Below, piece after piece: positions 1-64,000 of a stretch of DNA of 64,000 bases. The stretch is from NCBI GenBank assembly GCA_016841955.1, contig JAENYE010000001.1:124001-188000 (forward strand). Reading direction: 5' to 3'. The number at the start of each line of letters is the position of its first letter. Position 1 is the stretch's first letter. Position numbers and translations under genes: made by a program. The stretch is from Methanobacteriota archaeon (lineage in GTDB: Archaea > Halobacteriota > Methanomicrobia > Methanomicrobiales > Methanoculleaceae). The notes beneath the pieces were generated by a model. It saw only the letters and a list, made by a program, of their open reading frames with translations, was not told the origin of the DNA and ran no database searches.

Positions 1-1
1 C

Positions 2-142
2 CCGGACGACGGGTTCTTCGACGACCTCTACGCCGGCTACCACATAGACCGGGTTCCGGCGAGGAGAGCGATCAACTGCGACGGGACGAAACGGGGAGAG
101 ATCCGCGAGATCATCGTCACGAACTACAGCCCCGGAGAATAA
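2..142 (+). CDS. D12-class DNA adenine methylase, C-terminal end (partial at window edge)
   Basis: The 46 visible residues are the end of an open frame that enters from the left edge and stops with TAA at 140-142. They include a Y-x-I-D-R-V-x-A-R-R-x-I-N segment, a K-R-G-E-I-R-E-I stretch and a final V-T-N-Y. This resembles the extreme C-terminus of Dam/DpnM-type (D12 class) N6-adenine DNA methyltransferases, which methylate adenine in short palindromes alone or with a restriction enzyme. The catalytic DPPY and AdoMet motifs lie outside the window, so activity cannot be judged. Its neighbour is a decayed transposase, so this end of the window looks like accessory DNA. Confidence 0.6.
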   Translation, partial: PDDGFFDDLYAGYHIDRVPARRAINCDGTKRGEIREIIVTNYSPGE

Positions 143-231
143 TAGCACCCCGATACGGGTTTTGGGGAACCCGAACTCGCGGATCGGGATCATCCCAAAA
201 CTATAAGTTCTCCCGGAGACCTGCAAAATCC

Positions 232-594
232 ATGGCATTCCGGGAGATCGACGATGACCTCTGGGAGATCGTCCGGAGACACCTCCCACCCCAAAAACCC
301 CACATCGGCAGGCCCCGCCGTGACCCCCGGCACCTCTTCAACGGGGTCCTGTACGTCCTCTCCAACGGGTGCACCTGGAGCGATGTGCCGGCGAAGTACG
401 GGACGAAATCGACGGTGCACCGCTACCACCTCGAGCTCTGCGAGCGGGGGGCGTACCAGGCTATCCTCCTCGACCTCCTCCGGTCGGGCTACGAGTTCCG
501 GAAGGGGGAGCCGGGCCGGTGTGCTGTGGAGGCCACGGTGGTGCCGGGGCGGCGCTGATGGCCGGGGGTATGACTGTCACATACCCGTCACGAA
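232..594 (+). pseudogene. IS5-family transposase remnant (DUF4096 N-terminus, frameshifted)
   Basis: The first 108 codons read as the N-terminal DUF4096 domain of an IS5-family transposase: L-W-E-I-V at the start, a P-R-x-D-P-R-H-L-F-N-G-V-L-Y-V-L core and G-C-T-W-S-D-V-P. Near base 552 the frame breaks. The expected continuation, a V-P-G-R-R-G-A-D-G-R-G-Y-D pattern leading into the DDE domain, carries on in the neighbouring frame only to about 594. The catalytic domain is then missing and repeat DNA follows. The element is therefore dead. No intact terminal inverted repeats were recognised. Confidence 0.72.
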
Positions 595-610
595 AGACGT
601 ATATACCACA

Positions 611-839
611 GCCTCACGCGAAGCCGCGAAGAATAGTTGGTTGGTGGTGATAGTCCCCTTCGCGGCTTCGCGTTCTTCGCGTGAGGCTCTATCACTATCC
701 CCATACTTGACCTCACGCGAAGCCGTGAAGAACGCGAAGTTCGGTCGATTGCTGGTGGTAGTCCCCTTCGCACCTGACGGTGCTCGAACTCCGGCCCTTC
801 GGCCCGTCGTTCTTCGCGGCTTCGCGGCTTTCGCGTGAG
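611..839. repeat. Cluster of inverted GC-rich palindromic repeats (copy 1)
   Basis: Four related units with core TCACGCGAAG..CGCGAAGCCGCGAAG lie at about 611-632 (+), 658-687 (-), 711-741 (+) and 809-839 (-). They alternate in orientation, so neighbouring units can form long stem-loops. The 41-base segment 730-770 is the exact reverse complement of 31933-31973, so more than the short core has been copied. Short open frames here encode repeated S-R-E-E-R-E-A-A-K peptides, which are translations of the palindrome and not genes. From 840 to 1105 I see no gene or RNA. Confidence 0.85.
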
Positions 840-1105
840 TTACCATTACAGAGAGGTGATACCTCAATTCGTCCAACCAAGAACGACCACCCCAACCCAC
901 AGAGCCGGAGGCGACCCACACACCGCTTATTTTGAATCGACAGCCGTTTAGAGTTCCTGCCTATAAGGGGAGCCTCGGAGGAGGCAGGCATGGGGATCTG
1001 CGTGACTGACCATTCCAGAGCACAGGGCCCACCGGAGTTGGAATGTTTGGAAGCCGCCTTCTCGAACCGAGAGGAGGCAACCCGGCATAGCGAACGTCGC
1101 CGCCT

Positions 1106-1678
1106 CTAAAATTTCCCCGCCACCACCACGAAGAGGTCGCCCCGGGGCACCGGGGGCTCCGCCGCCGTCCCGGTAGCGATCCTTTCTGCCGGGTAGCCGA
1201 GATCCTCGCAGACGGCAAGCCGGGTCTCCGGCGGGAGGGCTGCCGCGAGCGTCCCGACGTCGAAGGCCGGGTCGGCGATGAGAAAGACGACCCGGCCCGC
1301 GAGGACCTCCTCCCGGGCTTCGGCGACCGCCCGGGCATGGTCCTTCCCGTGGGCCGAGACGACCGCCGCCTTCGTCAGCGGGACCTTCAGGCGGGCGAAG
1401 GCAACCTGGAGGGAGGAGATCCCGGGGACCACCTCGCCCTGGAGGTAGCCGAGCCCCGCAAGCATCGGGTCACCCGTCGAGAGGACGACCGCGTGGGCCG
1501 GGAGGGACCGGAGGTTCCGGTAATCCGCGATCTCGTGCACCTCGCACCCCGGCGGGATGGCGTCCCGCGCAAGCGCGATCGCCCGGGCCGAACCGTAGAC
1601 GAGCGACGCACCCGCGATGGCACTCGCCGCCTCCGCGGTCAGCATACCGGGGCCGCAGCCCACACCGACGACCTTCAT
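1106..1678 (-). CDS. cbiE: Cobalt-precorrin-7 C5-methyltransferase CbiE
   Basis: CbiE methylates C-5 of the corrin ring; together with CbiT (C-15 methylation and decarboxylation) it performs the job of fused CobL. The protein has 190 residues, normal for stand-alone CbiE. It opens with the V-G-V-G-C-G-P-G-M-L-T motif (residues 4-14) of tetrapyrrole methylases and has S-T-G-D-P-M-L and P-G-I-S-S-L-Q further in. ATG at 1678 was chosen because it overlaps the cbiD stop by four bases (ATGA) and starts right before the motif; upstream in-frame codons would run deep into cbiD. It is the last gene of the eight-gene minus-strand operon. Confidence 0.93.
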   Translation of the reverse strand: MKVVGVGCGPGMLTAEAASAIAGASLVYGSARAIALARDAIPPGCEVHEIADYRNLRSLPAHAVVLSTGDPMLAGLGYLQGEVVPGISSLQVAFARLKVPLTKAAVVSAHGKDHARAVAEAREEVLAGRVVFLIADPAFDVGTLAAALPPETRLAVCEDLGYPAERIATGTAAEPPVPRGDLFVVVAGKF

Positions 1679-2688
1679 GGCGACTCCCCGATGACCCGGC
1701 CGTCGCGGTCGACGATCACGACCCGGACGCGGGGGTAGCGGGCCCGGAACGCCGCAAATTCCCGGTGGGCCACCTCCTTCCAGAGCGGGGTCGCCGAGAG
1801 TTCCTCCACCGTCGCGCACCCGGTCCCCTCGAGGACGTCCGGGTTCATGAACTTCAGGATCAGGCCGGGGAGCCCGCAGATCACCGCGTCGCCGTCGGCC
1901 GCCCGGAGCGCCTCGTGGAGTTTACTTCCCACGAGGATCGCCTCGTGCTCCGGGAAGAGAAGCCGGGAGGAGCGCAGGCCAAGCCGCCCGGTCGTCAGCA
2001 CGACCCCTCCGGGAGCCCGGGCGATACGGTCGAGCACCCCCTCCGTCATGTGATCGTCCCAGGGCTCCACGAGCCCGGTCGTCCCGAGGACCGATATCCC
2101 ACCCTGGACCCCGATCTTCGGGTTCAGCGTCTTCTGCGCCACCTCCGCCCCCCGGGGGACCGTGAGGATGACCGTCGTCCCGGATAGATCCGCCTCCTCC
2201 ACCGCCTCGTCGATCGACCGCCGGATGCAGTCGAGCGCGGGGGCGCTGATCGCCGGCGTCCCCTGCAGGTGGCGAAGGGTATTGCGGCCGAAACTCCCGA
2301 TACCCTCGCCGGGGACGAACTGGACCCCTCCCGAGAGGGAAGGGACCGCGGTCGCGACGAACTCAAGCCCCGCGGTCACGTCCGAGGGGTAGTCCCCGGC
2401 GTCCTTCCGGCACGACGCCCGCCCCCGGTAGGCGTCCGTCGGGATCCGGACGGCGATGCCGCAGGGGAGGGTGACACCCACCTCCTCCACGGTATCGAGA
2501 GAGAGCGAGAGTACCGCCGCCTTACAGGCCGCGGCCGCCGTCGTCCCCGTCGTGAACCCCCGGCGGAGGACCGATCCCGACGCCGTCAGGACCGCGAGAC
2601 CCCGACGGACGTCGGGGAGGAGGCCGGGGGAGCGGCAGGCCGCCACCCACGCCTCGGGGTACTCGAAATCAGTAACCGGGTCCCGCAT
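1675..2688 (-). CDS. cbiD: Cobalt-precorrin-5B C1-methyltransferase CbiD
   Basis: CbiD methylates C-1 in the anaerobic branch of cobalamin synthesis. The diagnostic R-R-G-F-T-T-G-T-T-A-A-A-A motif is at about residues 42-54, followed by a glycine-rich region and a G-R-L-G-L-R-S motif typical of the family. From ATG 2688 the product is 337 residues, which leaves roughly 40 residues before the motif; in many homologues it lies nearer the N-terminus. The start overlaps the end of cbiC by about 20 bases. A later alternative start cannot be excluded, but translational coupling is evident throughout this operon. Confidence 0.92.
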   Translation of the reverse strand: MRDPVTDFEYPEAWVAACRSPGLLPDVRRGLAVLTASGSVLRRGFTTGTTAAAACKAAVLSLSLDTVEEVGVTLPCGIAVRIPTDAYRGRASCRKDAGDYPSDVTAGLEFVATAVPSLSGGVQFVPGEGIGSFGRNTLRHLQGTPAISAPALDCIRRSIDEAVEEADLSGTTVILTVPRGAEVAQKTLNPKIGVQGGISVLGTTGLVEPWDDHMTEGVLDRIARAPGGVVLTTGRLGLRSSRLLFPEHEAILVGSKLHEALRAADGDAVICGLPGLILKFMNPDVLEGTGCATVEELSATPLWKEVAHREFAAFRARYPRVRVVIVDRDGRVIGESP

Positions 2689-3349
2689 GGCCTGCACGCT
2701 CGGCGAGGATCGTGATGATCTCGTTTGTCGCCGCCACCGCAACCGGTGTTCCGCCCCGGGTGCCGGCGTTCGTGACCGACGGCACGTCGAGAGCGCGGAG
2801 CGCCTCCTTCGACTCCGCCGCGTTCACGAACCCCACCGGGGTCCCGACGACCAGCGCCGGGCGGACCCCGGCACGGACCATATCGCAGACGACCAGGAGC
2901 GCCGACGGGGCGTTCCCGATGACCACGATCGCGCCCCCGATGCGGTCGCGCAGGGCAAGAAACCCGGCAGAGGTCCGGGTGATCCCGCGCTCGCGGGCGA
3001 TATCCTCGCCGAAGTCGAGGGCGCAGACGACCTCGCTTGCGTGCCCGCGTTTCAGGATGCCCGCCTGCACCATCCGGATATCGGTGACGATCGGCGCCCG
3101 CCGCCCGAGCGCGGCAAGCCCGGCCTCGACAGGGTCGCCGCAAAACCGCATCAGGTCGGCCATCGCAAAGTCGCCGACCGCAACCGAGCACCGCTGCCGG
3201 ATCCGGTCCTCGGGGGTGGCGTCTCCCACCCGTTCCCGGGCCAGGTTCCGGCTCGCGCTCGCTATCGCGTAGGCCTCCGGCGTGACCGCCGCAAGGTCAG
3301 TATACGTATTTCCGGTGGTATCCCCGGGGCGTGATGATTCCTCTCGCAT
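2669..3349 (-). CDS. cbiC: Cobalt-precorrin-8 methylmutase CbiC
   Basis: CbiC moves a methyl group from C-11 to C-12 and gives cobyrinic acid. The A-P-I-V-T-D-I-R-M-V-Q-A-G-I segment matches the family's conserved substrate loop, and the later G-N-A-P-S-A-L and P-V-G-F-V-N-A-A-E-S-K motifs are characteristic. ATG 3349 gives 226 residues and overlaps the cbiH stop by 53 bases. That is long for an overlap, but the upstream extension has no family similarity and downstream starts would cut into the conserved part. Confidence 0.93.
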   Translation of the reverse strand: MREESSRPGDTTGNTYTDLAAVTPEAYAIASASRNLARERVGDATPEDRIRQRCSVAVGDFAMADLMRFCGDPVEAGLAALGRRAPIVTDIRMVQAGILKRGHASEVVCALDFGEDIARERGITRTSAGFLALRDRIGGAIVVIGNAPSALLVVCDMVRAGVRPALVVGTPVGFVNAAESKEALRALDVPSVTNAGTRGGTPVAVAATNEIITILAERAGHAGPGY

Positions 3350-4091
3350 CAGTCTTATCCCTCCAGATCCTCGTCTCTTCTCCGCCGACAAAGACGATCG
3401 AGTGCATATCCACGAAGGCGAAGTGGTCTGCAAACTCCTCAAGCGTCGTGATCAACCGCTCCTCTCCCTCCCGGTAGGCGTTCCTGACCACCCCGACCGG
3501 GGTTCTATCCGGGAGGTGGCGACGGGCGATCCCGACCGCCGCGTCCAGGTTGTGCGGCCTCCCCCGGGACCGGGGGTTGTAGAGGACGACCGGCACCCGC
3601 ATCCGGAACGCGAGGTCGAGCCTCCGCTCGATCTCCTCCCAGGGTGTCAGGAGGTCCGAGAGGCTCATCGTGACGTAGTCGCCCGAGAGCGGCGAGCCGA
3701 GGAGCGCCGCCGCCGAGACCGCGGCCGTGATGCCGGGGATGACCTCGACGGGGACGGTCGAGCCCGACCGTTCGGCCACCTCGAGGACGATGCTCGCCAT
3801 CCCGTAGACCCCGGCATCGCCGCCGCTCACCATCGCGACGATGCGGTCCTGTGCGAGAGCGAGCGCCTTTGCCGCCCGGTCCACTTCCCGGCCCATGCTG
3901 CTCCGGATGACCTCCTTTCCCGCCAGCATCGGCTCGACCAGGTCGAGATAGAACCCGTTGCCGATGACGCAGTCGGCCTCGCCGAGGGCTTTCAACGCCC
4001 GGGGCGTCATCTGCAGCAGGTCGCCGGGGCCGGTGCCGACGATATACAGTCTTCCTCCACTATCGTGCGATTGCAACGGTAACACTCCCAT
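3297..4091 (-). CDS. cbiH: Cobalt-precorrin-3B C17-methyltransferase CbiH
   Basis: CbiH methylates C-17 and drives ring contraction. It is a 264-residue tetrapyrrole methylase with I-V-G-T-G-P-G-D at about residues 17-24, M-V-S-G-G-D-A-G-V-Y-G-M and P-G-I-T-A-A, followed by the family's V-V-L-Y-N-P-R-S segment. ATG 4091 was chosen because the longer frame adds only low-complexity arginine-rich sequence antisense in character. It overlaps cbiG by 32 bases. It is a plain CbiH without the extra domains sometimes fused to it. Confidence 0.93.
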   Translation of the reverse strand: MGVLPLQSHDSGGRLYIVGTGPGDLLQMTPRALKALGEADCVIGNGFYLDLVEPMLAGKEVIRSSMGREVDRAAKALALAQDRIVAMVSGGDAGVYGMASIVLEVAERSGSTVPVEVIPGITAAVSAAALLGSPLSGDYVTMSLSDLLTPWEEIERRLDLAFRMRVPVVLYNPRSRGRPHNLDAAVGIARRHLPDRTPVGVVRNAYREGEERLITTLEEFADHFAFVDMHSIVFVGGEETRIWRDKTDARGIITPRGYHRKYVY

Positions 4092-4932
4092 AGGTCTGCT
4101 TGGCAAGCACCAGTTCCTTCCGCTTCGAGGCCGCGAGAGCCGAGGGCTCCGCGACCCCGGCAAGCCCGATCAGGGAGGCCCGCGAGGGCGATGGGGCCTC
4201 CTCTGCGTTCAACGTCTCATCGTCCAGGAAGACAAGGTTGCCGCCCATCTCCTCAACGGCAGAAAGAAGCCCCGTCTCCCCGCGCTTTTTCGCGGTCGTC
4301 GCGTAGACGAGGACCTCGCCGGGGGCGACCCCGGCCTCCCGGAGGGCCTCCCGGAGAGCTTCTGCCACGTCGGCAGCCGGGACGCCCTTCCGGCACCCGA
4401 CGCCGACGACGTACTCACCCTTCCGGACGAGGAGGGAGACCCCCGGTCCCGCGACGACGATCCCGGGTCCGGCGACCGCGTAGATGGGCACGTCAGCGTC
4501 CAGCACCGCGGCGTTCACCGCCCGGGTGGAGTCGCGGTTCACGATATCGCGCCCCAACCGGGCGGCTAGCCCCTCGACCGATTCCCGGCCGCGGGTCTCG
4601 GTCGCGGTCGTGATCACCGGTTCGATCCCGAGAGCGGCGAGTTCACGGGCAAGGTCGTTTGCGCCGTGGTGCCCGCCGACGACCGGGACGGCGTAGCGCA
4701 GGTCCGGGCCGACCACCACCACCGCCGGGTCCCGCCACTTGTCGGCGAGAAGGGGGGCGACGCCCCGGACCGCGATCCCGGCCGACATCAGGGCGACGAT
4801 CCGGTCGTAGCCGGCAAACGCCGCCCGGAAGGCACCCGGGCCGTAGGGAACGACCTCGGCCCGGAGGACGCCCGCTATCCGGCGGGCGTCGGGGAGGAAC
4901 CGCTCGAGCGCGATCACGACTGTCCCGGTCAT
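4060..4932 (-). CDS. cbiG: Cobalt-precorrin-5A hydrolase CbiG
   Basis: CbiG opens the delta-lactone of cobalt-precorrin-5A and releases acetaldehyde. The 290-residue product has the N-terminal domain (V-V-I-A-L, then M-S-A-G-I-A-V-R), the central segment with V-V-G-G-H-H-G-A-N-D-L-A and the C-terminal domain with V-G-V-G-C-R-K-G. ATG 4932 overlaps the cbiF stop as ATGA; the longer frame upstream is antisense-like sequence inside cbiF. Domain order and length are normal. Confidence 0.93.
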   Translation of the reverse strand: MTGTVVIALERFLPDARRIAGVLRAEVVPYGPGAFRAAFAGYDRIVALMSAGIAVRGVAPLLADKWRDPAVVVVGPDLRYAVPVVGGHHGANDLARELAALGIEPVITTATETRGRESVEGLAARLGRDIVNRDSTRAVNAAVLDADVPIYAVAGPGIVVAGPGVSLLVRKGEYVVGVGCRKGVPAADVAEALREALREAGVAPGEVLVYATTAKKRGETGLLSAVEEMGGNLVFLDDETLNAEEAPSPSRASLIGLAGVAEPSALAASKRKELVLAKQTYGSVTVAIAR

Positions 4933-5645
4933 GAGTAGAGGACCGACCTCCCGAACCCCGATGTTGCCCCCTCGACCGCCTTCCCGATGACGATCAGTGC
5001 CGTCCGCTCGATCCCGGCCGCCCGGGCCTTTGCCGCGATATCGGCCACCGTCCCCAGGACGACCTTCTGGTCGGGCCAGGAGGCGTGGTATACGACCGCC
5101 GCCGGGGTCCCGGGCGGACACTCCACGCGGGCGAGGACCTCCTCCATCCGCTCGGTCCCGAGGAAGACCACCATCGTCTGCCCGAGCCGGGAGAACTCGG
5201 GGATCAGGTCCGCTTCAAGCGTCGCACCCGCAGGACGGGTGACGATCAGGCTCTCGGAGACGTCGCGGAGCGTGAACTGGGTCCGGAGAGCCGCCGCTGC
5301 CGCAAAGAGCGACGAGACCCCGGGGACGATCTCGGCCTCGATACCACGCCGGGAAAGCTCCGCCATCTGCTCGACGATCGCCCCATAAAGCGCCGGGTCG
5401 CCGGAGTGGAGCCGGACGACGAGTTCTCCGGCCCTGACGTGCTCCTCGATCGCGCCGACGATCTCCTCGAGCGCCATCCCCCAGCTGTCGAGTTTCAGCC
5501 CCGCACCGGACTCCTCCACGAGCGCGGGGTTCACGAGCGAACCCGCGTAGATGAGGACGTCCGCCCGCCGGAGGAGGTCCATCCCCCGGACGGTGATGAG
5601 GTCGGGCGCCCCGGGCCCCGCACCCACGATGTAGAACTTATGCAT
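4929..5645 (-). CDS. cbiF: Cobalt-precorrin-4 C11-methyltransferase CbiF
   Basis: CbiF methylates C-11. The 238-residue protein carries the methylase N-terminal motif V-G-A-G-P-G-A-P-D-L-I-T (about 7-18), an A-G-S-L-V-N segment typical of CbiF/CobM, and L-H-S-G-D-P-A-L-Y-G-A, the substrate and AdoMet loop. ATG 5645 overlaps the end of cbiL by eight bases, and the reading frame upstream of it has no similarity to the family. It is followed by cbiG with an ATGA overlap. Confidence 0.94.
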   Translation of the reverse strand: MHKFYIVGAGPGAPDLITVRGMDLLRRADVLIYAGSLVNPALVEESGAGLKLDSWGMALEEIVGAIEEHVRAGELVVRLHSGDPALYGAIVEQMAELSRRGIEAEIVPGVSSLFAAAAALRTQFTLRDVSESLIVTRPAGATLEADLIPEFSRLGQTMVVFLGTERMEEVLARVECPPGTPAAVVYHASWPDQKVVLGTVADIAAKARAAGIERTALIVIGKAVEGATSGFGRSVLYS

Positions 5646-6255
5646 GCGACCGCCTCGCAAAGAGGATCGAGAAGTAGTCGCTCTCCTCGGGGAGTTCGTC
5701 CCCCCGGTAGACCCGCTGTTCGGGGAGGAACATCCGCTCCACGAGGACGAACTCCGAGTAGCCCTCGCCCTTCAGGTCGGCCGCGAGCGCCGCCGGCCGC
5801 CGGACCTTCATGAAGATCCGGGACTCCGGTCCGTTCCCGTCCGATACGAAAAATCCGCCAGCCACCGGGACGTTTGCCACGGAGGCGAACGCGGTGATGG
5901 AACTGATCCCGGGCTCGGTCGCAAACGCGACTTCCGGGTAGCGCCCGGCGATCACCTCGCAGAGCCGGGAGAAGGTCGAGTAGAAGTTCGGGTCCCCGAT
6001 GATCCCGAAGACCGCCAGACCGTCCAAAGCCCACGGCGCAATCCGGTCGGCGTTCTCTTCGAGGCACTCCCGGATGTAGGCTTCGTCGCTCGTCATCGGG
6101 AAGTTGAGGACGACGGCATCGGGCCGGTAAGGCCGCACCAGGTCGTAGGCGAGGTTCCCGGGGACGAAGACCGTAGCGGCTTCGCCAAGGAGCCTGACCG
6201 CCCGCAGGGTCAGGAGTTCCGGGTCGCCGGGCCCGAGCCCCACTCCTACGAGCAT
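5638..6255 (-). CDS. cbiL: Cobalt-precorrin-2 C20-methyltransferase CbiL
   Basis: CbiL adds the C-20 methyl group that is later lost in ring contraction. The 205-residue product starts M-L-V-G-V-G-L-G-P-G-D-P-E-L-L-T, the standard tetrapyrrole methylase opening, and contains I-G-D-P-N-F-Y-S-T-F and P-G-I-S-S-I-T-A-F. ATG 6255 overlaps the cbiT stop by ten bases. The length is on the short side for CbiL (often 220-240), but all core motifs are present. Confidence 0.92.
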   Translation of the reverse strand: MLVGVGLGPGDPELLTLRAVRLLGEAATVFVPGNLAYDLVRPYRPDAVVLNFPMTSDEAYIRECLEENADRIAPWALDGLAVFGIIGDPNFYSTFSRLCEVIAGRYPEVAFATEPGISSITAFASVANVPVAGGFFVSDGNGPESRIFMKVRRPAALAADLKGEGYSEFVLVERMFLPEQRVYRGDELPEESDYFSILFARRSHA

Positions 6256-6776
6256 CCGGCACCCCCGACGACGATGTATACGGGGTTTATGGGCTTGAAC
6301 ATCACCCCGTCGGCGATCCCGGCGGACCGGGAGACCTGCAGGTGGACGGCCTCCACGAAGATCCCGAGGCGCTGCATGCTCGCTATCGCCTCATGGAGCG
6401 TCCCGACCATAACCGCGTTCACGACGATCCTTCCCTGCACGCTGTCGGCAAGGAGGTCGAGGACCTCCGGCAGGCGGCGGGAGCCCCCGACAAAGGCAGC
6501 GTCGAGCGGCCCTAGATCCGGGAGGACGTCCACCGCGTCGCCCTCGAAAAATTCAACGTTCCCGGCACCGGCGGCAACCGCCTCCTGCCGGGCATAGGCA
6601 ACCGCCTCAGGCCGTTTATCGATTGCGTAGATGCGTTCTGCCACCCTTGAAGCGGCGATGGCGATCTTCCCGGTCCCGCACCCGACATCGGCCATCCGGT
6701 CACCCGGGCGGATGCCGAGTTTCGCGAGCGAGACAGCCATGATTTCGTCCTGCGTGGGTCCACCCTTCAGTCCCAT
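6246..6776 (-). CDS. cbiT: Cobalt-precorrin-6B C15-methyltransferase (decarboxylating) CbiT
   Basis: CbiT methylates C-15 and decarboxylates the C-12 acetate. The 176-residue protein has a class I methyltransferase fold: K-G-G-P-T-Q-D-E-I-M near the start (CbiT signature) and AdoMet motif V-G-C-G-T-G at about residues 31-36. ATG 6776 is preferred because a GGGGAT ribosome-binding site lies just upstream and the signature begins immediately; a TTG at 6794 is possible. It is first in the minus-strand operon, whose promoter lies in 6777-6955, shared divergently with the ferredoxin gene. An AT-rich box near 6790-6800 may be the TATA element. No cbiJ or cbiA is present in this cluster. Confidence 0.93.
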   Translation of the reverse strand: MGLKGGPTQDEIMAVSLAKLGIRPGDRMADVGCGTGKIAIAASRVAERIYAIDKRPEAVAYARQEAVAAGAGNVEFFEGDAVDVLPDLGPLDAAFVGGSRRLPEVLDLLADSVQGRIVVNAVMVGTLHEAIASMQRLGIFVEAVHLQVSRSAGIADGVMFKPINPVYIVVGGAGCS

Positions 6777-6967
6777 AGCATCCCCATTTCCCAAATTTAT
6801 TTGTGCTAACTTCTATTAAATAGACCAGTGAGGCACTCCGGTGCCCGGGCTCGGGCGGCACGGGATGACGGCCCGTCGATCCCCTGTCGGGACGGAGATT
6901 TTGGTGCAGCAACTGAAGCGAGGAACATAAAGGTTTTTGCGAGACAGACGACAATATGGTGAGTACA

Positions 6968-7144
6968 ATGCTCAGGATAAACCGAGACAAGTGTGGATAC
7001 TGCGGCACCTGCGTTGCAGTCTGCCCCGAGGATGCGCTCGAGTTGATCGACGCCTACCTCAGCCTTGAGCGGGAGTGCATCGCCTGCGGGATCTGCGCGC
7101 GGGCGTGCCCGTTCGGAGCACTGGAGGTCGTCCATGAAGAGTAA
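6968..7144 (+). CDS. 2[4Fe-4S] ferredoxin
   Basis: This is a 58-residue ferredoxin with two C-x2-C-x2-C-x3-C-P motifs (Cys 9, 12, 15, 19 and 37, 40, 43, 47), sufficient for two [4Fe-4S] clusters. ATG 6968 is chosen because GGTGA at 6959-6963 forms a good ribosome-binding site, although an in-frame ATG sits at 6956. The stop overlaps the next gene, geranylgeranyl reductase, by 11 bases. The pair is probably an operon in which the ferredoxin supplies electrons for isoprenoid saturation; that role is inferred from position. Confidence 0.9.
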
Positions 7145-8330
7145 CTACGACATTCTCGTCATCGGGGGCGGCCCCGCGGGGGCTCTGGCCGCGAGAACGG
7201 CGGCGGAAGCCGGGAACTCGGTCTGCCTCATCGAGAAGCGTCCCGCCATCGGCACACCGGTCCGGTGCGCGGAGGGGATCGGCAAAGAACTCTTGAAGGA
7301 ATACATCAAGCCCGACCCCCGCTGGATATCCGCAGAGATCGAGCGTGCCCGGCTCATCGCCCCGAACGGCACCAGCATCAGCCTTGAGCAGGACCGGGCG
7401 GGAAACGAGGTCGGCTACGTCCTCGACCGGAAGGTCTTTGACCGGGAGCTCGTCTGGCAGGCGGCCGAGGCCGGGACGGACGTGGTCGTCAAGACCCGGG
7501 CGACCGCGCCGATCATGGAGAACGGGGCCGTCCGGGGCGCGAAGGTGCTCTCGGTCGGCACGCCGGCCGATATCCGGGCCGAGGTGGTCATCGCCGCCGA
7601 CGGCACGGAGGCGCAGTTCGCCCGCTGGGCCGGGCTCGACACCACCGTACCCCTCCGGGAGATGATGAGCTGCGCCCAGTACCTGATGACCGACATCGAT
7701 ATCGACGCGGGCTCGACGGACTTTTACCTGGGCAACGAGATCGCGCCCGAAGGCTATCTCTGGGCCTTCCCGAAAGGCGATCGGACGGCCAACGTAGGGA
7801 TCGGCATCTCCGGCCGCAAAAGCCGCGACGGGGCCCGGGCGAAGGACTACCTGGACCGATTTGTCGCGAAGAACTTCCCGCACGGCAAGACAATCGAGGC
7901 GATCGCGGGCGGTGTCCCGGTCTGCCGGCCGCTCGCCTGCACGGTCGCCGACGGCCTTATGGTCATCGGCGACGCGGCAAGGGTCGTCGACCCCCTCACC
8001 GGCGGCGGGATCGGCAACGCCATGTTCACCGGGAGGCTCGCCGCCCGGGTAGCCTCAGGGTGCATCGAGGCAGGCAACTGCTCAAAGGAGGCGCTGATGC
8101 CCTACGACACGGAATGGCGCGCGTCCCGGATGGGCACGTTCCTCGAGCGGAACTACAAGGTCAAGGAGTACTTCATCACCCTCGACGATACAAAACTCAA
8201 CGCCCTCGCGGACTCGATCGCCAGTATCAGCCTCAAGGAGTTCTCGGTCTCGGCTCTCATCAAGGAACTGATCAAGCGGAACCCGAAGATGCTCTTCGAA
8301 CTTAAAGCGCTCAAAGATACTCTAGCCTGA
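7134..8330 (+). CDS. Digeranylgeranylglycerophospholipid reductase-type flavoprotein
   Basis: This is a 398-residue FAD enzyme of the geranylgeranyl reductase family, which saturates the double bonds of archaeal ether-lipid chains. A Rossmann motif [12 protein letters not shown] lies at about residues 9-20, R-C-A-E-G-I follows near residue 45, and the second FAD motif [14 protein letters not shown] is near residue 280. ATG 7134 lies within the end of the ferredoxin gene; longer starts add sequence antisense to nothing conserved. Its stop overlaps convergently with trkA by nine bases. The genetic linkage to a ferredoxin supports a ferredoxin-dependent reduction. Confidence 0.9.
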
Positions 8331-8987
8331 CCGTATCAACTGTTTGTTGAGGGTCTTTAGCGTCTCCCCTTCCGCTTCCTTTTTTGTAAAGACCGTGATG
8401 ATGTCACCCGGTCGGATACGGACGGTACCGCTCGGGATGATGAGGTCGCCCCCGGCACGCCGGATGGCGATGAAGACGAAGTCCCGGACATCGAGGTCCC
8501 GGATCTCGTGGTCGACGATGGGCGCGCCCTCATCGGCGACGATCTCGAAGATGGTGCCGCCGGGGATCGAGGCGACCTGCTGGAGGTTCGGGCTCTTCGC
8601 CCAATAGTAGAGCCGGGTCGCCACCAGCTCGTCTGGATTCTCGCTGATCCTCACCCCGACCTCGTTGAAGAGGTCGGAATGCTCCTTCTGGTTGACGATC
8701 GAGACGACGTTTCCGACGTCGTAGCGTTTCGCGAGCCAGCAGGTCATCAGGTTTACGGCGTCGTCGCTCGTGGTGGCGACCAGGGCGTCGGCCCGGTCGA
8801 TCCCCGCGTCCTGCAGCACCGACTTGTCGGTCGCGTTCCCGGTGATGGCGAGAACGTCGTAGTGCTCCAGAATATCGCTCGCACGTTCCTCGTCCTGGTC
8901 GATCACCACCACGGAGTCACCGGCGTTCACGGCGATCGCAGTCAGGTTCCGGCCGATTCCGCCCAGGCCGACGATGATCGTGTACAT
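8322..8987 (-). CDS. trkA: TrkA-type potassium channel/transporter regulatory subunit
   Basis: This is a 221-residue cytoplasmic regulatory protein of potassium uptake systems. The N-terminal TrkA-N (RCK) domain has G-L-G-G-I-G at residues 7-12 and an acidic end to the second strand (V-V-V-I-D), features of NAD(H) binding. The C-terminal TrkA-C domain covers about residues 135-215. No TrkH/KtrB membrane partner is encoded next to it, so the partner must be elsewhere. It is transcribed away from the RNase HII gene across a roughly 50-base spacer. Confidence 0.9.
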
Positions 8988-9040
8988 CCATCTGGATTCA
9001 ATCGTCAGGATTGAAATACCTTGCGAATAAACCAGAGGAT

Positions 9041-9670
9041 GTGATCTGCGGGGTGGACGAAGCGGGGAAGGGCTCGGTCCTCGGTCCGATGGTAGTCGCC
9101 GCCGTCGGGTGCCGGGCGACCGAGGACCTTGCGCCCCTCCCCATCCGGGACTCTAAGGTCCTCCGGCCGAAACAGCGCGAGGCGCTCTACGAGATCCTCT
9201 TCCGCGACTTCTCGATAGCGATCGTCACCATCGATGCCGCCGGGATCGACGAAGCCCGGAGCAGGGTGAACATGAACGGGTGCGTGGCCGAGCTCCACGC
9301 CGAGGCGCTCACGGGGCTACGGCCGGAGTATGCCTACGTGGACGCCTGCGACGTGAACGCGGAGCGCTACGGCCGGACGGTCGCCGCCCACCTCGACTTC
9401 CCCTGCGAGATCGTCGCCGAGCACCGGGCGGACGCCCGGCACAAGATCGTCGGCGCGGCGAGCGTCGTCGCGAAAGTCACCCGGGACCGGGCGATCCGGG
9501 AGCTCGAGCAGCAGTACGGGAAGATCGGGAGCGGCTACCCCTCCGACCCGACAACCATCGAGTTCCTCCGGGGCTACATCCGGGACTATGGGAACCCGCC
9601 GCCCTGCGCCCGCCGGACCTGGAAGACGGTGACGAACCTCTACCAGACGACGATGCGGGATTTCTCATAA
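9041..9670 (+). CDS. rnhB: Ribonuclease HII
   Basis: This enzyme removes ribonucleotides and RNA primers from DNA-RNA hybrids. Conserved G-V-D-E-A-G-K-G-S-V-L-G-P gives the D-E catalytic pair near the N-terminus, and the Y-V-D-A-C-D segment supplies a further metal-binding Asp. GTG 9041 (209 residues) is chosen because family members start only a few residues before G-V-D-E-A-G; a TTG at 9011 would add ten residues. The divergent trkA gene lies upstream and an M50 protease gene follows 40 bases downstream. Confidence 0.92.
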   Translation: MICGVDEAGKGSVLGPMVVAAVGCRATEDLAPLPIRDSKVLRPKQREALYEILFRDFSIAIVTIDAAGIDEARSRVNMNGCVAELHAEALTGLRPEYAYVDACDVNAERYGRTVAAHLDFPCEIVAEHRADARHKIVGAASVVAKVTRDRAIRELEQQYGKIGSGYPSDPTTIEFLRGYIRDYGNPPPCARRTWKTVTNLYQTTMRDFS

Positions 9671-9710
9671 CCCGGAAGATTTTATGCCTCCCGCGCGCCA
9701 ACCGTGAGTG

Positions 9711-11042
9711 ATGAGCTGGCTCCAGATACTCCTCCTTCTCGTCGCGGCATACGCGTTGATAGCCTTTTACATCCGTGACAGGGGGCTGTTTCGCGATCAC
9801 GTCATGTTCTTCGGCCCCATCCTCGCGATCAAGACCGAACGGGTCGGCTTCTTCGACTGGTTCCGGAGGTTTAAGACGCTGCTCCGGGCCTACGCGACGC
9901 TCGGAGTCGTCATGGTCGTGGTGGTCTCGGCCTTCATGACGCTCGCCCTGGTCCTCGCGGTTCCCCAGTATCTGGTGCATACCCCGGAGCCGACCGGGAT
10001 CTACGACCCCCGGAATATCCTCGCGATACCCGGGGTCAACCAGGCGATACCGATCACCGCGGCCGTCATCATCGGCCTTCTGCTCACGATCGTCATCCAC
10101 GAGTTCGGCCACGCGATCCTCGCCCGGGTCGAGGATATGCGGGTGCGGAGCATGGGCCTTCTCATCGCCGTCGTCCCGATAGGGGCGTTCGTCGAGCCCG
10201 ACGAGGAAGACGTGGCAGCGGCGAAGGGCATGTCGAAGATACGGATGTTCGGCGCCGGGATCACGAACAACATCGTCATGGGGCTGCTCTGCTTTGCGGC
10301 GATGTTCCTTCTCGTGGGGATGGCGACGCCCCTTGCGGTCCCGCTCGTCCAGGGGGTCTACCAGGACTACCCTGCGGCCGACGCGGGGCTCCCCGGCTAC
10401 TCGGTGATCACGGGCATCAACGGCGTCCCGGTGGCGAGCCAGGAGGAGGTCTCGGCGATCATGGAGGGAACACGGCCGGGGGAGACGGTCACGGTGACGG
10501 CCGCAAAAGACGGGGTCGAGACCACGTACACCCTCACCCTGACCGAGTGGCCGGAGGTGCTCGACGGCGGCCGGGACTCCGGGTTCATGGGGGTCTACTA
10601 CTACAATGCGCCCGCGGTGAAGGAGCACATCGGGAACATCGCGAACCTCGGGCCCCTCGCGCCGCTCTACCTGACGATAGCCCCGATCGACGCCTTCATC
10701 CAGGGCAACACCCAGCAGCTCGCGATCCTGCTCACCGACACCCCCGAGCAGATGGCCTGGGAGGAGCCGTTCCCCTTCTTCTGGGGCACGGTCCACCTCT
10801 TCTTCTGGACCGGGTGGTTCAACCTGCTGGTCGGTATGTTCAACGCCATCCCGATCGTCCCGCTCGACGGCGGCTATATGATGAAGGAAGGGGTGGAACG
10901 ATTCTTCGAGCGGCGGGGCTGGTCCCGGTACGCGCAGCGGGTCGTCGCCTCGATCAGCGGGTTCGTCACGGTGATGCTGATCCTCCTCATCACGATGCCG
11001 ATGATCGTCGCGGCGATACGGTTCGTGCTGACGATGGGATAA
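9711..11042 (+). CDS. Site-2-type intramembrane zinc metalloprotease (M50) with PDZ domain
   Basis: This is a 443-residue polytopic membrane protein. The zinc-binding H-E-F-G-H is at about residues 129-133 in a hydrophobic helix, a PDZ domain spans roughly 222-265 (V-I-T-G-I-N-G-V-P-V), and the second metal motif N-A-I-P-I-V-P-L-D-G-G is near 376. These are the hallmarks of RseP/SpoIVFB-like proteases that cut membrane-anchored proteins, often transcription regulators. ATG 9711 is chosen because GTGAGTG directly precedes it; a GTG at 9708 is possible. The substrate is unknown. The 245 bases after it (11043-11286) hold no recognisable gene. Confidence 0.92.
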   Translation: MSWLQILLLLVAAYALIAFYIRDRGLFRDHVMFFGPILAIKTERVGFFDWFRRFKTLLRAYATLGVVMVVVVSAFMTLALVLAVPQYLVHTPEPTGIYDPRNILAIPGVNQAIPITAAVIIGLLLTIVIHEFGHAILARVEDMRVRSMGLLIAVVPIGAFVEPDEEDVAAAKGMSKIRMFGAGITNNIVMGLLCFAAMFLLVGMATPLAVPLVQGVYQDYPAADAGLPGYSVITGINGVPVASQEEVSAIMEGTRPGETVTVTAAKDGVETTYTLTLTEWPEVLDGGRDSGFMGVYYYNAPAVKEHIGNIANLGPLAPLYLTIAPIDAFIQGNTQQLAILLTDTPEQMAWEEPFPFFWGTVHLFFWTGWFNLLVGMFNAIPIVPLDGGYMMKEGVERFFERRGWSRYAQRVVASISGFVTVMLILLITMPMIVAAIRFVLTMG

Positions 11043-11286
11043 CTACCCTCTATTTTCCCGTCAGGGCGGCGACATTATCGCAACTGGCCATGGACCATTG
11101 ACAGGACAATTCAGGTCAGGTAAAAAAAGGGTGAGATCCGGCCGATAGCAGCCGGGAGGACGACTGCCCGGGTGTGACCGGCCGAATGTGCGACGGATCA
11201 TCAGAACCGGAGCTCGAGGAGGCCTGAAGATCTTTGAATGCAGGAACGTGAGCACCGTCAGGCAGGAGTGCAGGAGGTTCGAGGCC

Positions 11287-12390
11287 TTATAGCCCCTCTC
11301 CCTCTCCCCCTCCCTCTCCCCTCCCGATCAGATCCCGCGACTTCTTCTGCATCTCCACATCGATATCGGTCTCGATGCTCTTTACCGCCTCCACCGCAGT
11401 CTGGACCACTTCCCGGCCCGGGATCTCCCCGAGGATATCCTCAGAGGGCAGTTCGGCGCCTTCGGGAACCTCCGGGGCCTCGGCCGTGGCGCCGAGGTAC
11501 TCGGCAGCCTGCTTGACGACGCTCGAGAGCTCGAACGGGAATATGATCTTCGTCGCCTGGCCCTCGGCCATTTGCTTCAGGGCGTCGAGCGAGAGCACCG
11601 TGATCGCCCGCCGGTCCAGCGGCCGGGCGCCGACCGCGAGGATGCGCAGCCCCTGCGCCTCGCCCTGCGCCTGCAGGATCCTTGATAGCCGTTCGCCCTC
11701 GGCCCGCAGGATCTTGCTCTGCCGCTCGCCCTCGGCCTCCAGGATGATGCTCTGCCGGCTCCCCTCGGCCCGCAGGATCGCCGCACGCTTCTCGCCGTCG
11801 GCACGGAGGATCGCCGCACGCCGCTCCCGCTCGGCCGCGGTCTGCTCGGTCATCGCCTGCTTGACCGCACCTACCGGATCGACCTCCTTCATCTCCACTC
11901 GCTCGACCTTCACGCCCCAGGCGTCGGTCTCCCGGTCCAGGATGTCCCGGAGGCGGGCATTGATGACGTCCCGGTTGTAGAGAACCTCGTCGAGTTCCAT
12001 GTCGCCGATGATCCCGCGCAGGCTCGTCTGCGCCAGCGCCACCGTCGCCGCCCGGTAGTTCATCACCTCAAAGTAGGCCTTCTCGGGGTCGATCACCCGG
12101 ACGTAGACGATCGCGTCCACGTTCGTCGGGGAGTTGTCCTTCGTGATCACCTCCTGCCGCGGGACGTCCATCACCTCCGTCCTGAGGTCGAGTTTCCTGA
12201 CCACCGTGATCAGCGGGACCACCCACCGGAACCCGGGGTTCATCCTCCCGACGTACCGCCCCAGGCGGATCTGGAGCCCCTGCTCGTACGGCTGCACAAT
12301 CACCACGCCACGGGCGAAGATGATGATGATGACGATGATGAGAAAAACCGTGATCAACCCGGTCCACGGGATCTGTCCTGTTAAAAGCAT
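11287..12390 (-). CDS. SPFH/Band 7 (stomatin-like) membrane protein
   Basis: This is a 367-residue stomatin/prohibitin-class protein. A transmembrane helix at about residues 9-30 is followed by the SPFH domain (Q-P-Y-E-Q-G-L, then P-R-Q-E-V-I-T-K-D-N). A long coiled-coil with repeated A-I-L-R-A-E/D-G-E units occupies about residues 190-255. Such proteins form large rings or microdomains in the membrane. ATG 12390 follows a GAGGTTGT ribosome-binding site; an in-frame start nine bases upstream is less likely. It directly follows a NfeD gene, a classic SPFH-NfeD pair. The C-terminus ends in a low-complexity G/E tail. Confidence 0.93.
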   Translation of the reverse strand: MLLTGQIPWTGLITVFLIIVIIIIFARGVVIVQPYEQGLQIRLGRYVGRMNPGFRWVVPLITVVRKLDLRTEVMDVPRQEVITKDNSPTNVDAIVYVRVIDPEKAYFEVMNYRAATVALAQTSLRGIIGDMELDEVLYNRDVINARLRDILDRETDAWGVKVERVEMKEVDPVGAVKQAMTEQTAAERERRAAILRADGEKRAAILRAEGSRQSIILEAEGERQSKILRAEGERLSRILQAQGEAQGLRILAVGARPLDRRAITVLSLDALKQMAEGQATKIIFPFELSSVVKQAAEYLGATAEAPEVPEGAELPSEDILGEIPGREVVQTAVEAVKSIETDIDVEMQKKSRDLIGRGEGGGEGEGL

Positions 12391-12391
12391 T

Positions 12392-12850
12392 TTACACAAC
12401 CTCCTTCACGACGACGTGCACCCCTTCGGAGCGTACGACGATAACCCTTCTCCCGGTCGGTATGCCCCCGGACTCGGAACGCGCGCTCCACTCCATGCTC
12501 CCGAGCCGCACCTTCCCCGCGAGCGTCTCGGCATCGACCGGCGCGACCACCGTTCCCTCGAGGCCGACGACCGAGTCACGGGAGAGGGTCGTCGGCGGTT
12601 CCCGACCGGGCGTGAGACGACTGTAGAGCCAGACGGTGACCGAGGCCGCACCGATTGCCGCAAGAACCCCGACGATGAGGCCGGTGGGGGAAGTGAGGAT
12701 ATCGACGCCGAGGAGGAGAAGGATCCCGAGGATGATCAGGACTGTCGCAGGGACGGCGATGAAGAACCCGGGCTGGTAGACCTCGACCAGGAGCAGCACC
12801 GCCCCGAGCACGATCATCACCCAGCCGAGAGCGATCCCCTCTGCAAGCAT
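12392..12850 (-). CDS. NfeD-family membrane protein (short form)
   Basis: This is a 152-residue short NfeD: three hydrophobic helices in the first 80 residues, then a soluble beta-rich OB-fold domain (G-L-E-G-T-V-V-A-P through G-R-R-V-I-V-V). The N-terminal ClpP-like protease domain of long NfeD proteins is absent. NfeD proteins pair with SPFH proteins as here, and the two coding regions are almost contiguous (the SPFH ATG begins just past the NfeD stop). The pair probably acts in membrane quality control or microdomain organisation; the precise job in archaea is unknown. Confidence 0.9.
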   Translation of the reverse strand: MLAEGIALGWVMIVLGAVLLLVEVYQPGFFIAVPATVLIILGILLLLGVDILTSPTGLIVGVLAAIGAASVTVWLYSRLTPGREPPTTLSRDSVVGLEGTVVAPVDAETLAGKVRLGSMEWSARSESGGIPTGRRVIVVRSEGVHVVVKEVV

Positions 12851-12896
12851 GGGGGTGAATCGGCTTTCCGCTATAAAAGCCTGCTGAAGGACGGTT

Positions 12897-13508
12897 TCAG
12901 CTGAGATCCATCACCGGCGTGGTCCGGGGCGGCACGGTCCGTTCGACCGTGAGCGGGACGCCGCCGGGCGGGGTGATGCTGATCCGGAACCATTCCCCGG
13001 GCACAAGCGGCCGGGAGGGGTAGACGAGCAGGTCGAACTGTTCCCCGGGTTCAAGGAGGATATCGTCGTCCGCCTGCCGGAAAGGAACGATGTGCCCCGT
13101 CCGGACGATCGTCCAGTTCCCGGGCCGCACCGGCGCCTCCGCGGTCCTCGCGAGGCGTTCGGTCCCGTCCCGGGTGGCGATCTCGACCGTGGTCCGGCTC
13201 ATATCGACGCTCCCCATATCGCCGATGAAGAGGCTGACGGTGCAGGAGATCGACCCCATCCTTGATTGGTCGGGATGATCGCACCAGAGGTCGGCGCCGT
13301 CGACGCTCCCACTCGCGAGCGCGTAGCCGTAGACGTTGCCGGAGACCATCAGGCATCCCCCGGTCTCCTCGAGGGCCGAGTAGACGAGGCCTGCCGGAGG
13401 CCCCGGAGGAGGGGCCAGGGCGTGAAGCAGAAGTGCGGCGAGCAGGACCGTCACGACGCCGAGGATCGCCCCCTCGAGCACCGTGAGGCCGCCGTCCGCC
13501 GAATCCAT
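12897..13508 (-). CDS. Archaellin/type IV pilin-like secreted protein
   Basis: The 203-residue product begins M-D-S-A-D-G-G followed by L-T-V-L-E-G-A-I-L-G and a hydrophobic stretch. This is a class III prepilin/archaellin signal: cleavage after G-G would leave Glu at +5, the hallmark of FlaK/PibD substrates. The remainder is beta-rich, and its order (V-S-G-N-V-Y-G-Y, then a V-D-M-S strand) resembles archaellin outer domains. No other archaellum gene is nearby, so it may be a minor or orphan filament subunit or an adhesin. It lies 46 bases upstream of the NfeD gene on the same strand. Confidence 0.7.
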   Translation of the reverse strand: MDSADGGLTVLEGAILGVVTVLLAALLLHALAPPPGPPAGLVYSALEETGGCLMVSGNVYGYALASGSVDGADLWCDHPDQSRMGSISCTVSLFIGDMGSVDMSRTTVEIATRDGTERLARTAEAPVRPGNWTIVRTGHIVPFRQADDDILLEPGEQFDLLVYPSRPLVPGEWFRISITPPGGVPLTVERTVPPRTTPVMDLS

Positions 13509-13544
13509 ACAGGATCCTCGCCCGCAGGAGATATATACCCTGTC

Positions 13545-14528
13545 TTATGCCCCGCCCGGGACCGGGTTGTACCGGGCAAAGACCGCCGGAGCGCCGAACG
13601 AGACCCAGGCGCCGGCAACGGCGGCCCGGAGGTACTGGAGGATGTAAGCAGCCGGAACAGGGTCCGACGGGACGAGGAGCCCGAGCCCGAACCAGATCGC
13701 CCCGGTCACGGCGATCCCGAAGATATAGCGGAGCAGGCGGACGGACCCCTTCCCGGCGACGCACATGCTTCCACGGTGACGCTCTGCCGCCGCACCGGCC
13801 GCGAACCCGAATAAGAGCCCGGATGCCGTGACGGCGTCCCGGAGGAAGAGCGGGTGGATAGGCTCCCCGGACCGCTCGAGCGCCCCCGCCGCCCAGGACG
13901 CGGGGACCTGCCAGTCCCCGAGGGCCGCGAGGGCGGCAAACGAGGTCAGCGCCAGGACGAGAGAGCCCGCGAACGCGACGAGGACCTGCCGGGAGAGCGG
14001 GAGGGCGGCGACCCGGCGGCCCACCGGCTCCTCAAGAGCGAGGAACCCGAGGAGAACGACGGCGCCGACCGCCCAGCCCGCGATGACGTCGGTCGGGAAG
14101 TGGACCCCGAGGACGACCCTTGACGCGCCGATGAGGAAGGCCATCACGGCTGCGAAGGCCCAGAACCACCTGCGCCGGGCGTCGACGGCGAGCAGCCCCC
14201 AGAACGCCACCGCTCCCTGGGCATGCGCCGACGGCAGCCCGAACGACGGGTAACTCCCGAGTGCCCTGACCTCGGGGCTCACCCAGTAGGGACGGGGGAG
14301 GTGGAACGCGACCTTGAGGGCCCCGTTGAGCCCGCCCGATATCCCCATGAGGAGCCCGAGACGGAGCCCGAGGCGCGGATCCCAGCACCAGTAGAGGATC
14401 GGGATGACGAGCAGGTAGAACTCCGGCTCCCCGAGGAACGAAAAGAACTGCATCGGGACCGCGAGCCACGCTGCCCGGGTCTGGAGTGCCTGGATGAAGC
14501 CGATCTGGATATCGGTCATACCCGCCAC
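13545..14528 (-). CDS. PAP2-superfamily membrane phosphatase
   Basis: This is a 327-residue polytopic protein of the phosphatidic acid phosphatase type 2 family. The three catalytic motifs are K72-x6-R-P80, P-S-A-H (99-102, a variant of PSGH) and S-R-x5-H143 followed by F-P-T-D-V-I-A-G. The family dephosphorylates lipid phosphates or isoprenyl diphosphates at the membrane surface. The C-terminal half adds four or so helices beyond the core. The start overlaps the upstream small membrane gene by 13 bases; an ATG three codons downstream is an alternative. The G-to-A change in P-S-G-H is tolerated in some relatives but should be noted. Confidence 0.88.
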   Translation of the reverse strand: MAGMTDIQIGFIQALQTRAAWLAVPMQFFSFLGEPEFYLLVIPILYWCWDPRLGLRLGLLMGISGGLNGALKVAFHLPRPYWVSPEVRALGSYPSFGLPSAHAQGAVAFWGLLAVDARRRWFWAFAAVMAFLIGASRVVLGVHFPTDVIAGWAVGAVVLLGFLALEEPVGRRVAALPLSRQVLVAFAGSLVLALTSFAALAALGDWQVPASWAAGALERSGEPIHPLFLRDAVTASGLLFGFAAGAAAERHRGSMCVAGKGSVRLLRYIFGIAVTGAIWFGLGLLVPSDPVPAAYILQYLRAAVAGAWVSFGAPAVFARYNPVPGGA

Positions 14529-14755
14529 CCGGTGTCAACGTTCGCGAGCAGCCGGGGCATCGCCTCCGCGATCCCGCTGATTATGAACCGGACGGCGATC
14601 GCAAGGACGATGATCGTCATCAGTTTCGGAACGACCCCGAGCCCCCCCTCCCCGATAAGGATCAGGATCCGCGGGCTATAGAGCATCCCGATATAGGAGA
14701 GGCTGAGGGACGCGGCGATGCCGACGAACCCGGCGACCTCCGCCATCAGGTCCAT
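14516..14755 (-). CDS. Small membrane protein resembling the C-terminus of MarC
   Basis: The 79-residue product has two hydrophobic helices. The I-G-E-G-G-L-G-V-V-P-K-L-M-T-I segment followed by A-I-A-V-R-F-I-I-S-G-I resembles the last helices of MarC-family inner-membrane proteins, which are normally about 200 residues with six helices. It starts with its own ATG at 14755 and overlaps the PAP2 gene by 13 bases. It could be a truncated MarC remnant or a genuine miniature protein co-translated with the phosphatase. I do not see the missing N-terminal part upstream, where the 58 bases before the next gene end are non-coding. Confidence 0.5.
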   Translation of the reverse strand: MDLMAEVAGFVGIAASLSLSYIGMLYSPRILILIGEGGLGVVPKLMTIIVLAIAVRFIISGIAEAMPRLLANVDTGWRV

Positions 14756-14813
14756 CCCGGATCACCGCACACCGGTACCATGAGGCCCCATGGGACCGGG
14801 ACGCATACGTACT

Positions 14814-15992
14814 TTATGGTTTTCCTGCCGTGCCCGCTCCGGGCACGTGGACCGCGGGGAACGCGTCGAGGAGTTCCCGCGTCAGTTCAGCCCCAATCGA
14901 CGGCTGGACAGACTCGAGCCAGAGGAAGAACCCGGCCATGTGTGGCGTGCGCCGGCTCTCGAACTTGAACCCGCCTGCCTTGCTCGGCACCATCTTGAGA
15001 TACTCCTTCTTGTTGCGTGTCCGCAGGTAGATGATCGGCCGGTACTCCGGGATGTTCACCGCCAGGATGACCTTCGAGAACTGCTTCTGGATCGTATCCG
15101 GGTCGTAGGTCTTCCCCTTGATGCGGATGGGATACCGGGCATCAAGCATCCGGAGGGCGGAGGGATAGAGCCCGCCGAAGAGGACTTTCTTCACGATCGG
15201 CGGGATCTCGTCCGGGGTGCCGAGTTCCCCGATGCCTTTCCTGGAGGTGACGGCGGCGATGATGCTCTGCATCCGCTCGTCGTGCAGTTTCTTGTAGTCG
15301 AACGGCCGCCGCGGGGGAATATCGGATATCGAGACCAGTTTCTTGTGCCGGATCTGGCGGGCCGGGCTCCGCTTCAGGTCCCGGGGGCGGATCAGGGCCT
15401 TTAAGTCTTCACAGGTGGGGGTGGTGAGGAGGGCGTTGTCGGGTTCCTTGAGGAGACGGCGAACGACGGCCGTCCGGGATATGTCGACCGAGGAGATGAG
15501 GAGGAACGGCACGGTCGGCTGCCCGTAGAGATAGCCGAAGAGCTGTTTTTTGTAGCGAATCTCCGCCTCGAACTCTTTTAAGTCGGCAGGAGAGGTGATG
15601 ATCTCGCCGAACGTCAGTGCCCCGGTGTGGTCGACGAGCATCATGTCGACTTCCGCGAGGTCCTGGCCGTTTCCCCGGACCTTGATATCCCCGATGTTCG
15701 AGTAGAAGAGCCCGTTCTGACCGAGTTGCGCACGCCGGACCTTCGCCGGCCCGTCGGCTCCCCGGGCCACGACGGAGAGGATGAGGTCGGTCTGGAGCGA
15801 GAGGTCGAGGATCATCTCGTAGACGATCGCCTCAAACCACCGCCCTTCGGCGGTTCGCATCTCGGGAATATCCTCCGAGAAGAGTTTTTTTCGATCCGCA
15901 GGGCGCAGGTGGCGCAGCGCTCTCATGATGACCGCCCGCGTCGGCTGGAGCGAGCTGAAGTTTTTGTCGAGCCACGTAATCATCTGTAACAT
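14814..15992 (-). CDS. Uncharacterised protein with a possible degenerate PD-(D/E)XK-like segment
   Basis: The function is not recognised. The protein has about 390 residues, is soluble, lacks a signal peptide, and ends in a short Ala/Gly/Pro tail. Around residues 115-135, E-V-D-M-M-L-V-D is followed by a turn and F-G-E-I-I-T, an arrangement similar to the D...E-x-K core of restriction-like nucleases but without the lysine. The remainder is rich in basic residues (K-R, R-H-K-K, R-K). The start is uncertain: ATG 15992, ATG 15983 and GTG 16001 are all in frame and none has a strong ribosome-binding site. The following 16002-16312 stretch shows no gene, RNA or repeat that I can support. Confidence 0.6.
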   Translation of the reverse strand: MLQMITWLDKNFSSLQPTRAVIMRALRHLRPADRKKLFSEDIPEMRTAEGRWFEAIVYEMILDLSLQTDLILSVVARGADGPAKVRRAQLGQNGLFYSNIGDIKVRGNGQDLAEVDMMLVDHTGALTFGEIITSPADLKEFEAEIRYKKQLFGYLYGQPTVPFLLISSVDISRTAVVRRLLKEPDNALLTTPTCEDLKALIRPRDLKRSPARQIRHKKLVSISDIPPRRPFDYKKLHDERMQSIIAAVTSRKGIGELGTPDEIPPIVKKVLFGGLYPSALRMLDARYPIRIKGKTYDPDTIQKQFSKVILAVNIPEYRPIIYLRTRNKKEYLKMVPSKAGGFKFESRRTPHMAGFFLWLESVQPSIGAELTRELLDAFPAVHVPGAGTAGKP

Positions 15993-16312
15993 TCGTTCCA
16001 CACAACTTGGGTATTGCTATCGTATTGGGGACCGGATGGGGGTCGGAGCACTCCCTGACAGGGAAGTCTATCATCCTATAAGTGCTCATAGAGTTTCCGG
16101 TCTCCTGCACTATGAAATTACGCATGGTCTCATCGCCGCGGCCACCCTCGCGACGGACCCGGAGAGGGGTACCGGGAGTCGTGCCCGGGCCCGACGCGGC
16201 AGCCCTGTCGGGCGGAGAAACGGCAGCGTTCCGGGAGAACGCCGACGTGAGCCACGCGGTGATCCCGCAGGGCAGGAAAATAGTGGGGTGCCGGTGCCGT
16301 GCACCGCCCCGA

Positions 16313-16588
16313 TCAGATCGTCTTGATCGCCTCTTCGAGCGGCATTGCCGGTGCGACGTGGGCAACCCCGTACGAGCTGAACGGCGCGGTGATCTTCAGG
16401 ATGGAGCGCTCGTCCGGCGCTTCAAAGATGGCAACCGACATGTGCCTCCCGATGAGGAGGTAGCGGTGATGGATCTTCACATCGGAGGGGAACTGGAAGT
16501 GTTTCCAGAGTTCCAGGACATGATAGGCATGCTCCGGTTCGAACTTGTACCACAGGACAAACAGCATCGTCTTCACCGGCTCCCCCAT
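16313..16588 (-). CDS. DUF3303 family protein
   Basis: This 91-residue protein matches the DUF3303 pattern: M-L-F-V-L-W-Y-K-F near the N-terminus, a central H-H-R-Y-L-L-I-G-R-H strand and an acidic/hydrophobic C-terminus. The family is a small ferredoxin-like alpha/beta fold, common in archaea and bacteria, with no assigned biochemical role; relatives resemble dimeric alpha/beta-barrel proteins. It stands alone on the minus strand, 74 bases downstream of the long ABC transporter cluster, and could in principle be its last gene, although the gap makes this doubtful. Confidence 0.78.
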   Translation of the reverse strand: MGEPVKTMLFVLWYKFEPEHAYHVLELWKHFQFPSDVKIHHRYLLIGRHMSVAIFEAPDERSILKITAPFSSYGVAHVAPAMPLEEAIKTI

Positions 16589-16662
16589 AGCACCTCAGGT
16601 ATAAAAAGCCTGCACCGGGGGTGCGACCTCCTCACCCCCGGACCGCCCCCGGTAAAAGCCCG

Positions 16663-17856
16663 TCATTCGTAACGGAGCGCCTCGATGGGGTTTAATTGCG
16701 CCGCCTTCCACGCAGGGTAGAACCCGGCGACGATGCTGGTCGCTGTCCCGAACGCCATCGCAAAGGCGACGTAGCCGATCACCACGGAAACGGGGATCCC
16801 GGCCCCTCCCGACATGGCGAAGTCGGTGAAGAACTCCGCTACCGAGGCGCTGACGTAGTAGCCGACCGCTATGCTGACGATCCCGCCGACGAGGCTGCCT
16901 GCGATCCCGAGAATCAGGCTCTCGTAGAGGAACATAACGAGTACCTCCCTCCTTCGCGCCCCGATGCTCCGCATCAGCCCGATCTCCCCCGTCCGCTCCG
17001 TGACCGATATGATCATGACATTCAGGATGCTCACGCTGGCGACGAGAAGCGATACGGCACCTATGCCGAGGAGGAAGATGTTGATGGCGTCGGAGGTCTC
17101 GTAGTAGATCTCCAGGATCTCGCGCGAGTCCAGGACGTCCACGACCTCTTTTCTGCGGTTGATCTGCTGGTCGATGGCGGCCTTCACACCCTCGATCTCC
17201 GAGAGATCGCTGACCTTCACGACGACCCGGCTGTAGTCCTGGTCCCCGTGCCGCTCCGTGTACCAGTCCTCAGTGACGATGAGGGCATAGTCGGGGTTGA
17301 TATCGATGCCCATTCCCCGTTCCGCCGCGATCCCCGTGACCCGGACGCTCTCGCCCCCTACCTCGATGCGGCTCCCGGGGTGCAGGTCGAGTTCGTCGGC
17401 AAGGAGCGAGCCCACCATCACCCCCGAAGACCTTCCCTGCGGGTAGATCCCGGCCTCATTCTCCAGCAGGAAGGGGATATCGTCTGCGGGCATGGCATAC
17501 ACCGTCACGTAGCCCCCCACGTCCCGAACCTGCAACCGCTCTGAGGCGAGGATCATGGGGATGGCGCGGTGCTGCCCGGCAGCCTTCTCTATCAGCCCCA
17601 GGTTTCTCTCAGAGATGCGTGCGGCAAGGGTGTTCCGGGGGTCGAACGGGTCGCCGCTTGATGCCGCGAGATGTGGGGTGACGAGCACGGTGTCGCTCAC
17701 GTCGGAGACCAGCCCCCCCATGAGCACCGAGAGGCTGTTCCCCACGATGCCGAGGGAGGCGATGGCTATCACGCCGATGATGATACCGACTGCTGCGAGG
17801 ACCGAGCGGACTTTGTGCCGCTTGAGGTTCCGCACCGCGATATCAAAGAAGATCAT
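16663..17856 (-). CDS. MacB/FtsX-type ABC transporter permease (second of pair)
   Basis: The 397-residue permease has the MacB layout: helix at about 18-40 preceded by R-N-L-K-R-H-K-x-R-S, a large extracytoplasmic MacB-PCD-like domain (about 45-260), and three helices with the FtsX core (V-S-I-L-N-V-M-I-I-S, E-I-G-L-M-R-S-I-G-A). Proteins like this use ATP hydrolysis to transmit force to substrates in the envelope instead of forming a classical channel. It lies 19 bases after a paralogous permease, so the two probably form a heterodimer with the ATPase encoded upstream. Confidence 0.9.
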   Translation of the reverse strand: MIFFDIAVRNLKRHKVRSVLAAVGIIIGVIAIASLGIVGNSLSVLMGGLVSDVSDTVLVTPHLAASSGDPFDPRNTLAARISERNLGLIEKAAGQHRAIPMILASERLQVRDVGGYVTVYAMPADDIPFLLENEAGIYPQGRSSGVMVGSLLADELDLHPGSRIEVGGESVRVTGIAAERGMGIDINPDYALIVTEDWYTERHGDQDYSRVVVKVSDLSEIEGVKAAIDQQINRRKEVVDVLDSREILEIYYETSDAINIFLLGIGAVSLLVASVSILNVMIISVTERTGEIGLMRSIGARRREVLVMFLYESLILGIAGSLVGGIVSIAVGYYVSASVAEFFTDFAMSGGAGIPVSVVIGYVAFAMAFGTATSIVAGFYPAWKAAQLNPIEALRYE

Positions 17857-17875
17857 GTCCCGTCACACCTCTCCT

Positions 17876-19074
17876 TCATTTCTGCCGCATCGCATCGACC
17901 GGGGCCAGTTGAGAGGCAATCCATGCCGGGTAGAACCCGGCGGCGATGCTGGTTGCGATGCCGAACGCCATTCCGAAGGCTATGAACCCGACCGCGCTCT
18001 GGTCGAAGACCGTGAAGTTCTCGCCGAAGGTCGTCCCGGCCGTGAAGACCTCGACCGCGGCGAGGCTGATCAGGTAGCCGGAGACGGCGCTCGCGATGCC
18101 GCCGATGATGCTTCCGATGAGCCCGAGGATCGTCGCCTCATAGAGGAACATCCGGAGAACCTCCCGCCGCAGCGCCCCGAGGCTGCGCATGACCCCGATC
18201 TCCCGGATGCGCTCGGTCACCGAGATGTACATGACGTTGAGGATGTTGACGGCGGCGACGATGAGGGATATCCCTCCGATCCCGACAAGAAACGCCGTGA
18301 TCTGCTGGTAGATCTCCTCGTACTGTCGGAGCATGTCGCGCGAATCGAATACGTCCACAATATCCTCGCGCCGGTTAATCCGGTTCTCGATCGCATCCTT
18401 CACCGCGTCGATCTGCTCCACGTCGCCGACCCGGACGATGACCATCGGGTAGGCATCGTTGGCCCCGAAGTGGCTCTCGTACCAGTCGTCGGGGACGACG
18501 ATCGCGTAGTCGGGGTTGATATCGGCGGCAAACCCGCGCTCCGCAAGCACGCCGGCCACCCGGATGCTCTCGTTCCCGATCGTGATCTTCGAACCCGGGG
18601 CTATGTCGTACTCCGCGGCAAGGTAGGTCCCGACGAGCGCGCCCGGCTGGTTCTGCCGTGGGTACTGCCCTTCCGCGAGTTCGAGCAGGATAGGGATATC
18701 GTCCGATGCAAGCCCGATGATCTGGGTATACCCGCTCTCGCCGCGGCCGAACTCCACCTCGTCGGCTCCCTGGAGCACCGGGATCGTGCGGTGCGGGTTT
18801 GCCGCCCGCCGGATCTCCTCGACCTCGCGGGCGGGGATGGCGGCGTCCACCGCCGTCCGCGGGTCTCCGGCGAAGGTCCCGCCGATCGCGGTGTGCGGCG
18901 TGATCACGACGGTGTCGCCGACGTCGGTGATGATGTTCGCGACAAGGAGGTTGATGCTGTTGCCCATGATGCCGAGAGAGGCGATGGCGATCACCCCGAT
19001 GACGATCCCGATGATCGAGAGCGCCGAGCGTATCCAGTGCCTTCGCAGGTTCCTGACCGCGAACGAGAAGAACA

Positions 19075-19078
<4 letters not shown>
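17876..19078 (-). CDS. MacB/FtsX-type ABC transporter permease (first of pair)
   Basis: This 400-residue paralogue of the next gene shares the R-N-L-R-R-H-W-I-R-S start, the extracytoplasmic domain and the E-I-G-V-M-R-S-L-G-A cytoplasmic coupling motif after the second helix. The ATG overlaps the upstream ATPase stop (ATGATG at 19078-19073), which indicates translational coupling. Its ectodomain differs from its paralogue enough to suggest an old duplication and an obligate heterodimer. The substrate is unknown; MacB relatives export peptides, macrolides or lipoproteins. Confidence 0.9.
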
Positions 19079-19743
<665 letters not shown>

Positions 19744-19748
19744 CGTCG

Positions 19749-20921
19749 TTACGTCCGTCTCCAGGAGTAATAGATTGCCCCGGCGATCCCGAGCGCGACC
19801 AGCGCGACGACGACGATCCCGGCGACCGGGAGGCCGCCGTCCCGCTCTTCGAGGGGCGCCGCGGCGCTGTCGATCCCGACCAGCGTCGTTGCGGTGTAGC
19901 GGTTGCCGTCGTCGTCCCGGTACTCGACGACGACCGGGACCTCGGTCACGCCCGCGTCGGCCTTAAACGTCACCTCGAACGTTGAGATGTCGTCGGGGTC
20001 GAGGGTCCCGACGACGTAGACCCGGAACGGGTCGGTGGGGGTCGCGGGCGCGCCGGGGGTGACGAGCACCGACCGGGCGGACTCGAGGCCCGCGTTCATG
20101 ACGTCGCCCACGATCCGGTACCCGCCGGCGATGGGCGTGACCTCGACGTTGGTGATGACGGGGTCGGCCTGCCGCTTGTCCTCGCCGAAGACGATCGGGA
20201 GCGCGAGGTCGGCGGTGTGGGTGTTGATCCCGTTGCGCCAGACCACCTGGAAGGTGGCGGTCGTCTCGGCGGTCGGGGTCAGGTTGAAGACGACGGTCCC
20301 GGACCCGTCGGCGGCGAGAGCGCCGATGAAGGCGCTGGTCGGAGTGACGGTGAAATTCGTCCCCTGCGGGATGACCTGGACGCCGGAAGCGGCGTTCGGG
20401 CGGGGGTTGCCGACCCGGACGGTGATGTCGGCCGTCCTGCCTGCGGCGAAGGCATCCGGTTTTTCGATCACCGACGCGCTGAGCGGGGTGTTCTCGACCT
20501 GGACCGGGACCGGGTAGCGGAGGCTGCCGGCACCGTCGCGGAAGTCAAGCACGAATATGGGGTAGAACGTCCCCTCGCCCCCGTCCGCCCGGACGGTGAA
20601 GGTGAACGTCTTGCTGTTCCCGGCGCCGATCTCCCCGACCGACGCGTAGGATTCGCTCAAGGGGACGACCCCGCTGCCGTAGAGCCGGGCGCTCCGGATG
20701 GCAACGGTCTCGGCACCGTTGTTCTGGATCGCGACCGTCAGCGTCCCGGTGTCGCCCTTCATCAGGACCGGGGGGTCGAGCGAGGAGGACGTCACGGTGA
20801 TGTCCGCAGGGCCGGCGCTGACGGCAGGCGCGAGAATGCAGAGCGCAGTAAGCAGTCCCAGCAGGACCACCAGGCAGGAGTATCCCTTCCTGCCTTCTCC
20901 GGACAGGCATTTGCCGACCAT
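19749..20921 (-). CDS. COG1361 (CARDB-like) membrane-anchored extracellular protein A
   Basis: This is a 390-residue exported protein: N-terminal basic segment plus hydrophobic signal (about 14-36), three or so Ig-like beta-sandwich units of the COG1361/CARDB type, and a C-terminal transmembrane helix (about 365-386) ending W-R-R-T. The protein would sit outside the membrane, tethered at its C-terminus. It is the first gene of the exporter operon, in the position that a MacA-type adaptor occupies in bacteria; an adaptor or substrate-capturing role is inferred. Large parts match the protein encoded at 22582-23718, including R-P-N-A-A-S-G-V-Q-V and D-K-R-Q-A-D-P-V-I-T. Confidence 0.85.
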   Translation of the reverse strand: MVGKCLSGEGRKGYSCLVVLLGLLTALCILAPAVSAGPADITVTSSSLDPPVLMKGDTGTLTVAIQNNGAETVAIRSARLYGSGVVPLSESYASVGEIGAGNSKTFTFTVRADGGEGTFYPIFVLDFRDGAGSLRYPVPVQVENTPLSASVIEKPDAFAAGRTADITVRVGNPRPNAASGVQVIPQGTNFTVTPTSAFIGALAADGSGTVVFNLTPTAETTATFQVVWRNGINTHTADLALPIVFGEDKRQADPVITNVEVTPIAGGYRIVGDVMNAGLESARSVLVTPGAPATPTDPFRVYVVGTLDPDDISTFEVTFKADAGVTEVPVVVEYRDDDGNRYTATTLVGIDSAAAPLEERDGGLPVAGIVVVALVALGIAGAIYYSWRRT

Positions 20922-21035
20922 TATTTCATTCCCTCCGTTATCGTCAGTCCGTTATAGCCGTTTGGATCCCGTGCAGCCGGCTCCTCCCCCACCGAAGGCC
21001 CTCCCGCTGTGGCAGCCGGTTCTCGTGCGATTCCC

Positions 21036-21095
21036 ATACAGATTGGTACGGAGAGCCCGGGAGTTCAAGATTCTCCCGTATATGTACGGGATTTA
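21036..21095. promoter_or_regulatory. Palindromic promoter/operator region of the bat regulator
   Basis: Two nested inverted repeats occur here: GGGAG-9 bases-CTCCC (about 21059-21077) and CCCGTatatgTACGGG (about 21075-21090), the second overlapping a TATA-like ATAT core. The same segment is almost perfectly conserved in inverted orientation at about 56555-56625 in front of the deleted gene copy, while flanking bases differ more. Conservation of both palindromes in a dead copy fits a binding site for the regulator or a regulator family member. The claim of binding is inference. Confidence 0.5.
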
Positions 21096-21120
21096 TAGGG
21101 AACGGGGTTCCACGCGAAGT

Positions 21121-21804
21121 ATGCGCAAGATGACCGTCGAGGTCTGCCCGAAGGACCCGCTGATGGACATTCCTGCAGATGCAGAGGACCTCAACCAGGC
21201 GATGAACCGGTTCATGAACAGGGTCGAATCCTTGAGACTCATCGAGATGCTCAGAGTAGACTTCGAGCGGGGGGAGGAGACGCTGGTCGCCGAGATCACG
21301 ATGAAAGAGGGATACACCATCGGCGATCTCGAGTTCCCGGAAGTCCTGGGGTCTATCGAGGTGCTCAGTGCCGACGGCAGAACCTACACCTGTTTTATCC
21401 GGTGCGTCGTCCGGGACGAGTTCCTGCGGGAGAAGATGCGCGAGTTCGACCTGGACATTATCTGGACTTCTCCCATATACAAATCCCGCGACCTGTTCGT
21501 CTACACCTGCATCGGCGATGGCGAGAACCTGAACCGGGTCCTCCGCCTCATGTCCACCTACGGGGAGGTCCAAAACGTCATCTTCGAGGAGGCCTCCTTC
21601 TCCGGGAACGATCCGCTCTCACGGCTCACTCCCCGGCAGAAGGACCTGCTGATCGCGGCAAAACAGCATGGCTACTACGAGTACCCCCGCAGGATCAACA
21701 GCCAGCAGCTGGCAGAGAAAGTGGGTATCAGCAAGGCCACCGCGATCGAGCACCTGCGAAAGGCAGAGGCGCGGCTCATCTCCATGCTCCTCGCCGGCTA
21801 CTGA
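21121..21804 (+). CDS. Bat-type helix-turn-helix transcription regulator
   Basis: The 227-residue protein has a sensor-like N-terminal part (about 1-150) and a C-terminal HTH_10 (bat) domain: L-T-P-R-Q-K-D-L-L near 165, then G-Y-Y-E-Y-P-R-R-I-N and a recognition helix around K-V-G-I-S-K-A-T-A-I-E-H-L-R-K. Such regulators respond to ligands or redox state and are widespread in methanogens and haloarchaea. ATG 21121 is chosen from several in-frame starts (21082, 21130). It lies divergent to COG1361 gene A and between the two exporter modules, so it probably controls one or both. A deleted copy with the same upstream region is at 56325-56625. Confidence 0.88.
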   Translation: MRKMTVEVCPKDPLMDIPADAEDLNQAMNRFMNRVESLRLIEMLRVDFERGEETLVAEITMKEGYTIGDLEFPEVLGSIEVLSADGRTYTCFIRCVVRDEFLREKMREFDLDIIWTSPIYKSRDLFVYTCIGDGENLNRVLRLMSTYGEVQNVIFEEASFSGNDPLSRLTPRQKDLLIAAKQHGYYEYPRRINSQQLAEKVGISKATAIEHLRKAEARLISMLLAGY

Positions 21805-21910
21805 CGGCAGGCGCCGCCTTGTTCCGGTAAACTGTTCACGTCCGCGGGCGTTCAGGGCGCGGATCGATCGGGAGCATCTTCGCGGTGCTCCCGGCCGCGA
21901 ATGAAAAACG

Positions 21911-22585
21911 TCATATCAGTCTCCCGTCCACGATCCGGATTATGCGGCGGGCATATGCGGCGACCCCGGGGTCGTGGGTGACCATGACGATCGTCTTCCC
22001 TTCGCGGTTCTCTGCGGCGAGCAGGTCCATGATGGCGGTCCCGGTCTTCGAGTCCAGGTTGCCGGTCGGCTCGTCGCAGAGGAGGAGATCGGGGTCGTTG
22101 GCGAGCGCCCGGGCGATCGCCACCCGCTGCTGCTCACCCCCCGAGAGCTCGCCCGGCCTGTGAGAGAAGAGGCGGTCGTCAAGGTGCATCATCCGCAGGA
22201 CCTCGATCGCCCGCCGCCGGCTCTCCTCCCTGCCGGTGGTGAGGACGATGGGAAACTCGACGTTCTCGATCGCCGAGAGGAGCGGGATCAGGTTGAACTG
22301 CTGGAAGACGAACCCGATGCGGTCCCGCCGGAGCCGGGTGAGGTCGTCGTCGCTCATTCTCGAGATCTCCTGCCCGGAGAGGTAGATCTTCCCGGCGGTC
22401 GGGACGTCGAGACAGCCCATCATGTTCAAGAGCGTCGACTTCCCGGAGCCCGAGGGCCCCATCACGGCGATGAACTCGCCCGCGTCAACGGTGAGGGAGA
22501 CATGGTCGAGTGCCACGACGTCGCCGGCGGGGAGGGGATAGATCTTGGTGACCTCCTCGAACAGGAGGATGGGTTCGCCGTTCAT
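21911..22585 (-). CDS. LolD/MacB-type ABC transporter ATP-binding protein (B)
   Basis: The 224-residue ATPase is a close paralogue of the one at 19075-19743: the same Walker [10 protein letters not shown], the Q-Q-F-N-L-I-P-L-L stretch, an L-S-G-G-E-Q signature and an [13 protein letters not shown] Walker B. It overlaps COG1361 gene B by ATGA. No permease gene follows; instead the convergent bat regulator ends 107 bases away. It must therefore share the two permeases of the downstream module or use ones elsewhere. Confidence 0.93.
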
Positions 22586-23718
22586 CGCCGCCGTCTCCTG
22601 ACGTACCAGAGAACCGCCAGTGCGGCGGCGATTACCAGCACTCCAACGACGACTGCCGGGACCGGCACTCCGGCAGCGGGGGTCTCTTCTCCGGTGCGGT
22701 TCTCGAGCGAGATCGGCCGTGCAGCAGTGTAGAGGTTGCCGTCGTCGTCCCGGTACTCGACGACGAGCGGGACCTCGGTCACGTCCGCGTCGGCCCGGAA
22801 CGTCACCTCGAACGTTGAGATGTCGTCGGGGTCGAGGGTCCCGACGACGTAGACCCGGAAGGGGTCGGTGGGCGTCGCGGGCGCGCCGGGGGTGATGAGC
22901 ACCGACCGCGCGGGCTCGAGGCCTGCGTTCATGACGTCGCCCGTCGCCCGGTAGATGCCCCCCTCCGCGGCGACCTCGACATTGGTGATGACGGGGTCCG
23001 CCTGCCGCTTGTCGTCACTGAAGGCGACCGGCAGCACCAGGTCGGCGGTGTGGGTGTTGATCCCGTTGCGCCAGACCACCTGGAACGTGACGTTCGTCTC
23101 GGCGGTCGGGGTCAGGTTGAAGAGAACGGTCCCGGACCCGTCAGGTTCCAGGCCGCCGAGGAACCCGCTCGAGGGGGTGACGGTGAAATTCGTCCCCTGC
23201 GGGATCACCTGGACACCGGAGGCGGCGTTCGGGCGAGGGTTGCCGACCAGGATGGTGATGGCGGCCTCCCTCCCGGCGGCGAAGGCGTCAGGCCTTTGGG
23301 CCACCGATGCCTTGAGCGGGGTGCCGTCGACCCTGACCGGGACCGGGTGGCTGAGGGTCCCGTTCTCCCGGAGGTCGAGGGAGAAACGCGGGTAGTAGGT
23401 CCCGTTGGGAGCGTCCGCCCGGACGGCGAAGGTGAACGTCCGGTTGAGGCCCGCCCCGATATCCCCAACCGAAAGGTAAGGTTCGCTTGCCGGGACGACA
23501 CCGTCCTCGTAGAGGCGGGCCCCGCCGAGCGGGACGGTCGAGGGGCCGGTATTCTGCACGGCGACCGTGACGGTCCCCGCGTCGCCCGGCATCAGGACCG
23601 CCGGGTCGACCGCAGCGGACGTCACCGTCATGTCTCCCGGGGCCGCGACGGCGGGGGAGACGAGGAGGCATACCAGGATGAGCAGGGCCGGGACGGGCCC
23701 GGGACGATCGGTTCCCAC
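22582..23718 (-). CDS. COG1361 (CARDB-like) membrane-anchored extracellular protein B
   Basis: This is a 378-residue paralogue of COG1361 gene A: signal peptide (about 8-26, ending A-V-A-A), the same series of beta-sandwich units, a C-terminal helix and a final R-R-R-R-R stop-transfer. Several stretches are nearly identical to gene A at the DNA level (for example around 22800-22920 against 19965-20090), which suggests recent duplication or gene conversion. The start is taken as GTG 23718; no strong ribosome-binding site is seen and a slightly later start is possible. It is cotranslated with ATPase B. Confidence 0.83.
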   Translation of the reverse strand: MGTDRPGPVPALLILVCLLVSPAVAAPGDMTVTSAAVDPAVLMPGDAGTVTVAVQNTGPSTVPLGGARLYEDGVVPASEPYLSVGDIGAGLNRTFTFAVRADAPNGTYYPRFSLDLRENGTLSHPVPVRVDGTPLKASVAQRPDAFAAGREAAITILVGNPRPNAASGVQVIPQGTNFTVTPSSGFLGGLEPDGSGTVLFNLTPTAETNVTFQVVWRNGINTHTADLVLPVAFSDDKRQADPVITNVEVAAEGGIYRATGDVMNAGLEPARSVLITPGAPATPTDPFRVYVVGTLDPDDISTFEVTFRADADVTEVPLVVEYRDDDGNLYTAARPISLENRTGEETPAAGVPVPAVVVGVLVIAAALAVLWYVRRRRR

Positions 23719-23847
23719 ACGGGAGAATGGAGAGAGCCTCTACTTCAACGTTACCCCCGCACGGCCCGGGGGCCGGCATAAAACCTTTGACGGCAGAGAG
23801 CGATACCTCTGGAGACAACCGTTCCCCGCCGGGGATCCGAGGAGAGC

Positions 23848-25470
23848 ATGGGACAGAACAAGATCGTTATCATCGGCCACAGGCAACCCGACACCGACAG
23901 CATCTGCAGCGTCATCGGCTACGCCGAACTCTTGAACCACGCCGAACCGGGGAAGTACGTCCCCGCCCGGTGCGGGGAGGTGAGCCCGGAGACGAGGTTT
24001 GCGCTCGAAACGTTCAACGCCGAGGCGCCGGTCTACATAGCAAGCGTCGAGCCCACCGTATCGGATATACCGCTTGATACCCGGAGCGTCCGGCAGGACG
24101 TCCCGACGGTCGACGTCGCCGCCCTGATGGACACCTACGACATGCGGAACATGCCGATCACGGACGGGAACGATACCCTGGTCGGCCTCGTCAGCGAGTA
24201 CGGTCTCGCCCGGGCCTATGTCCGGAAGAACCCCCGGGAGCAGCTCTCGCTCATCCCGATGCCGCTCGAGACCCTCGCCCGCATCCTCGACGCCCGGACG
24301 GTCGTGCCGGCGCGCGAGACGCTCGGTGAAGGCCGGGTCTACACCGTCATCGACGCCCTGCACGTCACCCTCTCCCGGATGACGCCCGAAGATATCGCGA
24401 TCGTCGGGGACAACGAGCCGGCCCAGCTCGCCCTGATATCGGCAGGGGTCGCCGCGCTCATCATCGCCGAAGGGGCGCCGGTGGGCGAGCGGGTGATCGA
24501 CGCCGCCAGGACGAGAGGGGCCTCGGTGCTCGCGACGACCCTCGACGCCTTCAGCGTCGGCAAGATGATCAGCCTCTCCCTCCCGGCGAGCATGATCATG
24601 GAGACCGACGTTCCCACGGTCCGGATGGAGGACTCGCTCGAGTACGCGAAAAGCGTCGTCTCGAACTCAAAGTTCAGGACGGCCTGCGTCGTCGGGGAAG
24701 GGCGGCAGCACATCGGGCTCATATCCCGGACGACGCTGATGCAGGACGTCCAGAAGTCGGTGATCCTCCTCGACCACAACGAGTACTCCCAGGCCGTGGA
24801 CGGGATCGAGCAGGCGGATATCCTCGAGATCATCGACCATCACCGCCTCGGCGCGATCTCCACCCTCAAGCCGGTGAAGTTCCTCAACGACCCCGTGGGG
24901 TCGACCTCGACGATTGTCGCCAACAAATTCATCGAGGCCTGCGTGGAGCCCACGCCGTCGACCGCCGGGCTCCTCCTCGCGGGGATCCTCTCGGACACGA
25001 TGGTGATGAAACTCTCGACGACCACGCCCGCGGATATCCGGGCGGCGGACTACCTCGCGGAGATCGCCGGGGTCGACCCGGCCGAGTTCGGGCCGGAACT
25101 GATCCAAAAAGGCATGGATCTCGACGCCCTCCCGAAGGAAGAACTCCTCACCCGGGACATGAAGCGCTACAACCTCTTCGGGCGGAGCATCATGGTCTCG
25201 CAGGTGATGACATCGTCGTTTGTGTTCGCAGAGACCCATGCTGGCGAAATCCGGGCCGAACTCGACCACCTGCGGGCGACGATGGGAGTCGACTGCTTCT
25301 TCGCCCTCTTCACGAACGTCTTCGCGAACGCCAGCGACCTCTTCGCCGCCGGGGACGAGGCCTGCATCACCAAACTGGACCTGCGGGACCAGCCCGTCCG
25401 GCTCGAGGGCGTCATGTCCCGGAAAAAGGATTTTATCCCGAAGTTCGGGCAGATGTTCCGGCAGCTCTAG
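23848..25470 (+). CDS. Family II (DHH) manganese-dependent inorganic pyrophosphatase with CBS and DRTGG domains
   Basis: This 540-residue enzyme hydrolyses pyrophosphate. The N-terminal DHH metal site H-R-Q-P-D-T-D-S is at residues 11-18; a first CBS motif (about 70-125), a DRTGG domain (about 130-240) and a second CBS motif (about 245-300) are inserted before the second DHH segment E-I-I-D-H-H near 329-336. The C-terminal DHHA2 domain carries S-R-K-K-D near the end. CBS-containing forms are regulated by adenine nucleotides and DRTGG forms by diadenosine polyphosphates. It stands alone between the exporter cluster and a repeat. Confidence 0.93.
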   Translation: MGQNKIVIIGHRQPDTDSICSVIGYAELLNHAEPGKYVPARCGEVSPETRFALETFNAEAPVYIASVEPTVSDIPLDTRSVRQDVPTVDVAALMDTYDMRNMPITDGNDTLVGLVSEYGLARAYVRKNPREQLSLIPMPLETLARILDARTVVPARETLGEGRVYTVIDALHVTLSRMTPEDIAIVGDNEPAQLALISAGVAALIIAEGAPVGERVIDAARTRGASVLATTLDAFSVGKMISLSLPASMIMETDVPTVRMEDSLEYAKSVVSNSKFRTACVVGEGRQHIGLISRTTLMQDVQKSVILLDHNEYSQAVDGIEQADILEIIDHHRLGAISTLKPVKFLNDPVGSTSTIVANKFIEACVEPTPSTAGLLLAGILSDTMVMKLSTTTPADIRAADYLAEIAGVDPAEFGPELIQKGMDLDALPKEELLTRDMKRYNLFGRSIMVSQVMTSSFVFAETHAGEIRAELDHLRATMGVDCFFALFTNVFANASDLFAAGDEACITKLDLRDQPVRLEGVMSRKKDFIPKFGQMFRQL

Positions 25471-25517
25471 AGCCGCCGGGGCATCCAGGTATTTAGGGCG
25501 CCCAATATTCCCCACCC

Positions 25518-25600
25518 CTTCGCGTTCTTCGCGGCTTCGCGTGAGTTTTTGGTACAGAGGGGCACTACAGCCTCACGCGAAGAGCGCGAAGCCGCGAAGT
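25518..25600. repeat. Palindromic repeat pair (copy 2)
   Basis: Two inverted units of the same family as at 611-839 (CTTCGCGTTCTTCGCGGC.. and its complement) at about 25518-25545 and 25571-25600 can form a stem of roughly 28 base pairs with a 25-base loop. They lie between two genes whose ends face each other (25470 and 25668), so they could act as a bidirectional terminator or as a mobile miniature element. Confidence 0.85.
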
Positions 25601-25667
25601 CCGTGTGGTTACCACTTCTCCGCTTCGTGGCTCCGAAGACCGGAGGTCTTCTCAAGCATGAGAACTC

Positions 25668-26990
25668 TCACTCGTTCTTCTTTTTGAGCATCCCGGCAGC
25701 ATAGCGGGCGAGCCCGTAGACGCCGTCGGTCGAGGGATGGACCTCGACGATGTCGTCGAAGTCGCCGACGGTGATGCCCCGCTTCATCAGGTAGCTGATG
25801 TAGGAGAGGAGGACCGATGCCCCGGGAACGCCGGCGGCGGCCCCGATGAGCCGGCCGCTCCCGGGATCGACCCGGACCTGCGCAAGTCCCGCCCACCCGC
25901 CGGCGACGTCCCAGAACGAGCCGGGGCCGGCGGGGGCCGGGGCCGAGAGGGTGACGCCGCCTTCGGCGCCGACCGTAGCGAAAGCGTAGTCGTAGCGGAG
26001 GCTCATCGCCTGGGGGATGCCCTCATAGTCCATGACGGTGTCGTGGCCGAGGATGTTCTCGGCCGCCACCACGCCCTCCCGGCGGGCCGCGGGAGTAAGG
26101 TAGGGCGGGCCGATGACATCGCCGGCGGCGTAGACACCCTCTGCACTCGTGCGCATCCGCCGGTCCACGATGACGGCACCGTCCGGGCCCTTCTTGAGCC
26201 CCTGGAGCGACTCAGACCGGGGAACGAGCCCGGTGGCGAGCAGGACGGCATCGGCCTCGAGTTCATCGCCGTCGGCGAGCAGGACCGATCGGACCCTCCC
26301 CGCGCCCTCGATGCTTGCGACTGCGGCCTGCTCGCGGATGCCGACCCCGGCCAGGTCGCGCAGCGCGGCGGAGCGCATCTTCGCATCGAGGTCCCCAAGA
26401 AGCCCGTGCCGGGCGACGATCTCGACCCCGGACCCGAACGCCCGGAATATGTGGGCGAACTCCGCCGCCACCACCCCGCCGCCGATGATGACCATGCGGC
26501 GCGGGAGGTCGGGCATCGCGGGGAGCGTCTGGTAGGTGTAGACGCCGGAAAGATCGGTGCCGGGGATGTCGGGGATTGCCGGGCGCGACCCGGTGGCCGC
26601 GAGGACCGCGTCGGCCCGAACCTCCTCATCGTCGATGAAGACCCGGTCCCCCTCCAGCCGGCCTTCGGCGCCGTAGACCACCTCGACCCCGGCCCGGCGG
26701 GTCTCGACATCGAGGACCGAGGAGAGTTTCTCCTGGACCTCGCAGACCCTTCTCCGGATCGCCGGGTAGGAGACGGTCGGGACCGAGTCGAGGATACCGA
26801 GGTCCTTCTGGGTCCGGGCGTACTCGACGAGCCGGGCGACGTCGTTTAAGGCGCAAATTGTCATGCACCGCTCGTGTAGGCACTGTCCGCCGATGCTGCG
26901 CTGCTCGATGAGCCGAACCTCCGCCCCGGCCTGTGCGAGGTGCATCGCCCCGAGCCTTCCCGCGGGTCCGCCGCCGATGACGACAATCAT
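25668..26990 (-). CDS. Pyridine nucleotide-disulfide oxidoreductase (dihydrolipoamide dehydrogenase-like)
   Basis: This is a 440-residue FAD enzyme with G-G-G-P-A-G (6-11), a redox-active disulfide C37-L-H-E-R-C42, a central NAD(P)-binding motif V-I-I-G-G-G-V-V-A-A-E-F and a second FAD motif with Y-A-A-G-D-V. The spacing of the cysteines (C-x4-C) is that of dihydrolipoamide dehydrogenase and mercuric reductase. The C-terminal H-P-S-T-D-G differs from the usual H-P-T-x-x-E active-site base. No 2-oxoacid dehydrogenase genes are adjacent. It probably reduces some low-molecular-weight or protein disulfide; the substrate is unknown. The next gene downstream in transcription is absent and the preceding one is seven bases away. 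Confidence 0.85.
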   Translation of the reverse strand: MIVVIGGGPAGRLGAMHLAQAGAEVRLIEQRSIGGQCLHERCMTICALNDVARLVEYARTQKDLGILDSVPTVSYPAIRRRVCEVQEKLSSVLDVETRRAGVEVVYGAEGRLEGDRVFIDDEEVRADAVLAATGSRPAIPDIPGTDLSGVYTYQTLPAMPDLPRRMVIIGGGVVAAEFAHIFRAFGSGVEIVARHGLLGDLDAKMRSAALRDLAGVGIREQAAVASIEGAGRVRSVLLADGDELEADAVLLATGLVPRSESLQGLKKGPDGAVIVDRRMRTSAEGVYAAGDVIGPPYLTPAARREGVVAAENILGHDTVMDYEGIPQAMSLRYDYAFATVGAEGGVTLSAPAPAGPGSFWDVAGGWAGLAQVRVDPGSGRLIGAAAGVPGASVLLSYISYLMKRGITVGDFDDIVEVHPSTDGVYGLARYAAGMLKKKNE

Positions 26991-26997
26991 GGTTTAC

Positions 26998-27963
26998 CTA
27001 CAGCAGTTCTACGCCCTCGTCCATCGGCATTGAGAGAACCTCGCCGGTGAACCCGTTGACCTCGACGATCTTGCTCCCGCCCCGCACCTGCCAGACCGGC
27101 ACGTAGACGGTCTCGAGGTCGACCCTGACGTTGTTCCGGTCGGGTTTGAGGGTCTTCTCCTCGTAGAAGATTGCGTCGCCCTTCTCGTAGCGGAACCGCA
27201 CCCGCTGGGTGAGCCGGTCGACGACATCCCGGACGAGCTGCTCCTCAACATCCTCCCGCACGAGCCGGGCGGGCACAATCTCGGAGCCGAACGGGACCGG
27301 TCCCCGCTCGACGGTGTCGGGGTCGATCTCCATCTTCATGCCGTTGATGGCGTTGATGGCTCCGGCTCCTTCGGCGTCGAAGGAGATCAGTCGGTCCTTC
27401 ACCTCGCGCTCGCCGGTGCTCACGTAGCGGTAGTTCCAGTACGGGATGAACCGGCACTTCGCCGACCCGTGCAGCCCGGCGATGCCGCAGGCACGCTTCT
27501 CGGCGACCTGCACCGGGAGGTGGGGCAACTCCGGCCCCTCTTCCGGCTCTTCCTCCACCGCCGCGGGGACGGTCTCCACCGGTTCGCGCCGGGTCGCCGG
27601 GGCCGGGCAGCCGAAGTCCAGGACCAGATTCTGCCCGAGCACCTCCGCAAGCACGGTCCGGCCCGCGTAGCGGACGAACTCATCCGCGCCCCACTGGATG
27701 CAGTCCTCCGTCTGCACCCCGGGCACGAGGGTGAAGAGCAGTTTACTGCAGACCAGATCTTCGTCGCCGGTGCGCAGGTGATAGGTCATCGAATCGAAAT
27801 CTTCAATCGTCTCCGGGTCGTTCGAGCAGAGGACCAGCAGGGCGTCTTCGCTCCCGACTGCGGAGAGATCCAGCGGCTCGCCGACCTCCTCGACGTCGTA
27901 GCAGGCCGCTTCGAGGATCCGCTTCAGCACGTTCCGGGCTTTTTCCCGAGTCCCACTCTCCAT
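26998..27963 (-). CDS. Conserved protein of unknown function upstream of the disulfide reductase
   Basis: I do not recognise a named family. The 321 residues divide into an N-terminal alpha/beta region (about 1-125) that reads like a small nucleotide- or restriction-like domain with V-L-C-S-N-D-P-E, an acidic proline-rich linker (about 130-150), and a C-terminal domain with several cysteines (A-C-G-I-A-G) and a final V-Y-V-P-V-W-Q-V-R-G-G that resembles the PepSY-like folding of membrane-associated proteins. It starts at ATG 27963 and ends seven bases before the flavoprotein, so the two are cotranscribed and presumably act together. Confidence 0.6.
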   Translation of the reverse strand: MESGTREKARNVLKRILEAACYDVEEVGEPLDLSAVGSEDALLVLCSNDPETIEDFDSMTYHLRTGDEDLVCSKLLFTLVPGVQTEDCIQWGADEFVRYAGRTVLAEVLGQNLVLDFGCPAPATRREPVETVPAAVEEEPEEGPELPHLPVQVAEKRACGIAGLHGSAKCRFIPYWNYRYVSTGEREVKDRLISFDAEGAGAINAINGMKMEIDPDTVERGPVPFGSEIVPARLVREDVEEQLVRDVVDRLTQRVRFRYEKGDAIFYEEKTLKPDRNNVRVDLETVYVPVWQVRGGSKIVEVNGFTGEVLSMPMDEGVELL

Positions 27964-28144
27964 TCACCGTACAATACCACAGGTAGGTAGAACAAGTTTT
28001 CCCTTCCCCGGCCTGCCCGGCCGGGGGACAGGCCCCGGGAGTCCGCCGGGTGGGGGGCGGTAATACCCCGGGCTCGCGACTGCAACCCCGGGGATCCCCT
28101 TTCGAAGGCAACACTTTTTCCCCTGCCGTGCAAGAGATCTGATA

Positions 28145-28891
28145 ATGCACGTCCCCCTGAAGTTCACCAATCACCGTATCGAGGAGTACGCGCTCAGGGT
28201 GACCTACCGCCCGGAGGAGGACGCGGGGAAGATCATCTACAACCTCTCGCTCATCGATAGCCGCGACCTCGAGTTCGCGCTTTCCATCATGAAAGAGGCC
28301 CACAAAGCGGGCATCACCATCAGCGACCGGATCCTGGTCGCCGGGCCGGGGAAGCAGATCGGCGGCTACACCGTGCCGGATGGCCGGCACGCTGTCTGCA
28401 CGATGTGCAGCATCACGCTCGACGCCCTCCTCCTCCAGCGCGGCATCCCGATCAACCCGATCGGTGGCGGGATCGTTGAGGTCGAAGGAAGAGTTCCGCG
28501 GCGGTTCACGAGCATGATCCTCTACCGCGATACCACACTCGACCCCCTTGAGGTCCTGATCTCCCAGGAAGCCACATCAATTCTCGACGTCATGCACAGC
28601 AGGAACGGCAACATCCTCGCAAACATCCGGGAGTGCCACATGGAGGCCGAACCGCTCATGGGTACGGTGCTCGACGAACTGACGGCCATCGGGTTCTCCG
28701 GCATCCTTGATATCGGCGCCCCGAACGTCCCCCTGCTCGGGGTCCCGGTGAGCCCGCAGTACGTGGGCGTGGCGATGGTCGGGGGCACCAACGCGATGGC
28801 GGCCGTCAGGGAGGCAGGGAGGCCGGTGGTGACCCAGGCGCTCAAAGGGCTGATCGATATCCGGGAGATGGGCTACCTGGAGGATTACTGA
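28145..28891 (+). CDS. NrpR regulatory-domain (DUF128) protein without DNA-binding domain
   Basis: The 248-residue protein consists of one NrpR effector domain: early G-K-I-I-Y-N-L-S, A-G-P-G-K-Q-I-G-G near residue 75, and V-A-M-V-G-G-T-N-A near 215. NrpR represses nitrogen-fixation and glutamine synthetase genes in methanogens and is released by 2-oxoglutarate. In Methanosarcina the function is split between NrpRI, with a helix-turn-helix, and NrpRII, which has only the domain, as here. No HTH is present, so it probably needs a partner encoded elsewhere. It converges with the TrmB gene and overlaps it by seven bases. Confidence 0.82.
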   Translation: MHVPLKFTNHRIEEYALRVTYRPEEDAGKIIYNLSLIDSRDLEFALSIMKEAHKAGITISDRILVAGPGKQIGGYTVPDGRHAVCTMCSITLDALLLQRGIPINPIGGGIVEVEGRVPRRFTSMILYRDTTLDPLEVLISQEATSILDVMHSRNGNILANIRECHMEAEPLMGTVLDELTAIGFSGILDIGAPNVPLLGVPVSPQYVGVAMVGGTNAMAAVREAGRPVVTQALKGLIDIREMGYLEDY

Positions 28892-29676
28892 ACCGTAGCC
28901 CTCGCCCATTCCGTGACGGTGGTGATATGCCGCCGCACAAACAGGACGAGCCCCGCAGACTCCGAGTAGAGGGCCGAGGGCTGCCCGTCGACCCCCTCCA
29001 TCCAGAGCAGCGCCCGCGCATCGTCCACCAGAAAGACGCCGGACCTCTCGTACGGCAGCAGTTTCTCCGTCGGAAGATGAGTCTCGCGTAGCGTTGCAAA
29101 GGGAATGACGTTGATCCGGAACCGGGAGGGGTGCTCGCCCTCCCAACGCTCGGTGAAGATGTCGACCGGCACGGAGTCGGGGACGGGATCGAGCAGCGGG
29201 AGCACGCCCTCCCGGAGGAGAGGCCATGTCGCCAGCACCTCCACGCTCCGCTCCGCGCTGCGGAACATAACGGCAAGGCGGGTCCTGATGTTCTCCTCCC
29301 CGTAGATGGTCCAGACCAGTTCCTGGTCGCCCCGGCCTTCCGGCCCCTTCTCCCGGTAGAGGGCGTCGAGGGCCGTCCGGGCGCTCTCCGCGTCGCTCTC
29401 GATCCGGCGCATCAGGTTCTCGACGCCCTGGTCGGGAGGAACTGCATCAAACCGCTTGGGCGTCGTGTGGGAGACACTGACCAGCTCCTTCTGGACGAGC
29501 CGGTCGAGGACAGGGTAGACGGACGCGCGCGGCACGCCGGAGATCTCGTGGACCTCCGTCGCGGTCGCACCTGCCGTCCTGAGGAGCCCGATATATACGA
29601 GGGCTTCGTACTTCGTGAGACCCAGTGATTTCAGAGATTCGAGGAGGGCGTTTGGAACATCCCGGGGAGCCTTCAT
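28885..29676 (-). CDS. TrmB-family transcription regulator (A)
   Basis: This 263-residue regulator has an N-terminal winged helix (about 10-75) with L-G-L-T-K-Y-E-A-L-V-Y near the start and a recognition helix G-V-P-R-A-S-V-Y-P-V-L-D-R-L, then a short coiled coil and a C-terminal effector domain of the TrmB type (about 115-250). TrmB proteins bind sugars or other metabolites. It is transcribed divergently from a COG1361 gene and the palindrome at 29709-29730 lies between them, so it probably regulates that gene and perhaps itself. Confidence 0.86.
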   Translation of the reverse strand: MKAPRDVPNALLESLKSLGLTKYEALVYIGLLRTAGATATEVHEISGVPRASVYPVLDRLVQKELVSVSHTTPKRFDAVPPDQGVENLMRRIESDAESARTALDALYREKGPEGRGDQELVWTIYGEENIRTRLAVMFRSAERSVEVLATWPLLREGVLPLLDPVPDSVPVDIFTERWEGEHPSRFRINVIPFATLRETHLPTEKLLPYERSGVFLVDDARALLWMEGVDGQPSALYSESAGLVLFVRRHITTVTEWARATVQ

Positions 29677-29684
29677 TCCATTAT

Positions 29685-29730
29685 GTATATATACTGTTCA
29701 TCAATAAATGTTGTTGCCACTATAACAACA
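29685..29730. promoter_or_regulatory. Divergent promoter: TATA palindrome and inverted-repeat operator
   Basis: GTATATATAC at 29685-29694 is a self-complementary TATA-like box about 47-56 bases before the ATG at 29741. It is followed by a perfect inverted repeat TGTTGTT-8 bases-AACAACA at 29709-29730, where a bound repressor would cover the transcription start. AGGTGAAGAG at 29731-29740 is the ribosome-binding site. The TrmB-type regulator is the obvious candidate ligand, which is inferred from position. Confidence 0.6.
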
Positions 29731-29740
29731 AGGTGAAGAG

Positions 29741-31024
29741 ATGCGTTGGCAATACTTACCGGTACTGATGCTCCTGCTGGCACTCCTGGCTGCGCCGGGG
29801 GCGGCGCAAGGCACCAAGTACCTCTATGGAAGTCCGGATCTGTCGGCAACGATTTCCGGCACCAATGAGTTCGCACCGGGTGCCGAGACCCAACTTGCGG
29901 TCATCATATCCAATAGCGGTCTGAATACCCACAAGATCGTCGGTTCGACGCTCATCACCCCCGATGACCAGCCGAACACCGCGAAACTGGTTACCGTAGC
30001 GCTCAAGGGCACCGATACGCCGTTTACCATCAAGACGGACCCCCAGTTCTTAAGCGACATTGTGGGCGGCGCCGCCGCGACCGCCACGTTCGAGGTGAAG
30101 GTGGCGGACTCCGCGGAGCCGGGCACCTACGTGCTGCCGCTCGAGGTGACCTACACTTACCTTGCGGATGCGGAAGAGTACGGGAGCGATCTCCTCCGCT
30201 ACAACTACCAGAAGAAGACCGAAACCCTGCCGCTCACCGTGCGGGTCACGCCCGACCTCCAGGTTGAGGTTCTTGACGTGCGGTCCGAGTCGCTGAACGT
30301 CGGCACGGAGGGTTACGTTTACCTGACCCTGAAGAACATCGGGCACGACACGGCGAACAATGCCATTGCGAAGATCACGAGAAACGGCGCGAGCCCGCTC
30401 ATCCCCACCGACGGCAGCGCCTACGTCGGGACGTTCGAGCCGGGTGAGACGGTGGACGTGAAGTTCAAAGTCTCGGTCGCCGACAGCGCCGAGCCCCAGT
30501 CGTACCCGCTGGACGTCGCGGTTACCTACGAGGACTACGAGGGGACGTCGGTAACCTCGCGGCCGACAACGATCGGTCTTCCCGTCGGCGGCAAGATCGC
30601 CTTTGAGGTCGTCTCGCCGACGTCAACGCTCAACCTTGGCGAGAAGAGCATCCTCGAGGTCGTGTACCGGAATACCGGGGCGGCGACGGTCTACAACACC
30701 CAGGCACGGATCAGCGCCGTCGACCCCTTCACCAGCAGCGACGACACCGCCTTCCTCGGCGACCTTGCCCCGGGCCAGACCGCGACGGCACGGTTCGAGG
30801 TGAACGTCGACGGCGACGGCACCGAGAAGGAGTACGGGATCGACTCCGAGATCCGCTACCGCGACGACCTCGACAACAGCAAGATATCGGATACCATGAA
30901 AATACAGGTCGCGCTCGAGAGGAGACAGGGCGCTTTCTTCACCAATCCGGTCTTCCTCGTCGCCGTTCTAGCCGTCATCGTCGGAGCAGGGTATTATATA
31001 TTCGTGTACCGTAAGAAAAGGTGA
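29741..31024 (+). CDS. COG1361 (CARDB-like) membrane-anchored extracellular protein C
   Basis: This is a 427-residue exported protein with signal peptide (1-22), three Ig-like CARDB/NEW3-type domains (each with a G-x3-V-x-L/V...N-x-G pattern, for example L-K-N-I-G-H-D-T-A-N and Y-R-N-T-G-A-A-T-V-Y) and a C-terminal transmembrane helix (about 403-420) followed by Y-R-K-K-R. It belongs to the same broad class as proteins A and B but is divergent. The next gene, cupin phosphoglucose isomerase, starts inside its stop (TGATG). No transporter is adjacent here, unlike the other two copies. Confidence 0.83.
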   Translation: MRWQYLPVLMLLLALLAAPGAAQGTKYLYGSPDLSATISGTNEFAPGAETQLAVIISNSGLNTHKIVGSTLITPDDQPNTAKLVTVALKGTDTPFTIKTDPQFLSDIVGGAAATATFEVKVADSAEPGTYVLPLEVTYTYLADAEEYGSDLLRYNYQKKTETLPLTVRVTPDLQVEVLDVRSESLNVGTEGYVYLTLKNIGHDTANNAIAKITRNGASPLIPTDGSAYVGTFEPGETVDVKFKVSVADSAEPQSYPLDVAVTYEDYEGTSVTSRPTTIGLPVGGKIAFEVVSPTSTLNLGEKSILEVVYRNTGAATVYNTQARISAVDPFTSSDDTAFLGDLAPGQTATARFEVNVDGDGTEKEYGIDSEIRYRDDLDNSKISDTMKIQVALERRQGAFFTNPVFLVAVLAVIVGAGYYIFVYRKKR

Positions 31025-31746
31025 TGAACGGGTACTGGGACGGACCTAAACCGGAGCCACAGGAAAGGACAATCGAGGAGATGCGGGAGGTTCTCGCAGA
31101 TCCCGGCTGCACCTCCGATCAGCCCCTCTATTTTATGTACCGGGATCTCGCCCGGAACGAGAGCGACCGGGACTGGCTCCGGCAGCACCACGTCCGCTAC
31201 GACATCACCGTCATTCCCGCCCGAACCCTCTGCGGGGAGTACGTCAAGACAAAGGGGCACTACCACACCGTCAACCCGGCAGGAGTACTCTACCCGGAGA
31301 TCTACGAGGTGCTCGAGGGGACGGGGCACTACCTCCTTCAGACCGAGAACGCCGAGGACGTGGTGATGATCGAGGGCACCGCCGGCGACAAGATCCTGAT
31401 CCCGCCGGGGTACGGCCACGTGACCATCAACCCCGCACGGGAGGATCTCGTGATGGCAAATCTCGTCTCGTCGGAGTTCTCCAGCAACTACGGCCCCTAC
31501 GTAGACCTGCGGGGCGCCGCCTACTACGAGATGGAAGGCGGGGCGCTGGTGAAGAATCCGCGCTACCCCGCTGCCCCGCCGGTGCGCTACTGCGACCCGG
31601 TGGAGATTCCTGATATCGGGATCGAGAAAGAAGTCGGGCTCTACGACCTGATTGGGCGGCCCCGGTCGGTCGCGTTCTTAAACCACCCCGAACAGTTCAT
31701 GGAGATCTTCGCCGACTTGACGGGCGGATGCCTGGTGATGCGGTAA
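31024..31746 (+). CDS. pgiA: Cupin-type glucose-6-phosphate isomerase
   Basis: This is a 240-residue archaeal phosphoglucose isomerase of the cupin fold, which interconverts glucose-6-phosphate and fructose-6-phosphate with a bound metal. The conserved G-H-Y-H...Y-P-E-I-Y-E segment supplies two histidines and a glutamate of the metal site; the third histidine is in P-P-G-Y-G-H. The size and motif order agree with the archaeal enzyme. ATG 31024 is chosen over the GTG at 31021 because GGTG directly precedes it. It is translationally coupled to the COG1361 gene. Confidence 0.92.
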   Translation: MNGYWDGPKPEPQERTIEEMREVLADPGCTSDQPLYFMYRDLARNESDRDWLRQHHVRYDITVIPARTLCGEYVKTKGHYHTVNPAGVLYPEIYEVLEGTGHYLLQTENAEDVVMIEGTAGDKILIPPGYGHVTINPAREDLVMANLVSSEFSSNYGPYVDLRGAAYYEMEGGALVKNPRYPAAPPVRYCDPVEIPDIGIEKEVGLYDLIGRPRSVAFLNHPEQFMEIFADLTGGCLVMR

Positions 31747-31818
31747 GGCTTGCTGAGCGGTGTTCCTGGGGGGCCCCTGACCCTCCTCAAGCGCCAGCCC
31801 AGCATCGTGTACCGTTGT

Positions 31819-32082
31819 CTCACGCGAAGAAGGCTGCCAACACTCATCTGCTGAACTTCGCGTTCTTCGCGGCTTCGCGTGAGCTAACAGGTGCAGATAA
31901 CGATACAGTCTCGCGCGAAGAACGCGAAGCCGCGAAGGGGACTACCACCAGCAATCGACCGAACTTCGCGTTCTTCTCGGCTTCGCGTGAGATAATTTAT
32001 GGGGACAGTGGCGAGGTCTCACGCGAAGAGCGCGAAGCCGCGAAGGAGAGTTGCAGCATCCTCCTACCTAACTTCGCGTGAG
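31819..32082. repeat. Cluster of palindromic repeats (copy 3)
   Basis: Six full or partial units of the family described at 611-839 lie at about 31819-31831, 31855-31882, 31909-31939, 31961-31990, 32018-32047 and 32071-32082. They alternate in orientation. The 41 bases at 31933-31973 are the exact reverse complement of 730-770, including the non-palindromic loop. The cluster lies between two genes that end facing each other (31746 and 32093) and has no CRISPR-like regular spacing. Coding potential here is spurious. Confidence 0.87.
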
Positions 32083-32092
32083 ACATACACCT

Positions 32093-32986
32093 TCAGGCTC
32101 CCCGCCGCATCTCATCGAGGATCTGGCACGTCCGGCAAGTCCTCCCGCACGGCTCCCCGCACCGCTCGCAGACCCTCAACCCCTCCTCCTGCGGCTTCTC
32201 CGGGTTCCGGAGGGTCTCGCCCAGGTTGACGAGAGAGTACTTCGTCGCCGGGTGGCGGTAGGTGTAGTCGTCGAGGATGCCCCGGACATCCCCCCGCAGG
32301 GCGTCGGCCGCGTAGGGACAGCCCGCAAGGTCGAACCCCTCGACGTGGAGGAAGGCATACAGCGCCACCTCGCGCTCCGGGATGTACATGAACGGCTTGA
32401 TCCGGGGGACCATTCCCGCCACCTCCCGAATGGGGCGGGTGAGGCGCTCCGGGTCGCCCCGGAGGACGTTCATCAGCACCGACTGGGCCTCGTCGTCCAG
32501 GTTGAACCCGTAAGCGAACTTCGTGACGCCCTCCTCGCGGGCGATCCGGTTCATCAGCGCCCGCCGCAGCACCCCGCAGTAGGAGCAGGAGAGCCCCGTT
32601 CCCTTCCGTGCCACGATCTCATCGAGCGTGATCCCGTATTCGTCGGCGAACGAGGCCGTCACCCAGGGGACGCCGATCGCGTCGGCGACCGATCTCGCCT
32701 GCTCCGGGTCGCGGTAGCCGGAGATCCCCTCGTCCACGGTGATCGCCATCAGCCGGACGTCCCGGCGCTCGTGGAGGAGCCGGTGGAGGAAGAAGAGGAC
32801 AGCGCTTGAGTCCTTGCCCCCCGAGAGCGCCACCGCCACCGTATCCCCCGACTCGATCCAGCGGTGCTCCCGGATCGCCCGCTTCGCCTTCGCCTCGAAA
32901 TCCCGGTTGAAGTGCTGCTCGCAGAGGTGCAGCCCCGAGTATCGCTGGTAGATGACCGCATCGCGGCGGCACTTGCTGCACTGCAT
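32093..32986 (-). CDS. tRNA 2-thiolation protein NcsA/TtuA family
   Basis: This is a 297-residue PP-loop ATPase. N-terminal zinc finger cysteines C3-x2-C6 are followed by C22-E-Q-H, the PP-loop S-G-G-K-D-S at 55-60, a C-S-Y-C catalytic pair near 132, and a C-terminal zinc ribbon C-E-R-C...C-x2-C. These features define the TtuA/Ncs6 group that activates uridine-34 or uridine-54 of tRNA with ATP and inserts sulfur from a ubiquitin-like carrier or iron-sulfur cluster. It is divergent from the RIO kinase gene over a 49-base spacer. Confidence 0.92.
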   Translation of the reverse strand: MQCSKCRRDAVIYQRYSGLHLCEQHFNRDFEAKAKRAIREHRWIESGDTVAVALSGGKDSSAVLFFLHRLLHERRDVRLMAITVDEGISGYRDPEQARSVADAIGVPWVTASFADEYGITLDEIVARKGTGLSCSYCGVLRRALMNRIAREEGVTKFAYGFNLDDEAQSVLMNVLRGDPERLTRPIREVAGMVPRIKPFMYIPEREVALYAFLHVEGFDLAGCPYAADALRGDVRGILDDYTYRHPATKYSLVNLGETLRNPEKPQEEGLRVCERCGEPCGRTCRTCQILDEMRRGA

Positions 32987-33035
32987 GCTTGCTCGATCAT
33001 CCTTTTATCACCGAGCCACATAAATTGTGTAGAAG

Positions 33036-33893
33036 ATGCCTGTTCCTGCAGAATACGTGCGATCCCTGCACGCCTACGAACTCCGGATCCTGCTCGCCCT
33101 CGAACGCCTCATGCGCCGGTACCGGTGGGTGCCGCTCGAGGTGCTCAAGTCTGCCACCAAGTTTTCGGAGTCCGAGCTCTCCTACCGCCTGGGCAGGCTG
33201 ATGGCCATGGACATGGTCAGGTACGAGAAGGTCCCCTACGAGGGTTACGCCCTCGTCTTCAACGGCTACGACAGCCTGGCCCTCCACACTCTCACCCGCC
33301 GGGGCACCATCCAGGCGCTCGGGACCCTGATCGGCGTCGGGAAGGAGTCGGAGGTCTACGAGGCGATGGGGCTCGGGGTCGTGGTGCTGAAGTTCCACCG
33401 GGTCGGACAGCGGTCGTTCCAGTCCGCCCGCGTCAAAAGGGGCTACATGCCGGAGGCCGGGCACTGCCCCTGGATATTCGCCTCGAGCAACTCGGCGAAG
33501 ATGGAGTACGACGCCTTGAAGACTCTCCACCCCGCCGTCTCGGTTCCGCTCCCCATCGACCAGAACCGGCACGTCGTGGCGATGTCGTTCGTCCCCGGGG
33601 TCAACCTCTCGCGGGCGGCCCTTGCGGAGCCGGAGCCGATCCTTGATCAGATCCTCGATAACGTCCGGGAGGCCTACCGCCTCGGCATCGTCCACGGCGA
33701 CTTAAGCGAGTTCAACGTCATGGTCGACGAGGGGCAGTGCTGGCTGATCGACTGGCCCCAGTGGGTGGAGACCGCCCACCCCAACGCCGGCGAGATCCTC
33801 ACACGGGATATCGCGAACATCCTCCAGTACTTCAAACGAAAATACGCTCTCGTATACCCCTTCGACGAAGCACTGGCAAGGGTGGTCGGGTGA
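33036..33893 (+). CDS. rio2: RIO2-type atypical serine/threonine kinase
   Basis: This 285-residue kinase has an N-terminal winged helix (about 1-80) and a RIO catalytic domain. The flexible nucleotide loop I-G-V-G-K-E-S-E-V-Y-E is near 96-106, the catalytic loop H-G-D-L-S-E-F-N near 219-226 and the metal-binding segment I-D-W-P-Q near 238-242. RIO2 kinases act in 40S/30S ribosome maturation. The ATG is about 15 bases from a CATAAATT box and may be leaderless. The stop overlaps the next start as GTGA. Confidence 0.94.
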   Translation: MPVPAEYVRSLHAYELRILLALERLMRRYRWVPLEVLKSATKFSESELSYRLGRLMAMDMVRYEKVPYEGYALVFNGYDSLALHTLTRRGTIQALGTLIGVGKESEVYEAMGLGVVVLKFHRVGQRSFQSARVKRGYMPEAGHCPWIFASSNSAKMEYDALKTLHPAVSVPLPIDQNRHVVAMSFVPGVNLSRAALAEPEPILDQILDNVREAYRLGIVHGDLSEFNVMVDEGQCWLIDWPQWVETAHPNAGEILTRDIANILQYFKRKYALVYPFDEALARVVG

Positions 33894-35839
33894 AGGTCTT
33901 CGGGATCGACATCATCAAAGGCTCGGTCCGTTCCCGTACCCGGCGGCCCGTCTACGCCCTCTGCCGGGTGGAAGACGGCGAGATCCTGGGGGTCGAGGAG
34001 GTCACCGGATTCCGGCTCCAGCGCCTCCTCGCTGCCGAGCAGCCCGACATTCTCGCGGTGGACAGCCTCCAGGAGATTGCTGCCGACCAGCACGAACTTT
34101 ATGCCTTTCTGCAGGCGCTCCCGCCCTCGACGAAACTCGTGCAGGTGACCGGCGGCGAGAAGAAAGAGAGTCTCGGGAAAGTCGCCGCCCGCTACAACAT
34201 CAGTTTCAACAAGTTCGACCCCTACGCCGAGGCCCGGACCACCGCCCGGGTGGCCTCCCTCGGGGCGGGCGTCGAGGTGATCGCGTTCGAGAACACTACC
34301 GACATCGTGGTGAGCAGGCACCGCTCGCCGGGGCGGGGGGGGTGGAGCCAGAACCGCTATGCCCGGAAGATCCACGGCGGGGTGATGCAGAAGGCCCGGG
34401 AGATCGAGGCCCGGCTCCGGGGCGCCGGCCTCGACTACGAGAAGAAGGAGACAAAGGCCTTCGGCGGGTTCTCGCGGGTCGCCTTCCGGGTCATCGCCCC
34501 CCGGGACATGGTCCCGGTCCACTCCTCCCGGGGCGCCGACGTCCAGGTCCGGGTGACGGGCAGGCAACTCGACCGGATACGGTTCGAACCGCTCTCCAGC
34601 CGTCCCCGTTACCTGATCGTCGGGCTTGACCCGGGAACGACCACCGGGATCGCCGCTGTGGACCTCGACGGGAACCTGGTCCTTCTCTCGAGTTCCCGGC
34701 AGATGACGATGTCCGATATCGTCGAGGAACTCTACCGTGCCGGGAAACCGCTCATCGTCGCTTCCGATGTCCAGCAGATGCCATACTCGGTCGAGAAGAT
34801 CCGGCGGGCGTTCAACGCCATCCCCTACACCCCGAAGCAGTCGCTCTCGGTGGAGGCGAAGTACGACCTGACCGCACCGTTCTCTTACACGAACGACCAC
34901 GAGCGCGACGCTCTCTCGGCGGCGCTGGACGCCTACCGGAGCCTCCAGAACAAGTTCCGCAACATCGCGAAGAGGGTGGGGCCGGGATTCGACCTCGACG
35001 AGGTGCGGGCGCGGGTGCTCCGGGGCCAGCCGCTCGATACGGTTCTTGCGGACCTGCAGGGAGTTCCGGCGGCGAAAAAGGAGGCCGAACCGGCGGTGCC
35101 CGCCCCGGAGCGGCCGGTCGAGGACGAGCGGGTGATGGCGCTCGACGGGATGGTCAAACGGCTCCGCAGTTACGTGCAGGAACTGCAGGAAGACCTCCGG
35201 GAACGCGACCGGGAGGTGGAGCGGCTGCGGCAGGGCCTGCGGCGGGCACGCTCCGCGACCGAGCGGAAGGTCCGGCGGGACGCGGAGCTGGCGACGAAAG
35301 ACGCGACCATCGAGAGCCTGCGCGAGCAGCTCCGGGGCGAGCGGCGGCGGTCACGGCGGCTGAAGAAGCGCCTGGAGCGGATGCAGACCGTCGCGAAGAT
35401 CGAGGTCTCCGAGGACTACACCCCGCTCAAGGTGCTCGACTCCCTCACCCGGGAGGGGGTGCGGAGCCTCCAGGAGGGGATCGGTATCGCCGAAGGAGAC
35501 GTCCTTTACGTCCCGCAGGCTCACGGCTGGGGCCGGGGCGTGGTGAAGGACCTCGCGGAGACGGGGGTCAGGGCGCTGGTGGTCGACGGGGAGCCCCCCG
35601 ACCCGCACCTGGTCCGGGTCGCCCGGGAGGCCGGTCTCCCGCTCCTCCCCGCAGACACCGTCAGGCCGGATATCCGGGGCAGGACCGGGGCGGCAAAGAC
35701 CGGGGCTGTCGAAGAGGCGATCGGAGAGTGGGAGGAGGAGCAGAAGGAGTTCCGGCGCGAGCAGGAGGCCGAGCGGGTCGAGTACCTCTTCAAGGAGTAC
35801 CGGAGCGAGCGGGAGAAGGAGGTGCGTCGCGGTGGATGA
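33890..35839 (+). CDS. DUF460 (COG2433) protein with RNase H-like domain and coiled coil
   Basis: This is a 649-residue archaeal-specific protein. The N-terminus (V-F-G-I-D-I-I-K-G) and the segment I-V-G-L-D-P-G-T-T-T-G-I near residue 240 have the strand pattern of an RNase H-like or RuvC-like nuclease core. A long charged coiled coil lies at about 410-500, followed by a C-terminal domain with a G-V-V-K-D-L region. The exact function is unknown; homologues are widely conserved in Euryarchaeota, which suggests a basic nucleic-acid role. The start is GTG 33890, overlapping the rio2 stop, because the reading frame upstream is antisense-like. It ends eight bases into thiL. Confidence 0.88.
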   Translation: MKVFGIDIIKGSVRSRTRRPVYALCRVEDGEILGVEEVTGFRLQRLLAAEQPDILAVDSLQEIAADQHELYAFLQALPPSTKLVQVTGGEKKESLGKVAARYNISFNKFDPYAEARTTARVASLGAGVEVIAFENTTDIVVSRHRSPGRGGWSQNRYARKIHGGVMQKAREIEARLRGAGLDYEKKETKAFGGFSRVAFRVIAPRDMVPVHSSRGADVQVRVTGRQLDRIRFEPLSSRPRYLIVGLDPGTTTGIAAVDLDGNLVLLSSSRQMTMSDIVEELYRAGKPLIVASDVQQMPYSVEKIRRAFNAIPYTPKQSLSVEAKYDLTAPFSYTNDHERDALSAALDAYRSLQNKFRNIAKRVGPGFDLDEVRARVLRGQPLDTVLADLQGVPAAKKEAEPAVPAPERPVEDERVMALDGMVKRLRSYVQELQEDLRERDREVERLRQGLRRARSATERKVRRDAELATKDATIESLREQLRGERRRSRRLKKRLERMQTVAKIEVSEDYTPLKVLDSLTREGVRSLQEGIGIAEGDVLYVPQAHGWGRGVVKDLAETGVRALVVDGEPPDPHLVRVAREAGLPLLPADTVRPDIRGRTGAAKTGAVEEAIGEWEEEQKEFRREQEAERVEYLFKEYRSEREKEVRRGG

Positions 35840-36698
35840 ACGGGGGCTGCACCGGCTGATCGGGACGATCATCGCCCCGGAACGGCTCGCGGACGACTGC
35901 GCCGTCATCCCCTGCGGCGACCTCGCGATGGTCGCGAGCACCGATATGCTCCACGAGACGACCGATTTTCCCGCCGGGATGACCGACTGGCAGGTGGGCT
36001 GGATGGCGACGGCGGTCACGCTCTCGGACATCGCGAGCATGGGGGCGGCGCCGGGGCAGGTGCTCCTCGCGGTCGGCCTCGACCGGCCGGAACGCCTCCC
36101 GGGGATCATGGAGGGCGCCCGGGACTGCTGCACGGCGTTCGGCGCGGAACTCGTGGGAGGGGACCTCGACGCTCACCGGGAACTGACGCTCGTGAGCACG
36201 GGGCTCGGGACCGTCGAGCCGGAGCACCTCGTCCGGCGGCGGGGGGCACGGCCGGGAGACGTCATCGCGGTCACCGGGCCGCTCGGGGAGGCCCAGGCCG
36301 CCCTGAACGGCTATGACCGGCACAGGAAGGAGCTTCTCGAGCCGCAACCCCGCGTAAAGGAGGGGCAGGCGCTCGGCCGTGCCGGAGTCTCGGCGATGAT
36401 GGACATCTCCGACGGCCTTGCTCTCTCCCTCTACGACCTTCTTCTAGTGAACGACTGCGGCTTTTCCGTCGATACCGCCCGTCTCCCGCTCCCGGCCGGC
36501 GTGCCGGAGGACGAGGGGCGGGAACTCGCGCTCTACGGCGGGGGGGACTTCGAACTCCTCTTCTGCGCTCCCCCAGGCCTTCTCCCGGTCCCGGGTGTCG
36601 AGGCGCACGTCATCGGGGAGGTCATAGTGGAGCGGGCGGTCCTCGCGGACGGAGAGCCGCTCGAGCGCCGGGGCTACCTGCACGAGTGGACCGGCTAG
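35832..36698 (+). CDS. thiL: Thiamine-monophosphate kinase ThiL
   Basis: This 288-residue ATP-dependent kinase makes thiamine pyrophosphate from thiamine monophosphate. It has the PurM/AIRS fold: D-D-C-A-V-I near the start (metal-binding), S-T-D-M-L-H-E-T-T-D-F substrate region, T-L-S-D-I-A-S-M-G-A-A-P and M-D-I-S-D-G-L-A near residue 195. GTG 35832 overlaps the DUF460 stop by eight bases. It is the third gene of the rio2-DUF460-thiL set. Confidence 0.93.
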   Translation: MDERGLHRLIGTIIAPERLADDCAVIPCGDLAMVASTDMLHETTDFPAGMTDWQVGWMATAVTLSDIASMGAAPGQVLLAVGLDRPERLPGIMEGARDCCTAFGAELVGGDLDAHRELTLVSTGLGTVEPEHLVRRRGARPGDVIAVTGPLGEAQAALNGYDRHRKELLEPQPRVKEGQALGRAGVSAMMDISDGLALSLYDLLLVNDCGFSVDTARLPLPAGVPEDEGRELALYGGGDFELLFCAPPGLLPVPGVEAHVIGEVIVERAVLADGEPLERRGYLHEWTG

Positions 36699-37480
36699 GA
36701 GGCGGCTCGCGCCCCCATCCGCCGCCACTCCCAGAGGATATACGCGAAGCCGAGCGCCGCAAAGACAAATATCACCGCCTCGGTCACCAGGAGCCCCTGC
36801 GTCTGGGCGAGATAGACGGCTGCGGCGTCCACGGCGGCGTGCCAGAGAACCGCGAGGACGAGGAGCGCCTTTCTGCCGTAGACGACGGCGGCGAGCACCA
36901 TCAGCGACCAGGCGATATGCAGGACGATCGTCATCATCCGCTCGGCGAGACCGGGCAGGATGTCGAGCGGCGTGATGGCCCGGAGGGCTTCGACCTGCGC
37001 CTGGACGGCGGGGTCGTCGGGGATGAAGAGCATCGACCCGTTGCTCGTGACGACGATGTAGGAGACCATGCTCGAAAGGACGAGGAGCGCGACGATCATG
37101 CTCTCGATGCCACCCCACCCGGCCCCGAACTGGAGGCCGTTCTCCCGGGTGAGGGGGATCTCCTGCCGCCGGAAGAGGTAGCGGTAGACGAGGTAGCGGC
37201 CGACCTCCTCGAAGAGCCCGGCGAGAAGGCCGAGGTAGACGGCGAGGACCGCGACGGCCGCCATCGTGCCCATCGGCAGGACGGCGAGGTAGAGCGGGGC
37301 CTGGGTTACGAGGACGAGCGGGGTGTGGACGACCTGCACGGCGATGAAGGAGAGGGCGCCGAGCACGAAGACCCGCCACGGGGCGCCGAACTTTTTGACG
37401 ATCCAGTAGCCGAGCGCGACCGGAACGATGATCTCGAGCAGGGCGACGACGGCGAACGTGGCGACAACCAGCGGGTCCAT
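36695..37480 (-). CDS. YhfC-family intramembrane metalloprotease (DUF2324)
   Basis: This is a 261-residue polytopic protein with about seven hydrophobic helices. F-E-E-V-G-R-Y-L-V-Y-R in the third or fourth helix matches the conserved E-E-x-x-R motif of CAAX-like intramembrane proteases in the YhfC group, and W-H-A-A-V-D near the C-terminus supplies the conserved histidine. The substrates of such proteins are generally unknown. It converges with thiL by four bases, so both genes end in the same stretch. Confidence 0.8.
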   Translation of the reverse strand: MDPLVVATFAVVALLEIIVPVALGYWIVKKFGAPWRVFVLGALSFIAVQVVHTPLVLVTQAPLYLAVLPMGTMAAVAVLAVYLGLLAGLFEEVGRYLVYRYLFRRQEIPLTRENGLQFGAGWGGIESMIVALLVLSSMVSYIVVTSNGSMLFIPDDPAVQAQVEALRAITPLDILPGLAERMMTIVLHIAWSLMVLAAVVYGRKALLVLAVLWHAAVDAAAVYLAQTQGLLVTEAVIFVFAALGFAYILWEWRRMGARAAS

Positions 37481-37547
37481 ACGGGAGAGTATTTGACTAA
37501 TTATTTATCAATTGTCACTGTACAGTGAGGAAAGGATCCCGATAGCC

Positions 37548-38654
37548 ATGAAAAAAGAGCACCCGGGAGCAGCCCCGGAAGGCGGGAGCATTTCGGGGGG
37601 TCGGTTCTCGAACAACTTCGACTTCCTGCGGTTCGCGGCGGCGGTGGTGATCGTCGTCACGCACGCCTACGCGCTCAGGCTCGGCTACGTCGGGATAGGG
37701 ATGTACGACCCGGTCATACTCATAGGGCAGGCAGCGCTTGCCGCCCTCCTCGTCACCAGCGGTTACCTGATCGCTGCGAGCTGGGAATCGACCGCATCCC
37801 CACTCCGGTTCGCCTGGAAACGGGTTCTCCGGGTCGTTCCGGCCCTCGCCCTCGCGATCCTCGTCACGCTCTTCGTCATCGGTCCGCTCATGACGTCCCT
37901 CTCCCCGGCCGAGTACTTCGGCGCCCTCTTCTCCCCGGCAGGGCTCGCCACCGTTCCGTTCTTTGAGAACGGGTCGGCGATAGGTCTCTTCCAGGAGAAC
38001 CCATGGACCTACGTCAACGGCTCGCTCTGGACGATACCCGTCGAGGTGCTGATGTACGGGGTCGTCGCGGCCCTCGGGATCGCCGGGCTCCTGTGGCGCA
38101 GGTCGGCCCTCCTCGGCGTCGCCGCCATAAACGTGCTGCTCTGGATGATCTGGTTCGACGATCCCCGGATGGCGAAGGTCCGGTTCACCCTCTACTTCAT
38201 CGTCGGGGCCTACCTCTACCTCCACCGCCAAAGCATCGCCTACCGGCCGGTCGTCGCCGGGGCGCTGCTCCTGCTGCTCGGGCTCTCGGCCCTGACACCC
38301 TACGTGACCGTCGCCGGGGTGATCTGCATTCCCTACCTCGTCATCTATGCCGCGCACCTCCCGGTTCCGTTCCTGAACACCTTCGGGAGACCGGGGGACT
38401 TCTCCTACGGCATCTATATCTACCATTACCCGGTCCAGCAGGTGCTGATCCAGGTCACGGGGAACGAGCTCCTCCTCCCGGCGCTCTGCGGGCTTTCGTT
38501 CCTGGCAACGTTTGCTCTTGCGTTCCTCTCCTGGCACGCCGTCGAGCGGCGGGCGCTGGCGGCAAAGAGTCTCGGCACCGCCGACCTGCGGCGGGTGCTC
38601 GGGATTCCGTCCCTGCCCACACCCCTCACCGCATGGTGGGTCGCCCGGAAGTGA
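37548..38654 (+). CDS. Acyltransferase 3 family membrane protein
   Basis: This is a 368-residue acyltransferase of the OafA/NolL type with about ten transmembrane helices. The signature N-x-D-F-L-R-F-x-A-A at about 20-29 and V-V-T-H-A-Y supply the conserved Arg and His of the active site, and Y-G-I-Y-I-Y-H-Y-P is the usual C-terminal motif. These enzymes acetylate or acylate sugars of surface polysaccharides or S-layer glycans. ATG 37548 follows a GAGG-containing leader; the 12 residues upstream begin with TTG and are unlikely to be translated. Confidence 0.9.
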   Translation: MKKEHPGAAPEGGSISGGRFSNNFDFLRFAAAVVIVVTHAYALRLGYVGIGMYDPVILIGQAALAALLVTSGYLIAASWESTASPLRFAWKRVLRVVPALALAILVTLFVIGPLMTSLSPAEYFGALFSPAGLATVPFFENGSAIGLFQENPWTYVNGSLWTIPVEVLMYGVVAALGIAGLLWRRSALLGVAAINVLLWMIWFDDPRMAKVRFTLYFIVGAYLYLHRQSIAYRPVVAGALLLLLGLSALTPYVTVAGVICIPYLVIYAAHLPVPFLNTFGRPGDFSYGIYIYHYPVQQVLIQVTGNELLLPALCGLSFLATFALAFLSWHAVERRALAAKSLGTADLRRVLGIPSLPTPLTAWWVARK

Positions 38655-39096
38655 CGGATGCGAGAACCTCTTCGAGGATCTCGACCGCGCCCCGGACGTA
38701 CCGGGGGCAGAGGGTCCGGGTGAGGTTCTGCTCCCGGGCCCGGGCGAGCCCTTCATCGGTCGAGAGGTCGCACCCGAGGAGTTCGGTGCAGGAGACGGTG
38801 CCGAATCTTTGGGCAAACCGGGTGATGAACTCCCGGGTGAGGGCGTAGGTCAGATCCTTCGCCTCTTTTTCGTCGGGACCGGTGCTCCCGAAGGAGAGCC
38901 CGATGACGAGGACCGCACCTGAGGCGGCTCCGCAGGCGCCCCCGGTATGTCCCACCCCGCCGCCGAACCCCGTGGCCGCACGGAAGATGACCTCTTCGGG
39001 CACCCCGGTATCGCCGGCGAATACCGAGCTGACTGCCTGTGCACAGTTGTAGCCCCGCATGAAGCGGGAGACCGCTTCTTCCGCCCTGTTCTCCAT
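38626..39096 (-). CDS. C_GCAxxG_C_C family redox-type protein
   Basis: The 156-residue protein has Y-N-C-A-Q-A-V near the N-terminus, the namesake G-G-A-C-G-A-A-S-G-A segment, a cysteine in V-S-C-T-E-L-L-G-C-D and one near the C-terminus (L-C-P-R-Y). Such proteins occur in anaerobes and archaea, probably bind a metal or disulfide, and often accompany redox systems; no enzyme activity is established. ATG 39096 follows a GGTGA ribosome-binding site. It overlaps convergently with the acyltransferase gene by 29 bases. Confidence 0.85.
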   Translation of the reverse strand: MENRAEEAVSRFMRGYNCAQAVSSVFAGDTGVPEEVIFRAATGFGGGVGHTGGACGAASGAVLVIGLSFGSTGPDEKEAKDLTYALTREFITRFAQRFGTVSCTELLGCDLSTDEGLARAREQNLTRTLCPRYVRGAVEILEEVLASVTSGRPTMR

Positions 39097-39232
39097 GTGA
39101 TTCACCTGACTGGTTGATTGTGCGCCCGGAACCTTCAAGTTTGCGCGGCAGGGCCCGGTGCCGGAATAATTTAAGAGCCCGGCCGAGAAAGTAGACGTAT
39201 TCCGGGAATACTCTCCCGGTGAGGGGACAGCC

Positions 39233-40402
39233 ATGAAAAGAACAGCACTGATCGTCGCCCTGATCGTCGCCCTGGTTCCGGCGGCGGCCGGGGCGGAGGC
39301 CTCCTACCACGGCGTATCGACGGGGAGCATCGCCAACGACGTTGCGATCACCGCCGACGGAAAGTATATGGTCGCGGGGACGGGAAGCGGAAGCATCGTA
39401 TGCCTGCAGCGGGACGGCACCGTCCCCTGGAACGTGAGCGCCCCAAATGCGGTAACTGCGGTTGCCGTCGCGGATGCCGGGGACTACGTCGCCGCCGGGA
39501 CCGACGGGGGCGATGTGCTCCTCTTCGACGGGAACGGCGGCCGCTACTGGACGAAGAGCGTCTCAGGAGCCGTCCGTGACCTCGCTTTATCAGGGGGCGG
39601 ACAGTACCTCGCGGTGGGGGGCGACCGTATCACTCTCTTTAACTACCGGGGCGATGAGGAGTGGGACCTCGCCATGCAGCGGGGTGCCCGCTCCGGCGGC
39701 ACACCACCGTACGTTACGTCCGTTGCTTTCACCAACGACGGCAACTACATCGTCGCCGGGAGCAGTAACGGCGACATTCTTTTCATGAACAGGCAGGGGA
39801 ACCTCATCTGGGAGGGGCTTGCCCGCGGCGCCGTCACCGCGGTAGATGCCTCCCGTGACGGGTCGGTCGTCGCCGCAGGGAGCCGGGACCGCGCCCTCCA
39901 GATCTACGGCCGGGCAGGGGGGCTCCCCTGGGCGATGCCCACCGGGGCGCCGATCCTCGCGCTCGCCCTCGCAGGGGATGGACGGTTCGTGGTCGTCGGC
40001 AAGGAAGGCGGCGACGTGGAGTGCTACCGGCCGAACGACGACCTGCTCTGGAAGAACCGGACGGGAAGCGATGTCCTCACCGTGGACATATCCCGGCGGG
40101 GCGGGACCGTCGCGGCCGGGACCGCCGATGGGGGCGTGCATCTCTGGAACAACAACGGAGATGCGCTCTGGTCGTTTGACGCCGGTGCAGCCGTAAACGG
40201 GGTCGCCCTCTCGGACGGCGGCGACTACCTCGCCGCGGGTGCGGGAGAGCGGGCCTTCATCTTCCGGACGGCCGATGCGCCGGTGACGGGAGAAGACGCG
40301 GAGGATACCACGCCCGCGACGACCCCGACCCAGGCCGGAGGGGCAGGTGCGCTCATCGGGCTTCTCGCCATTGCGGCCGCGGGCCGTATCATGCGTCGGT
40401 GA
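39233..40402 (+). CDS. Secreted WD40/PQQ-type beta-propeller with C-terminal membrane anchor
   Basis: This is a 389-residue exported protein: signal peptide 1-20 ending A-G-A-E, then at least seven blade-like repeats (A-A-G-T/S-x-G-G-D-V-x-L-F, about 40 residues each), a Thr/Pro linker (about 345-365) and a hydrophobic C-terminal helix ending R-I-M-R-R. The tail resembles the sorting signals of archaeosortase substrates but lacks a PGF motif. A surface-exposed sensor or scaffold is likely. The gene stands alone and ends 250 bases before a tRNA gene; that spacer holds two tandem CCGAAGGGGCTCCGC units and no gene. Confidence 0.8.
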   Translation: MKRTALIVALIVALVPAAAGAEASYHGVSTGSIANDVAITADGKYMVAGTGSGSIVCLQRDGTVPWNVSAPNAVTAVAVADAGDYVAAGTDGGDVLLFDGNGGRYWTKSVSGAVRDLALSGGGQYLAVGGDRITLFNYRGDEEWDLAMQRGARSGGTPPYVTSVAFTNDGNYIVAGSSNGDILFMNRQGNLIWEGLARGAVTAVDASRDGSVVAAGSRDRALQIYGRAGGLPWAMPTGAPILALALAGDGRFVVVGKEGGDVECYRPNDDLLWKNRTGSDVLTVDISRRGGTVAAGTADGGVHLWNNNGDALWSFDAGAAVNGVALSDGGDYLAAGAGERAFIFRTADAPVTGEDAEDTTPATTPTQAGGAGALIGLLAIAAAGRIMRR

Positions 40403-40654
40403 CCCGGGAGAACGGAGGAGTCCCCGTTCTCCTCCAGACTTTTACGTATCCGGGCGGAGCGCTGTCCCGGGGGTCGCGCGCTGTGGTCGCCACACGGATG
40501 TCGCCCGGATTGACGTTTGCCGACCGAAGGGGCTCCGCTTTCCGAACCGAAGGGGCTCCGCCCCTTTCGAAACCCCCGGCGACCTGCGGTCGCCCAGAAA
40601 CACAGAAAGGACTCAGTGGAAAGGTATGCCAAAACTTCAGTGGGAAAACAGTCA

Positions 40655-40726
40655 TGGACCCGGCGGGATTTGAACCCGCGGCCTCTACGTTGCGAACGTA
40701 GCGATCTACCCCTGATCTACGAGCCC
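40655..40726 (-). tRNA. tRNA-Ala (CGC anticodon)
   Basis: This 72-base gene folds as a standard cloverleaf without an intron. The acceptor stem GGGCTCG pairs with CGGGTCC and includes the G3:U70 pair that marks tRNA-Ala. The anticodon loop TTCGCAA gives anticodon CGC (complement at 40692-40694), reading GCG. The T-loop is TTCAAAT. The 3' CCA is not encoded (the strand continues TGAC). The neighbouring gene downstream in transcription is absent; the TFB gene ends 13 bases away. Confidence 0.95.
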
Positions 40727-40738
40727 GAAGATATGAGA

Positions 40739-41752
40739 TCAGAGTATGATCTCGATATCTAATTTTTCTGCCAGTTCCTTATATCTGTTCCTGATCGTGA
40801 CCTCGGTTACGCCTGCAACCTCGGCGACCTCGCGCTGGGTGCGCCGCTCGCCGCCGAGGATCGAGGAGATGTAAATGGCGGCCGCAGCGACGCCCGTCGG
40901 GCCTCGCCCGCTCGTAAGTTCGCGCTCGCCGGCCTGCCGGAGGATCTCGACCGCCCGGCTCTGGACCTCACCCTTCAGGTTCAGGCCCGAGCAGAAGCGC
41001 GGGACGTAGTCGATCGGCGACGTCGGCAGGAGTTTCAGACCGAGCTCACGGGAGATGAAACGGTAGGTGCGCCCGATCTCCTTCCTCGATACCCGGGAGA
41101 CCTCCGCGATCTCATCAAGCGTCCTCGGCACGCTGCACTGGCGGCATGCCGCATACAGCGCTGCTGCCGCGACCCCCTCGATACTCCGGCCGCGGATCAG
41201 GTTCTTGTCCACGGCGTCACGGTAGACCACCGCTGCGGTCTCGCGCACGTTCCGGGGCAGGCCGAGCGCAGACGCCATCCGGTCCAGTTCCGAGAGCGCA
41301 AACGCCAGGTTCCGCTCGGTCGCGTTCGAGACGCGGATACGCCGCTGCCACTTCCGGAGCCGGTAGAGCTGGGCGCGGTTCTTGCTCGAGATCGCACGGC
41401 CGTAGGAGTCACGGTTCCTCCAGTCGATCATCGTCGAGAGACCCTTGTCGTGGATCGTGAACGTCATCGGTGCGCCGACACGGGAGCGCTTCATGCGCTG
41501 GTCGTGGTCGAACGCACGCCACTCGGGACCGCGGTCGATGAACTCCTCATCGAGGACAAGACCACAGTTCTGGCATACGAGTTCGGCACGCTCGTAGTCG
41601 TGAACGAGCTGACGGCTGCCGCACTCGGGGCAGACGGACTGAACGCTCTCCTCGGTGCGCTTCTTCTCCGTCTCTTTGACTTTCTGCTCCCCCCGCTTCT
41701 TCAGGGCCTCACGCTGCAACTGCAGCTGTTTCAGTTTTTCTACTTCTGCCAT
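40739..41752 (-). CDS. tfb: Transcription initiation factor IIB (TFB)
   Basis: This 337-residue factor recruits RNA polymerase to TBP-bound promoters. A zinc ribbon (C-P-E-C-G and C-Q-N-C-G near residues 40-62) is followed by the B-reader/linker with E-W-R-A-F-D and two cyclin-fold repeats (about 150-235 and 245-330) with the C-terminal helix-turn-helix that contacts BRE. The N-terminal charged extension (about 1-35) is longer than in many archaea. It lies 11 bases downstream of gar1. Confidence 0.97.
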
Positions 41753-41763
41753 CGATTATTCAC

Positions 41764-41988
41764 CTATTTTGCAAATATCTTCTCGCCAACCTGCACGGAG
41801 CAGTCATTGTAGCAGAGGACTACGGCATAGGGAGATGATATATTTCCAAAGATGTCAACTACCTTCCCTACGGGTTTTAACCGGCGATCCACAGCCTCCC
41901 CGTAGAGGCGGGGCAACTGTGCAGCATCACATCGCAAGATTAACAAGCGATTGCCGCAAACATTTACAGAACGTCCGATTAACCGCAA
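41764..41988 (-). CDS. gar1: H/ACA RNA-protein complex component Gar1
   Basis: This 74-residue protein matches archaeal Gar1: a short N-terminal R-L-I-G-R strand, then V-G-K-V-V-D-I-F-G-N-I-S-S-P-Y-A-V-V, the hallmark of the six-stranded barrel that binds Cbf5 and regulates pseudouridylation. It has no basic tail, as is usual in archaea. The start is TTG 41988; no in-frame ATG gives a complete domain. It is cotranscribed with TFB 11 bases downstream, a common archaeal arrangement. This gene is easy to miss because it is short and uses a rare start. Confidence 0.85.
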   Translation of the reverse strand: MRLIGRSVNVCGNRLLILRCDAAQLPRLYGEAVDRRLKPVGKVVDIFGNISSPYAVVLCYNDCSVQVGEKIFAK

Positions 41989-42029
41989 ACTGCAACCTCT
42001 AGGGGATACTATAGCTGAGAGTATTTAGT

Positions 42030-42043
42030 AACATATATATGTT
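42030..42043 (-). promoter_or_regulatory. TATA-containing palindrome upstream of gar1-tfb
   Basis: AACATATATATGTT is a perfect 14-base palindrome, 42-55 bases upstream of the gar1 start, in the AT-rich gap between the PHP gene (ends 42091) and gar1 (starts 41988). The core is a TATA-like box. The symmetry could let a dimeric regulator bind directly over the TATA element, which would provide autoregulation of TFB levels; this is inference. Confidence 0.5.
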
Positions 42044-42090
42044 GGCGGTTTGAATATAAAAACGTTTTGCCAAATTATAAATACCATGTC

Positions 42091-42735
42091 TCACTTCTGA
42101 AGAAGCCGATTTATATCCACAGAGAGAACTTCCCGGGATTCGGCCTCCGTCAACCCGGCGCCGAGAGCGACTGCCCACCGTGCCTCCTTTGACATCAGAT
42201 CGGACGGTGCATGCGTATCGGAATCGACCACAAGCCGGCACCCGGCCTCCCGCGCCACCCGCACCACATGGCCGTTGGTGCGGTTGTGCCCCGCCCGGGA
42301 GGTTATCTCGAGCGCAATCCCACGCTCCGCGGCTGCGCGGGCATCTTCGATCCCTATGAGCCCCGGGTGGGCGAGCACGTCCACGTACTCGCACGTGCAG
42401 GCAGCATGGTTGGTCCCGGGGGCGACCGGCTCCACCACCGTCTCACCGTGGACCAAGATGATATCGGCACCGATCCGTTTTGCGTCGCGCGCAAATGCCG
42501 GGATCAGGGACGGCGGGACGTGGGTGAGTTCCACCCCGACGAGCAGGTCCATGCCGTAACACCGTGCCGATTCCCGGCATTTGCCCGCCGCCTCCACCAG
42601 GTGCGCGAGGTTGGAGGCGTCCGCGTGGTCGGTGATGGCGAGGGTGCCGTAGCCGAGCACGGCGGCCCGGCGGACCAGCTCCGTCGGGAGGAGTTCGCCG
42701 TCGGAGAGGATGGTATGGGTGTGCAGGTCGTACAT
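42091..42735 (-). CDS. PHP domain phosphoesterase (histidinol-phosphatase-like)
   Basis: The 214-residue protein is a stand-alone PHP domain. Metal-binding motifs are H-T-H-T near residue 5, I-T-D-H-A-D near 37, an internal E in V-G-V-E-L-T-H, H-P-G-L near 122 and D-S-D-T-H near 181. PHP enzymes hydrolyse phosphate esters; candidates are histidinol phosphate or nucleoside 2',3'-phosphates. ATG 42735 gives a protein that begins M-Y-D-L-H-T-H-T, the normal start of the family. It follows the SRP19 gene on the same strand, four bases away. Confidence 0.88.
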   Translation of the reverse strand: MYDLHTHTILSDGELLPTELVRRAAVLGYGTLAITDHADASNLAHLVEAAGKCRESARCYGMDLLVGVELTHVPPSLIPAFARDAKRIGADIILVHGETVVEPVAPGTNHAACTCEYVDVLAHPGLIGIEDARAAAERGIALEITSRAGHNRTNGHVVRVAREAGCRLVVDSDTHAPSDLMSKEARWAVALGAGLTEAESREVLSVDINRLLQK

Positions 42736-42739
42736 CACG

Positions 42740-43012
42740 TCACTTCCGGCCGGCAAGACCGCCGGCAACCTTCCGGATCAGGTCTTCCTTGCTCCCTTCC
42801 CATTCCGCCACGATCCGGCCTTCGCGCTCCGCCCACCGGGCGGGGTGGTGGTGCTCTTCCACCCGGTGCGGGACCTTCATCTTCCGCAGGACGGCCTCGA
42901 TGGCGGGAAGATCCGGCGACTTTACGCCGAGATTTTTTGCGACGCGACGCCCCTCCCGCCGTTGCAGCGTGACGTCGAAGTAACAGGGGTACAGGATGCG
43001 TTCAACGCTCAT
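42740..43012 (-). CDS. srp19: Signal recognition particle 19 kDa protein SRP19
   Basis: This 90-residue protein binds the tip of 7S RNA and promotes SRP54 binding. The pattern I-L-Y-P-C-Y-F-D near the N-terminus, G-R-R-V near residue 21 and the N-L-G-V-K-S-P-D segment are typical of archaeal SRP19. It is at the head of a two-gene unit with the PHP gene and is divergent from hypB. Confidence 0.92.
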   Translation of the reverse strand: MSVERILYPCYFDVTLQRREGRRVAKNLGVKSPDLPAIEAVLRKMKVPHRVEEHHHPARWAEREGRIVAEWEGSKEDLIRKVAGGLAGRK

Positions 43013-43036
43013 GGTTGTACAATCTGGGTGGTTAAC

Positions 43037-43044
43037 CTATAAAC
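43037..43044 (+). promoter_or_regulatory. TATA-like box of hypB
   Basis: CTATAAAC at 43037-43044 is 24-31 bases before the ATG at 43068. In archaea transcription begins about 25 bases downstream of the TATA box, so the hypB transcript would be almost leaderless if that ATG is used. This supports ATG 43068 over the in-frame ATG at 43050. Confidence 0.5.
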
Positions 43045-43067
43045 AGATCATGATCACAGTACGTACC

Positions 43068-43715
43068 ATGCATCATATCGACGTCCATGTGGAGAAGGAC
43101 ATCTACGACGTCAACAACCGCATTGCAGACGCCAACGCAAACCTCCTCAAGGACCACGGCATCCGGGCGTTCGACCTCCTGGGCGCCATCGGGTCCGGGA
43201 AGACCGCCACGATCGAGTGGCTCGTGCCGCTGCTCCGGGATCGAGGCCTCCGCGTCGGTGCCATCGCCGGGGACGTCTACGGGGACGACGATTTCAGGCG
43301 GATCGTCGCCCTCAACGTCCCGGCCTACAACGCGAACACCGGGAAGGAGTGCCACCTTGACGCCCACCTGGTGGAGCACGCCATCGAGCACCTCCCGCTC
43401 GACGAGATTGACATCCTCTTCATCGAGAACGTCGGCAACATGGTCTGCCCGACCGATTTCCGGCTGGGCGCCGAGAAGAGGATCGTCGTCGTCAGTTCGA
43501 CGGAAGGGGACGACGTGGTGAACAAGCACCCGATGATGTTTCGCAGCAGCAACATCGGCGTCATCAACAAGGTCGACCTCGCCCCGTTCGTCGGCGCCAA
43601 CCTCGACCGGATGGAAGAGGATATGCACCGCTACAACCCGGAGATGAAGGTCTTCCGGACGAACATGAAGACCGGGGAAGGATTAGACGAACTGCTGGAC
43701 GCGATCCTCGCGTGA
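43068..43715 (+). CDS. hypB: Hydrogenase maturation GTPase HypB
   Basis: This 215-residue SIMIBI GTPase inserts nickel into [NiFe] hydrogenase with HypA. Walker A G-A-I-G-S-G-K-T lies at 39-46, the metal-binding N-x-x-x-x-E-C-H-L-D segment near 95, I-E-N-V-G-N near 123 and I-N-K-V-D-L near 173. The N-terminal nickel-binding CxxCGC and the His-rich stretch of some bacterial HypB proteins are absent, as in many archaea. No other hyp gene is adjacent. Confidence 0.94.
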   Translation: MHHIDVHVEKDIYDVNNRIADANANLLKDHGIRAFDLLGAIGSGKTATIEWLVPLLRDRGLRVGAIAGDVYGDDDFRRIVALNVPAYNANTGKECHLDAHLVEHAIEHLPLDEIDILFIENVGNMVCPTDFRLGAEKRIVVVSSTEGDDVVNKHPMMFRSSNIGVINKVDLAPFVGANLDRMEEDMHRYNPEMKVFRTNMKTGEGLDELLDAILA

Positions 43716-43819
43716 TCAGCAGAGTTAAATATCCAGGTCTCGAACAGTTATAGCACTTTAACGAGAGATTGCTACCCCTGAAGGGTATCGCGTCCTCAAC
43801 AGAGTATTTCGGTGGTCAC

Positions 43820-44197
43820 ATGCAGTGGCAAGGAAGATCAGTACGGAAGCCGTCGGGCGGACGCTACCACACCTCCCAGGGCAAGAAGAGATCGGAGATC
43901 GGAAGAGCTCCGGCAGAGACGCACATCGGTGAAGAACGCAGGAAGATTGTCCGCACCTACGGGGGTAACCAGAAGGTCCGGGCACTCCGGATAGACTACG
44001 CGACGGTCGCGAACCCCGCAACCGGCGAGACCCGGAAGGCGAAGATCGAGACGGTCGAGGCAAACAGCGCCAACCCGAACTATGTCCGGCGAAACCTCCT
44101 GACCAAAGGCGCCATCATCAAGACCGATATCGGGCGCGCGCGGATCATCAGCAGACCGAGCCAGGACGGCGTCGTCAACGCCGTTCTGCTCGCATAA
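43820..44197 (+). CDS. rps8e: Small ribosomal subunit protein S8e
   Basis: This 125-residue archaeal ribosomal protein starts M-Q-W-Q-G-R-S-V-R-K-P-S-G-G-R-Y, typical of S8e, and ends with a conserved R-P-S-Q-D-G-V-V-N-A segment. ATG 43820 follows GGTGGT; the in-frame upstream stretch has no family similarity. The gene is single and stands between hypB and a convergent DsrE-like gene. Confidence 0.96.
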   Translation: MQWQGRSVRKPSGGRYHTSQGKKRSEIGRAPAETHIGEERRKIVRTYGGNQKVRALRIDYATVANPATGETRKAKIETVEANSANPNYVRRNLLTKGAIIKTDIGRARIISRPSQDGVVNAVLLA

Positions 44198-44207
44198 GAT
44201 ACCTTTT

Positions 44208-44523
44208 TTACGGCCGGATGTAGTACCAGCTCCACGATGCCTGACGGGACGGTCTCCACGTAGCCGGGGAGGTTCTCCGCGGTTAAATTCCGGGAGCCCA
44301 GCGTCTGCTCGCAGACGACGAGCCGGACGCCGCGTCCCGCGAGCAGGTCCATGAGGCCGGCGTTCGGGCCGCCGGCACGGATCCCCTCCACGCCGTCTGC
44401 GTGGACCACCACCTCGACCTCGACCCCTTCGAGATCGGTGACGAGGTTTTTCACGTTCCGGAGGGCCAGCGCCGCCTTCTCGCGCTCATCCAGGTGGATG
44501 ACGACCCGCGGGGAGGACGTCAT
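44208..44523 (-). pseudogene. DsrE-family sulfur-relay-like protein with C-terminal frameshift
   Basis: The N-terminal 95 or so residues follow the DsrE/DsrF-like pattern: V-V-I-H-L-D-E, H-A-D-G-V-E, V-V-C-E-Q-T-L-G near 70 (conserved Cys) and P-S-G-I-V-E-L. After that the open frame runs on to 44080, overlapping 118 bases of convergent rps8e. Shifting frame by one at about 44225 gives ...W-Y-Y-I-R-P-stop (44208-44210), the ending seen in the family and only ten bases from rps8e. A small deletion of a non-multiple of three, including the R-R-Q-x-E-G helix, probably caused it. It may still be functional. It is coupled to the SoxB-like gene by an ATGA overlap. Confidence 0.65.
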
Positions 44524-45959
44524 ATCGCCGTCACGCTCCCGCGGAGATCGGCGCTGACGGGCCCTCCCGCCAGGTAGCGTTCGAGCGCCTCGACCGCCCG
44601 GATATCGAGGTCCTCCCGGTTCTTCCCGTAGGCCGGCGGCACGCCCTGGCCGGTGACGAACGCGGCCTTGTAGACAGCGTCCGGATCGAGCCGCTTTCCG
44701 GCTGCAAAGAACTCCTGGATCCGGAGACCGGGCGGGTTCTCGATCTTGCAGTAGAGGTTAACCCCCGCACAGCGCTTCACGTAGCCGCCCATCTGGTCGT
44801 AGGGGTTCCGCGCAAAGGTCCGCTCCAGGTTCTCCTCCATCATCACCCGGAGTTCCCGGCCCGTGATCTCGACCGTCGAGACCGGGGGGTTGACCGGGAT
44901 GATGTTCCAGAGGTCGTTTGCCGTGACCGGGCCGGGCGGTACCGGGGCGCCGTAGCGCCAGCCGTTCGAGAACGCCATCCGGGCGCCTGTGGCGTCGATG
45001 AGCGCCTGTAAGAGGAGGTTGTCCATCGTGGATTCAAGGACCGTGTTCCGGTTGAGCCCCGTCCGGGTCTCCCCGACGACCCGGGAGAGGCGCTCGCGGT
45101 GGGGGTCCATGACCTTCCCGACCATCTCCTCGACCCCGGGATCGGGCCGGATCTCCTCGCCGACGACGATGAGGTCGTGGTCGAACCGTTTCACCCGCCG
45201 GTTCTCGACCGTAAGGTCGAGCCGCCCGAGGAAGGAGCCGTGGCAGCCGGACTGGATGATGACGGTGTCGTTGACGACGGCCGGCTCAAAGAGGCGGTTG
45301 TGGGTGTGCCCCGAGAGGAGGACGTCGATCCCGTCCACCTCCCGGGCAAGTTTCACCTCCTGGGGAAAACCGAGGTGCGATATCACCACGACGAGATCCA
45401 CCCCCTCTTCGTCGCGGAGATGAGCGATGTACCCGGGGAGTTCGGCGTTGCCGAGGGAGAAGTGGATCCCCTCCGAGAAGGAATCCGGCATCACCTTGTC
45501 GACGATTGTAGCGGCGATGCCGATGACGCCCACCTGCAGCCCGTCGGTCTCGCAGATCGTATACGGGGGAAAGACCAGGTCTCCGGTCGCGTCGTCGTAG
45601 CAGTTGTCGGCCAGGACCGGGTAGTCGAGCCTCTCGGCCACCTTCCGGAACTGCTCCGGCCCGTAGGCGAACTCCCAGTGGGCGGTCATGGCATCGAACC
45701 CGAGGGCGTTCAGGACCGGGACGAGTGCCTCGCCCTTCGATTGGACGGCAGGGTAGGTCCCGTGGATGGTGTCGCCGCAGTCGAACGCGAGCACCCCCTC
45801 CTGCCGCGCACCGCGGATCTCCTCAAGGAGCGCGGCTATCCGGGCATACCCCCCTGCCGTCCGGTACCGGGGCGGCCCGCCGGCATAGAAGAGTTCCGGG
45901 TGCGGCTCCAGATACCCGTGCGAGTCGTTCATCTGCAGGAGCGTGAGGTGGTCCGTCAT
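44520..45959 (-). CDS. SoxB-like/5'-nucleotidase family metallophosphoesterase
   Basis: The 479-residue protein has the UshA/SoxB domain pair: Q-M-N-D-S-H-G near 8-14, D-C-G-D-T-I-H-G near 60 and S-G-H-T-H-N near 215 for the two metals, then the C-terminal 5_nucleotid_C domain (about 300-470). The third metal motif, G-N-H-E/D in nucleotidases, reads A-H-W-E-F-A-Y-G here, close to the H-W-E-F form I recall from SoxB sulfohydrolases. It has no signal peptide, so it acts in the cytoplasm. The next gene is a DsrE-like protein, which fits sulfur chemistry, although nucleotide hydrolysis remains possible. Confidence 0.75.
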   Translation of the reverse strand: MTDHLTLLQMNDSHGYLEPHPELFYAGGPPRYRTAGGYARIAALLEEIRGARQEGVLAFDCGDTIHGTYPAVQSKGEALVPVLNALGFDAMTAHWEFAYGPEQFRKVAERLDYPVLADNCYDDATGDLVFPPYTICETDGLQVGVIGIAATIVDKVMPDSFSEGIHFSLGNAELPGYIAHLRDEEGVDLVVVISHLGFPQEVKLAREVDGIDVLLSGHTHNRLFEPAVVNDTVIIQSGCHGSFLGRLDLTVENRRVKRFDHDLIVVGEEIRPDPGVEEMVGKVMDPHRERLSRVVGETRTGLNRNTVLESTMDNLLLQALIDATGARMAFSNGWRYGAPVPPGPVTANDLWNIIPVNPPVSTVEITGRELRVMMEENLERTFARNPYDQMGGYVKRCAGVNLYCKIENPPGLRIQEFFAAGKRLDPDAVYKAAFVTGQGVPPAYGKNREDLDIRAVEALERYLAGGPVSADLRGSVTAI

Positions 45960-46048
45960 GGGTGCAGGGAGGGAGGGGTGTGCCAAAAACTTTTGTGCCT
46001 CCGGCGGGATCACATCCTTTTTACGTTCCGCAGACCTCCATTCTAGTG

Positions 46049-46471
46049 ATGCGCAGGATATACCATCGTTTCCCCCAATCCATCGACCTCGACTTTGAAC
46101 TCGTCCGGCCGTTCCGGGAGGTCCTTGCCTGTATAGTCCGGATGAACGACACCCACACGACCGTACGGGGACCCGACGGCCTCATCAAGGAACGGATCCT
46201 CGTCCAGGTCGCGGACGGGCGGACGCAGTTCCTTGACCTCGACGCCCTGGTGCCGCTCGCCGAGAAGGTCACCGAGGTGGCGGACTTCCGGATCGACCTG
46301 CAGAGGACGCTGCTTACCCCTGAAAAAAGGTTGCCGGTCTCGGAGAACGTCTTCTTTCTCCGGATCGTCGACAAGGGTCCGGTGACGGAGTGCTACGTCG
46401 CGAAGGATGGCCGCCTCGGTGACATGGACGCGATGGACCTGCGAAAGATGCTCAAGGGTGCCTGCGAGTGA
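46049..46471 (+). CDS. Conserved archaeal protein of unknown function
   Basis: The 140-residue protein is soluble and not recognised. It has a basic first strand (M-R-R-I-Y-H-R-F-P), an alternating beta-rich N-terminal half with D-D-T-H-T-like turns and a helical C-terminus (M-D-L-R-K-M-L-K). ATG 46049 sits 25 bases after a CTTTTTA-rich segment and may be nearly leaderless. It overlaps the DUF2240 gene by GTGA, so the two are translated together, and it is divergent from the SoxB-like gene. Confidence 0.65.
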   Translation: MRRIYHRFPQSIDLDFELVRPFREVLACIVRMNDTHTTVRGPDGLIKERILVQVADGRTQFLDLDALVPLAEKVTEVADFRIDLQRTLLTPEKRLPVSENVFFLRIVDKGPVTECYVAKDGRLGDMDAMDLRKMLKGACE

Positions 46472-46935
46472 GTGTCAAGATTGCGGTTGCCGCACCGTTC
46501 AAGCATATGCGCAAGGAGCGACTGCAGAGGAGCGAGTTCGTCTTCTACATCGCCATCGACCGGAAGTGGATGAACAAGGAGCAGGCGAACCAGCTCCTGG
46601 AGAGGGCGATGTCTGAGGGGCTCGTCGAGGTGGACGGAGGATCCATCCGGCCGCTCTTCGACGTCGCGGAGGTCTCGATACCGCTCGGGTTCAAGCCCAC
46701 TTCCGACGTCCTCGCGGCGGCCGAGAGCCCCTACGAGGAGCTGATCGGGCGGATCGCCGCAGCGACCGGGACGCCGCCGCAGGAGGTCGTCGCCGAGCTC
46801 CACCGGGTCGTCACCGACCGCTTCGACGGCAACCTCCGGGTGGAGGCGGCGGTGGTCATCCTCGCGAGGAAATACGGGGTGGCGTTCGAGGACAAACTGC
46901 CCGCCCTGGAAAAGTCGGTCGCAAAGAAGCGGTAG
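46468..46935 (+). CDS. DUF2240 family protein
   Basis: This 155-residue archaeal protein matches DUF2240: an N-terminal winged-helix-like part (V-A-A-P-F-K, E-F-V-F-Y-I-A-I-D-R-K-W), V-E-V-D-G-G-S-I-R-P-L-F near residue 57 and a C-terminal three-helix region with V-A-A-V-V-I-L-A-R-K-Y-G. Its function is unknown; a DNA- or RNA-binding role is suggested by the fold. The start is GTG 46468 overlapping the preceding stop. The 165 bases that follow are non-coding. Confidence 0.8.
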   Translation: MSVKIAVAAPFKHMRKERLQRSEFVFYIAIDRKWMNKEQANQLLERAMSEGLVEVDGGSIRPLFDVAEVSIPLGFKPTSDVLAAAESPYEELIGRIAAATGTPPQEVVAELHRVVTDRFDGNLRVEAAVVILARKYGVAFEDKLPALEKSVAKKR

Positions 46936-47100
46936 GATCTTCCTCACTTTTCTCGCATACCGGAAGAACTCACGCAAACACTCCGGTACCTTTCGCGACC
47001 CTTTGCACGGCGATCACATGAACAATCCACTTCTGTTTGTCCCTGCCCCCGCCGGGTCAGCGTCCCAAAGATTATCGTGCATGCATAGCCAGGGAACTGT

Positions 47101-48099
47101 ATGAGAGATCTCGAGTCCTGCCGCCTCTGCGAGTGGGGGTGCGGTGTCGACCGCCTGCGGGGAGAGCGGGGGGTATGCCGCACCGGCCGTGCGGAGGTGG
47201 CGGCGACGATGTGCTCGGGGTCGCTCGCAAGTTACATCGTCACCCTGCTCGGGTGCTGTTACCGCTGCCTCCACTGCAACGCCTACCGGATCTCGCAGTA
47301 CCCCGATCCCGGCTGGCAGTACGCCGGTCATGTGCCGGCGGCGGTGCTGGTGGCCGAAGCCCGGAGGCAGATTGCCGCCTACAGGGGCCCCCGTATCCGA
47401 ACGATTGGTTTTACGGGCGGAGATCCGATCATTCACCTCCCCTACATCGAAGAGGTGGCGACCGAGGTGAAGCGGCAGGGGCTCGATCTGGGGATCGGGA
47501 TCTCGACCGGCGGCTTTGCAACGGAGGCGACGATGACAAGGATCGTCGACCTCTGCCCGGTGATCACCCTCGAGATCAAGGCATGGTCGGATCCGGTCCA
47601 TCGTGCCCTCACGGGAGCACCCGTAGGTCCGGTGCTCAGGAACGCGGAGTACCTCGTGCACGAGGGGAGAGACCGCATCAGGGTCTTCCGAACGGTGGTG
47701 ATCCCCGGCATGACCGACGGGGAGGTGGGTGCCGTCGCGGCGTTCATCGCCTCGCTCGACCCGAGCGTGCCCTACCGGCTCATCGGCTTTAGGCCGAACA
47801 ACGTCCTCTACTACCACCCGGGCCCGTCGAGGGATCTGATGGAGCACCTCTGCGCGGTCTGCCGCAAGAAGGGACTCGAGGACGTGGCCTGGAGCGGTTA
47901 CTACCCCGAGGCGGTGCCTGACGAGGTCGCCGTCGAGACAGCACGGCTCACCGCTGCATACGGGGGAGACCCCGCAGCAGCGCTCACCGCCGCGTATGCC
48001 GCGGCGTGCGGGTGTCCCACCCACCCCCGCGACTGCGGGGCATGCCCTCTCCGGGATCGCTGCCCGGCCACGCTCAGGGAACCCTGGCGCGGCCGGTAG
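47101..48099 (+). CDS. Radical SAM protein (PflX/AmmeMemoRadiSam-like activating enzyme)
   Basis: This is a 332-residue radical SAM protein. An N-terminal C-x2-C-x3-C...C module (C-R-L-C-E-W-G-C-G-V-D-R, G-V-C-R) precedes the radical SAM cluster motif C-C-Y-R-C-L-H-C near residues 58-65 (C-x3-C-x2-C). G-F-T-G-G-D-P near 101 is the AdoMet-binding G-G-E-like motif. A C-terminal Cys-rich tail (A-C-G-C-P-T-H-P and C-G-A-C-P-L) is unusual for the family and could bind another cluster. The substrate is unknown; relatives activate glycyl radical enzymes. Confidence 0.82.
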   Translation: MRDLESCRLCEWGCGVDRLRGERGVCRTGRAEVAATMCSGSLASYIVTLLGCCYRCLHCNAYRISQYPDPGWQYAGHVPAAVLVAEARRQIAAYRGPRIRTIGFTGGDPIIHLPYIEEVATEVKRQGLDLGIGISTGGFATEATMTRIVDLCPVITLEIKAWSDPVHRALTGAPVGPVLRNAEYLVHEGRDRIRVFRTVVIPGMTDGEVGAVAAFIASLDPSVPYRLIGFRPNNVLYYHPGPSRDLMEHLCAVCRKKGLEDVAWSGYYPEAVPDEVAVETARLTAAYGGDPAAALTAAYAAACGCPTHPRDCGACPLRDRCPATLREPWRGR

Positions 48100-48176
48100 A
48101 ACAACTATCCTTTGCGGGGCGGATCGTCCCGGTGCCTCTCCGGAACAACGGATCTCGAGAAAAGATGGGTGCTGAT

Positions 48177-48575
48177 TTATTCAGCAGCCGCCTCGGGCTG
48201 GCTAAAGTATTCGGCTAAGGGTTTTGCGCCGCTCTGCGTCACGGCGGCGTTGATCTGGACGAAATCTGCGCTGATCTCACTGCCCCGCACCGATTTCCTG
48301 CGGCGCTCCCCGTCCATGGTCGGGTGGAACCCGACGCCCTCGGAGAGGAGAAGCCTTCTCCTTGCCGGTCCGGGAAGGTCGCGGCGTGCGGGGATACCGG
48401 TCTTGTCCGTGCCGCCGGTGATCCGGATTGTGTATCCCGCAAAGCCGAGGATGCCCCCGTCGATCTCATCACCGATGCGCTTGCCGATGAGCGCTCCTGC
48501 GGCGGGACCGGTCGCATCAACCTTATACGAGCGCCCGGTCTCCGGTTCTGATAGAATGATTTTGAAATCTGCCAT
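48177..48575 (-). CDS. rps6e: Small ribosomal subunit protein S6e
   Basis: This 132-residue archaeal S6e starts M-A-D-F-K-I-I-L-S-E and contains I-G-D-E-I-D-G and the hallmark R-I-T-G-G-T-D-K-T-G-I-P, then G-E-R-R-R-K-S-V-R-G. An AAGGAGTC ribosome-binding site precedes the ATG, and a TTTTAATACC box about 40 bases upstream is a likely promoter. It lies downstream of infB on the same strand with a 116-base gap. Confidence 0.95.
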   Translation of the reverse strand: MADFKIILSEPETGRSYKVDATGPAAGALIGKRIGDEIDGGILGFAGYTIRITGGTDKTGIPARRDLPGPARRRLLLSEGVGFHPTMDGERRRKSVRGSEISADFVQINAAVTQSGAKPLAEYFSQPEAAAE

Positions 48576-48691
48576 GTTGACGACTCCTTCGAAAGTACCT
48601 ATACAATTTGAGAATATGGTATTAAAAGACTACCTTTGCGGGGTTGAAGGGGAATGTTGGCCGGGAGAAGCCCCCGCTTCGGGGGAACGGT

Positions 48692-50473
48692 TCACTTCCC
48701 CCAGAAGGGGTCTTCCCGGCGCCTGAGAGTGGTGAACTCCTCGAGGGTCTCCCGCAGGCTCGGGCTTAAGTGGTCGATCATCTCCCGCTCGATCACCTTC
48801 ACGTGCCGCTCCGGGATGTCCACGTAGAGGTCGTCGTCGACATTGATCTGGCGGCCGACCGTCGGCCCCTCGATAGAGATCGCCACCTCCTTGCCCGCCT
48901 CCGCTTCCTGGACCGTCTCGTTCTTCGCCTGGATCTGCTTGATGCGGCCCACCTTCTTGCCGCTTGCAAGGGCCAGGTCGACACCGCTCTGGAGCTTTCC
49001 CCCGAGGACCCGGACGCCGACCACCGCCGGGTTGCTCTGCCGGAAGACGCAGTTCGGGAGGATCCGGATTTTGGCGGGCATGATCAGTTTCTCGAACTGC
49101 TGCCGCTCGAGTTCCTGCTTCTTCGCGTCGCGCCATTCGACGTAGTCGTCGATGAGCTGGTAGATGACCCCGCCCTCGAATATGCTGACATGGGTCATCG
49201 AAGTGTCCGCCAGGGTATCGACCGCGTCCGGCAGGACCGGGGTGTTGAAGGCGATGAGCGCGCTGTAGAGGGGGTCTTTGATCGTCCCCGCCTCGATGAC
49301 GTCGTGGCGGGTGACCGGCCCGACGGTGGCCCGCATCACCTGGATCTGGTGGCTTTCGAGTTCTTTCGAGAGCGCTTCGAGGGCGCCGATGGTGTCCGCC
49401 CGGATGATGACGCCGACATCGGAGAGGTTCACCTCAATGTCCTGGACCTCGTGCCGGACCCGCTCGATCATCTCCTCCCGGTTGCCGCCCCGGATGACCC
49501 GGAGGGGGGAGCCCGCGATGACCCCGTCGAGTTTCGGGGCGGCGACCTTGATACCTGCAGCGGCGGTGACGGACTTGACCCGCTCGAACCGCTCCTCGAT
49601 CAAAATCTCGCTCATGGGGCGGGGCTTTAAGAGAGAGCGCACTTTTGCCTCGATGATCTGGTCGTTTCCCGCGACGACGATCTCGTCCCCGACCTTGAGG
49701 GTTCCGTCGTAGAGGATCACGTCGAGCGTCATCCCGAGTCCCCGCTCCTCCTTCACCTCGAGCACGGTGCCGGCGCCGGGGCCGTCGGCGCTTACTTTGA
49801 GGCTCTCGGTCATGTAGCGCTGGGCAAGCCCGATCAGCACCATGAGGATGTCGGGGACGCCTTCTCCGGTGAGGGCGCTCGTCGGCACGATGCAGATGTT
49901 CCGCGCAAAGTCCGAGACCCGGTCGAACCGCTCGGAGTTGAACCCGAGGTCGGAGAGTTTGCCGACGAGTTCGTAGACCTTCGTCTCGACCACGCCCTGG
50001 ACGCGCTCGTTCTGCTGCGCAAATGTCTTATTGAACGGCTGGCCCTCCTGGACGCGCCAGCCGTGGATGCGGTCGACCTTGTTCGCCGCGATGACGAACG
50101 GCGTCTTGTAGTTGCGCAGGATCTGGAGCGCCTCGATCGTCTGGGGGCGGAAGCCCTCGTTGATGTCCACCACGACGATTGCCATATCGGCGAGCGCCCC
50201 GCCGCGCGCACGGAGGGTGGTGAAGGCGTGGTGCCCGGGTGTGTCGATGAAGAGAAGGCCCGGGACGTTGACGCTGATTTTGCTCAGGGCTCCGCCCATC
50301 CGGGTGATCGCGTCGATGGGGACGAGCGTGGCGCCGATGTGCTGCGTAATCGCGCCCTCCTCGGTCGATACCACGGAAGAGCCCCGGATCCGGTCCAGGA
50401 GCGATGTCTTGCCGTGGTCTACGTGGCCCATCACGCAGACGATGGGAGTCCTGATCGTTGATTCCTTTGCCAT
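48692..50473 (-). CDS. infB: Translation initiation factor aIF5B
   Basis: This is a 593-residue GTPase that promotes subunit joining. G1 G-H-V-D-H-G-K-T near 18-25, G3 D-T-P-G-H near 76-80 and G4 N-K-V-D near 130-133 form the G domain; domains II-IV of the aIF5B/IF2 type follow. ATG 50473 is preferred because GGTGAG lies just upstream, although an in-frame GTG at 50482 exists. It has no intein and no N-terminal extension. The region 50474-50878 upstream is non-coding. Confidence 0.96.
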   Translation of the reverse strand: MAKESTIRTPIVCVMGHVDHGKTSLLDRIRGSSVVSTEEGAITQHIGATLVPIDAITRMGGALSKISVNVPGLLFIDTPGHHAFTTLRARGGALADMAIVVVDINEGFRPQTIEALQILRNYKTPFVIAANKVDRIHGWRVQEGQPFNKTFAQQNERVQGVVETKVYELVGKLSDLGFNSERFDRVSDFARNICIVPTSALTGEGVPDILMVLIGLAQRYMTESLKVSADGPGAGTVLEVKEERGLGMTLDVILYDGTLKVGDEIVVAGNDQIIEAKVRSLLKPRPMSEILIEERFERVKSVTAAAGIKVAAPKLDGVIAGSPLRVIRGGNREEMIERVRHEVQDIEVNLSDVGVIIRADTIGALEALSKELESHQIQVMRATVGPVTRHDVIEAGTIKDPLYSALIAFNTPVLPDAVDTLADTSMTHVSIFEGGVIYQLIDDYVEWRDAKKQELERQQFEKLIMPAKIRILPNCVFRQSNPAVVGVRVLGGKLQSGVDLALASGKKVGRIKQIQAKNETVQEAEAGKEVAISIEGPTVGRQINVDDDLYVDIPERHVKVIEREMIDHLSPSLRETLEEFTTLRRREDPFWGK

Positions 50474-50878
50474 GATACTCACCTTCCGGTATATGATGTA
50501 TGGACGAATAAACCCGAAAATCTGGAATATTGGCCGCTTTTTCCCGAATCACGCCATTGTCTGGGCGATTCCCCTACCCCCGGGGCGTCGCTCGGCGCCC
50601 GGAACACTGGTACGTTATAGAACATGGAGTCTATTAATAATTCACCTCGCCGCTCGAAGACCTTCAGTCTTCTCATGCTCTGTTCCCTTCGGAACGTCGC
50701 GACTCGAAAACGCTTTCGCGTTTTCTCACGCTCCCTCCCCTTCGGGGAGGTCGCGGATCGCGGGGCCGCCGGCGATCCCGGCCGGGCGTGCGTCCGCGAT
50801 ACCCGGGAAGGTGTTTGATGCGGGCGTGACGGAGAGATACCTTAATCAAATCCGACTGCCAACTATAATGAGTACCTT
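50474..50878. other. Non-coding gap with a series of short hairpins
   Basis: No gene is supported in these 405 bases. Between about 50650 and 50760 four hairpins follow one another: GAAGACcttcaGTCTTC, GTTCCcttcGGAAC, GAAAACGctttCGCGTTTTC-like and CTCCCCttcGGGGAG. Similar elements, for example GAAGACcggagGTCTTC, occur near 25640. They may be insulators, terminators or remains of mobile repeats. A CTTAATCA box about 30 bases upstream of the tRNA-His gene is a candidate TATA element. Confidence 0.55.
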
Positions 50879-50951
50879 GCCAGGGTGGGGTAGTCGGTTA
50901 TCCTAAGGGACTGTGGATCCCTCGACCCGGGTTCGAATCTCGGCCCTGGCC
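50879..50951 (+). tRNA. tRNA-His (GTG anticodon)
   Basis: The cloverleaf has acceptor GCCAGGG/CCCTGGC, anticodon loop CTGTGGA (anticodon GTG) and T-loop TTCGAAT, with discriminator C73. The base before the gene (50878) is T, so the G-1 that marks tRNA-His is not encoded opposite C73 and would have to be added by Thg1. No CCA is encoded. The gene has no intron. It immediately precedes the decayed region described next. Confidence 0.93.
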
Positions 50952-50954
50952 TTC

Positions 50955-51224
50955 GTTCTTTTACGTTCGATCTTATTCAGATCATTCCCGAATACCCTTG
51001 AGACCCTCCGGACGCCGGAGCAGTTCGAGGCCCTGGGGGCGTTTGTCGAGCCCGCAAAGGTCTTTGAGAATATTCGCATCTCCGCGGACCCAAAAGAGCA
51101 TGTCCGGTGGCTCAGGACCGATATCGAGCTCGAGTTCAGCCATCTCTGCCTCCACAACATGAACAGGGGCCAGGCGGAGTTCACCGAGGACTTCGGGCGC
51201 GAAGTTCTCCCCGCGGTTGCCTAG
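50955..51224 (+). pseudogene. C-terminal fragment of an LLM-class F420/flavin-dependent oxidoreductase
   Basis: About 75 residues read like the end of TIGR03885/TIGR03557-type luciferase-like oxidoreductases: T-P-E-Q-F-E-A-L, R-I-S-A-D-P-K-E-H-V-R-W-L, then H-N-M-N-R-G-Q-A-E-F and F-G-R-E-V-L-P-A-V before TAG at 51224. The N-terminal three-quarters is missing and the frame simply runs into tRNA-His. It is a gene remnant, probably left by a deletion that joined this tail to the tRNA gene. The family assignment rests on the motif pattern only. Confidence 0.6.
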
Positions 51225-51384
51225 GGGTGACCGAGTGCAGAAGGAAGGTTCCGGATCCGCCGCTGATTACGCCGTCACCGGAAACCTCAGGACGGCGGCG
51301 CTCGTCGGGCTGGGCGTTCGATCGATTGGTGCTGTTTCGCTTACCTTGATTAGGCAAGGGTCTCTGCCCCACCGCTTGATGCTC

Positions 51385-51560
51385 GGATCGGCGACAGGTT
51401 CCAGATCTCGGTCTTCGAGACCGAGATCTGGCGGCAGCGGCATTTAAGGACCCCACGTCCTCAAGACCCAGTTCTTCGGCGAGGTGGGGACGCTCGTGGT
51501 GACCGACCTGATGCCGCTTCTCGGGAACAATGAGGGACGCGGAGGCTCGCTCGCCCCGCC
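51385..51560 (+). pseudogene. Remnant of a GH15 (trehalase/glucoamylase-like) hydrolase
   Basis: In one frame D-R-F-Q-I-S-V-F-E-T-E-I-W-R-Q-R-H-L is followed, after a one-base shift, by H-V-L-K-T-Q-F-F-G-E-V-G-T-L-V-V-T-D-L-M-P-L. This resembles the early segment of GH15 trehalase-like enzymes (R-Q-x-Y...N-V-L-x-T-x-F...G-x-V-x-V-T-D-x-M-P). Both frames are short and interrupted, so it is a dead fragment. GH15-like and LLM-type genes are partners in some archaeal genomes as I recall, and both are broken here. Confidence 0.45.
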
Positions 51561-51838
51561 TGGTAGAATAGGAATGTTATTAACTAGCAGATTCGCGCAT
51601 AACGAGTGACGCAATCTATTTATAGTCTGAAGTTCCGATGTATGCCATCGTTGAATCTCTAAACGATCTCAGTTCGAAAACGAGTGTAGAGGAAGTATCT
51701 CTACAACCGCCCAACTCACAGTGGATATTTTGTCAGAGCAATGGTTAGAATATTCTTAAATATTATTGTGTATTACAACGCATTTGTTACAGACTTTTCC
51801 TCCAGTGAGGCGAGCTGGGTAATGGGAGTGGATTGTAT
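51561..51838. other. Start of an AT-rich island; possible 36-residue ORF at 51638-51748
   Basis: Base composition drops sharply from about 51570 onward. An ORF of 36 codons starts at ATG 51638 and ends at TAG 51748; a CTATTTATAG box lies only 15-20 bases before it, which is too close for ordinary initiation at that ATG. A second AT-rich box TTAAATATTATT is at about 51756-51767, some 75 bases before the next ORF and a better promoter candidate for it. No RNA gene or repeat was recognised. Confidence 0.35.
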
Positions 51839-52060
51839 ATGCCCCAGGTAAACAATCGAAGAGGGAGAAGAGGCACTTTAGAAAGAACAGATCGAAGCAT
51901 AAAAGTAACAGTGCGAACAGTTGTTGAGCCAAGCATAGATGAGATTTGTGATGAACTTGTACGTTTATCCAAACCATCCGTCATTGAGAGGGGGGAAAAA
52001 ATGAACAAGAAGTTCAGTAACATACCAATAGAAGACTTGCTGAAACCATTTACAGTTTGA
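51839..52060 (+). CDS. Small protein of unknown function in AT-rich island
   Basis: The 73-residue protein is basic in its first half (N-N-R-R-G-R-R-G, R-T-D-R-S-I-K-V-T-V-R) and helical and more acidic in the middle (S-I-D-E-I-C-D-E-L-V-R-L-S), ending P-I-E-D-L-L-K-P-F. GGGAGTGG about ten bases upstream is a ribosome-binding site. No family is recognised. It is followed by the cysteine-protease-like gene after 24 bases on the same strand, and both share the low-GC composition, so they form a two-gene unit. A DNA-binding or protease-partner role is a guess. Confidence 0.5.
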   Translation: MPQVNNRRGRRGTLERTDRSIKVTVRTVVEPSIDEICDELVRLSKPSVIERGEKMNKKFSNIPIEDLLKPFTV

Positions 52061-52084
52061 ACGATCAACCACACGTGACAAATA

Positions 52085-53428
52085 ATGGGAGACAAACAAC
52101 CCCAATACTTAGTGTCTTCTTTTGACTCTTGGACAGAGCAACTTCAGGAGTCAAATGTTGGCAACTATTTGCACGGGTATCTAAGTTACTTGAAGGCAAA
52201 AAGTGCTCTATTTGAAGAGAAATACATCGACAAAGACTTTCTGATCGACTATTCAAACTATTATGCTCGTTCATTCAAAAATTACAATAAATTTACAAAT
52301 AGGCTCCACTTTTTTTCGGAATCCTTCTCTGAAGAGGAAATTAAAAACCTGATTGAGACAGGGAACGCCAAAACATATGAAAAACTGTCTAGGTCATATC
52401 TTGGTTTTATTGTGCTGAAACCCATCGAAGATCGCAACGGTTGCCGACTGATTGGCCGTACCATCTTAAAAACATATCCGACGCCCGATGGAGGCGACAC
52501 AAGGTTCTTTGTCACAGTAAAAAACAAAATCTCACTATTTGGAATGCCACTTGAAATCGAATCTCTCCCTTTTCAGACACAGGATGGAGGAGTTGGAGCG
52601 TGTGCATCTACAGCTTGTTGGATTTGCCAGTACCCATTGGGTGAAAAATTTGGAGTACCCCGATACTCTCTATATGAGGTCACAAATAAGTCGATAGTAT
52701 TCCCGAATACGAACCGCAATTTCCCTTCAAGCGGCTTAACTATGTGGCAAATAAAGGCTTACTATAACTCAATAGGTCTGGATACAGAGTTCATTGATCT
52801 TGACGACGTCCAAACAATTCCCAGCGACATTGTTGCCGATGCTGTGAAGGCGTATTCAAACATGAAACTGCCAATCATTGCAGGATTAAACATCAAAGAT
52901 GGGGATAAAACATTTGGCTTCCATGCAGCCGTAATTAGCGGATATCGGCATAAAGACGGCTCTATAAAAGAGTTATATGTTCATGACGATCAAATAGGGA
53001 CATACAGCAGAGTCAGTCCAGGACACAGTGGGAAATTTAATAAATGGGTGAATGAATGGACAACAAAATATGGGAAAACCGAACTTATTGTAGAAAAACT
53101 GATGGTTCCAATCTATCCAAAAATACGACTTAAGTTCGGAACCATTTACTCGACATTTTTAGAATCAAAAGCACATGCACAGGACTTAACAGAGAGGTTG
53201 GGCATTGAAATCCACTCGGACATGTTGTTATTTGAGTTAAATGATTACAAGCAATATCTTTGGAACCAAAATTTTGAATATAAATCAGATATTCTCTGTG
53301 ACTCTCTCCCTCGTTTTTTATGGGTGATCAGGCTTCAGCATAGGAATCTACCCATTATCGACACAGTTTATGATGGAACGTCTATCCATGCCAAAAGTCC
53401 CCAACATATCATAAAGTTCCAAGTATAG
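52085..53428 (+). CDS. Predicted papain-like cysteine protease in AT-rich island
   Basis: The 447-residue protein has no signal peptide. A predicted papain-like catalytic set is visible: Q166 and C173 in Q-D-G-G-V-G-A-C-A-S-T-A-C-W, H280 in F-G-F-H-A-A-V-I-S-G-Y, and D301/D302 in Y-V-H-D-D-Q. Before this come about 150 residues with S-Y-L-G-F-I-V-L-K-P and I-G-R-T-I-L-K-T-Y; after it a 130-residue C-terminal part. The spacing resembles C39/papain-like folds. Codon use and base content are strikingly AT-rich against all flanking genes, so it was acquired by transfer. Defence, toxin or peptide processing are possible roles; none is proven. Confidence 0.65.
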   Translation: MGDKQPQYLVSSFDSWTEQLQESNVGNYLHGYLSYLKAKSALFEEKYIDKDFLIDYSNYYARSFKNYNKFTNRLHFFSESFSEEEIKNLIETGNAKTYEKLSRSYLGFIVLKPIEDRNGCRLIGRTILKTYPTPDGGDTRFFVTVKNKISLFGMPLEIESLPFQTQDGGVGACASTACWICQYPLGEKFGVPRYSLYEVTNKSIVFPNTNRNFPSSGLTMWQIKAYYNSIGLDTEFIDLDDVQTIPSDIVADAVKAYSNMKLPIIAGLNIKDGDKTFGFHAAVISGYRHKDGSIKELYVHDDQIGTYSRVSPGHSGKFNKWVNEWTTKYGKTELIVEKLMVPIYPKIRLKFGTIYSTFLESKAHAQDLTERLGIEIHSDMLLFELNDYKQYLWNQNFEYKSDILCDSLPRFLWVIRLQHRNLPIIDTVYDGTSIHAKSPQHIIKFQV

Positions 53429-53832
53429 AATAAACAGATGATATAGACCTAGTTCTGATGAACGTCTAAGTGCATTTTAGTATGCGGAATAACCTCATGT
53501 TGCGGAAAGGACTAATAGCAGAGGCACATCCGAGAGTGTATCGCCCTCTCACTACTTAGGGGTCACTCCCAAGTTCAACCCGTTTCCATAGGCAGACCAA
53601 ACATGTGCCAGATAGATCTCTCCCGTCCTGAATCACAAGGACACTGGCACCGCAAGCAGCATAGAGGATATATACGCAAAACCCCCTATAGCAATAGCCT
53701 CTGACGAAAATGAGCCTTTCAAGGTGCATTGCCTGCTCCTACAAGGGCCCCCTTCCTGCGGCAGACGCAAGACTGCGAAAAAATTCGTCGTCAACGCTAG
53801 GCATAATTATCCGGCACGCCATACCGCACACC
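53429..53832. other. Gap before serpin with candidate promoters
   Basis: No gene is supported in these 404 bases; the GC content returns to host level towards the right. GAGGATATATACGC at about 53663-53676 and CATAATTAT at 53802-53810 are TATA-like. The second is 23-31 bases before the serpin ATG and would give a nearly leaderless transcript. The left part of the gap is the tail of the AT-rich island. Confidence 0.45.
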
Positions 53833-55137
53833 ATGGACAGAAACGTTATCAGTCTGCTGATCCTGGCATCACTCGTCGCGCTCGGCAGCATCGCCGCGGG
53901 ATGCACCGACATGCCGGGGACGACATCTGCTGATTCCGCCCCTCCCGCCGGGCAGGAGATGCCGGATAACCGGACGGCACCGGACGGCAGCGTGGTTGCG
54001 GGGAACAGCCGGTTTGCGTTCGACCTCTACCGGCACCTCGCGAACGATCCACAGTATGCGGGCCAGAACCTCTTCTTCTCGCCCTACAGCATCTCGTCGG
54101 CCCTTGCGATCACCTACGAGGGCGCCCGCGGCACGACCGCCGACGAGATCCGGTCGGTGCTGCACCTCCCGGAGAACGATACCCTCCGGCAAGAAGGGTT
54201 TGCCGGGATCGACGCCGGCGCCAAGCGCGGGAGCGACAACTACACCCTCCGCACGGCAAACGCCCTCTGGGCGGAGGAGACGTACCCGTTCCTCCTGGAG
54301 TATATTGAGACCGCCAGGCGGTGGTATTCGGCAAACGCCACGAACCTCGACTTCATCAACAACCCTGAGGCTTCGCGGCAGGCGATTAACCGCTGGGTGG
54401 AGGAGCGGACCGAAGATAAGATTCGAGACCTCCTCCCGGCCGGTTCGATCAACCCGCTGACCCGGCTCGTGATCACGAACGCGATCTACTTCAAGGGCAC
54501 CTGGGTCAAGCAGTTCGACGCAAACGAGACAACGGAGGAGGTTTTCCGGGTCGCGCCGAACGAGACCGTGCAGGTCCAGATGATGCAGCGGACTGACGAG
54601 GATGCCGTCTACGGGTATGCGGAGACCGGGACCCTCCAGGTGCTCGAGATGCCGTATGCGCATGGAGACGGAGCGGAACTTTCGATGCTGGTCCTGCTTC
54701 CGAAGGAAGATAACCTGACGGCTGCAGAGGAGGCGCTGGACGCGGAGACGGTCGCGAACCTCCGGGAGTCGCTGGTGCGCGAGCGCGTCAGGGTCTTCTT
54801 CCCGAAGTTCACGCTTGAAACGGAGTACAGCCTCCCTCCGACGCTTGCAGCGATGGGGATGCCGACGGCGTTCTCCGGTGACGCCGACCTCTCGGGAATG
54901 GACGGCACAGATATGCTCTTCATCAGCAAGGTCGTTCATAAGGCGTTTGTCGACGTCAACGAAGAGGGCACCGAGGCCGCGGCGGCGACCGGGGTCGTTG
55001 TGAACTTAAAGAGCGCACCCGTGGAGGATACCGTGCCCGAGTTCCGGGCGGACCACCCGTTCGTCTTCCTCATCGTCGAGAAGGATTCCGGGACGATTCT
55101 CTTTGCAGGAAGGGTCGTCAATCCGGAGGGGTCGTAA
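53833..55137 (+). CDS. Serpin-family protease inhibitor, lipoprotein
   Basis: The 434-residue protein has a lipobox-like signal (S-I-A-A-G-C near residue 20), a Pro/Thr-rich spacer and a complete serpin fold, with N-A-I-Y-F-K-G-T-W and F-P-K-F-T-L-E among the conserved strands. The hinge of the reactive loop, E-E-G-T-E-A-A-A-A-T-G, is of the inhibitory type. Counting from P17 places Lys at P1 and Ser at P1' (N-L-K-S), which would target trypsin-like proteases. ATG 53833 is chosen because the longer frame has no signal. A membrane-anchored inhibitor facing outward is expected, guarding surface proteins from foreign proteases. Confidence 0.92.
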   Translation: MDRNVISLLILASLVALGSIAAGCTDMPGTTSADSAPPAGQEMPDNRTAPDGSVVAGNSRFAFDLYRHLANDPQYAGQNLFFSPYSISSALAITYEGARGTTADEIRSVLHLPENDTLRQEGFAGIDAGAKRGSDNYTLRTANALWAEETYPFLLEYIETARRWYSANATNLDFINNPEASRQAINRWVEERTEDKIRDLLPAGSINPLTRLVITNAIYFKGTWVKQFDANETTEEVFRVAPNETVQVQMMQRTDEDAVYGYAETGTLQVLEMPYAHGDGAELSMLVLLPKEDNLTAAEEALDAETVANLRESLVRERVRVFFPKFTLETEYSLPPTLAAMGMPTAFSGDADLSGMDGTDMLFISKVVHKAFVDVNEEGTEAAAATGVVVNLKSAPVEDTVPEFRADHPFVFLIVEKDSGTILFAGRVVNPEGS

Positions 55138-55163
55138 GGAGGCGGCGACGGCCGGCCGCCCCC

Positions 55164-55919
55164 TCATGCCTCAGTGAGCCGCTCGACGATCGTCTTCTGC
55201 AGGTAACCGATGATCGGCATATCCGAGCCGATCACCGCGTGCCGCTCGGACCCCGCGGTGGCAATGGCGAGGAAGTCCCGGCCGTCGGCCAGGATCGCAC
55301 ACTCTTCCAGCCTCACGCCGTCCGGCCCGGACTCTTTCACCGGCCGGGCGTCCAGGAGGTCGATGACGGTCCCTTCGGCCTCGTAGATGGGAAGGTTGAT
55401 GTCTGCATAGTCGTCCTTCTTCTTCACGACCACGTAGAGGTCGACCTTCCGCTCGAGCGGCTTGATGGCCGTTTGATATCTCCGGAGAAACTCGGGGTTG
55501 TAGCAGAGGATCACCATGTTCTTCTTCACCCGCCGGAAGAGCGCGGAGATATGGTTCTCGATCGCCCAGCCGCTCCGGAGGATGAAGAACGAGACAGGAG
55601 GAAGACGCGGTTTGACCGAGAGGCTCTTCAAAGCCTCGCGGGTCTCGTCAAGGGAACGAATGTAGTCGTCTTTGAGCCGGTCGAAGATCACGTCGATGTC
55701 GAGCACGTAATAGGATGCCGGGGAACCCTCTTCCACCCCGATGAACCCCCGGCGGCCCAGGTCGTTTAAGATCTCGTAGATCCTTCCCCGGGGAACTCCG
55801 CTCACTTCATGGATGTCCCGCGCGGTCGCTTTCTGCAGCCCGACGAGCGTGGAGTAGACGCTTGCCTCGTACTCGTTCATCCCGAGAGCCCGGAGCCCGG
55901 GGAGTATCTCAGCAGTCAT
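55164..55919 (-). CDS. TrmB-family transcription regulator (B)
   Basis: This is a 251-residue paralogue of the regulator at 28885-29676. The winged helix (about 8-70) has L-G-M-N-E-Y-E-A-S-V-Y and a recognition helix G-V-P-R-G-R-I-Y-E-I-L-N-D-L; the rest is a TrmB-type effector domain. ATG 55919 is preferred because AGGGGTGC lies directly upstream, although an in-frame start exists at 55943. It is convergent with the serpin gene and lies beside the deleted bat regulator and the HAE3 transporter. Confidence 0.85.
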   Translation of the reverse strand: MTAEILPGLRALGMNEYEASVYSTLVGLQKATARDIHEVSGVPRGRIYEILNDLGRRGFIGVEEGSPASYYVLDIDVIFDRLKDDYIRSLDETREALKSLSVKPRLPPVSFFILRSGWAIENHISALFRRVKKNMVILCYNPEFLRRYQTAIKPLERKVDLYVVVKKKDDYADINLPIYEAEGTVIDLLDARPVKESGPDGVRLEECAILADGRDFLAIATAGSERHAVIGSDMPIIGYLQKTIVERLTEA

Positions 55920-56324
55920 TGCACCCCTATTGAGTTGCAACACACTTATGGCTTCCGGAGAGAGACAGATAGAACGGCGAGAGAGGATTCATCTCTCGCC
56001 AGACGTCCCCCGGAGCAACCGTCCGCCAGAGGCCAGGCGTACACCGCAAGCCGGAACGCCGGGCCGGGCATACCCACCTTCGAGGAAGGCTGCTCCGGCA
56101 AGGACCGATGAGAGCAGAACGCAAGAGCGATACCACCTGAACCAGATGATGCCCGGATGCATCACCCTCCGAAAACCGGAAGATCCGTCATCAACATGCC
56201 CTGGAACGTATCCGGCGGCAACGGCGGCGGGCCCGGGCGTGGCCGGGCAGCCGCCCGCACCGCTACCTCCCGATGACGCTTCTACGGCAGCAAAGGCATC
56301 ATGCCGGGACGGGCGGCGTCTGCC
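55920..56324. other. Decayed sequence between TrmB and the deleted regulator
   Basis: Nothing with coding support is visible in these 405 bases; long open frames here are the usual artefact of high GC and carry no recognisable protein pattern. The stretch is bordered by the TrmB start on the left and the bat-regulator remnant on the right, so it may be older rearranged DNA. Confidence 0.5.
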
Positions 56325-56542
56325 GCCAGTAGCCGGCGAGGATCGTGGAGATGAGCCGTGCCTCACCCCTGCGCAGGTGCTCGATTCCGGTGGCCTTGCT
56401 GGTGCCCGGTTTCCCGGCCGGCTGTTGATCCTGCGGGGGCACTCATAGTAGCCGTCTACTGTTTTGCCGCGATCGGCAGGTTCCTCTGCCTCACGGTGAG
56501 CCGTGAGAGCGGATCGTTCCTCGACGATCATCTTGCCCGCAT
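56325..56542 (-). pseudogene. Internally deleted copy of the bat-type regulator
   Basis: Reading the minus strand, the first codons match the start of the regulator at 21121 (ATGCG-GCAAGATGA-CGTCGAGG), then jump directly to the segment for N-D-P-L-S-R-L and continue through C-Y/Y-E-C-P-R-R-I-N to the end, a deletion of about 460 bases. Further changes include a shift in the helix-turn-helix and loss of the stop (TGA to TGG). The upstream 70 or so bases (to about 56625) are also conserved. This proves that the regulator with its promoter was once duplicated here. It is non-functional. Confidence 0.85.
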
Positions 56543-56760
56543 CTCGTGCGGAGCCCCGTCCCGTATATGTACGGGAGAATCTTGAACTCCCGGGTTCTCC
56601 AGTACTGATCGGTATGGGAAGTGCACGAGGACATGCTGCAGAGAACCCTGTCCGGACACCGGACTCCGATACCTGTCCGCGCCCGGGTTGCAGCAGGTTC
56701 ATATCCTGTCCCTCAAAAACACTACTCCCAGCAGATGAGCCACTTATAACGAGGAGAGAC

Positions 56761-57180
56761 GTGAACTGCGCAACCACCTGTAGCACCGGATCCCGCCGGG
56801 GTTCCGAAGAAACCCCGTGCCGGAGGCCGGCCCACCGTAAAGCACTCTATAACGAGCTTTTCTTTGAGGAGACCGGCCAGGTCTGGACCGAGGCCGGATT
56901 CCTCCCCCCGGCGGACTACCGGCGAGCCGTGGCCCTGCTCCACCGTCTCGCCATGGACGAGGAGGCCACGGCATCCATGCTCTCGTCCGTTCTCACGGTA
57001 ACGGCGAGATCCGGCGAGACGGGGCGCGGCTACCGGATCCTCGACCCCGCAAAACTCCGGCGTACCGCCGAGGAGTACGGGATCGAGCCCGCCGGCAGGA
57101 ACGACGGTGAGATTGCCCACGCGGTGACACTCGCAATCATCGGCGAGTACGGGGCGAGCACGCAGGAGGAACGCCGATGA
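56761..57180 (+). CDS. Unrecognised protein translationally coupled to the RND transporter
   Basis: The 139-residue product is mostly helical, without a membrane segment. The middle (E-E-T-G-Q-V-W-T-E-A-G-F) and the end (R-I-L-D-P-A-K-L-R-R-T-A-E-E-Y-G-I) are well conserved in style, and the last part resembles a short helical stretch of anaerobic CO dehydrogenases, too weakly to name it. GTG 56761 follows GAGGAG. It ends four bases into the HAE3 gene (ATGA), so it is likely a soluble partner or regulator of that transporter. Confidence 0.6.
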   Translation: MNCATTCSTGSRRGSEETPCRRPAHRKALYNELFFEETGQVWTEAGFLPPADYRRAVALLHRLAMDEEATASMLSSVLTVTARSGETGRGYRILDPAKLRRTAEEYGIEPAGRNDGEIAHAVTLAIIGEYGASTQEERR

Positions 57181-59435
57181 AGAACCCGTACGAGTGGCTC
57201 GCCGCCGCCATCAACAACCACACCTGGACTGTCGCCGGGATCGCTGCAGCCATCTTCATCGTGGCGTTCTTCGGGCTCTCGATGGTGACGATGCAGACCG
57301 GCGACGAAACCTACGTCGACAAGGCCACCCCCCGCGGTGCGCTCCTGAACCACTACACCGAGACCTACGGCTCCGACGCGATCATGCTCATCTACGAGGC
57401 GGACAGCGTCCGGAGCCCCGACGCCCTCAGGTACATCGACCGCCTCCAGGAAGACCTCAGGAACGAACGCTACGTCGCCGGGGTATCCGGCGTCGTCGAC
57501 CTCCTCAAACAGGCCAACGGCGGCACTCTGCCGTCGTCCAAAGCGGAGATCGACGGGATCATCGGGCAGGCCCCGCCGGAGCTCGTCGAGAGGATGCTGC
57601 CCTCGGACCTGATGACGATCAGCGTCATCGCCCTTGAGCCGGGCGTCTCCCAGGAGGCCCAGGAGCAGGTCCTCGGGAACATCGAGTCCGCCATCCGCAT
57701 ATCGGAGCCTCCGCCGGGCCTCGCGGTCACGGTATCCGGAACCCCGGCGTTCTCGAAGGAGATGGGCGAGGCGATGGGGGCACAGATGGGCATGCTGATC
57801 CTTGCGGCCATGCTCCTGATGGTCCTCGCGGTGATGCTCCTCTTCTCCCACGTCCGCTACCGCCTCCTCCCTGTCGGGATCGTGGCCGTCGGGCTGATCA
57901 TGACCTTCGGGTTCATGGGCCTCTTCGGGATCCCGGTCAGCATGACGGTGATCGCGGCGTTCCCGGTGCTCATCGGGATCGGGATCGACTACGCGATCCA
58001 GTTCCATGCCCGGTTCGACGAGGAGATCAGGCACAGGACAATTCCAGAGGCCATACGGACCACGGTCGCGAACCTCGGCCCCTCGGTCCTGATCGCGATG
58101 TCGGCGACGGCGCTCGGGTTCATCGCGATGTTCTTTGCGCCGGTGCCGATGGTGGCCGACTTCGGGCTCGTCTGCACCATCGGGGTCGTCTCCTGTTACA
58201 CCGCGGCGCTCATCATCGTCCCGGTCTTTGCAATCGTCACCCGCTACCGGCCCAAAAAGGAGACCGGAGCCTCCAGCCCCGCCCCGGAACACGGGAATTC
58301 TTTCATCGAGCAGTATGACCGCTTCCTCGGACGGCTGGCCTATACCGTCGCAAAACACCCGATCTCGATCATCCTGCTCTTTGCGGTGGTCGCGGCAGGG
58401 GGTTACTACCTCGACCAGAGCGTCCCCATCAGCGCGGACGAGAAGACCTTCGTTCCCGACGATATGCCGGCCCTCCGGGATATGGAGAAACTCACCCGGA
58501 CCATGGGGTCAACGAGCACCGTCCCGATCGTCGTGACCGCGGACGACGTCCGGAGCCCGGAGACGCTTGCCTGGATCGAGCAGTTCGGGGTCTACGAGCA
58601 GGAGAACAACGATAAGATAACCGGGGTAACGAGCATCGCGACCCTGATCCGGGAGTATAACGACGGGGTGATGCCTTCGACCGGGAGAGAGATCGACGAG
58701 GTCACCGCCCGGATCCCTGAGGCGACCCTGAAACGCTACCTCAACGGGAATATGGAGGCGGTGCTCGAGTTCTCGACGGTCGACATGGAGATGAGCGTCG
58801 CCCGCGACCTCGTGGGGAGGATGCAGAGCGATGCGGTGTGGAACAACCCGCCGGCCGGCGTGACGGTGAAGATCACCGGCAGCATGGAGATGTTCGCCGC
58901 GGTCATGGACGACATCAGCGATTCGAGGACGTACATGACCATGCTCGGGTTCGCCTTCATCCTCGGGTTCCTGATCCTGGTCTACCGGAAATTCGGCGCC
59001 GTCTCGCCGGTCATCCCGATCGTCTTCATCGTGGGCTGGAACGGGGCGATCATGTACCTCCTCGGCCTGGACTATACACCGCTGACCGCAGTCCTCGGGT
59101 CGATGACGATCGGGGTCGCGTCCGAGTACACCATCCTGATCATGGAGCGGTGCGAGGAGGAGCTTGCCCGGGGCATGGAGTTCCTTGACGCCATCCAGAC
59201 AGCCGTGCAGAAGATCGGGACGGCCGTCACGGTATCCGGGCTGACGACGGTCTTCGGGTTCTCGGCGCTCACCCTCTCGACGTTCAACATCATCAGCAAC
59301 TTCGGGATCGTGACGGTCATATCGGTCGGGTTCTCGCTCGTGGGCGCGATCGTCGTGATGCCGGCGGTCCTCGCGCTGATGTACCGCTACACCGGGCACT
59401 CCCGGGTCCCGGCGGTGGCCGGGATCGCGGAGTAA
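57177..59435 (+). CDS. RND superfamily transporter, HAE3/MMPL type
   Basis: This 752-residue membrane protein has twelve predicted helices: one at about 18-40, a large ectodomain (about 40-205), five helices to about 370, a second ectodomain (about 400-575) and six more. G-I-G-I-D-Y-A-I-Q-F-H near 263 and G-V-A-S-E-Y-T-I-L-I near 645 are the proton-relay helices of HAE3. These transporters move hopanoids, lipids or hydrophobic compounds in bacteria; the archaeal substrate is unknown. It is coupled to the 139-residue gene upstream. Confidence 0.93.
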   Translation: MKNPYEWLAAAINNHTWTVAGIAAAIFIVAFFGLSMVTMQTGDETYVDKATPRGALLNHYTETYGSDAIMLIYEADSVRSPDALRYIDRLQEDLRNERYVAGVSGVVDLLKQANGGTLPSSKAEIDGIIGQAPPELVERMLPSDLMTISVIALEPGVSQEAQEQVLGNIESAIRISEPPPGLAVTVSGTPAFSKEMGEAMGAQMGMLILAAMLLMVLAVMLLFSHVRYRLLPVGIVAVGLIMTFGFMGLFGIPVSMTVIAAFPVLIGIGIDYAIQFHARFDEEIRHRTIPEAIRTTVANLGPSVLIAMSATALGFIAMFFAPVPMVADFGLVCTIGVVSCYTAALIIVPVFAIVTRYRPKKETGASSPAPEHGNSFIEQYDRFLGRLAYTVAKHPISIILLFAVVAAGGYYLDQSVPISADEKTFVPDDMPALRDMEKLTRTMGSTSTVPIVVTADDVRSPETLAWIEQFGVYEQENNDKITGVTSIATLIREYNDGVMPSTGREIDEVTARIPEATLKRYLNGNMEAVLEFSTVDMEMSVARDLVGRMQSDAVWNNPPAGVTVKITGSMEMFAAVMDDISDSRTYMTMLGFAFILGFLILVYRKFGAVSPVIPIVFIVGWNGAIMYLLGLDYTPLTAVLGSMTIGVASEYTILIMERCEEELARGMEFLDAIQTAVQKIGTAVTVSGLTTVFGFSALTLSTFNIISNFGIVTVISVGFSLVGAIVVMPAVLALMYRYTGHSRVPAVAGIAE

Positions 59436-59551
59436 CCCCCTGAACTTATCGGTGCGGCAGGGGCTCCGGCAACGGAGCCCTCGCATCCCGGTGTGCGGCA
59501 GACATCAACATTTATATAGTACCTGCCGGATCCTTTCCCCGGTGGTATACC

Positions 59552-60250
59552 GTGGCAAATGGAGACCTCACGGCGCAAGTTTTGGCGCCATTTGAGCCGG
59601 TTCAGGAACTGGCCCGTAACGTCATTCTGTTTCTGCCCAACATCATTGCAGCGATCATCATCCTCATCATCGGCTGGATCCTCGGGCGCATCCTCGGAAG
59701 AGTCGTTGCCGAGGTTCTCGACCGGATCGGCGTCGACGACGCGCTTCGGAAGACATCATTCGGCCAGCAGATCGAACGGTCCAGGATGAGCATAAGTCAC
59801 CTCTTCGACCTTATCGTCCGCTGGTTCATCTACCTCATCGCGATCCTCGCAGCGGTCAGCGTCCTCCAGATCCAGACCCTGACAACGGCGGTCGCGGTTA
59901 TCGTGGCCTACATCCCGAACATCGTCGCGTTCATCCTGATCCTCATCGTCGGGATCATCCTGATCGACTGGCTGATGGACGCCCTCCAGGGCGTGGGAGA
60001 AACGCGGGGGGTCCAGGGTTTCGGGTTGGTCACGATGTTGTTGCGAGTGTTCCTCTACTTCGTCGTCATCATCCTCGCGCTCGAACAGCTCCTGATCGAC
60101 CTCTCGATCATCTACGTCTTCGTCATCCCGCTCGCCTGGGGGGCTGCGCTCGGCATCGGTGCGGCAATCGCCATCATCGTCGGGTTCGGCCTCCGCGACC
60201 GGGCCCCGGAGATAATGGACCAGTGGATGGGCAAGGTGAAACGAGAATAA
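59552..60250 (+). CDS. MscS-type conserved TM-helix membrane protein
   Basis: This 232-residue protein has five hydrophobic stretches. Two of them resemble the 'conserved TM helix' repeat (L-P-N-I-I-A-A-I-I-I-L-I-I-G-W and I-P-N-I-V-A-F-I-L-I-L), which is also found in small mechanosensitive channels. A cytoplasmic MscS beta domain is absent, so it is a membrane-only form. GTG 59552 follows GGTGGT. A T-rich tract after the stop (about 60251-60260) looks like an archaeal terminator. Confidence 0.8.
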   Translation: MANGDLTAQVLAPFEPVQELARNVILFLPNIIAAIIILIIGWILGRILGRVVAEVLDRIGVDDALRKTSFGQQIERSRMSISHLFDLIVRWFIYLIAILAAVSVLQIQTLTTAVAVIVAYIPNIVAFILILIVGIILIDWLMDALQGVGETRGVQGFGLVTMLLRVFLYFVVIILALEQLLIDLSIIYVFVIPLAWGAALGIGAAIAIIVGFGLRDRAPEIMDQWMGKVKRE

Positions 60251-60261
60251 CTTTTTTTTTG
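60251..60261 (+). terminator. Oligo-T terminator after the membrane channel-like gene
   Basis: The stop codon of the upstream gene is followed by CTTTTTTTTTTG. A run of about ten T residues on the coding strand is a typical intrinsic terminator of archaeal RNA polymerase. It lies between two convergent genes (60250 and 60269). Confidence 0.7.
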
Positions 60262-60268
60262 AGCGGGC

Positions 60269-61063
60269 TTACCGTCCGCCGTACTTCCGCACGTGTTCCC
60301 GGGCCCGGCGGTAGCGCGGATCCTCGCCACCCGCGGGGAGGTTCTCCCGGCCGTAGTACCGCCGGTCCTCCCCCACCGGGCAGACCTTGATGCAGATGCC
60401 GCAGGGGGAGATGTGGCGCCGGTTCAGTTCGGCGCTGTTTTCGGCGCAGGCCGCCTTGTCGGTGAGGCCTTCGGGGTAGTCCCGCTCATCAAGCGCGCCC
60501 ACGGGACAGGCGCTGACGCACAACATGCACCGGGTGCAGAGGTCCTCCGCGAGCAGGGGGTCGGGCGGGAGGTCCGCGGCGGTGAGGACCGAGCCGAACC
60601 GGACCCGGGGGCCGTACTCCGGCGTGAGAAGGGTGTTGTTCACGCCGAAGGTCCCGAGCCCGGCGAGGAGCGCGGCGTGGCGGTGCGAGAAGAAGGCGAC
60701 GGGGTTCTTCCGGAGCACCTCGATGCTCCCGTAGCCGTCCCGGGGAACGAAGACCGACGGGTAGCCCTCGTCGTTGAGGAAGGAGGCGAGCCGGTAGGTG
60801 TACTGGTCGAGCAGGGTGTTGACGGTCTTGTACAGCTCGTGGTAGTAGATGGAGGGGGAGGTCTCGAGCACCGGGAGGTGGACCGGGAGGCCGATGACGA
60901 TCACCGACCGGGCCTCCGGGAAGATCGACCGGGGGTAGAACTCTTCCGGCATCCAGGGCTGGAACGGGGGGTTTTCCCACCGGTCCGTCCCCGCGACCCC
61001 GACGAGCGGGATCTCCATCCTCCGGCACCGCCTAAGGACGGCTGCCTTCAGGTCGTCGTTCAT
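60269..61063 (-). CDS. Iron-sulfur reductase, epoxyqueuosine reductase-like
   Basis: The 264-residue protein has an N-terminal reductase-like part with S-V-I-V-I-G-L-P, F-S-H-R-H-A-A-L and G-L-G-T-F-G-V-N-N-T-L-L-T, and a C-terminal two-cluster ferredoxin part: C-T-R-C-M-L-C-V-S-A-C-P, then C-G-I-C-I-K-V-C-P-V-G. This order is that of QueG-like and other corrinoid-dependent [4Fe-4S] reductases. Cobalamin binding cannot be seen directly. Methanogens do not usually make queuosine, so another substrate is likely. ATG 61063 is chosen; upstream in-frame residues are not conserved. Confidence 0.82.
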   Translation of the reverse strand: MNDDLKAAVLRRCRRMEIPLVGVAGTDRWENPPFQPWMPEEFYPRSIFPEARSVIVIGLPVHLPVLETSPSIYYHELYKTVNTLLDQYTYRLASFLNDEGYPSVFVPRDGYGSIEVLRKNPVAFFSHRHAALLAGLGTFGVNNTLLTPEYGPRVRFGSVLTAADLPPDPLLAEDLCTRCMLCVSACPVGALDERDYPEGLTDKAACAENSAELNRRHISPCGICIKVCPVGEDRRYYGRENLPAGGEDPRYRRAREHVRKYGGR

Positions 61064-61166
61064 GTGTATCGATCTCTTGTGCCCGGCGGGAAAAAGGTTC
61101 ACCTCCCGGATCCTATCCCGACAGGAGACGGGTACAGTCCGCCGGGCCGGGAACAACCTCCGCGGC

Positions 61167-61736
61167 TCAGAAAGCCAGGCGGACGAACCCCACTGCCGCC
61201 GCCATGACCGCGATGCCTGCAATCACCCATCCGGCGATCATGCAGAGGAGAGAGGTGATCCGCGGGTACTGGAAGAGCCACGCGACGACGGGGGCCCCGT
61301 AGAGAGCGATCCCGGGGATCCATATGATCAGGACGAGCATCAGGGGGCCGTAGCGCTTCAGGTAATCGATCCTTCCCGTCTTTTCGTCGATTTTCCTGAG
61401 AAGCCCCTGGACCATCCGGGAGCGTCCGGCGAAGAGGTCGCAGACCTCAAGGATGCCGATCATAACGGCGACCGCCACCGATGTCAGGAAGACAAGCACG
61501 ACAGCAGGGTGCAACCCGAGCCCCAGGCCGACGACGGCTGCGGCTGCCTGGAGGAGGAGGGTCGATCCGATGAGGGCGAGGGTCGCCGGCGGAGGCAAGC
61601 CGAAGGCGTGACCGAGAAGGAGCGGAATCACCAGGATAAAGAGGAGCACGAACGCGGTGGCTCGTGCGATCCGGAATCGGCAGGTGCCCGGGGAGAGAGC
61701 CCGCTCGCATGCCTCGACGGCAGCAACCCTGACCAT
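61167..61736 (-). CDS. Polytopic membrane protein, COG2426-like
   Basis: This 189-residue protein has five or so hydrophobic helices and a hydrophilic loop with a K-I-D-E-K-T-G-R-I-D-Y-L-K-R-Y-G segment before P-L-M-L-V-L-I-I-W-I-P-G-I-A. The latter resembles the small multidrug-export family COG2426, with P-G instead of the usual P-x-P-G-T-G. Assignment is tentative. It lies 103 bases upstream of the iron-sulfur reductase on the same strand. The 243 bases from 61737 to 61979 contain no gene. Confidence 0.45.
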   Translation of the reverse strand: MVRVAAVEACERALSPGTCRFRIARATAFVLLFILVIPLLLGHAFGLPPPATLALIGSTLLLQAAAAVVGLGLGLHPAVVLVFLTSVAVAVMIGILEVCDLFAGRSRMVQGLLRKIDEKTGRIDYLKRYGPLMLVLIIWIPGIALYGAPVVAWLFQYPRITSLLCMIAGWVIAGIAVMAAAVGFVRLAF

Positions 61737-61979
61737 TGTCCTTCTCTGTACCCCCGGAGGAGAAGAACCTGCGCACCGGGACTGTCCCGGTCAACCCCGG
61801 TGGAGATGAAAAATTTACTTACGCTCAATGTTTAGCGATTATGCTTTCTGTTCCCGGTGCGGGTGCGGGTTTACCGGCACCACCCGGGGTTGACCGCCGG
61901 GCCGGTGACCGACCGGATAGCAGGAGAGGCGATGTAAAAGAGCCAGGTTTTTATCCCGGGCAGACCTACACCCACGCTT

Positions 61980-62270
61980 ATGAGCGAGACTGAAGGTCGC
62001 TTCGAGCGGGGGCGGTGGGTCGTTGATCCTGCCCCCGCACCAGAGGAAGAGCCGGCACCGGCCCCCCCTACCGTTGATGAACATATGCACGAGGCATCCC
62101 ACTCGGTCCGGAAGGCGGTCAACGATATGGTGAACGCAGGCCACCACCTCTTCGGGACACCCGAAGGGCACGAGCGTATCGAGCAGGCGGCACGGAAGGC
62201 CGGGGAGGATCTTGAGAAGGGAATCAACGCCTGGGCGGAGTCCGCACGGCAGGCCTTACGGAGACGGTGA
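61980..62270 (+). CDS. Small acidic/helical protein of unknown function
   Basis: The 96-residue protein has an N-terminal region with a Pro/Ala/Glu run (P-A-P-A-P-E-E-E) and a helical C-terminal half with H-E-A-S-H-S-V-R-K-A-V-N and W-A-E-S-A-R-Q-A-L-R-R-R. A TTTTTATCC box is 28-33 bases before ATG 61980, so the transcript is probably leaderless. The end overlaps the convergent lipase-like gene by 15 bases. The second half has the look of small amphipathic or PHA/ stress-related proteins, but no family is claimed. Confidence 0.55.
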   Translation: MSETEGRFERGRWVVDPAPAPEEEPAPAPPTVDEHMHEASHSVRKAVNDMVNAGHHLFGTPEGHERIEQAARKAGEDLEKGINAWAESARQALRRR

Positions 62271-63104
62271 GGGGGTGACCCGGCCCGAGAGGTACTCCGT
62301 GACGCGGGCGACGACCTCGGGATTCCTCGGCAACATGGTGTGGCAGTAGTGCTCCGGGTGCCGGGCCAGGTTCCCGGGGTCTGCCGGAAGCACGTCCACC
62401 CCCGCCCCGGGGAGGTATGAGTCGGTGTGGGGGACGATGCCGTCGCCGGCGTACGTCGTCCGCCATCCTCCGTCCGGGGCGATCTCCCAGGTCCTGCCGC
62501 CGAAGGCCGGGAAGAACGCCGGCGTCGCGGTGAGGTTCGCGGCGAGAACTATCCGGTACGCGATATCGTCGCGGGTCCCGGCGTCCCGGAGCGCCGCAAC
62601 GGTCCTGCTCCCGGGGCGGAACTCCTGGACGATGGTATCCTCCCCGGGGTCGTAGTCCTGCGGCACGAAGACACCGGCAAGCCGCCGGATCACCTCCGGG
62701 CCCCGCTCGGGGTCGTTGAAGAGTTCGGCCATGGCCGAGCCGTTGTTCGGCGGGCCGATCCCGACCAGGAGCCGGACCTGCTCCTCCCGTTCGTCGCCGT
62801 CGAGGACTTCGAGGAGGTACCGGGCGATGCACGTCCCCATCGAGTGGCAGACGATGTCGACCGGGCCGCCGTACCCGGTCTCCTCCCGCTTCGCGTGGAT
62901 ATAGTCCTGGAGAGCAAGGGCGATCGTCTCCGTCCCGGCGCCCTGCATCGCCGTGTGGTCGAAACTCCAGAAGGGCACCGCGGCCTCCGAGAGCCCCGGG
63001 GCGAGGCGGTTCCAGATGCCGGGATGGCTCCGCCACCCGTGGACCAGGACGGCCGGGCATTTCCGGTTCGTCAGGATGGTATCACGCCTCCTCCCGGCAA
63101 GCAA
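62256..63104 (-). CDS. Alpha/beta hydrolase (lipase-like)
   Basis: This 282-residue hydrolase has V-L-V-H-G-W near residue 20 (oxyanion strand), the nucleophile elbow C-H-S-M-G-T near 90 (Ser), a likely Asp in A-G-D-G-I-V-P near 225 and a His in Y-C-H-T-M near 255. G-P-P-N-N-G-S near 120 fits PGAP1/lipase-like members. No signal peptide is seen, so it is probably cytoplasmic. The in-frame start is 63104; a later start is possible as the first 14 residues are not conserved. Substrates are lipid or thioester compounds by family. Confidence 0.82.
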   Translation of the reverse strand: MLAGRRRDTILTNRKCPAVLVHGWRSHPGIWNRLAPGLSEAAVPFWSFDHTAMQGAGTETIALALQDYIHAKREETGYGGPVDIVCHSMGTCIARYLLEVLDGDEREEQVRLLVGIGPPNNGSAMAELFNDPERGPEVIRRLAGVFVPQDYDPGEDTIVQEFRPGSRTVAALRDAGTRDDIAYRIVLAANLTATPAFFPAFGGRTWEIAPDGGWRTTYAGDGIVPHTDSYLPGAGVDVLPADPGNLARHPEHYCHTMLPRNPEVVARVTEYLSGRVTPSPSP

Positions 63105-63158
63105 CGGTTCATCTATCCATGATCTGATGCGATCTGCGATGTAGGTTTCGGCGGGGCG

Positions 63159-64000
63159 CTATCCTGCCACCATCTTATTTGCTTTCAGGAAGAAGCCCGG
63201 CGGCATCGGGTGGTCGAGTTCCCAGGTTATACTCATCGGTCGGCTCCCCTCGTGGGAGACGTACCGGGCGGTCCCGAGGAAGATGTAGGGCTGTGTGACG
63301 CCGTCGACCCGGTTGTACTCGCGGACAAAGAGGAGGACCTTATTTCCCCGCTGTTCATGTTCGATGTAGCGCCGGCCGGTCGGTGAAGACGCCGATGTGG
63401 TGCTCTGGGACTGCCAGTGGAACAACTGCTCGTTGACCGCGTAGTCCTTGTACATCGTTGTGGGCGAGTAGTGCTCCTCGGTCTTATTCAGGGTGACCAA
63501 GAATACGTCGGCCTTCTTATCTTCCAGATACACAACCCCTTCCCGGCTGCCCCCTGCCGGTTTACGGGTCAGGGTATAGTGGCCGAGTGCAGCAAAAGCC
63601 TGGGCCCGGGTGTAAGTAGAGTGGAGTTCGAGGGCGTTCTCGAAACCAAGGTCGACAGTTTTTGGGAGGAACTCGATATGTGCCTCGTTATACTCCAGAA
63701 GGTCACAGATCTCGCGCTGGATCTCATCATGCGCGAAGATGTCCGAAAAAATCTCCTCGACATCTGCATCCTCGCCACGAAGAGGTACATCGTTGAGCGA
63801 GTAGTAGAAGAGCGCAAGCATGCTCTTCTCGTGGTTCGAGAGGGCCGTTGGGGAGTAATGGCAGGGGTCAGAGAGCATCGCCCTGATGAGGCGGATCGTT
63901 TCCGGCGAATCCAGAGTAGCCAGCCTGAGTGCAGCAGTCTTCGAGAAGAATTGCTCATCCGCGTAGACCTCCGGGTATACGCCCGCGAGAGCAGCCAACG
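63159..64000 (-). CDS. DUF3427 domain, C-terminus of a DEAD/DEAH helicase-type protein (partial at window edge)
   Basis: At least 279 residues run off the right edge; the M at 63998 is probably internal. D-V-F-L-V-T-L-N-K-T-E, E-H-Y-S-P-T-T-M-Y-K-D-Y-A, E-Q-L-F-H-W-Q-S-Q-S-T-T and S-P-T-G-R-R-Y-I are characteristic of the DUF3427 domain. It is normally the C-terminal part of large proteins that join a PLD-type nuclease to a superfamily 2 helicase. Such proteins occur with restriction and antiphage systems. The helicase and nuclease parts, if present, lie outside the window. There is a 54-base gap to the lipase-like gene. Confidence 0.85.
   Translation of the reverse strand, partial: LAALAGVYPEVYADEQFFSKTAALRLATLDSPETIRLIRAMLSDPCHYSPTALSNHEKSMLALFYYSLNDVPLRGEDADVEEIFSDIFAHDEIQREICDLLEYNEAHIEFLPKTVDLGFENALELHSTYTRAQAFAALGHYTLTRKPAGGSREGVVYLEDKKADVFLVTLNKTEEHYSPTTMYKDYAVNEQLFHWQSQSTTSASSPTGRRYIEHEQRGNKVLLFVREYNRVDGVTQPYIFLGTARYVSHEGSRPMSITWELDHPMPPGFFLKANKMVAG

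Follow-up and report, generated by a model that had tools for sequence, protein, structure and literature searches.

Hydrolase gene and adjoining dsrE reading frame

The window (the whole stretch of archaeal DNA that was analysed, 64 000 nucleotides in length) carries a SoxB-like hydrolase gene on its reverse strand at 44520–45959. The gene starts with ATG at 45959 and encodes 479 amino acids followed by a stop codon; the product comprises a metallophosphoesterase domain and a 5'-nucleotidase C-terminal domain, so the metallophosphoesterase reading frame called in the initial annotation was borne out. The codons for H94-W95-E96, the SoxB-type replacement of the N-H-E motif, lie at 45672–45680 on the same strand. 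The hydrolase stop codon (TGA, 44520–44522) overlaps the start codon of a dsrE-like gene (ATG, 44521–44523) in an ATGA at 44520–44523, also on the reverse strand, as had been proposed; the product of this second gene matched the Pfam DsrE family PF02635 (E 9.3e-8, 32.7 bits, gathering cut-off 22.7) and its closest solved relative was MTH1491 (1l1s, E 3e-14). A divergent reading frame at 45962–46471 on the forward strand (∼140 amino acids from the ATG at 46049) adjoins the hydrolase gene and is followed by a DUF2240 gene; it gave no match in Pfam or NCBIfam.

In its present reading the dsrE-like frame spans 44080–44523 (reverse strand, 147 amino acids). Residues 1 to ∼100 are DsrE and the remainder is frameshifted and antisense to the convergent gene for ribosomal protein S8e (43769–44197, forward strand), which the read-through frame overlaps. 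A 23 nt deletion between direct GCTGGT repeats has shortened the window dsrE (junction at about 44225–44230, reverse strand), and because of it the ancestral stop codon (TAA, 44208–44210, reverse strand) is out of frame. The DsrE proteins of relatives end in VVRQAEGWCYLRP directly before the stop; this conserved end (VRQAEGWCYLRP) is gone from the window frame, which is thus not a complete gene, and the end initially assigned at 44208 had to be shifted to 44080. The sole cysteine in the homologous part, C71 (44311–44313, reverse strand), is kept in 18/18 intact relatives aligned. The frameshift could in principle be an error of sequencing or assembly, with the pair intact in the strain: the draft assembly consists of 9 contigs, and several other damaged dsrE copies come from metagenome bins. 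A 23 nt deletion between direct repeats is, however, of a type usual in nature and a dsrE remnant was also found in a single-contig genome (G040, L023), and such an artefact is considered improbable.

Relationship of the hydrolase to SoxB

The best NCBIfam family for the hydrolase was SoxB (341.7 bits, E 6e-102), with the next family at 136.5 bits; the score lies below the TIGR04486 SoxB equivalog cut-off of 550 and the protein is not assigned to the equivalog. Canonical SoxB paralogues with scores above this cut-off (830–862) were present in 6/42 genomes that contain a SoxB-like gene. One genome (G190; L144, L145) combines canonical SoxB copies with several genes of the SoxB-like type. By sequence, Thermus SoxB was the best solved relative (E 6e-46). 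The PF02872 C-terminal domain is present in the hydrolase (E 2.4e-17, Pfam), and the solved SoxB fold covers the PF02872 region too.

A maximum-likelihood tree was calculated from 79 rows comprising 48 SoxB-like proteins, 10 canonical SoxB proteins, two haloarchaeal plasmid proteins and nucleotidases; most near-identical members from the genus, duplicate loci and one locus broken by frame changes (L087) were left out. The 48 SoxB-like proteins formed one clade (support 99/79), which was joined by the two haloarchaeal proteins (100/96). Canonical SoxB (10 rows, 100/100) was the sister of this combined group rather than the clade in which the SoxB-like proteins are nested, and the joint support of 100/98 places the nucleotidases, which stand on long branches, outside. 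The phylogeny against SoxB and nucleotidase sets called for in the initial annotation therefore grouped the hydrolase with SoxB, and the contrary outcome named there, a position firmly inside the nucleotidases with no DsrE linkage in relatives, was not obtained. A further protein (L140, 433–2124), from a genome reached through a Bradyrhizobium locus, scored 244 bits against the SoxB model and has N-H at the motif; its branch lies just outside SoxB, and it may represent an intermediate between nucleotidases and SoxB.

The variant H-W-E-F motif that had been noticed at the G-N-H-E position was confirmed as H94-W95-E96-F97 and aligns with S-H-W-E of SoxB. In the N-H-E motif of nucleotidases the histidine is catalytic and the asparagine is a metal ligand; neither is present at these positions in the hydrolase. 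Position 94 is His in 47/48 SoxB-like proteins and 9/9 canonical SoxB proteins and Asn in 18/18 nucleotidases (rows that include two PDB fragments), while position 95 is Trp in 48/48 and 9/9, respectively, and His in 17/18 nucleotidases of the same alignment. Four further residues (D313, R335, Q389 and R396) are common to the hydrolase and SoxB and absent from the aligned nucleotidases, and position 337, which is Arg in 15/18 nucleotidases, is Gly in 47/48 SoxB-like members. The residue aligned with W95 is Cys in 4uwq, the disulfide-linked SoxB–SoxYZ structure. The available part of a review describes a disulfide between the SoxY cysteine and SoxB residue 175, natively Trp (PMC9774590); this residue and the Cys of 4uwq are taken here to be the same, the numbering being unreconciled between the two sources. 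On this reading the carrier-facing residue appears to be retained.

An AlphaFold model of the hydrolase (37 sequences, pLDDT 93.7, pTM 0.92) had SoxB as its best structural match (Z 43.0, rmsd 2.0, 475 residues, 28% identity). The first nucleotidase followed at Z 41.0, so close to SoxB that the predicted fold supports the kinship without deciding it. The protein might accordingly be read as a nucleotidase or another phosphoesterase that shares H-W-E with SoxB by chance, in line with the Pfam name of its C-terminal domain, the annotation of relatives as 5'-nucleotidases in the records and the near-equal fold scores. This reading was rejected on the replaced His and Asn of N-H-E, the change of Arg 337 to Gly and the exclusion of the nucleotidases from the SoxB group, and we regard it as very unlikely. 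The proposed kinship with SoxB is thus backed by the profile, tree, active-site residues and predicted fold.

The SoxB-like proteins also depart from canonical SoxB. The spacing from DxH to GG is 51–63 residues in canonical SoxB versus a median of 21 in the SoxB-like proteins, an insert of ∼35 residues being absent; in the window hydrolase the spacing is 21. The hydrolase has no signal peptide, and a Tat leader of the RRxFL type was found in none of the 47 SoxB-like members inspected, 11 of which have at most 15 open codons upstream of Q-x-N-D-x-H, too few for a signal peptide. A search for SoxY (PF13501) in the window's genome gave no match, but its controls were silent as well, and the search was therefore run on the 42 genomes with a SoxB-like gene; as a positive control, SoxY scored over the cut-off in seven of them, all reached via proteobacterial loci.

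Distribution, loss of dsrE and gene neighbourhoods

The gene was searched for in a draw of 150 genomes from the order. It was present in 24/28 genomes of the same genus, the window's own not being counted, and only sporadically elsewhere in the order; the loci from the genus include Methanoculleus sediminis, in agreement with the methanogen host that had been assumed. A scan of public genomes added bacterial members in Chloroflexota, Bacillota, Pseudomonadota and Bacteroidota and archaeal members in Methanosarcina, Bathyarchaeota, Hermodarchaeota, Thorarchaeota and Thermoplasmatota, all as titled by the records, which may be wrong since many of these loci are from metagenome bins.

In the genus the hydrolase frame was open at all 25 loci. 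An intact dsrE with the ATGA overlap was found at 17/25 and a damaged or missing dsrE at 8/25, the window included. The recurrence of ATGA at 17 loci, together with the presence of the hydrolase in most genomes of the genus, indicates that the overlap is more than chance. One interpretation is that DsrE is a dedicated carrier and that the two proteins replace SoxB and SoxY in the cytoplasm: hydrolysis of DsrE-Cys71-S-S-SO3− by the SoxB-like enzyme would yield sulfate and a persulfide, the latter for onward transfer. The overlap and the single conserved cysteine favour it, as does the lack of this dsrE in 4/4 same-genus genomes without the hydrolase; moreover, Rhodocytophaga and Spirosoma encode a DsrE adjacent or close to the hydrolase, and a Cys-S-thiosulfonate is possible on DsrE3A according to the portion available of PMC4175335. 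On the other hand, eight intact hydrolase genes stand with a damaged or missing dsrE, and DsrE was absent within ∼5 kb (or as far as the contig reached) at 12/12 archaeal loci outside Methanomicrobiales. Another family of the order has DsrE relatives of ∼42% identity in members that lack the hydrolase. The hydrolase dN/dS, a pairwise value that mainly reflects the time preceding dsrE loss, was similar in pairs with damaged dsrE and in pairs with intact dsrE (0.13–0.24 over 13 pairs; the two pairs in which both dsrE genes are intact gave 0.17 and 0.19). A dedicated carrier is on balance rather unlikely. A special coupling to DsrE, as proposed initially, finds no support as a general feature, and the loci from the genus and the other archaea rule out that the hydrolase is always beside DsrE.

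Outside Methanomicrobiales a rhodanese, TauE, DsrE, MBL, YeeE or tsdBA-type gene lies within ∼5 kb at 16/34 loci (15/33 full-length, without the fragment L090), a count that is descriptive only because the families were seeded after inspection of the neighbours. Two families, rhodanese and DsrE, were compared with the genome-wide background in 32 genomes, and both are linked more often than by chance: five loci have rhodanese where 0.56 would be expected (P 2e-4), and two have DsrE where 0.12 would be expected (P 0.007). The loci are partly interrelated. Among the neighbours on individual plasmids were ArsR, rhodanese, TauE, MBL and cytochromes in Bradyrhizobium, DsrE, ArsR, MBL, YeeE, TauE and sulfite oxidase in Novosphingobium, and two DsrE, two TusA, two rhodanese, MBL and TauE in Sporosarcina. 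These bacterial neighbourhoods, with their rhodanese, TauE, MBL, DsrE and tsdBA genes, support the role in sulfur metabolism that the initial annotation had suggested. Sulfur neighbours were found at two of the 12 archaeal loci outside Methanomicrobiales (L057 and L089) and at none of the other ten.

In several Proteobacteria tsdBA adjoins the SoxB-like gene. In Afipia the gene is adjoined by two cytochromes that match the TsdA half (E 3e-88) and the second half (E 1e-35) of 5lo9, the latter of which we take to be TsdB. TsdA-type cytochromes c are exported. The proximity to tsdBA raises the alternative that the enzyme hydrolyses tetrathionate or other polythionates for detoxification, with the free anion rather than a carrier as substrate, and the available text on Erythrobacter flavus places SoxB downstream of TsdA on tetrathionate (PMC7608252). 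The window protein, however, has no signal peptide, in contrast to the exported cytochromes, and no tsdBA was found near the archaeal members, and this alternative appears doubtful.

A linked rhodanese partner was also considered for the window protein and discarded: none is encoded near the hydrolase, and the five PF00581 matches of this genome all lie elsewhere. Elsewhere in this genome (L158, 2314–4678; contig C3 about 901813–904177, reverse strand) a class-V aminotransferase that may be a cysteine desulfurase stands in a row with DsrE and three TusA genes; this sulfur-relay cluster, although distant from the hydrolase, is a possible source of carriers.

Proposed role and comparison with known systems

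SoxB releases sulfate from SoxY-Cys-S-S-SO3−, as set out in the available part of a review (PMC9774590). The hydrolase is probably a cytoplasmic thiosulfohydrolase of a wider SoxB clade that is independent of SoxYZ and acts on S-sulfonates or thiosulfonates, with DsrE as one optional carrier. Like SoxB, it would act as a dimetal hydrolase on the terminal sulfonate bond of R-S-SO3− or R-S-S-SO3− and would yield sulfate and a thiol or persulfide without SoxYZ. As substrate we would expect a cytoplasmic sulfur carrier, or a small thiol, to which an S-sulfonate or thiosulfonate is attached. The co-translated DsrE was probably one such carrier in Methanoculleus, via its single conserved cysteine; since this protein is dispensable and its gene is being lost, the role would have to be filled by further carriers (TusA, rhodanese) or by small thiols too. 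The cell would probably benefit by regaining thiols and sulfane sulfur from adducts of thiosulfate, polythionate or sulfite, not by gaining energy from thiosulfate. Methanogens are sensitive to sulfite (PMC10229431, available part).

The favoured reading draws on the Metallosphaera system, where Cys-S-thiosulfonate occurs on DsrE3A and TusA while the authors, in the text available, call the route of sulfonate release unknown (PMC4175335); a cytoplasmic SoxB would supply this step. Sulfur neighbours missing at 10/12 archaeal loci and a profile score of 341.7 against the cut-off of 550 count against it. So does the nature of the tsdBA and persulfide dioxygenase partners, whose aerobic or periplasmic chemistry is, to our knowledge, lacking in methanogens. 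In E. flavus, no phenotype followed the deletion of two other SoxB-like genes in the account available (PMC7608252), and this was counted on the same side. As a more speculative extension, a cytoplasmic SoxB that is uncoupled from the Sox pathway might serve methanogens and other anaerobic archaea as an S-sulfonate hydrolase of general use, by which sulfite or thiosulfate adducts are removed from the thiols of proteins and small molecules (coenzyme M or cysteine possibly among them); DsrE, TusA and rhodanese would then be exchangeable carriers, and the enzyme would be the missing sulfonate-release step for cytoplasmic DsrE and TusA thiosulfonates.

No published account of this gene or clade in methanogens was found in the open-access literature, and the portions available of PMC11582611 and PMC12345210 contain none of a cytoplasmic SoxB; a SoxYZ-independent SoxB is already published for a bacterium. 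A literature search on thiols likewise yielded no direct lead. The Sulfolobales 'SoxB' (PMC3512248) is a cytochrome oxidase and a mere namesake. Surveys take SoxB to mark thiosulfate oxidation and would be misled by a cytoplasmic, SoxYZ-free clade in archaea, methanogens included. If the protein is a SoxYZ-independent sulfonate hydrolase, it would add a sulfur-handling route to methanogens and would offer a testable answer to how the cytoplasmic thiosulfonates described for DsrE and TusA (PMC4175335, in the part available) are opened.

With SoxB (TIGR04486; Thermus thermophilus 2wdc and the SoxYZ complex 4uwq) the hydrolase shares H-W-E, the metal-ligand positions, D313, R335, Q389, R396 and the overall fold; it differs in the lack of a Tat signal, the short DxH–GG spacing, a genome in which no SoxY was found, the low identity and the score below the cut-off. 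The haloarchaeal plasmid proteins (L127, 3920–5710; L128, 3914–5707) are the sister group of its clade in the tree and are encoded adjacent or close to rhodanese, with a TauE or DsrE gene in the vicinity, but their motif reads N-W-D rather than H-W-E and the metal-ligand His at 195 is replaced by Glu. The DsrE3A/TusA system of Metallosphaera cuprina, in the available description (PMC4175335), likewise involves an archaeal cytoplasmic DsrE with a thiosulfonate-bearing cysteine; DsrE3A, however, has two conserved cysteines and adjoins an Hdr-like cluster, whereas the window DsrE, which is damaged and has MTH1491 as its closest match, has a single one. In E. flavus 21-3, again from the part of the source available (PMC7608252), soxB, tsdA and an MBL/rhodanese gene form one induced cluster, and deletion of soxB, which acts outside a SoxYZ system, raised tetrathionate and stopped the formation of zero-valent sulfur. 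This TsdA–SoxB–SDO pathway shares with the present clade SoxB homologues outside SoxYZ that are annotated as 5'-nucleotidases, and the tsdA and MBL/rhodanese neighbours of its bacterial members; it differs in belonging to an aerobic bacterium, and the likeness is drawn from the description of the pathway and not from its sequences. Within these bounds, the tsdBA linkage of the bacterial members of the clade resembles the published SoxYZ-independent pathway of E. flavus.
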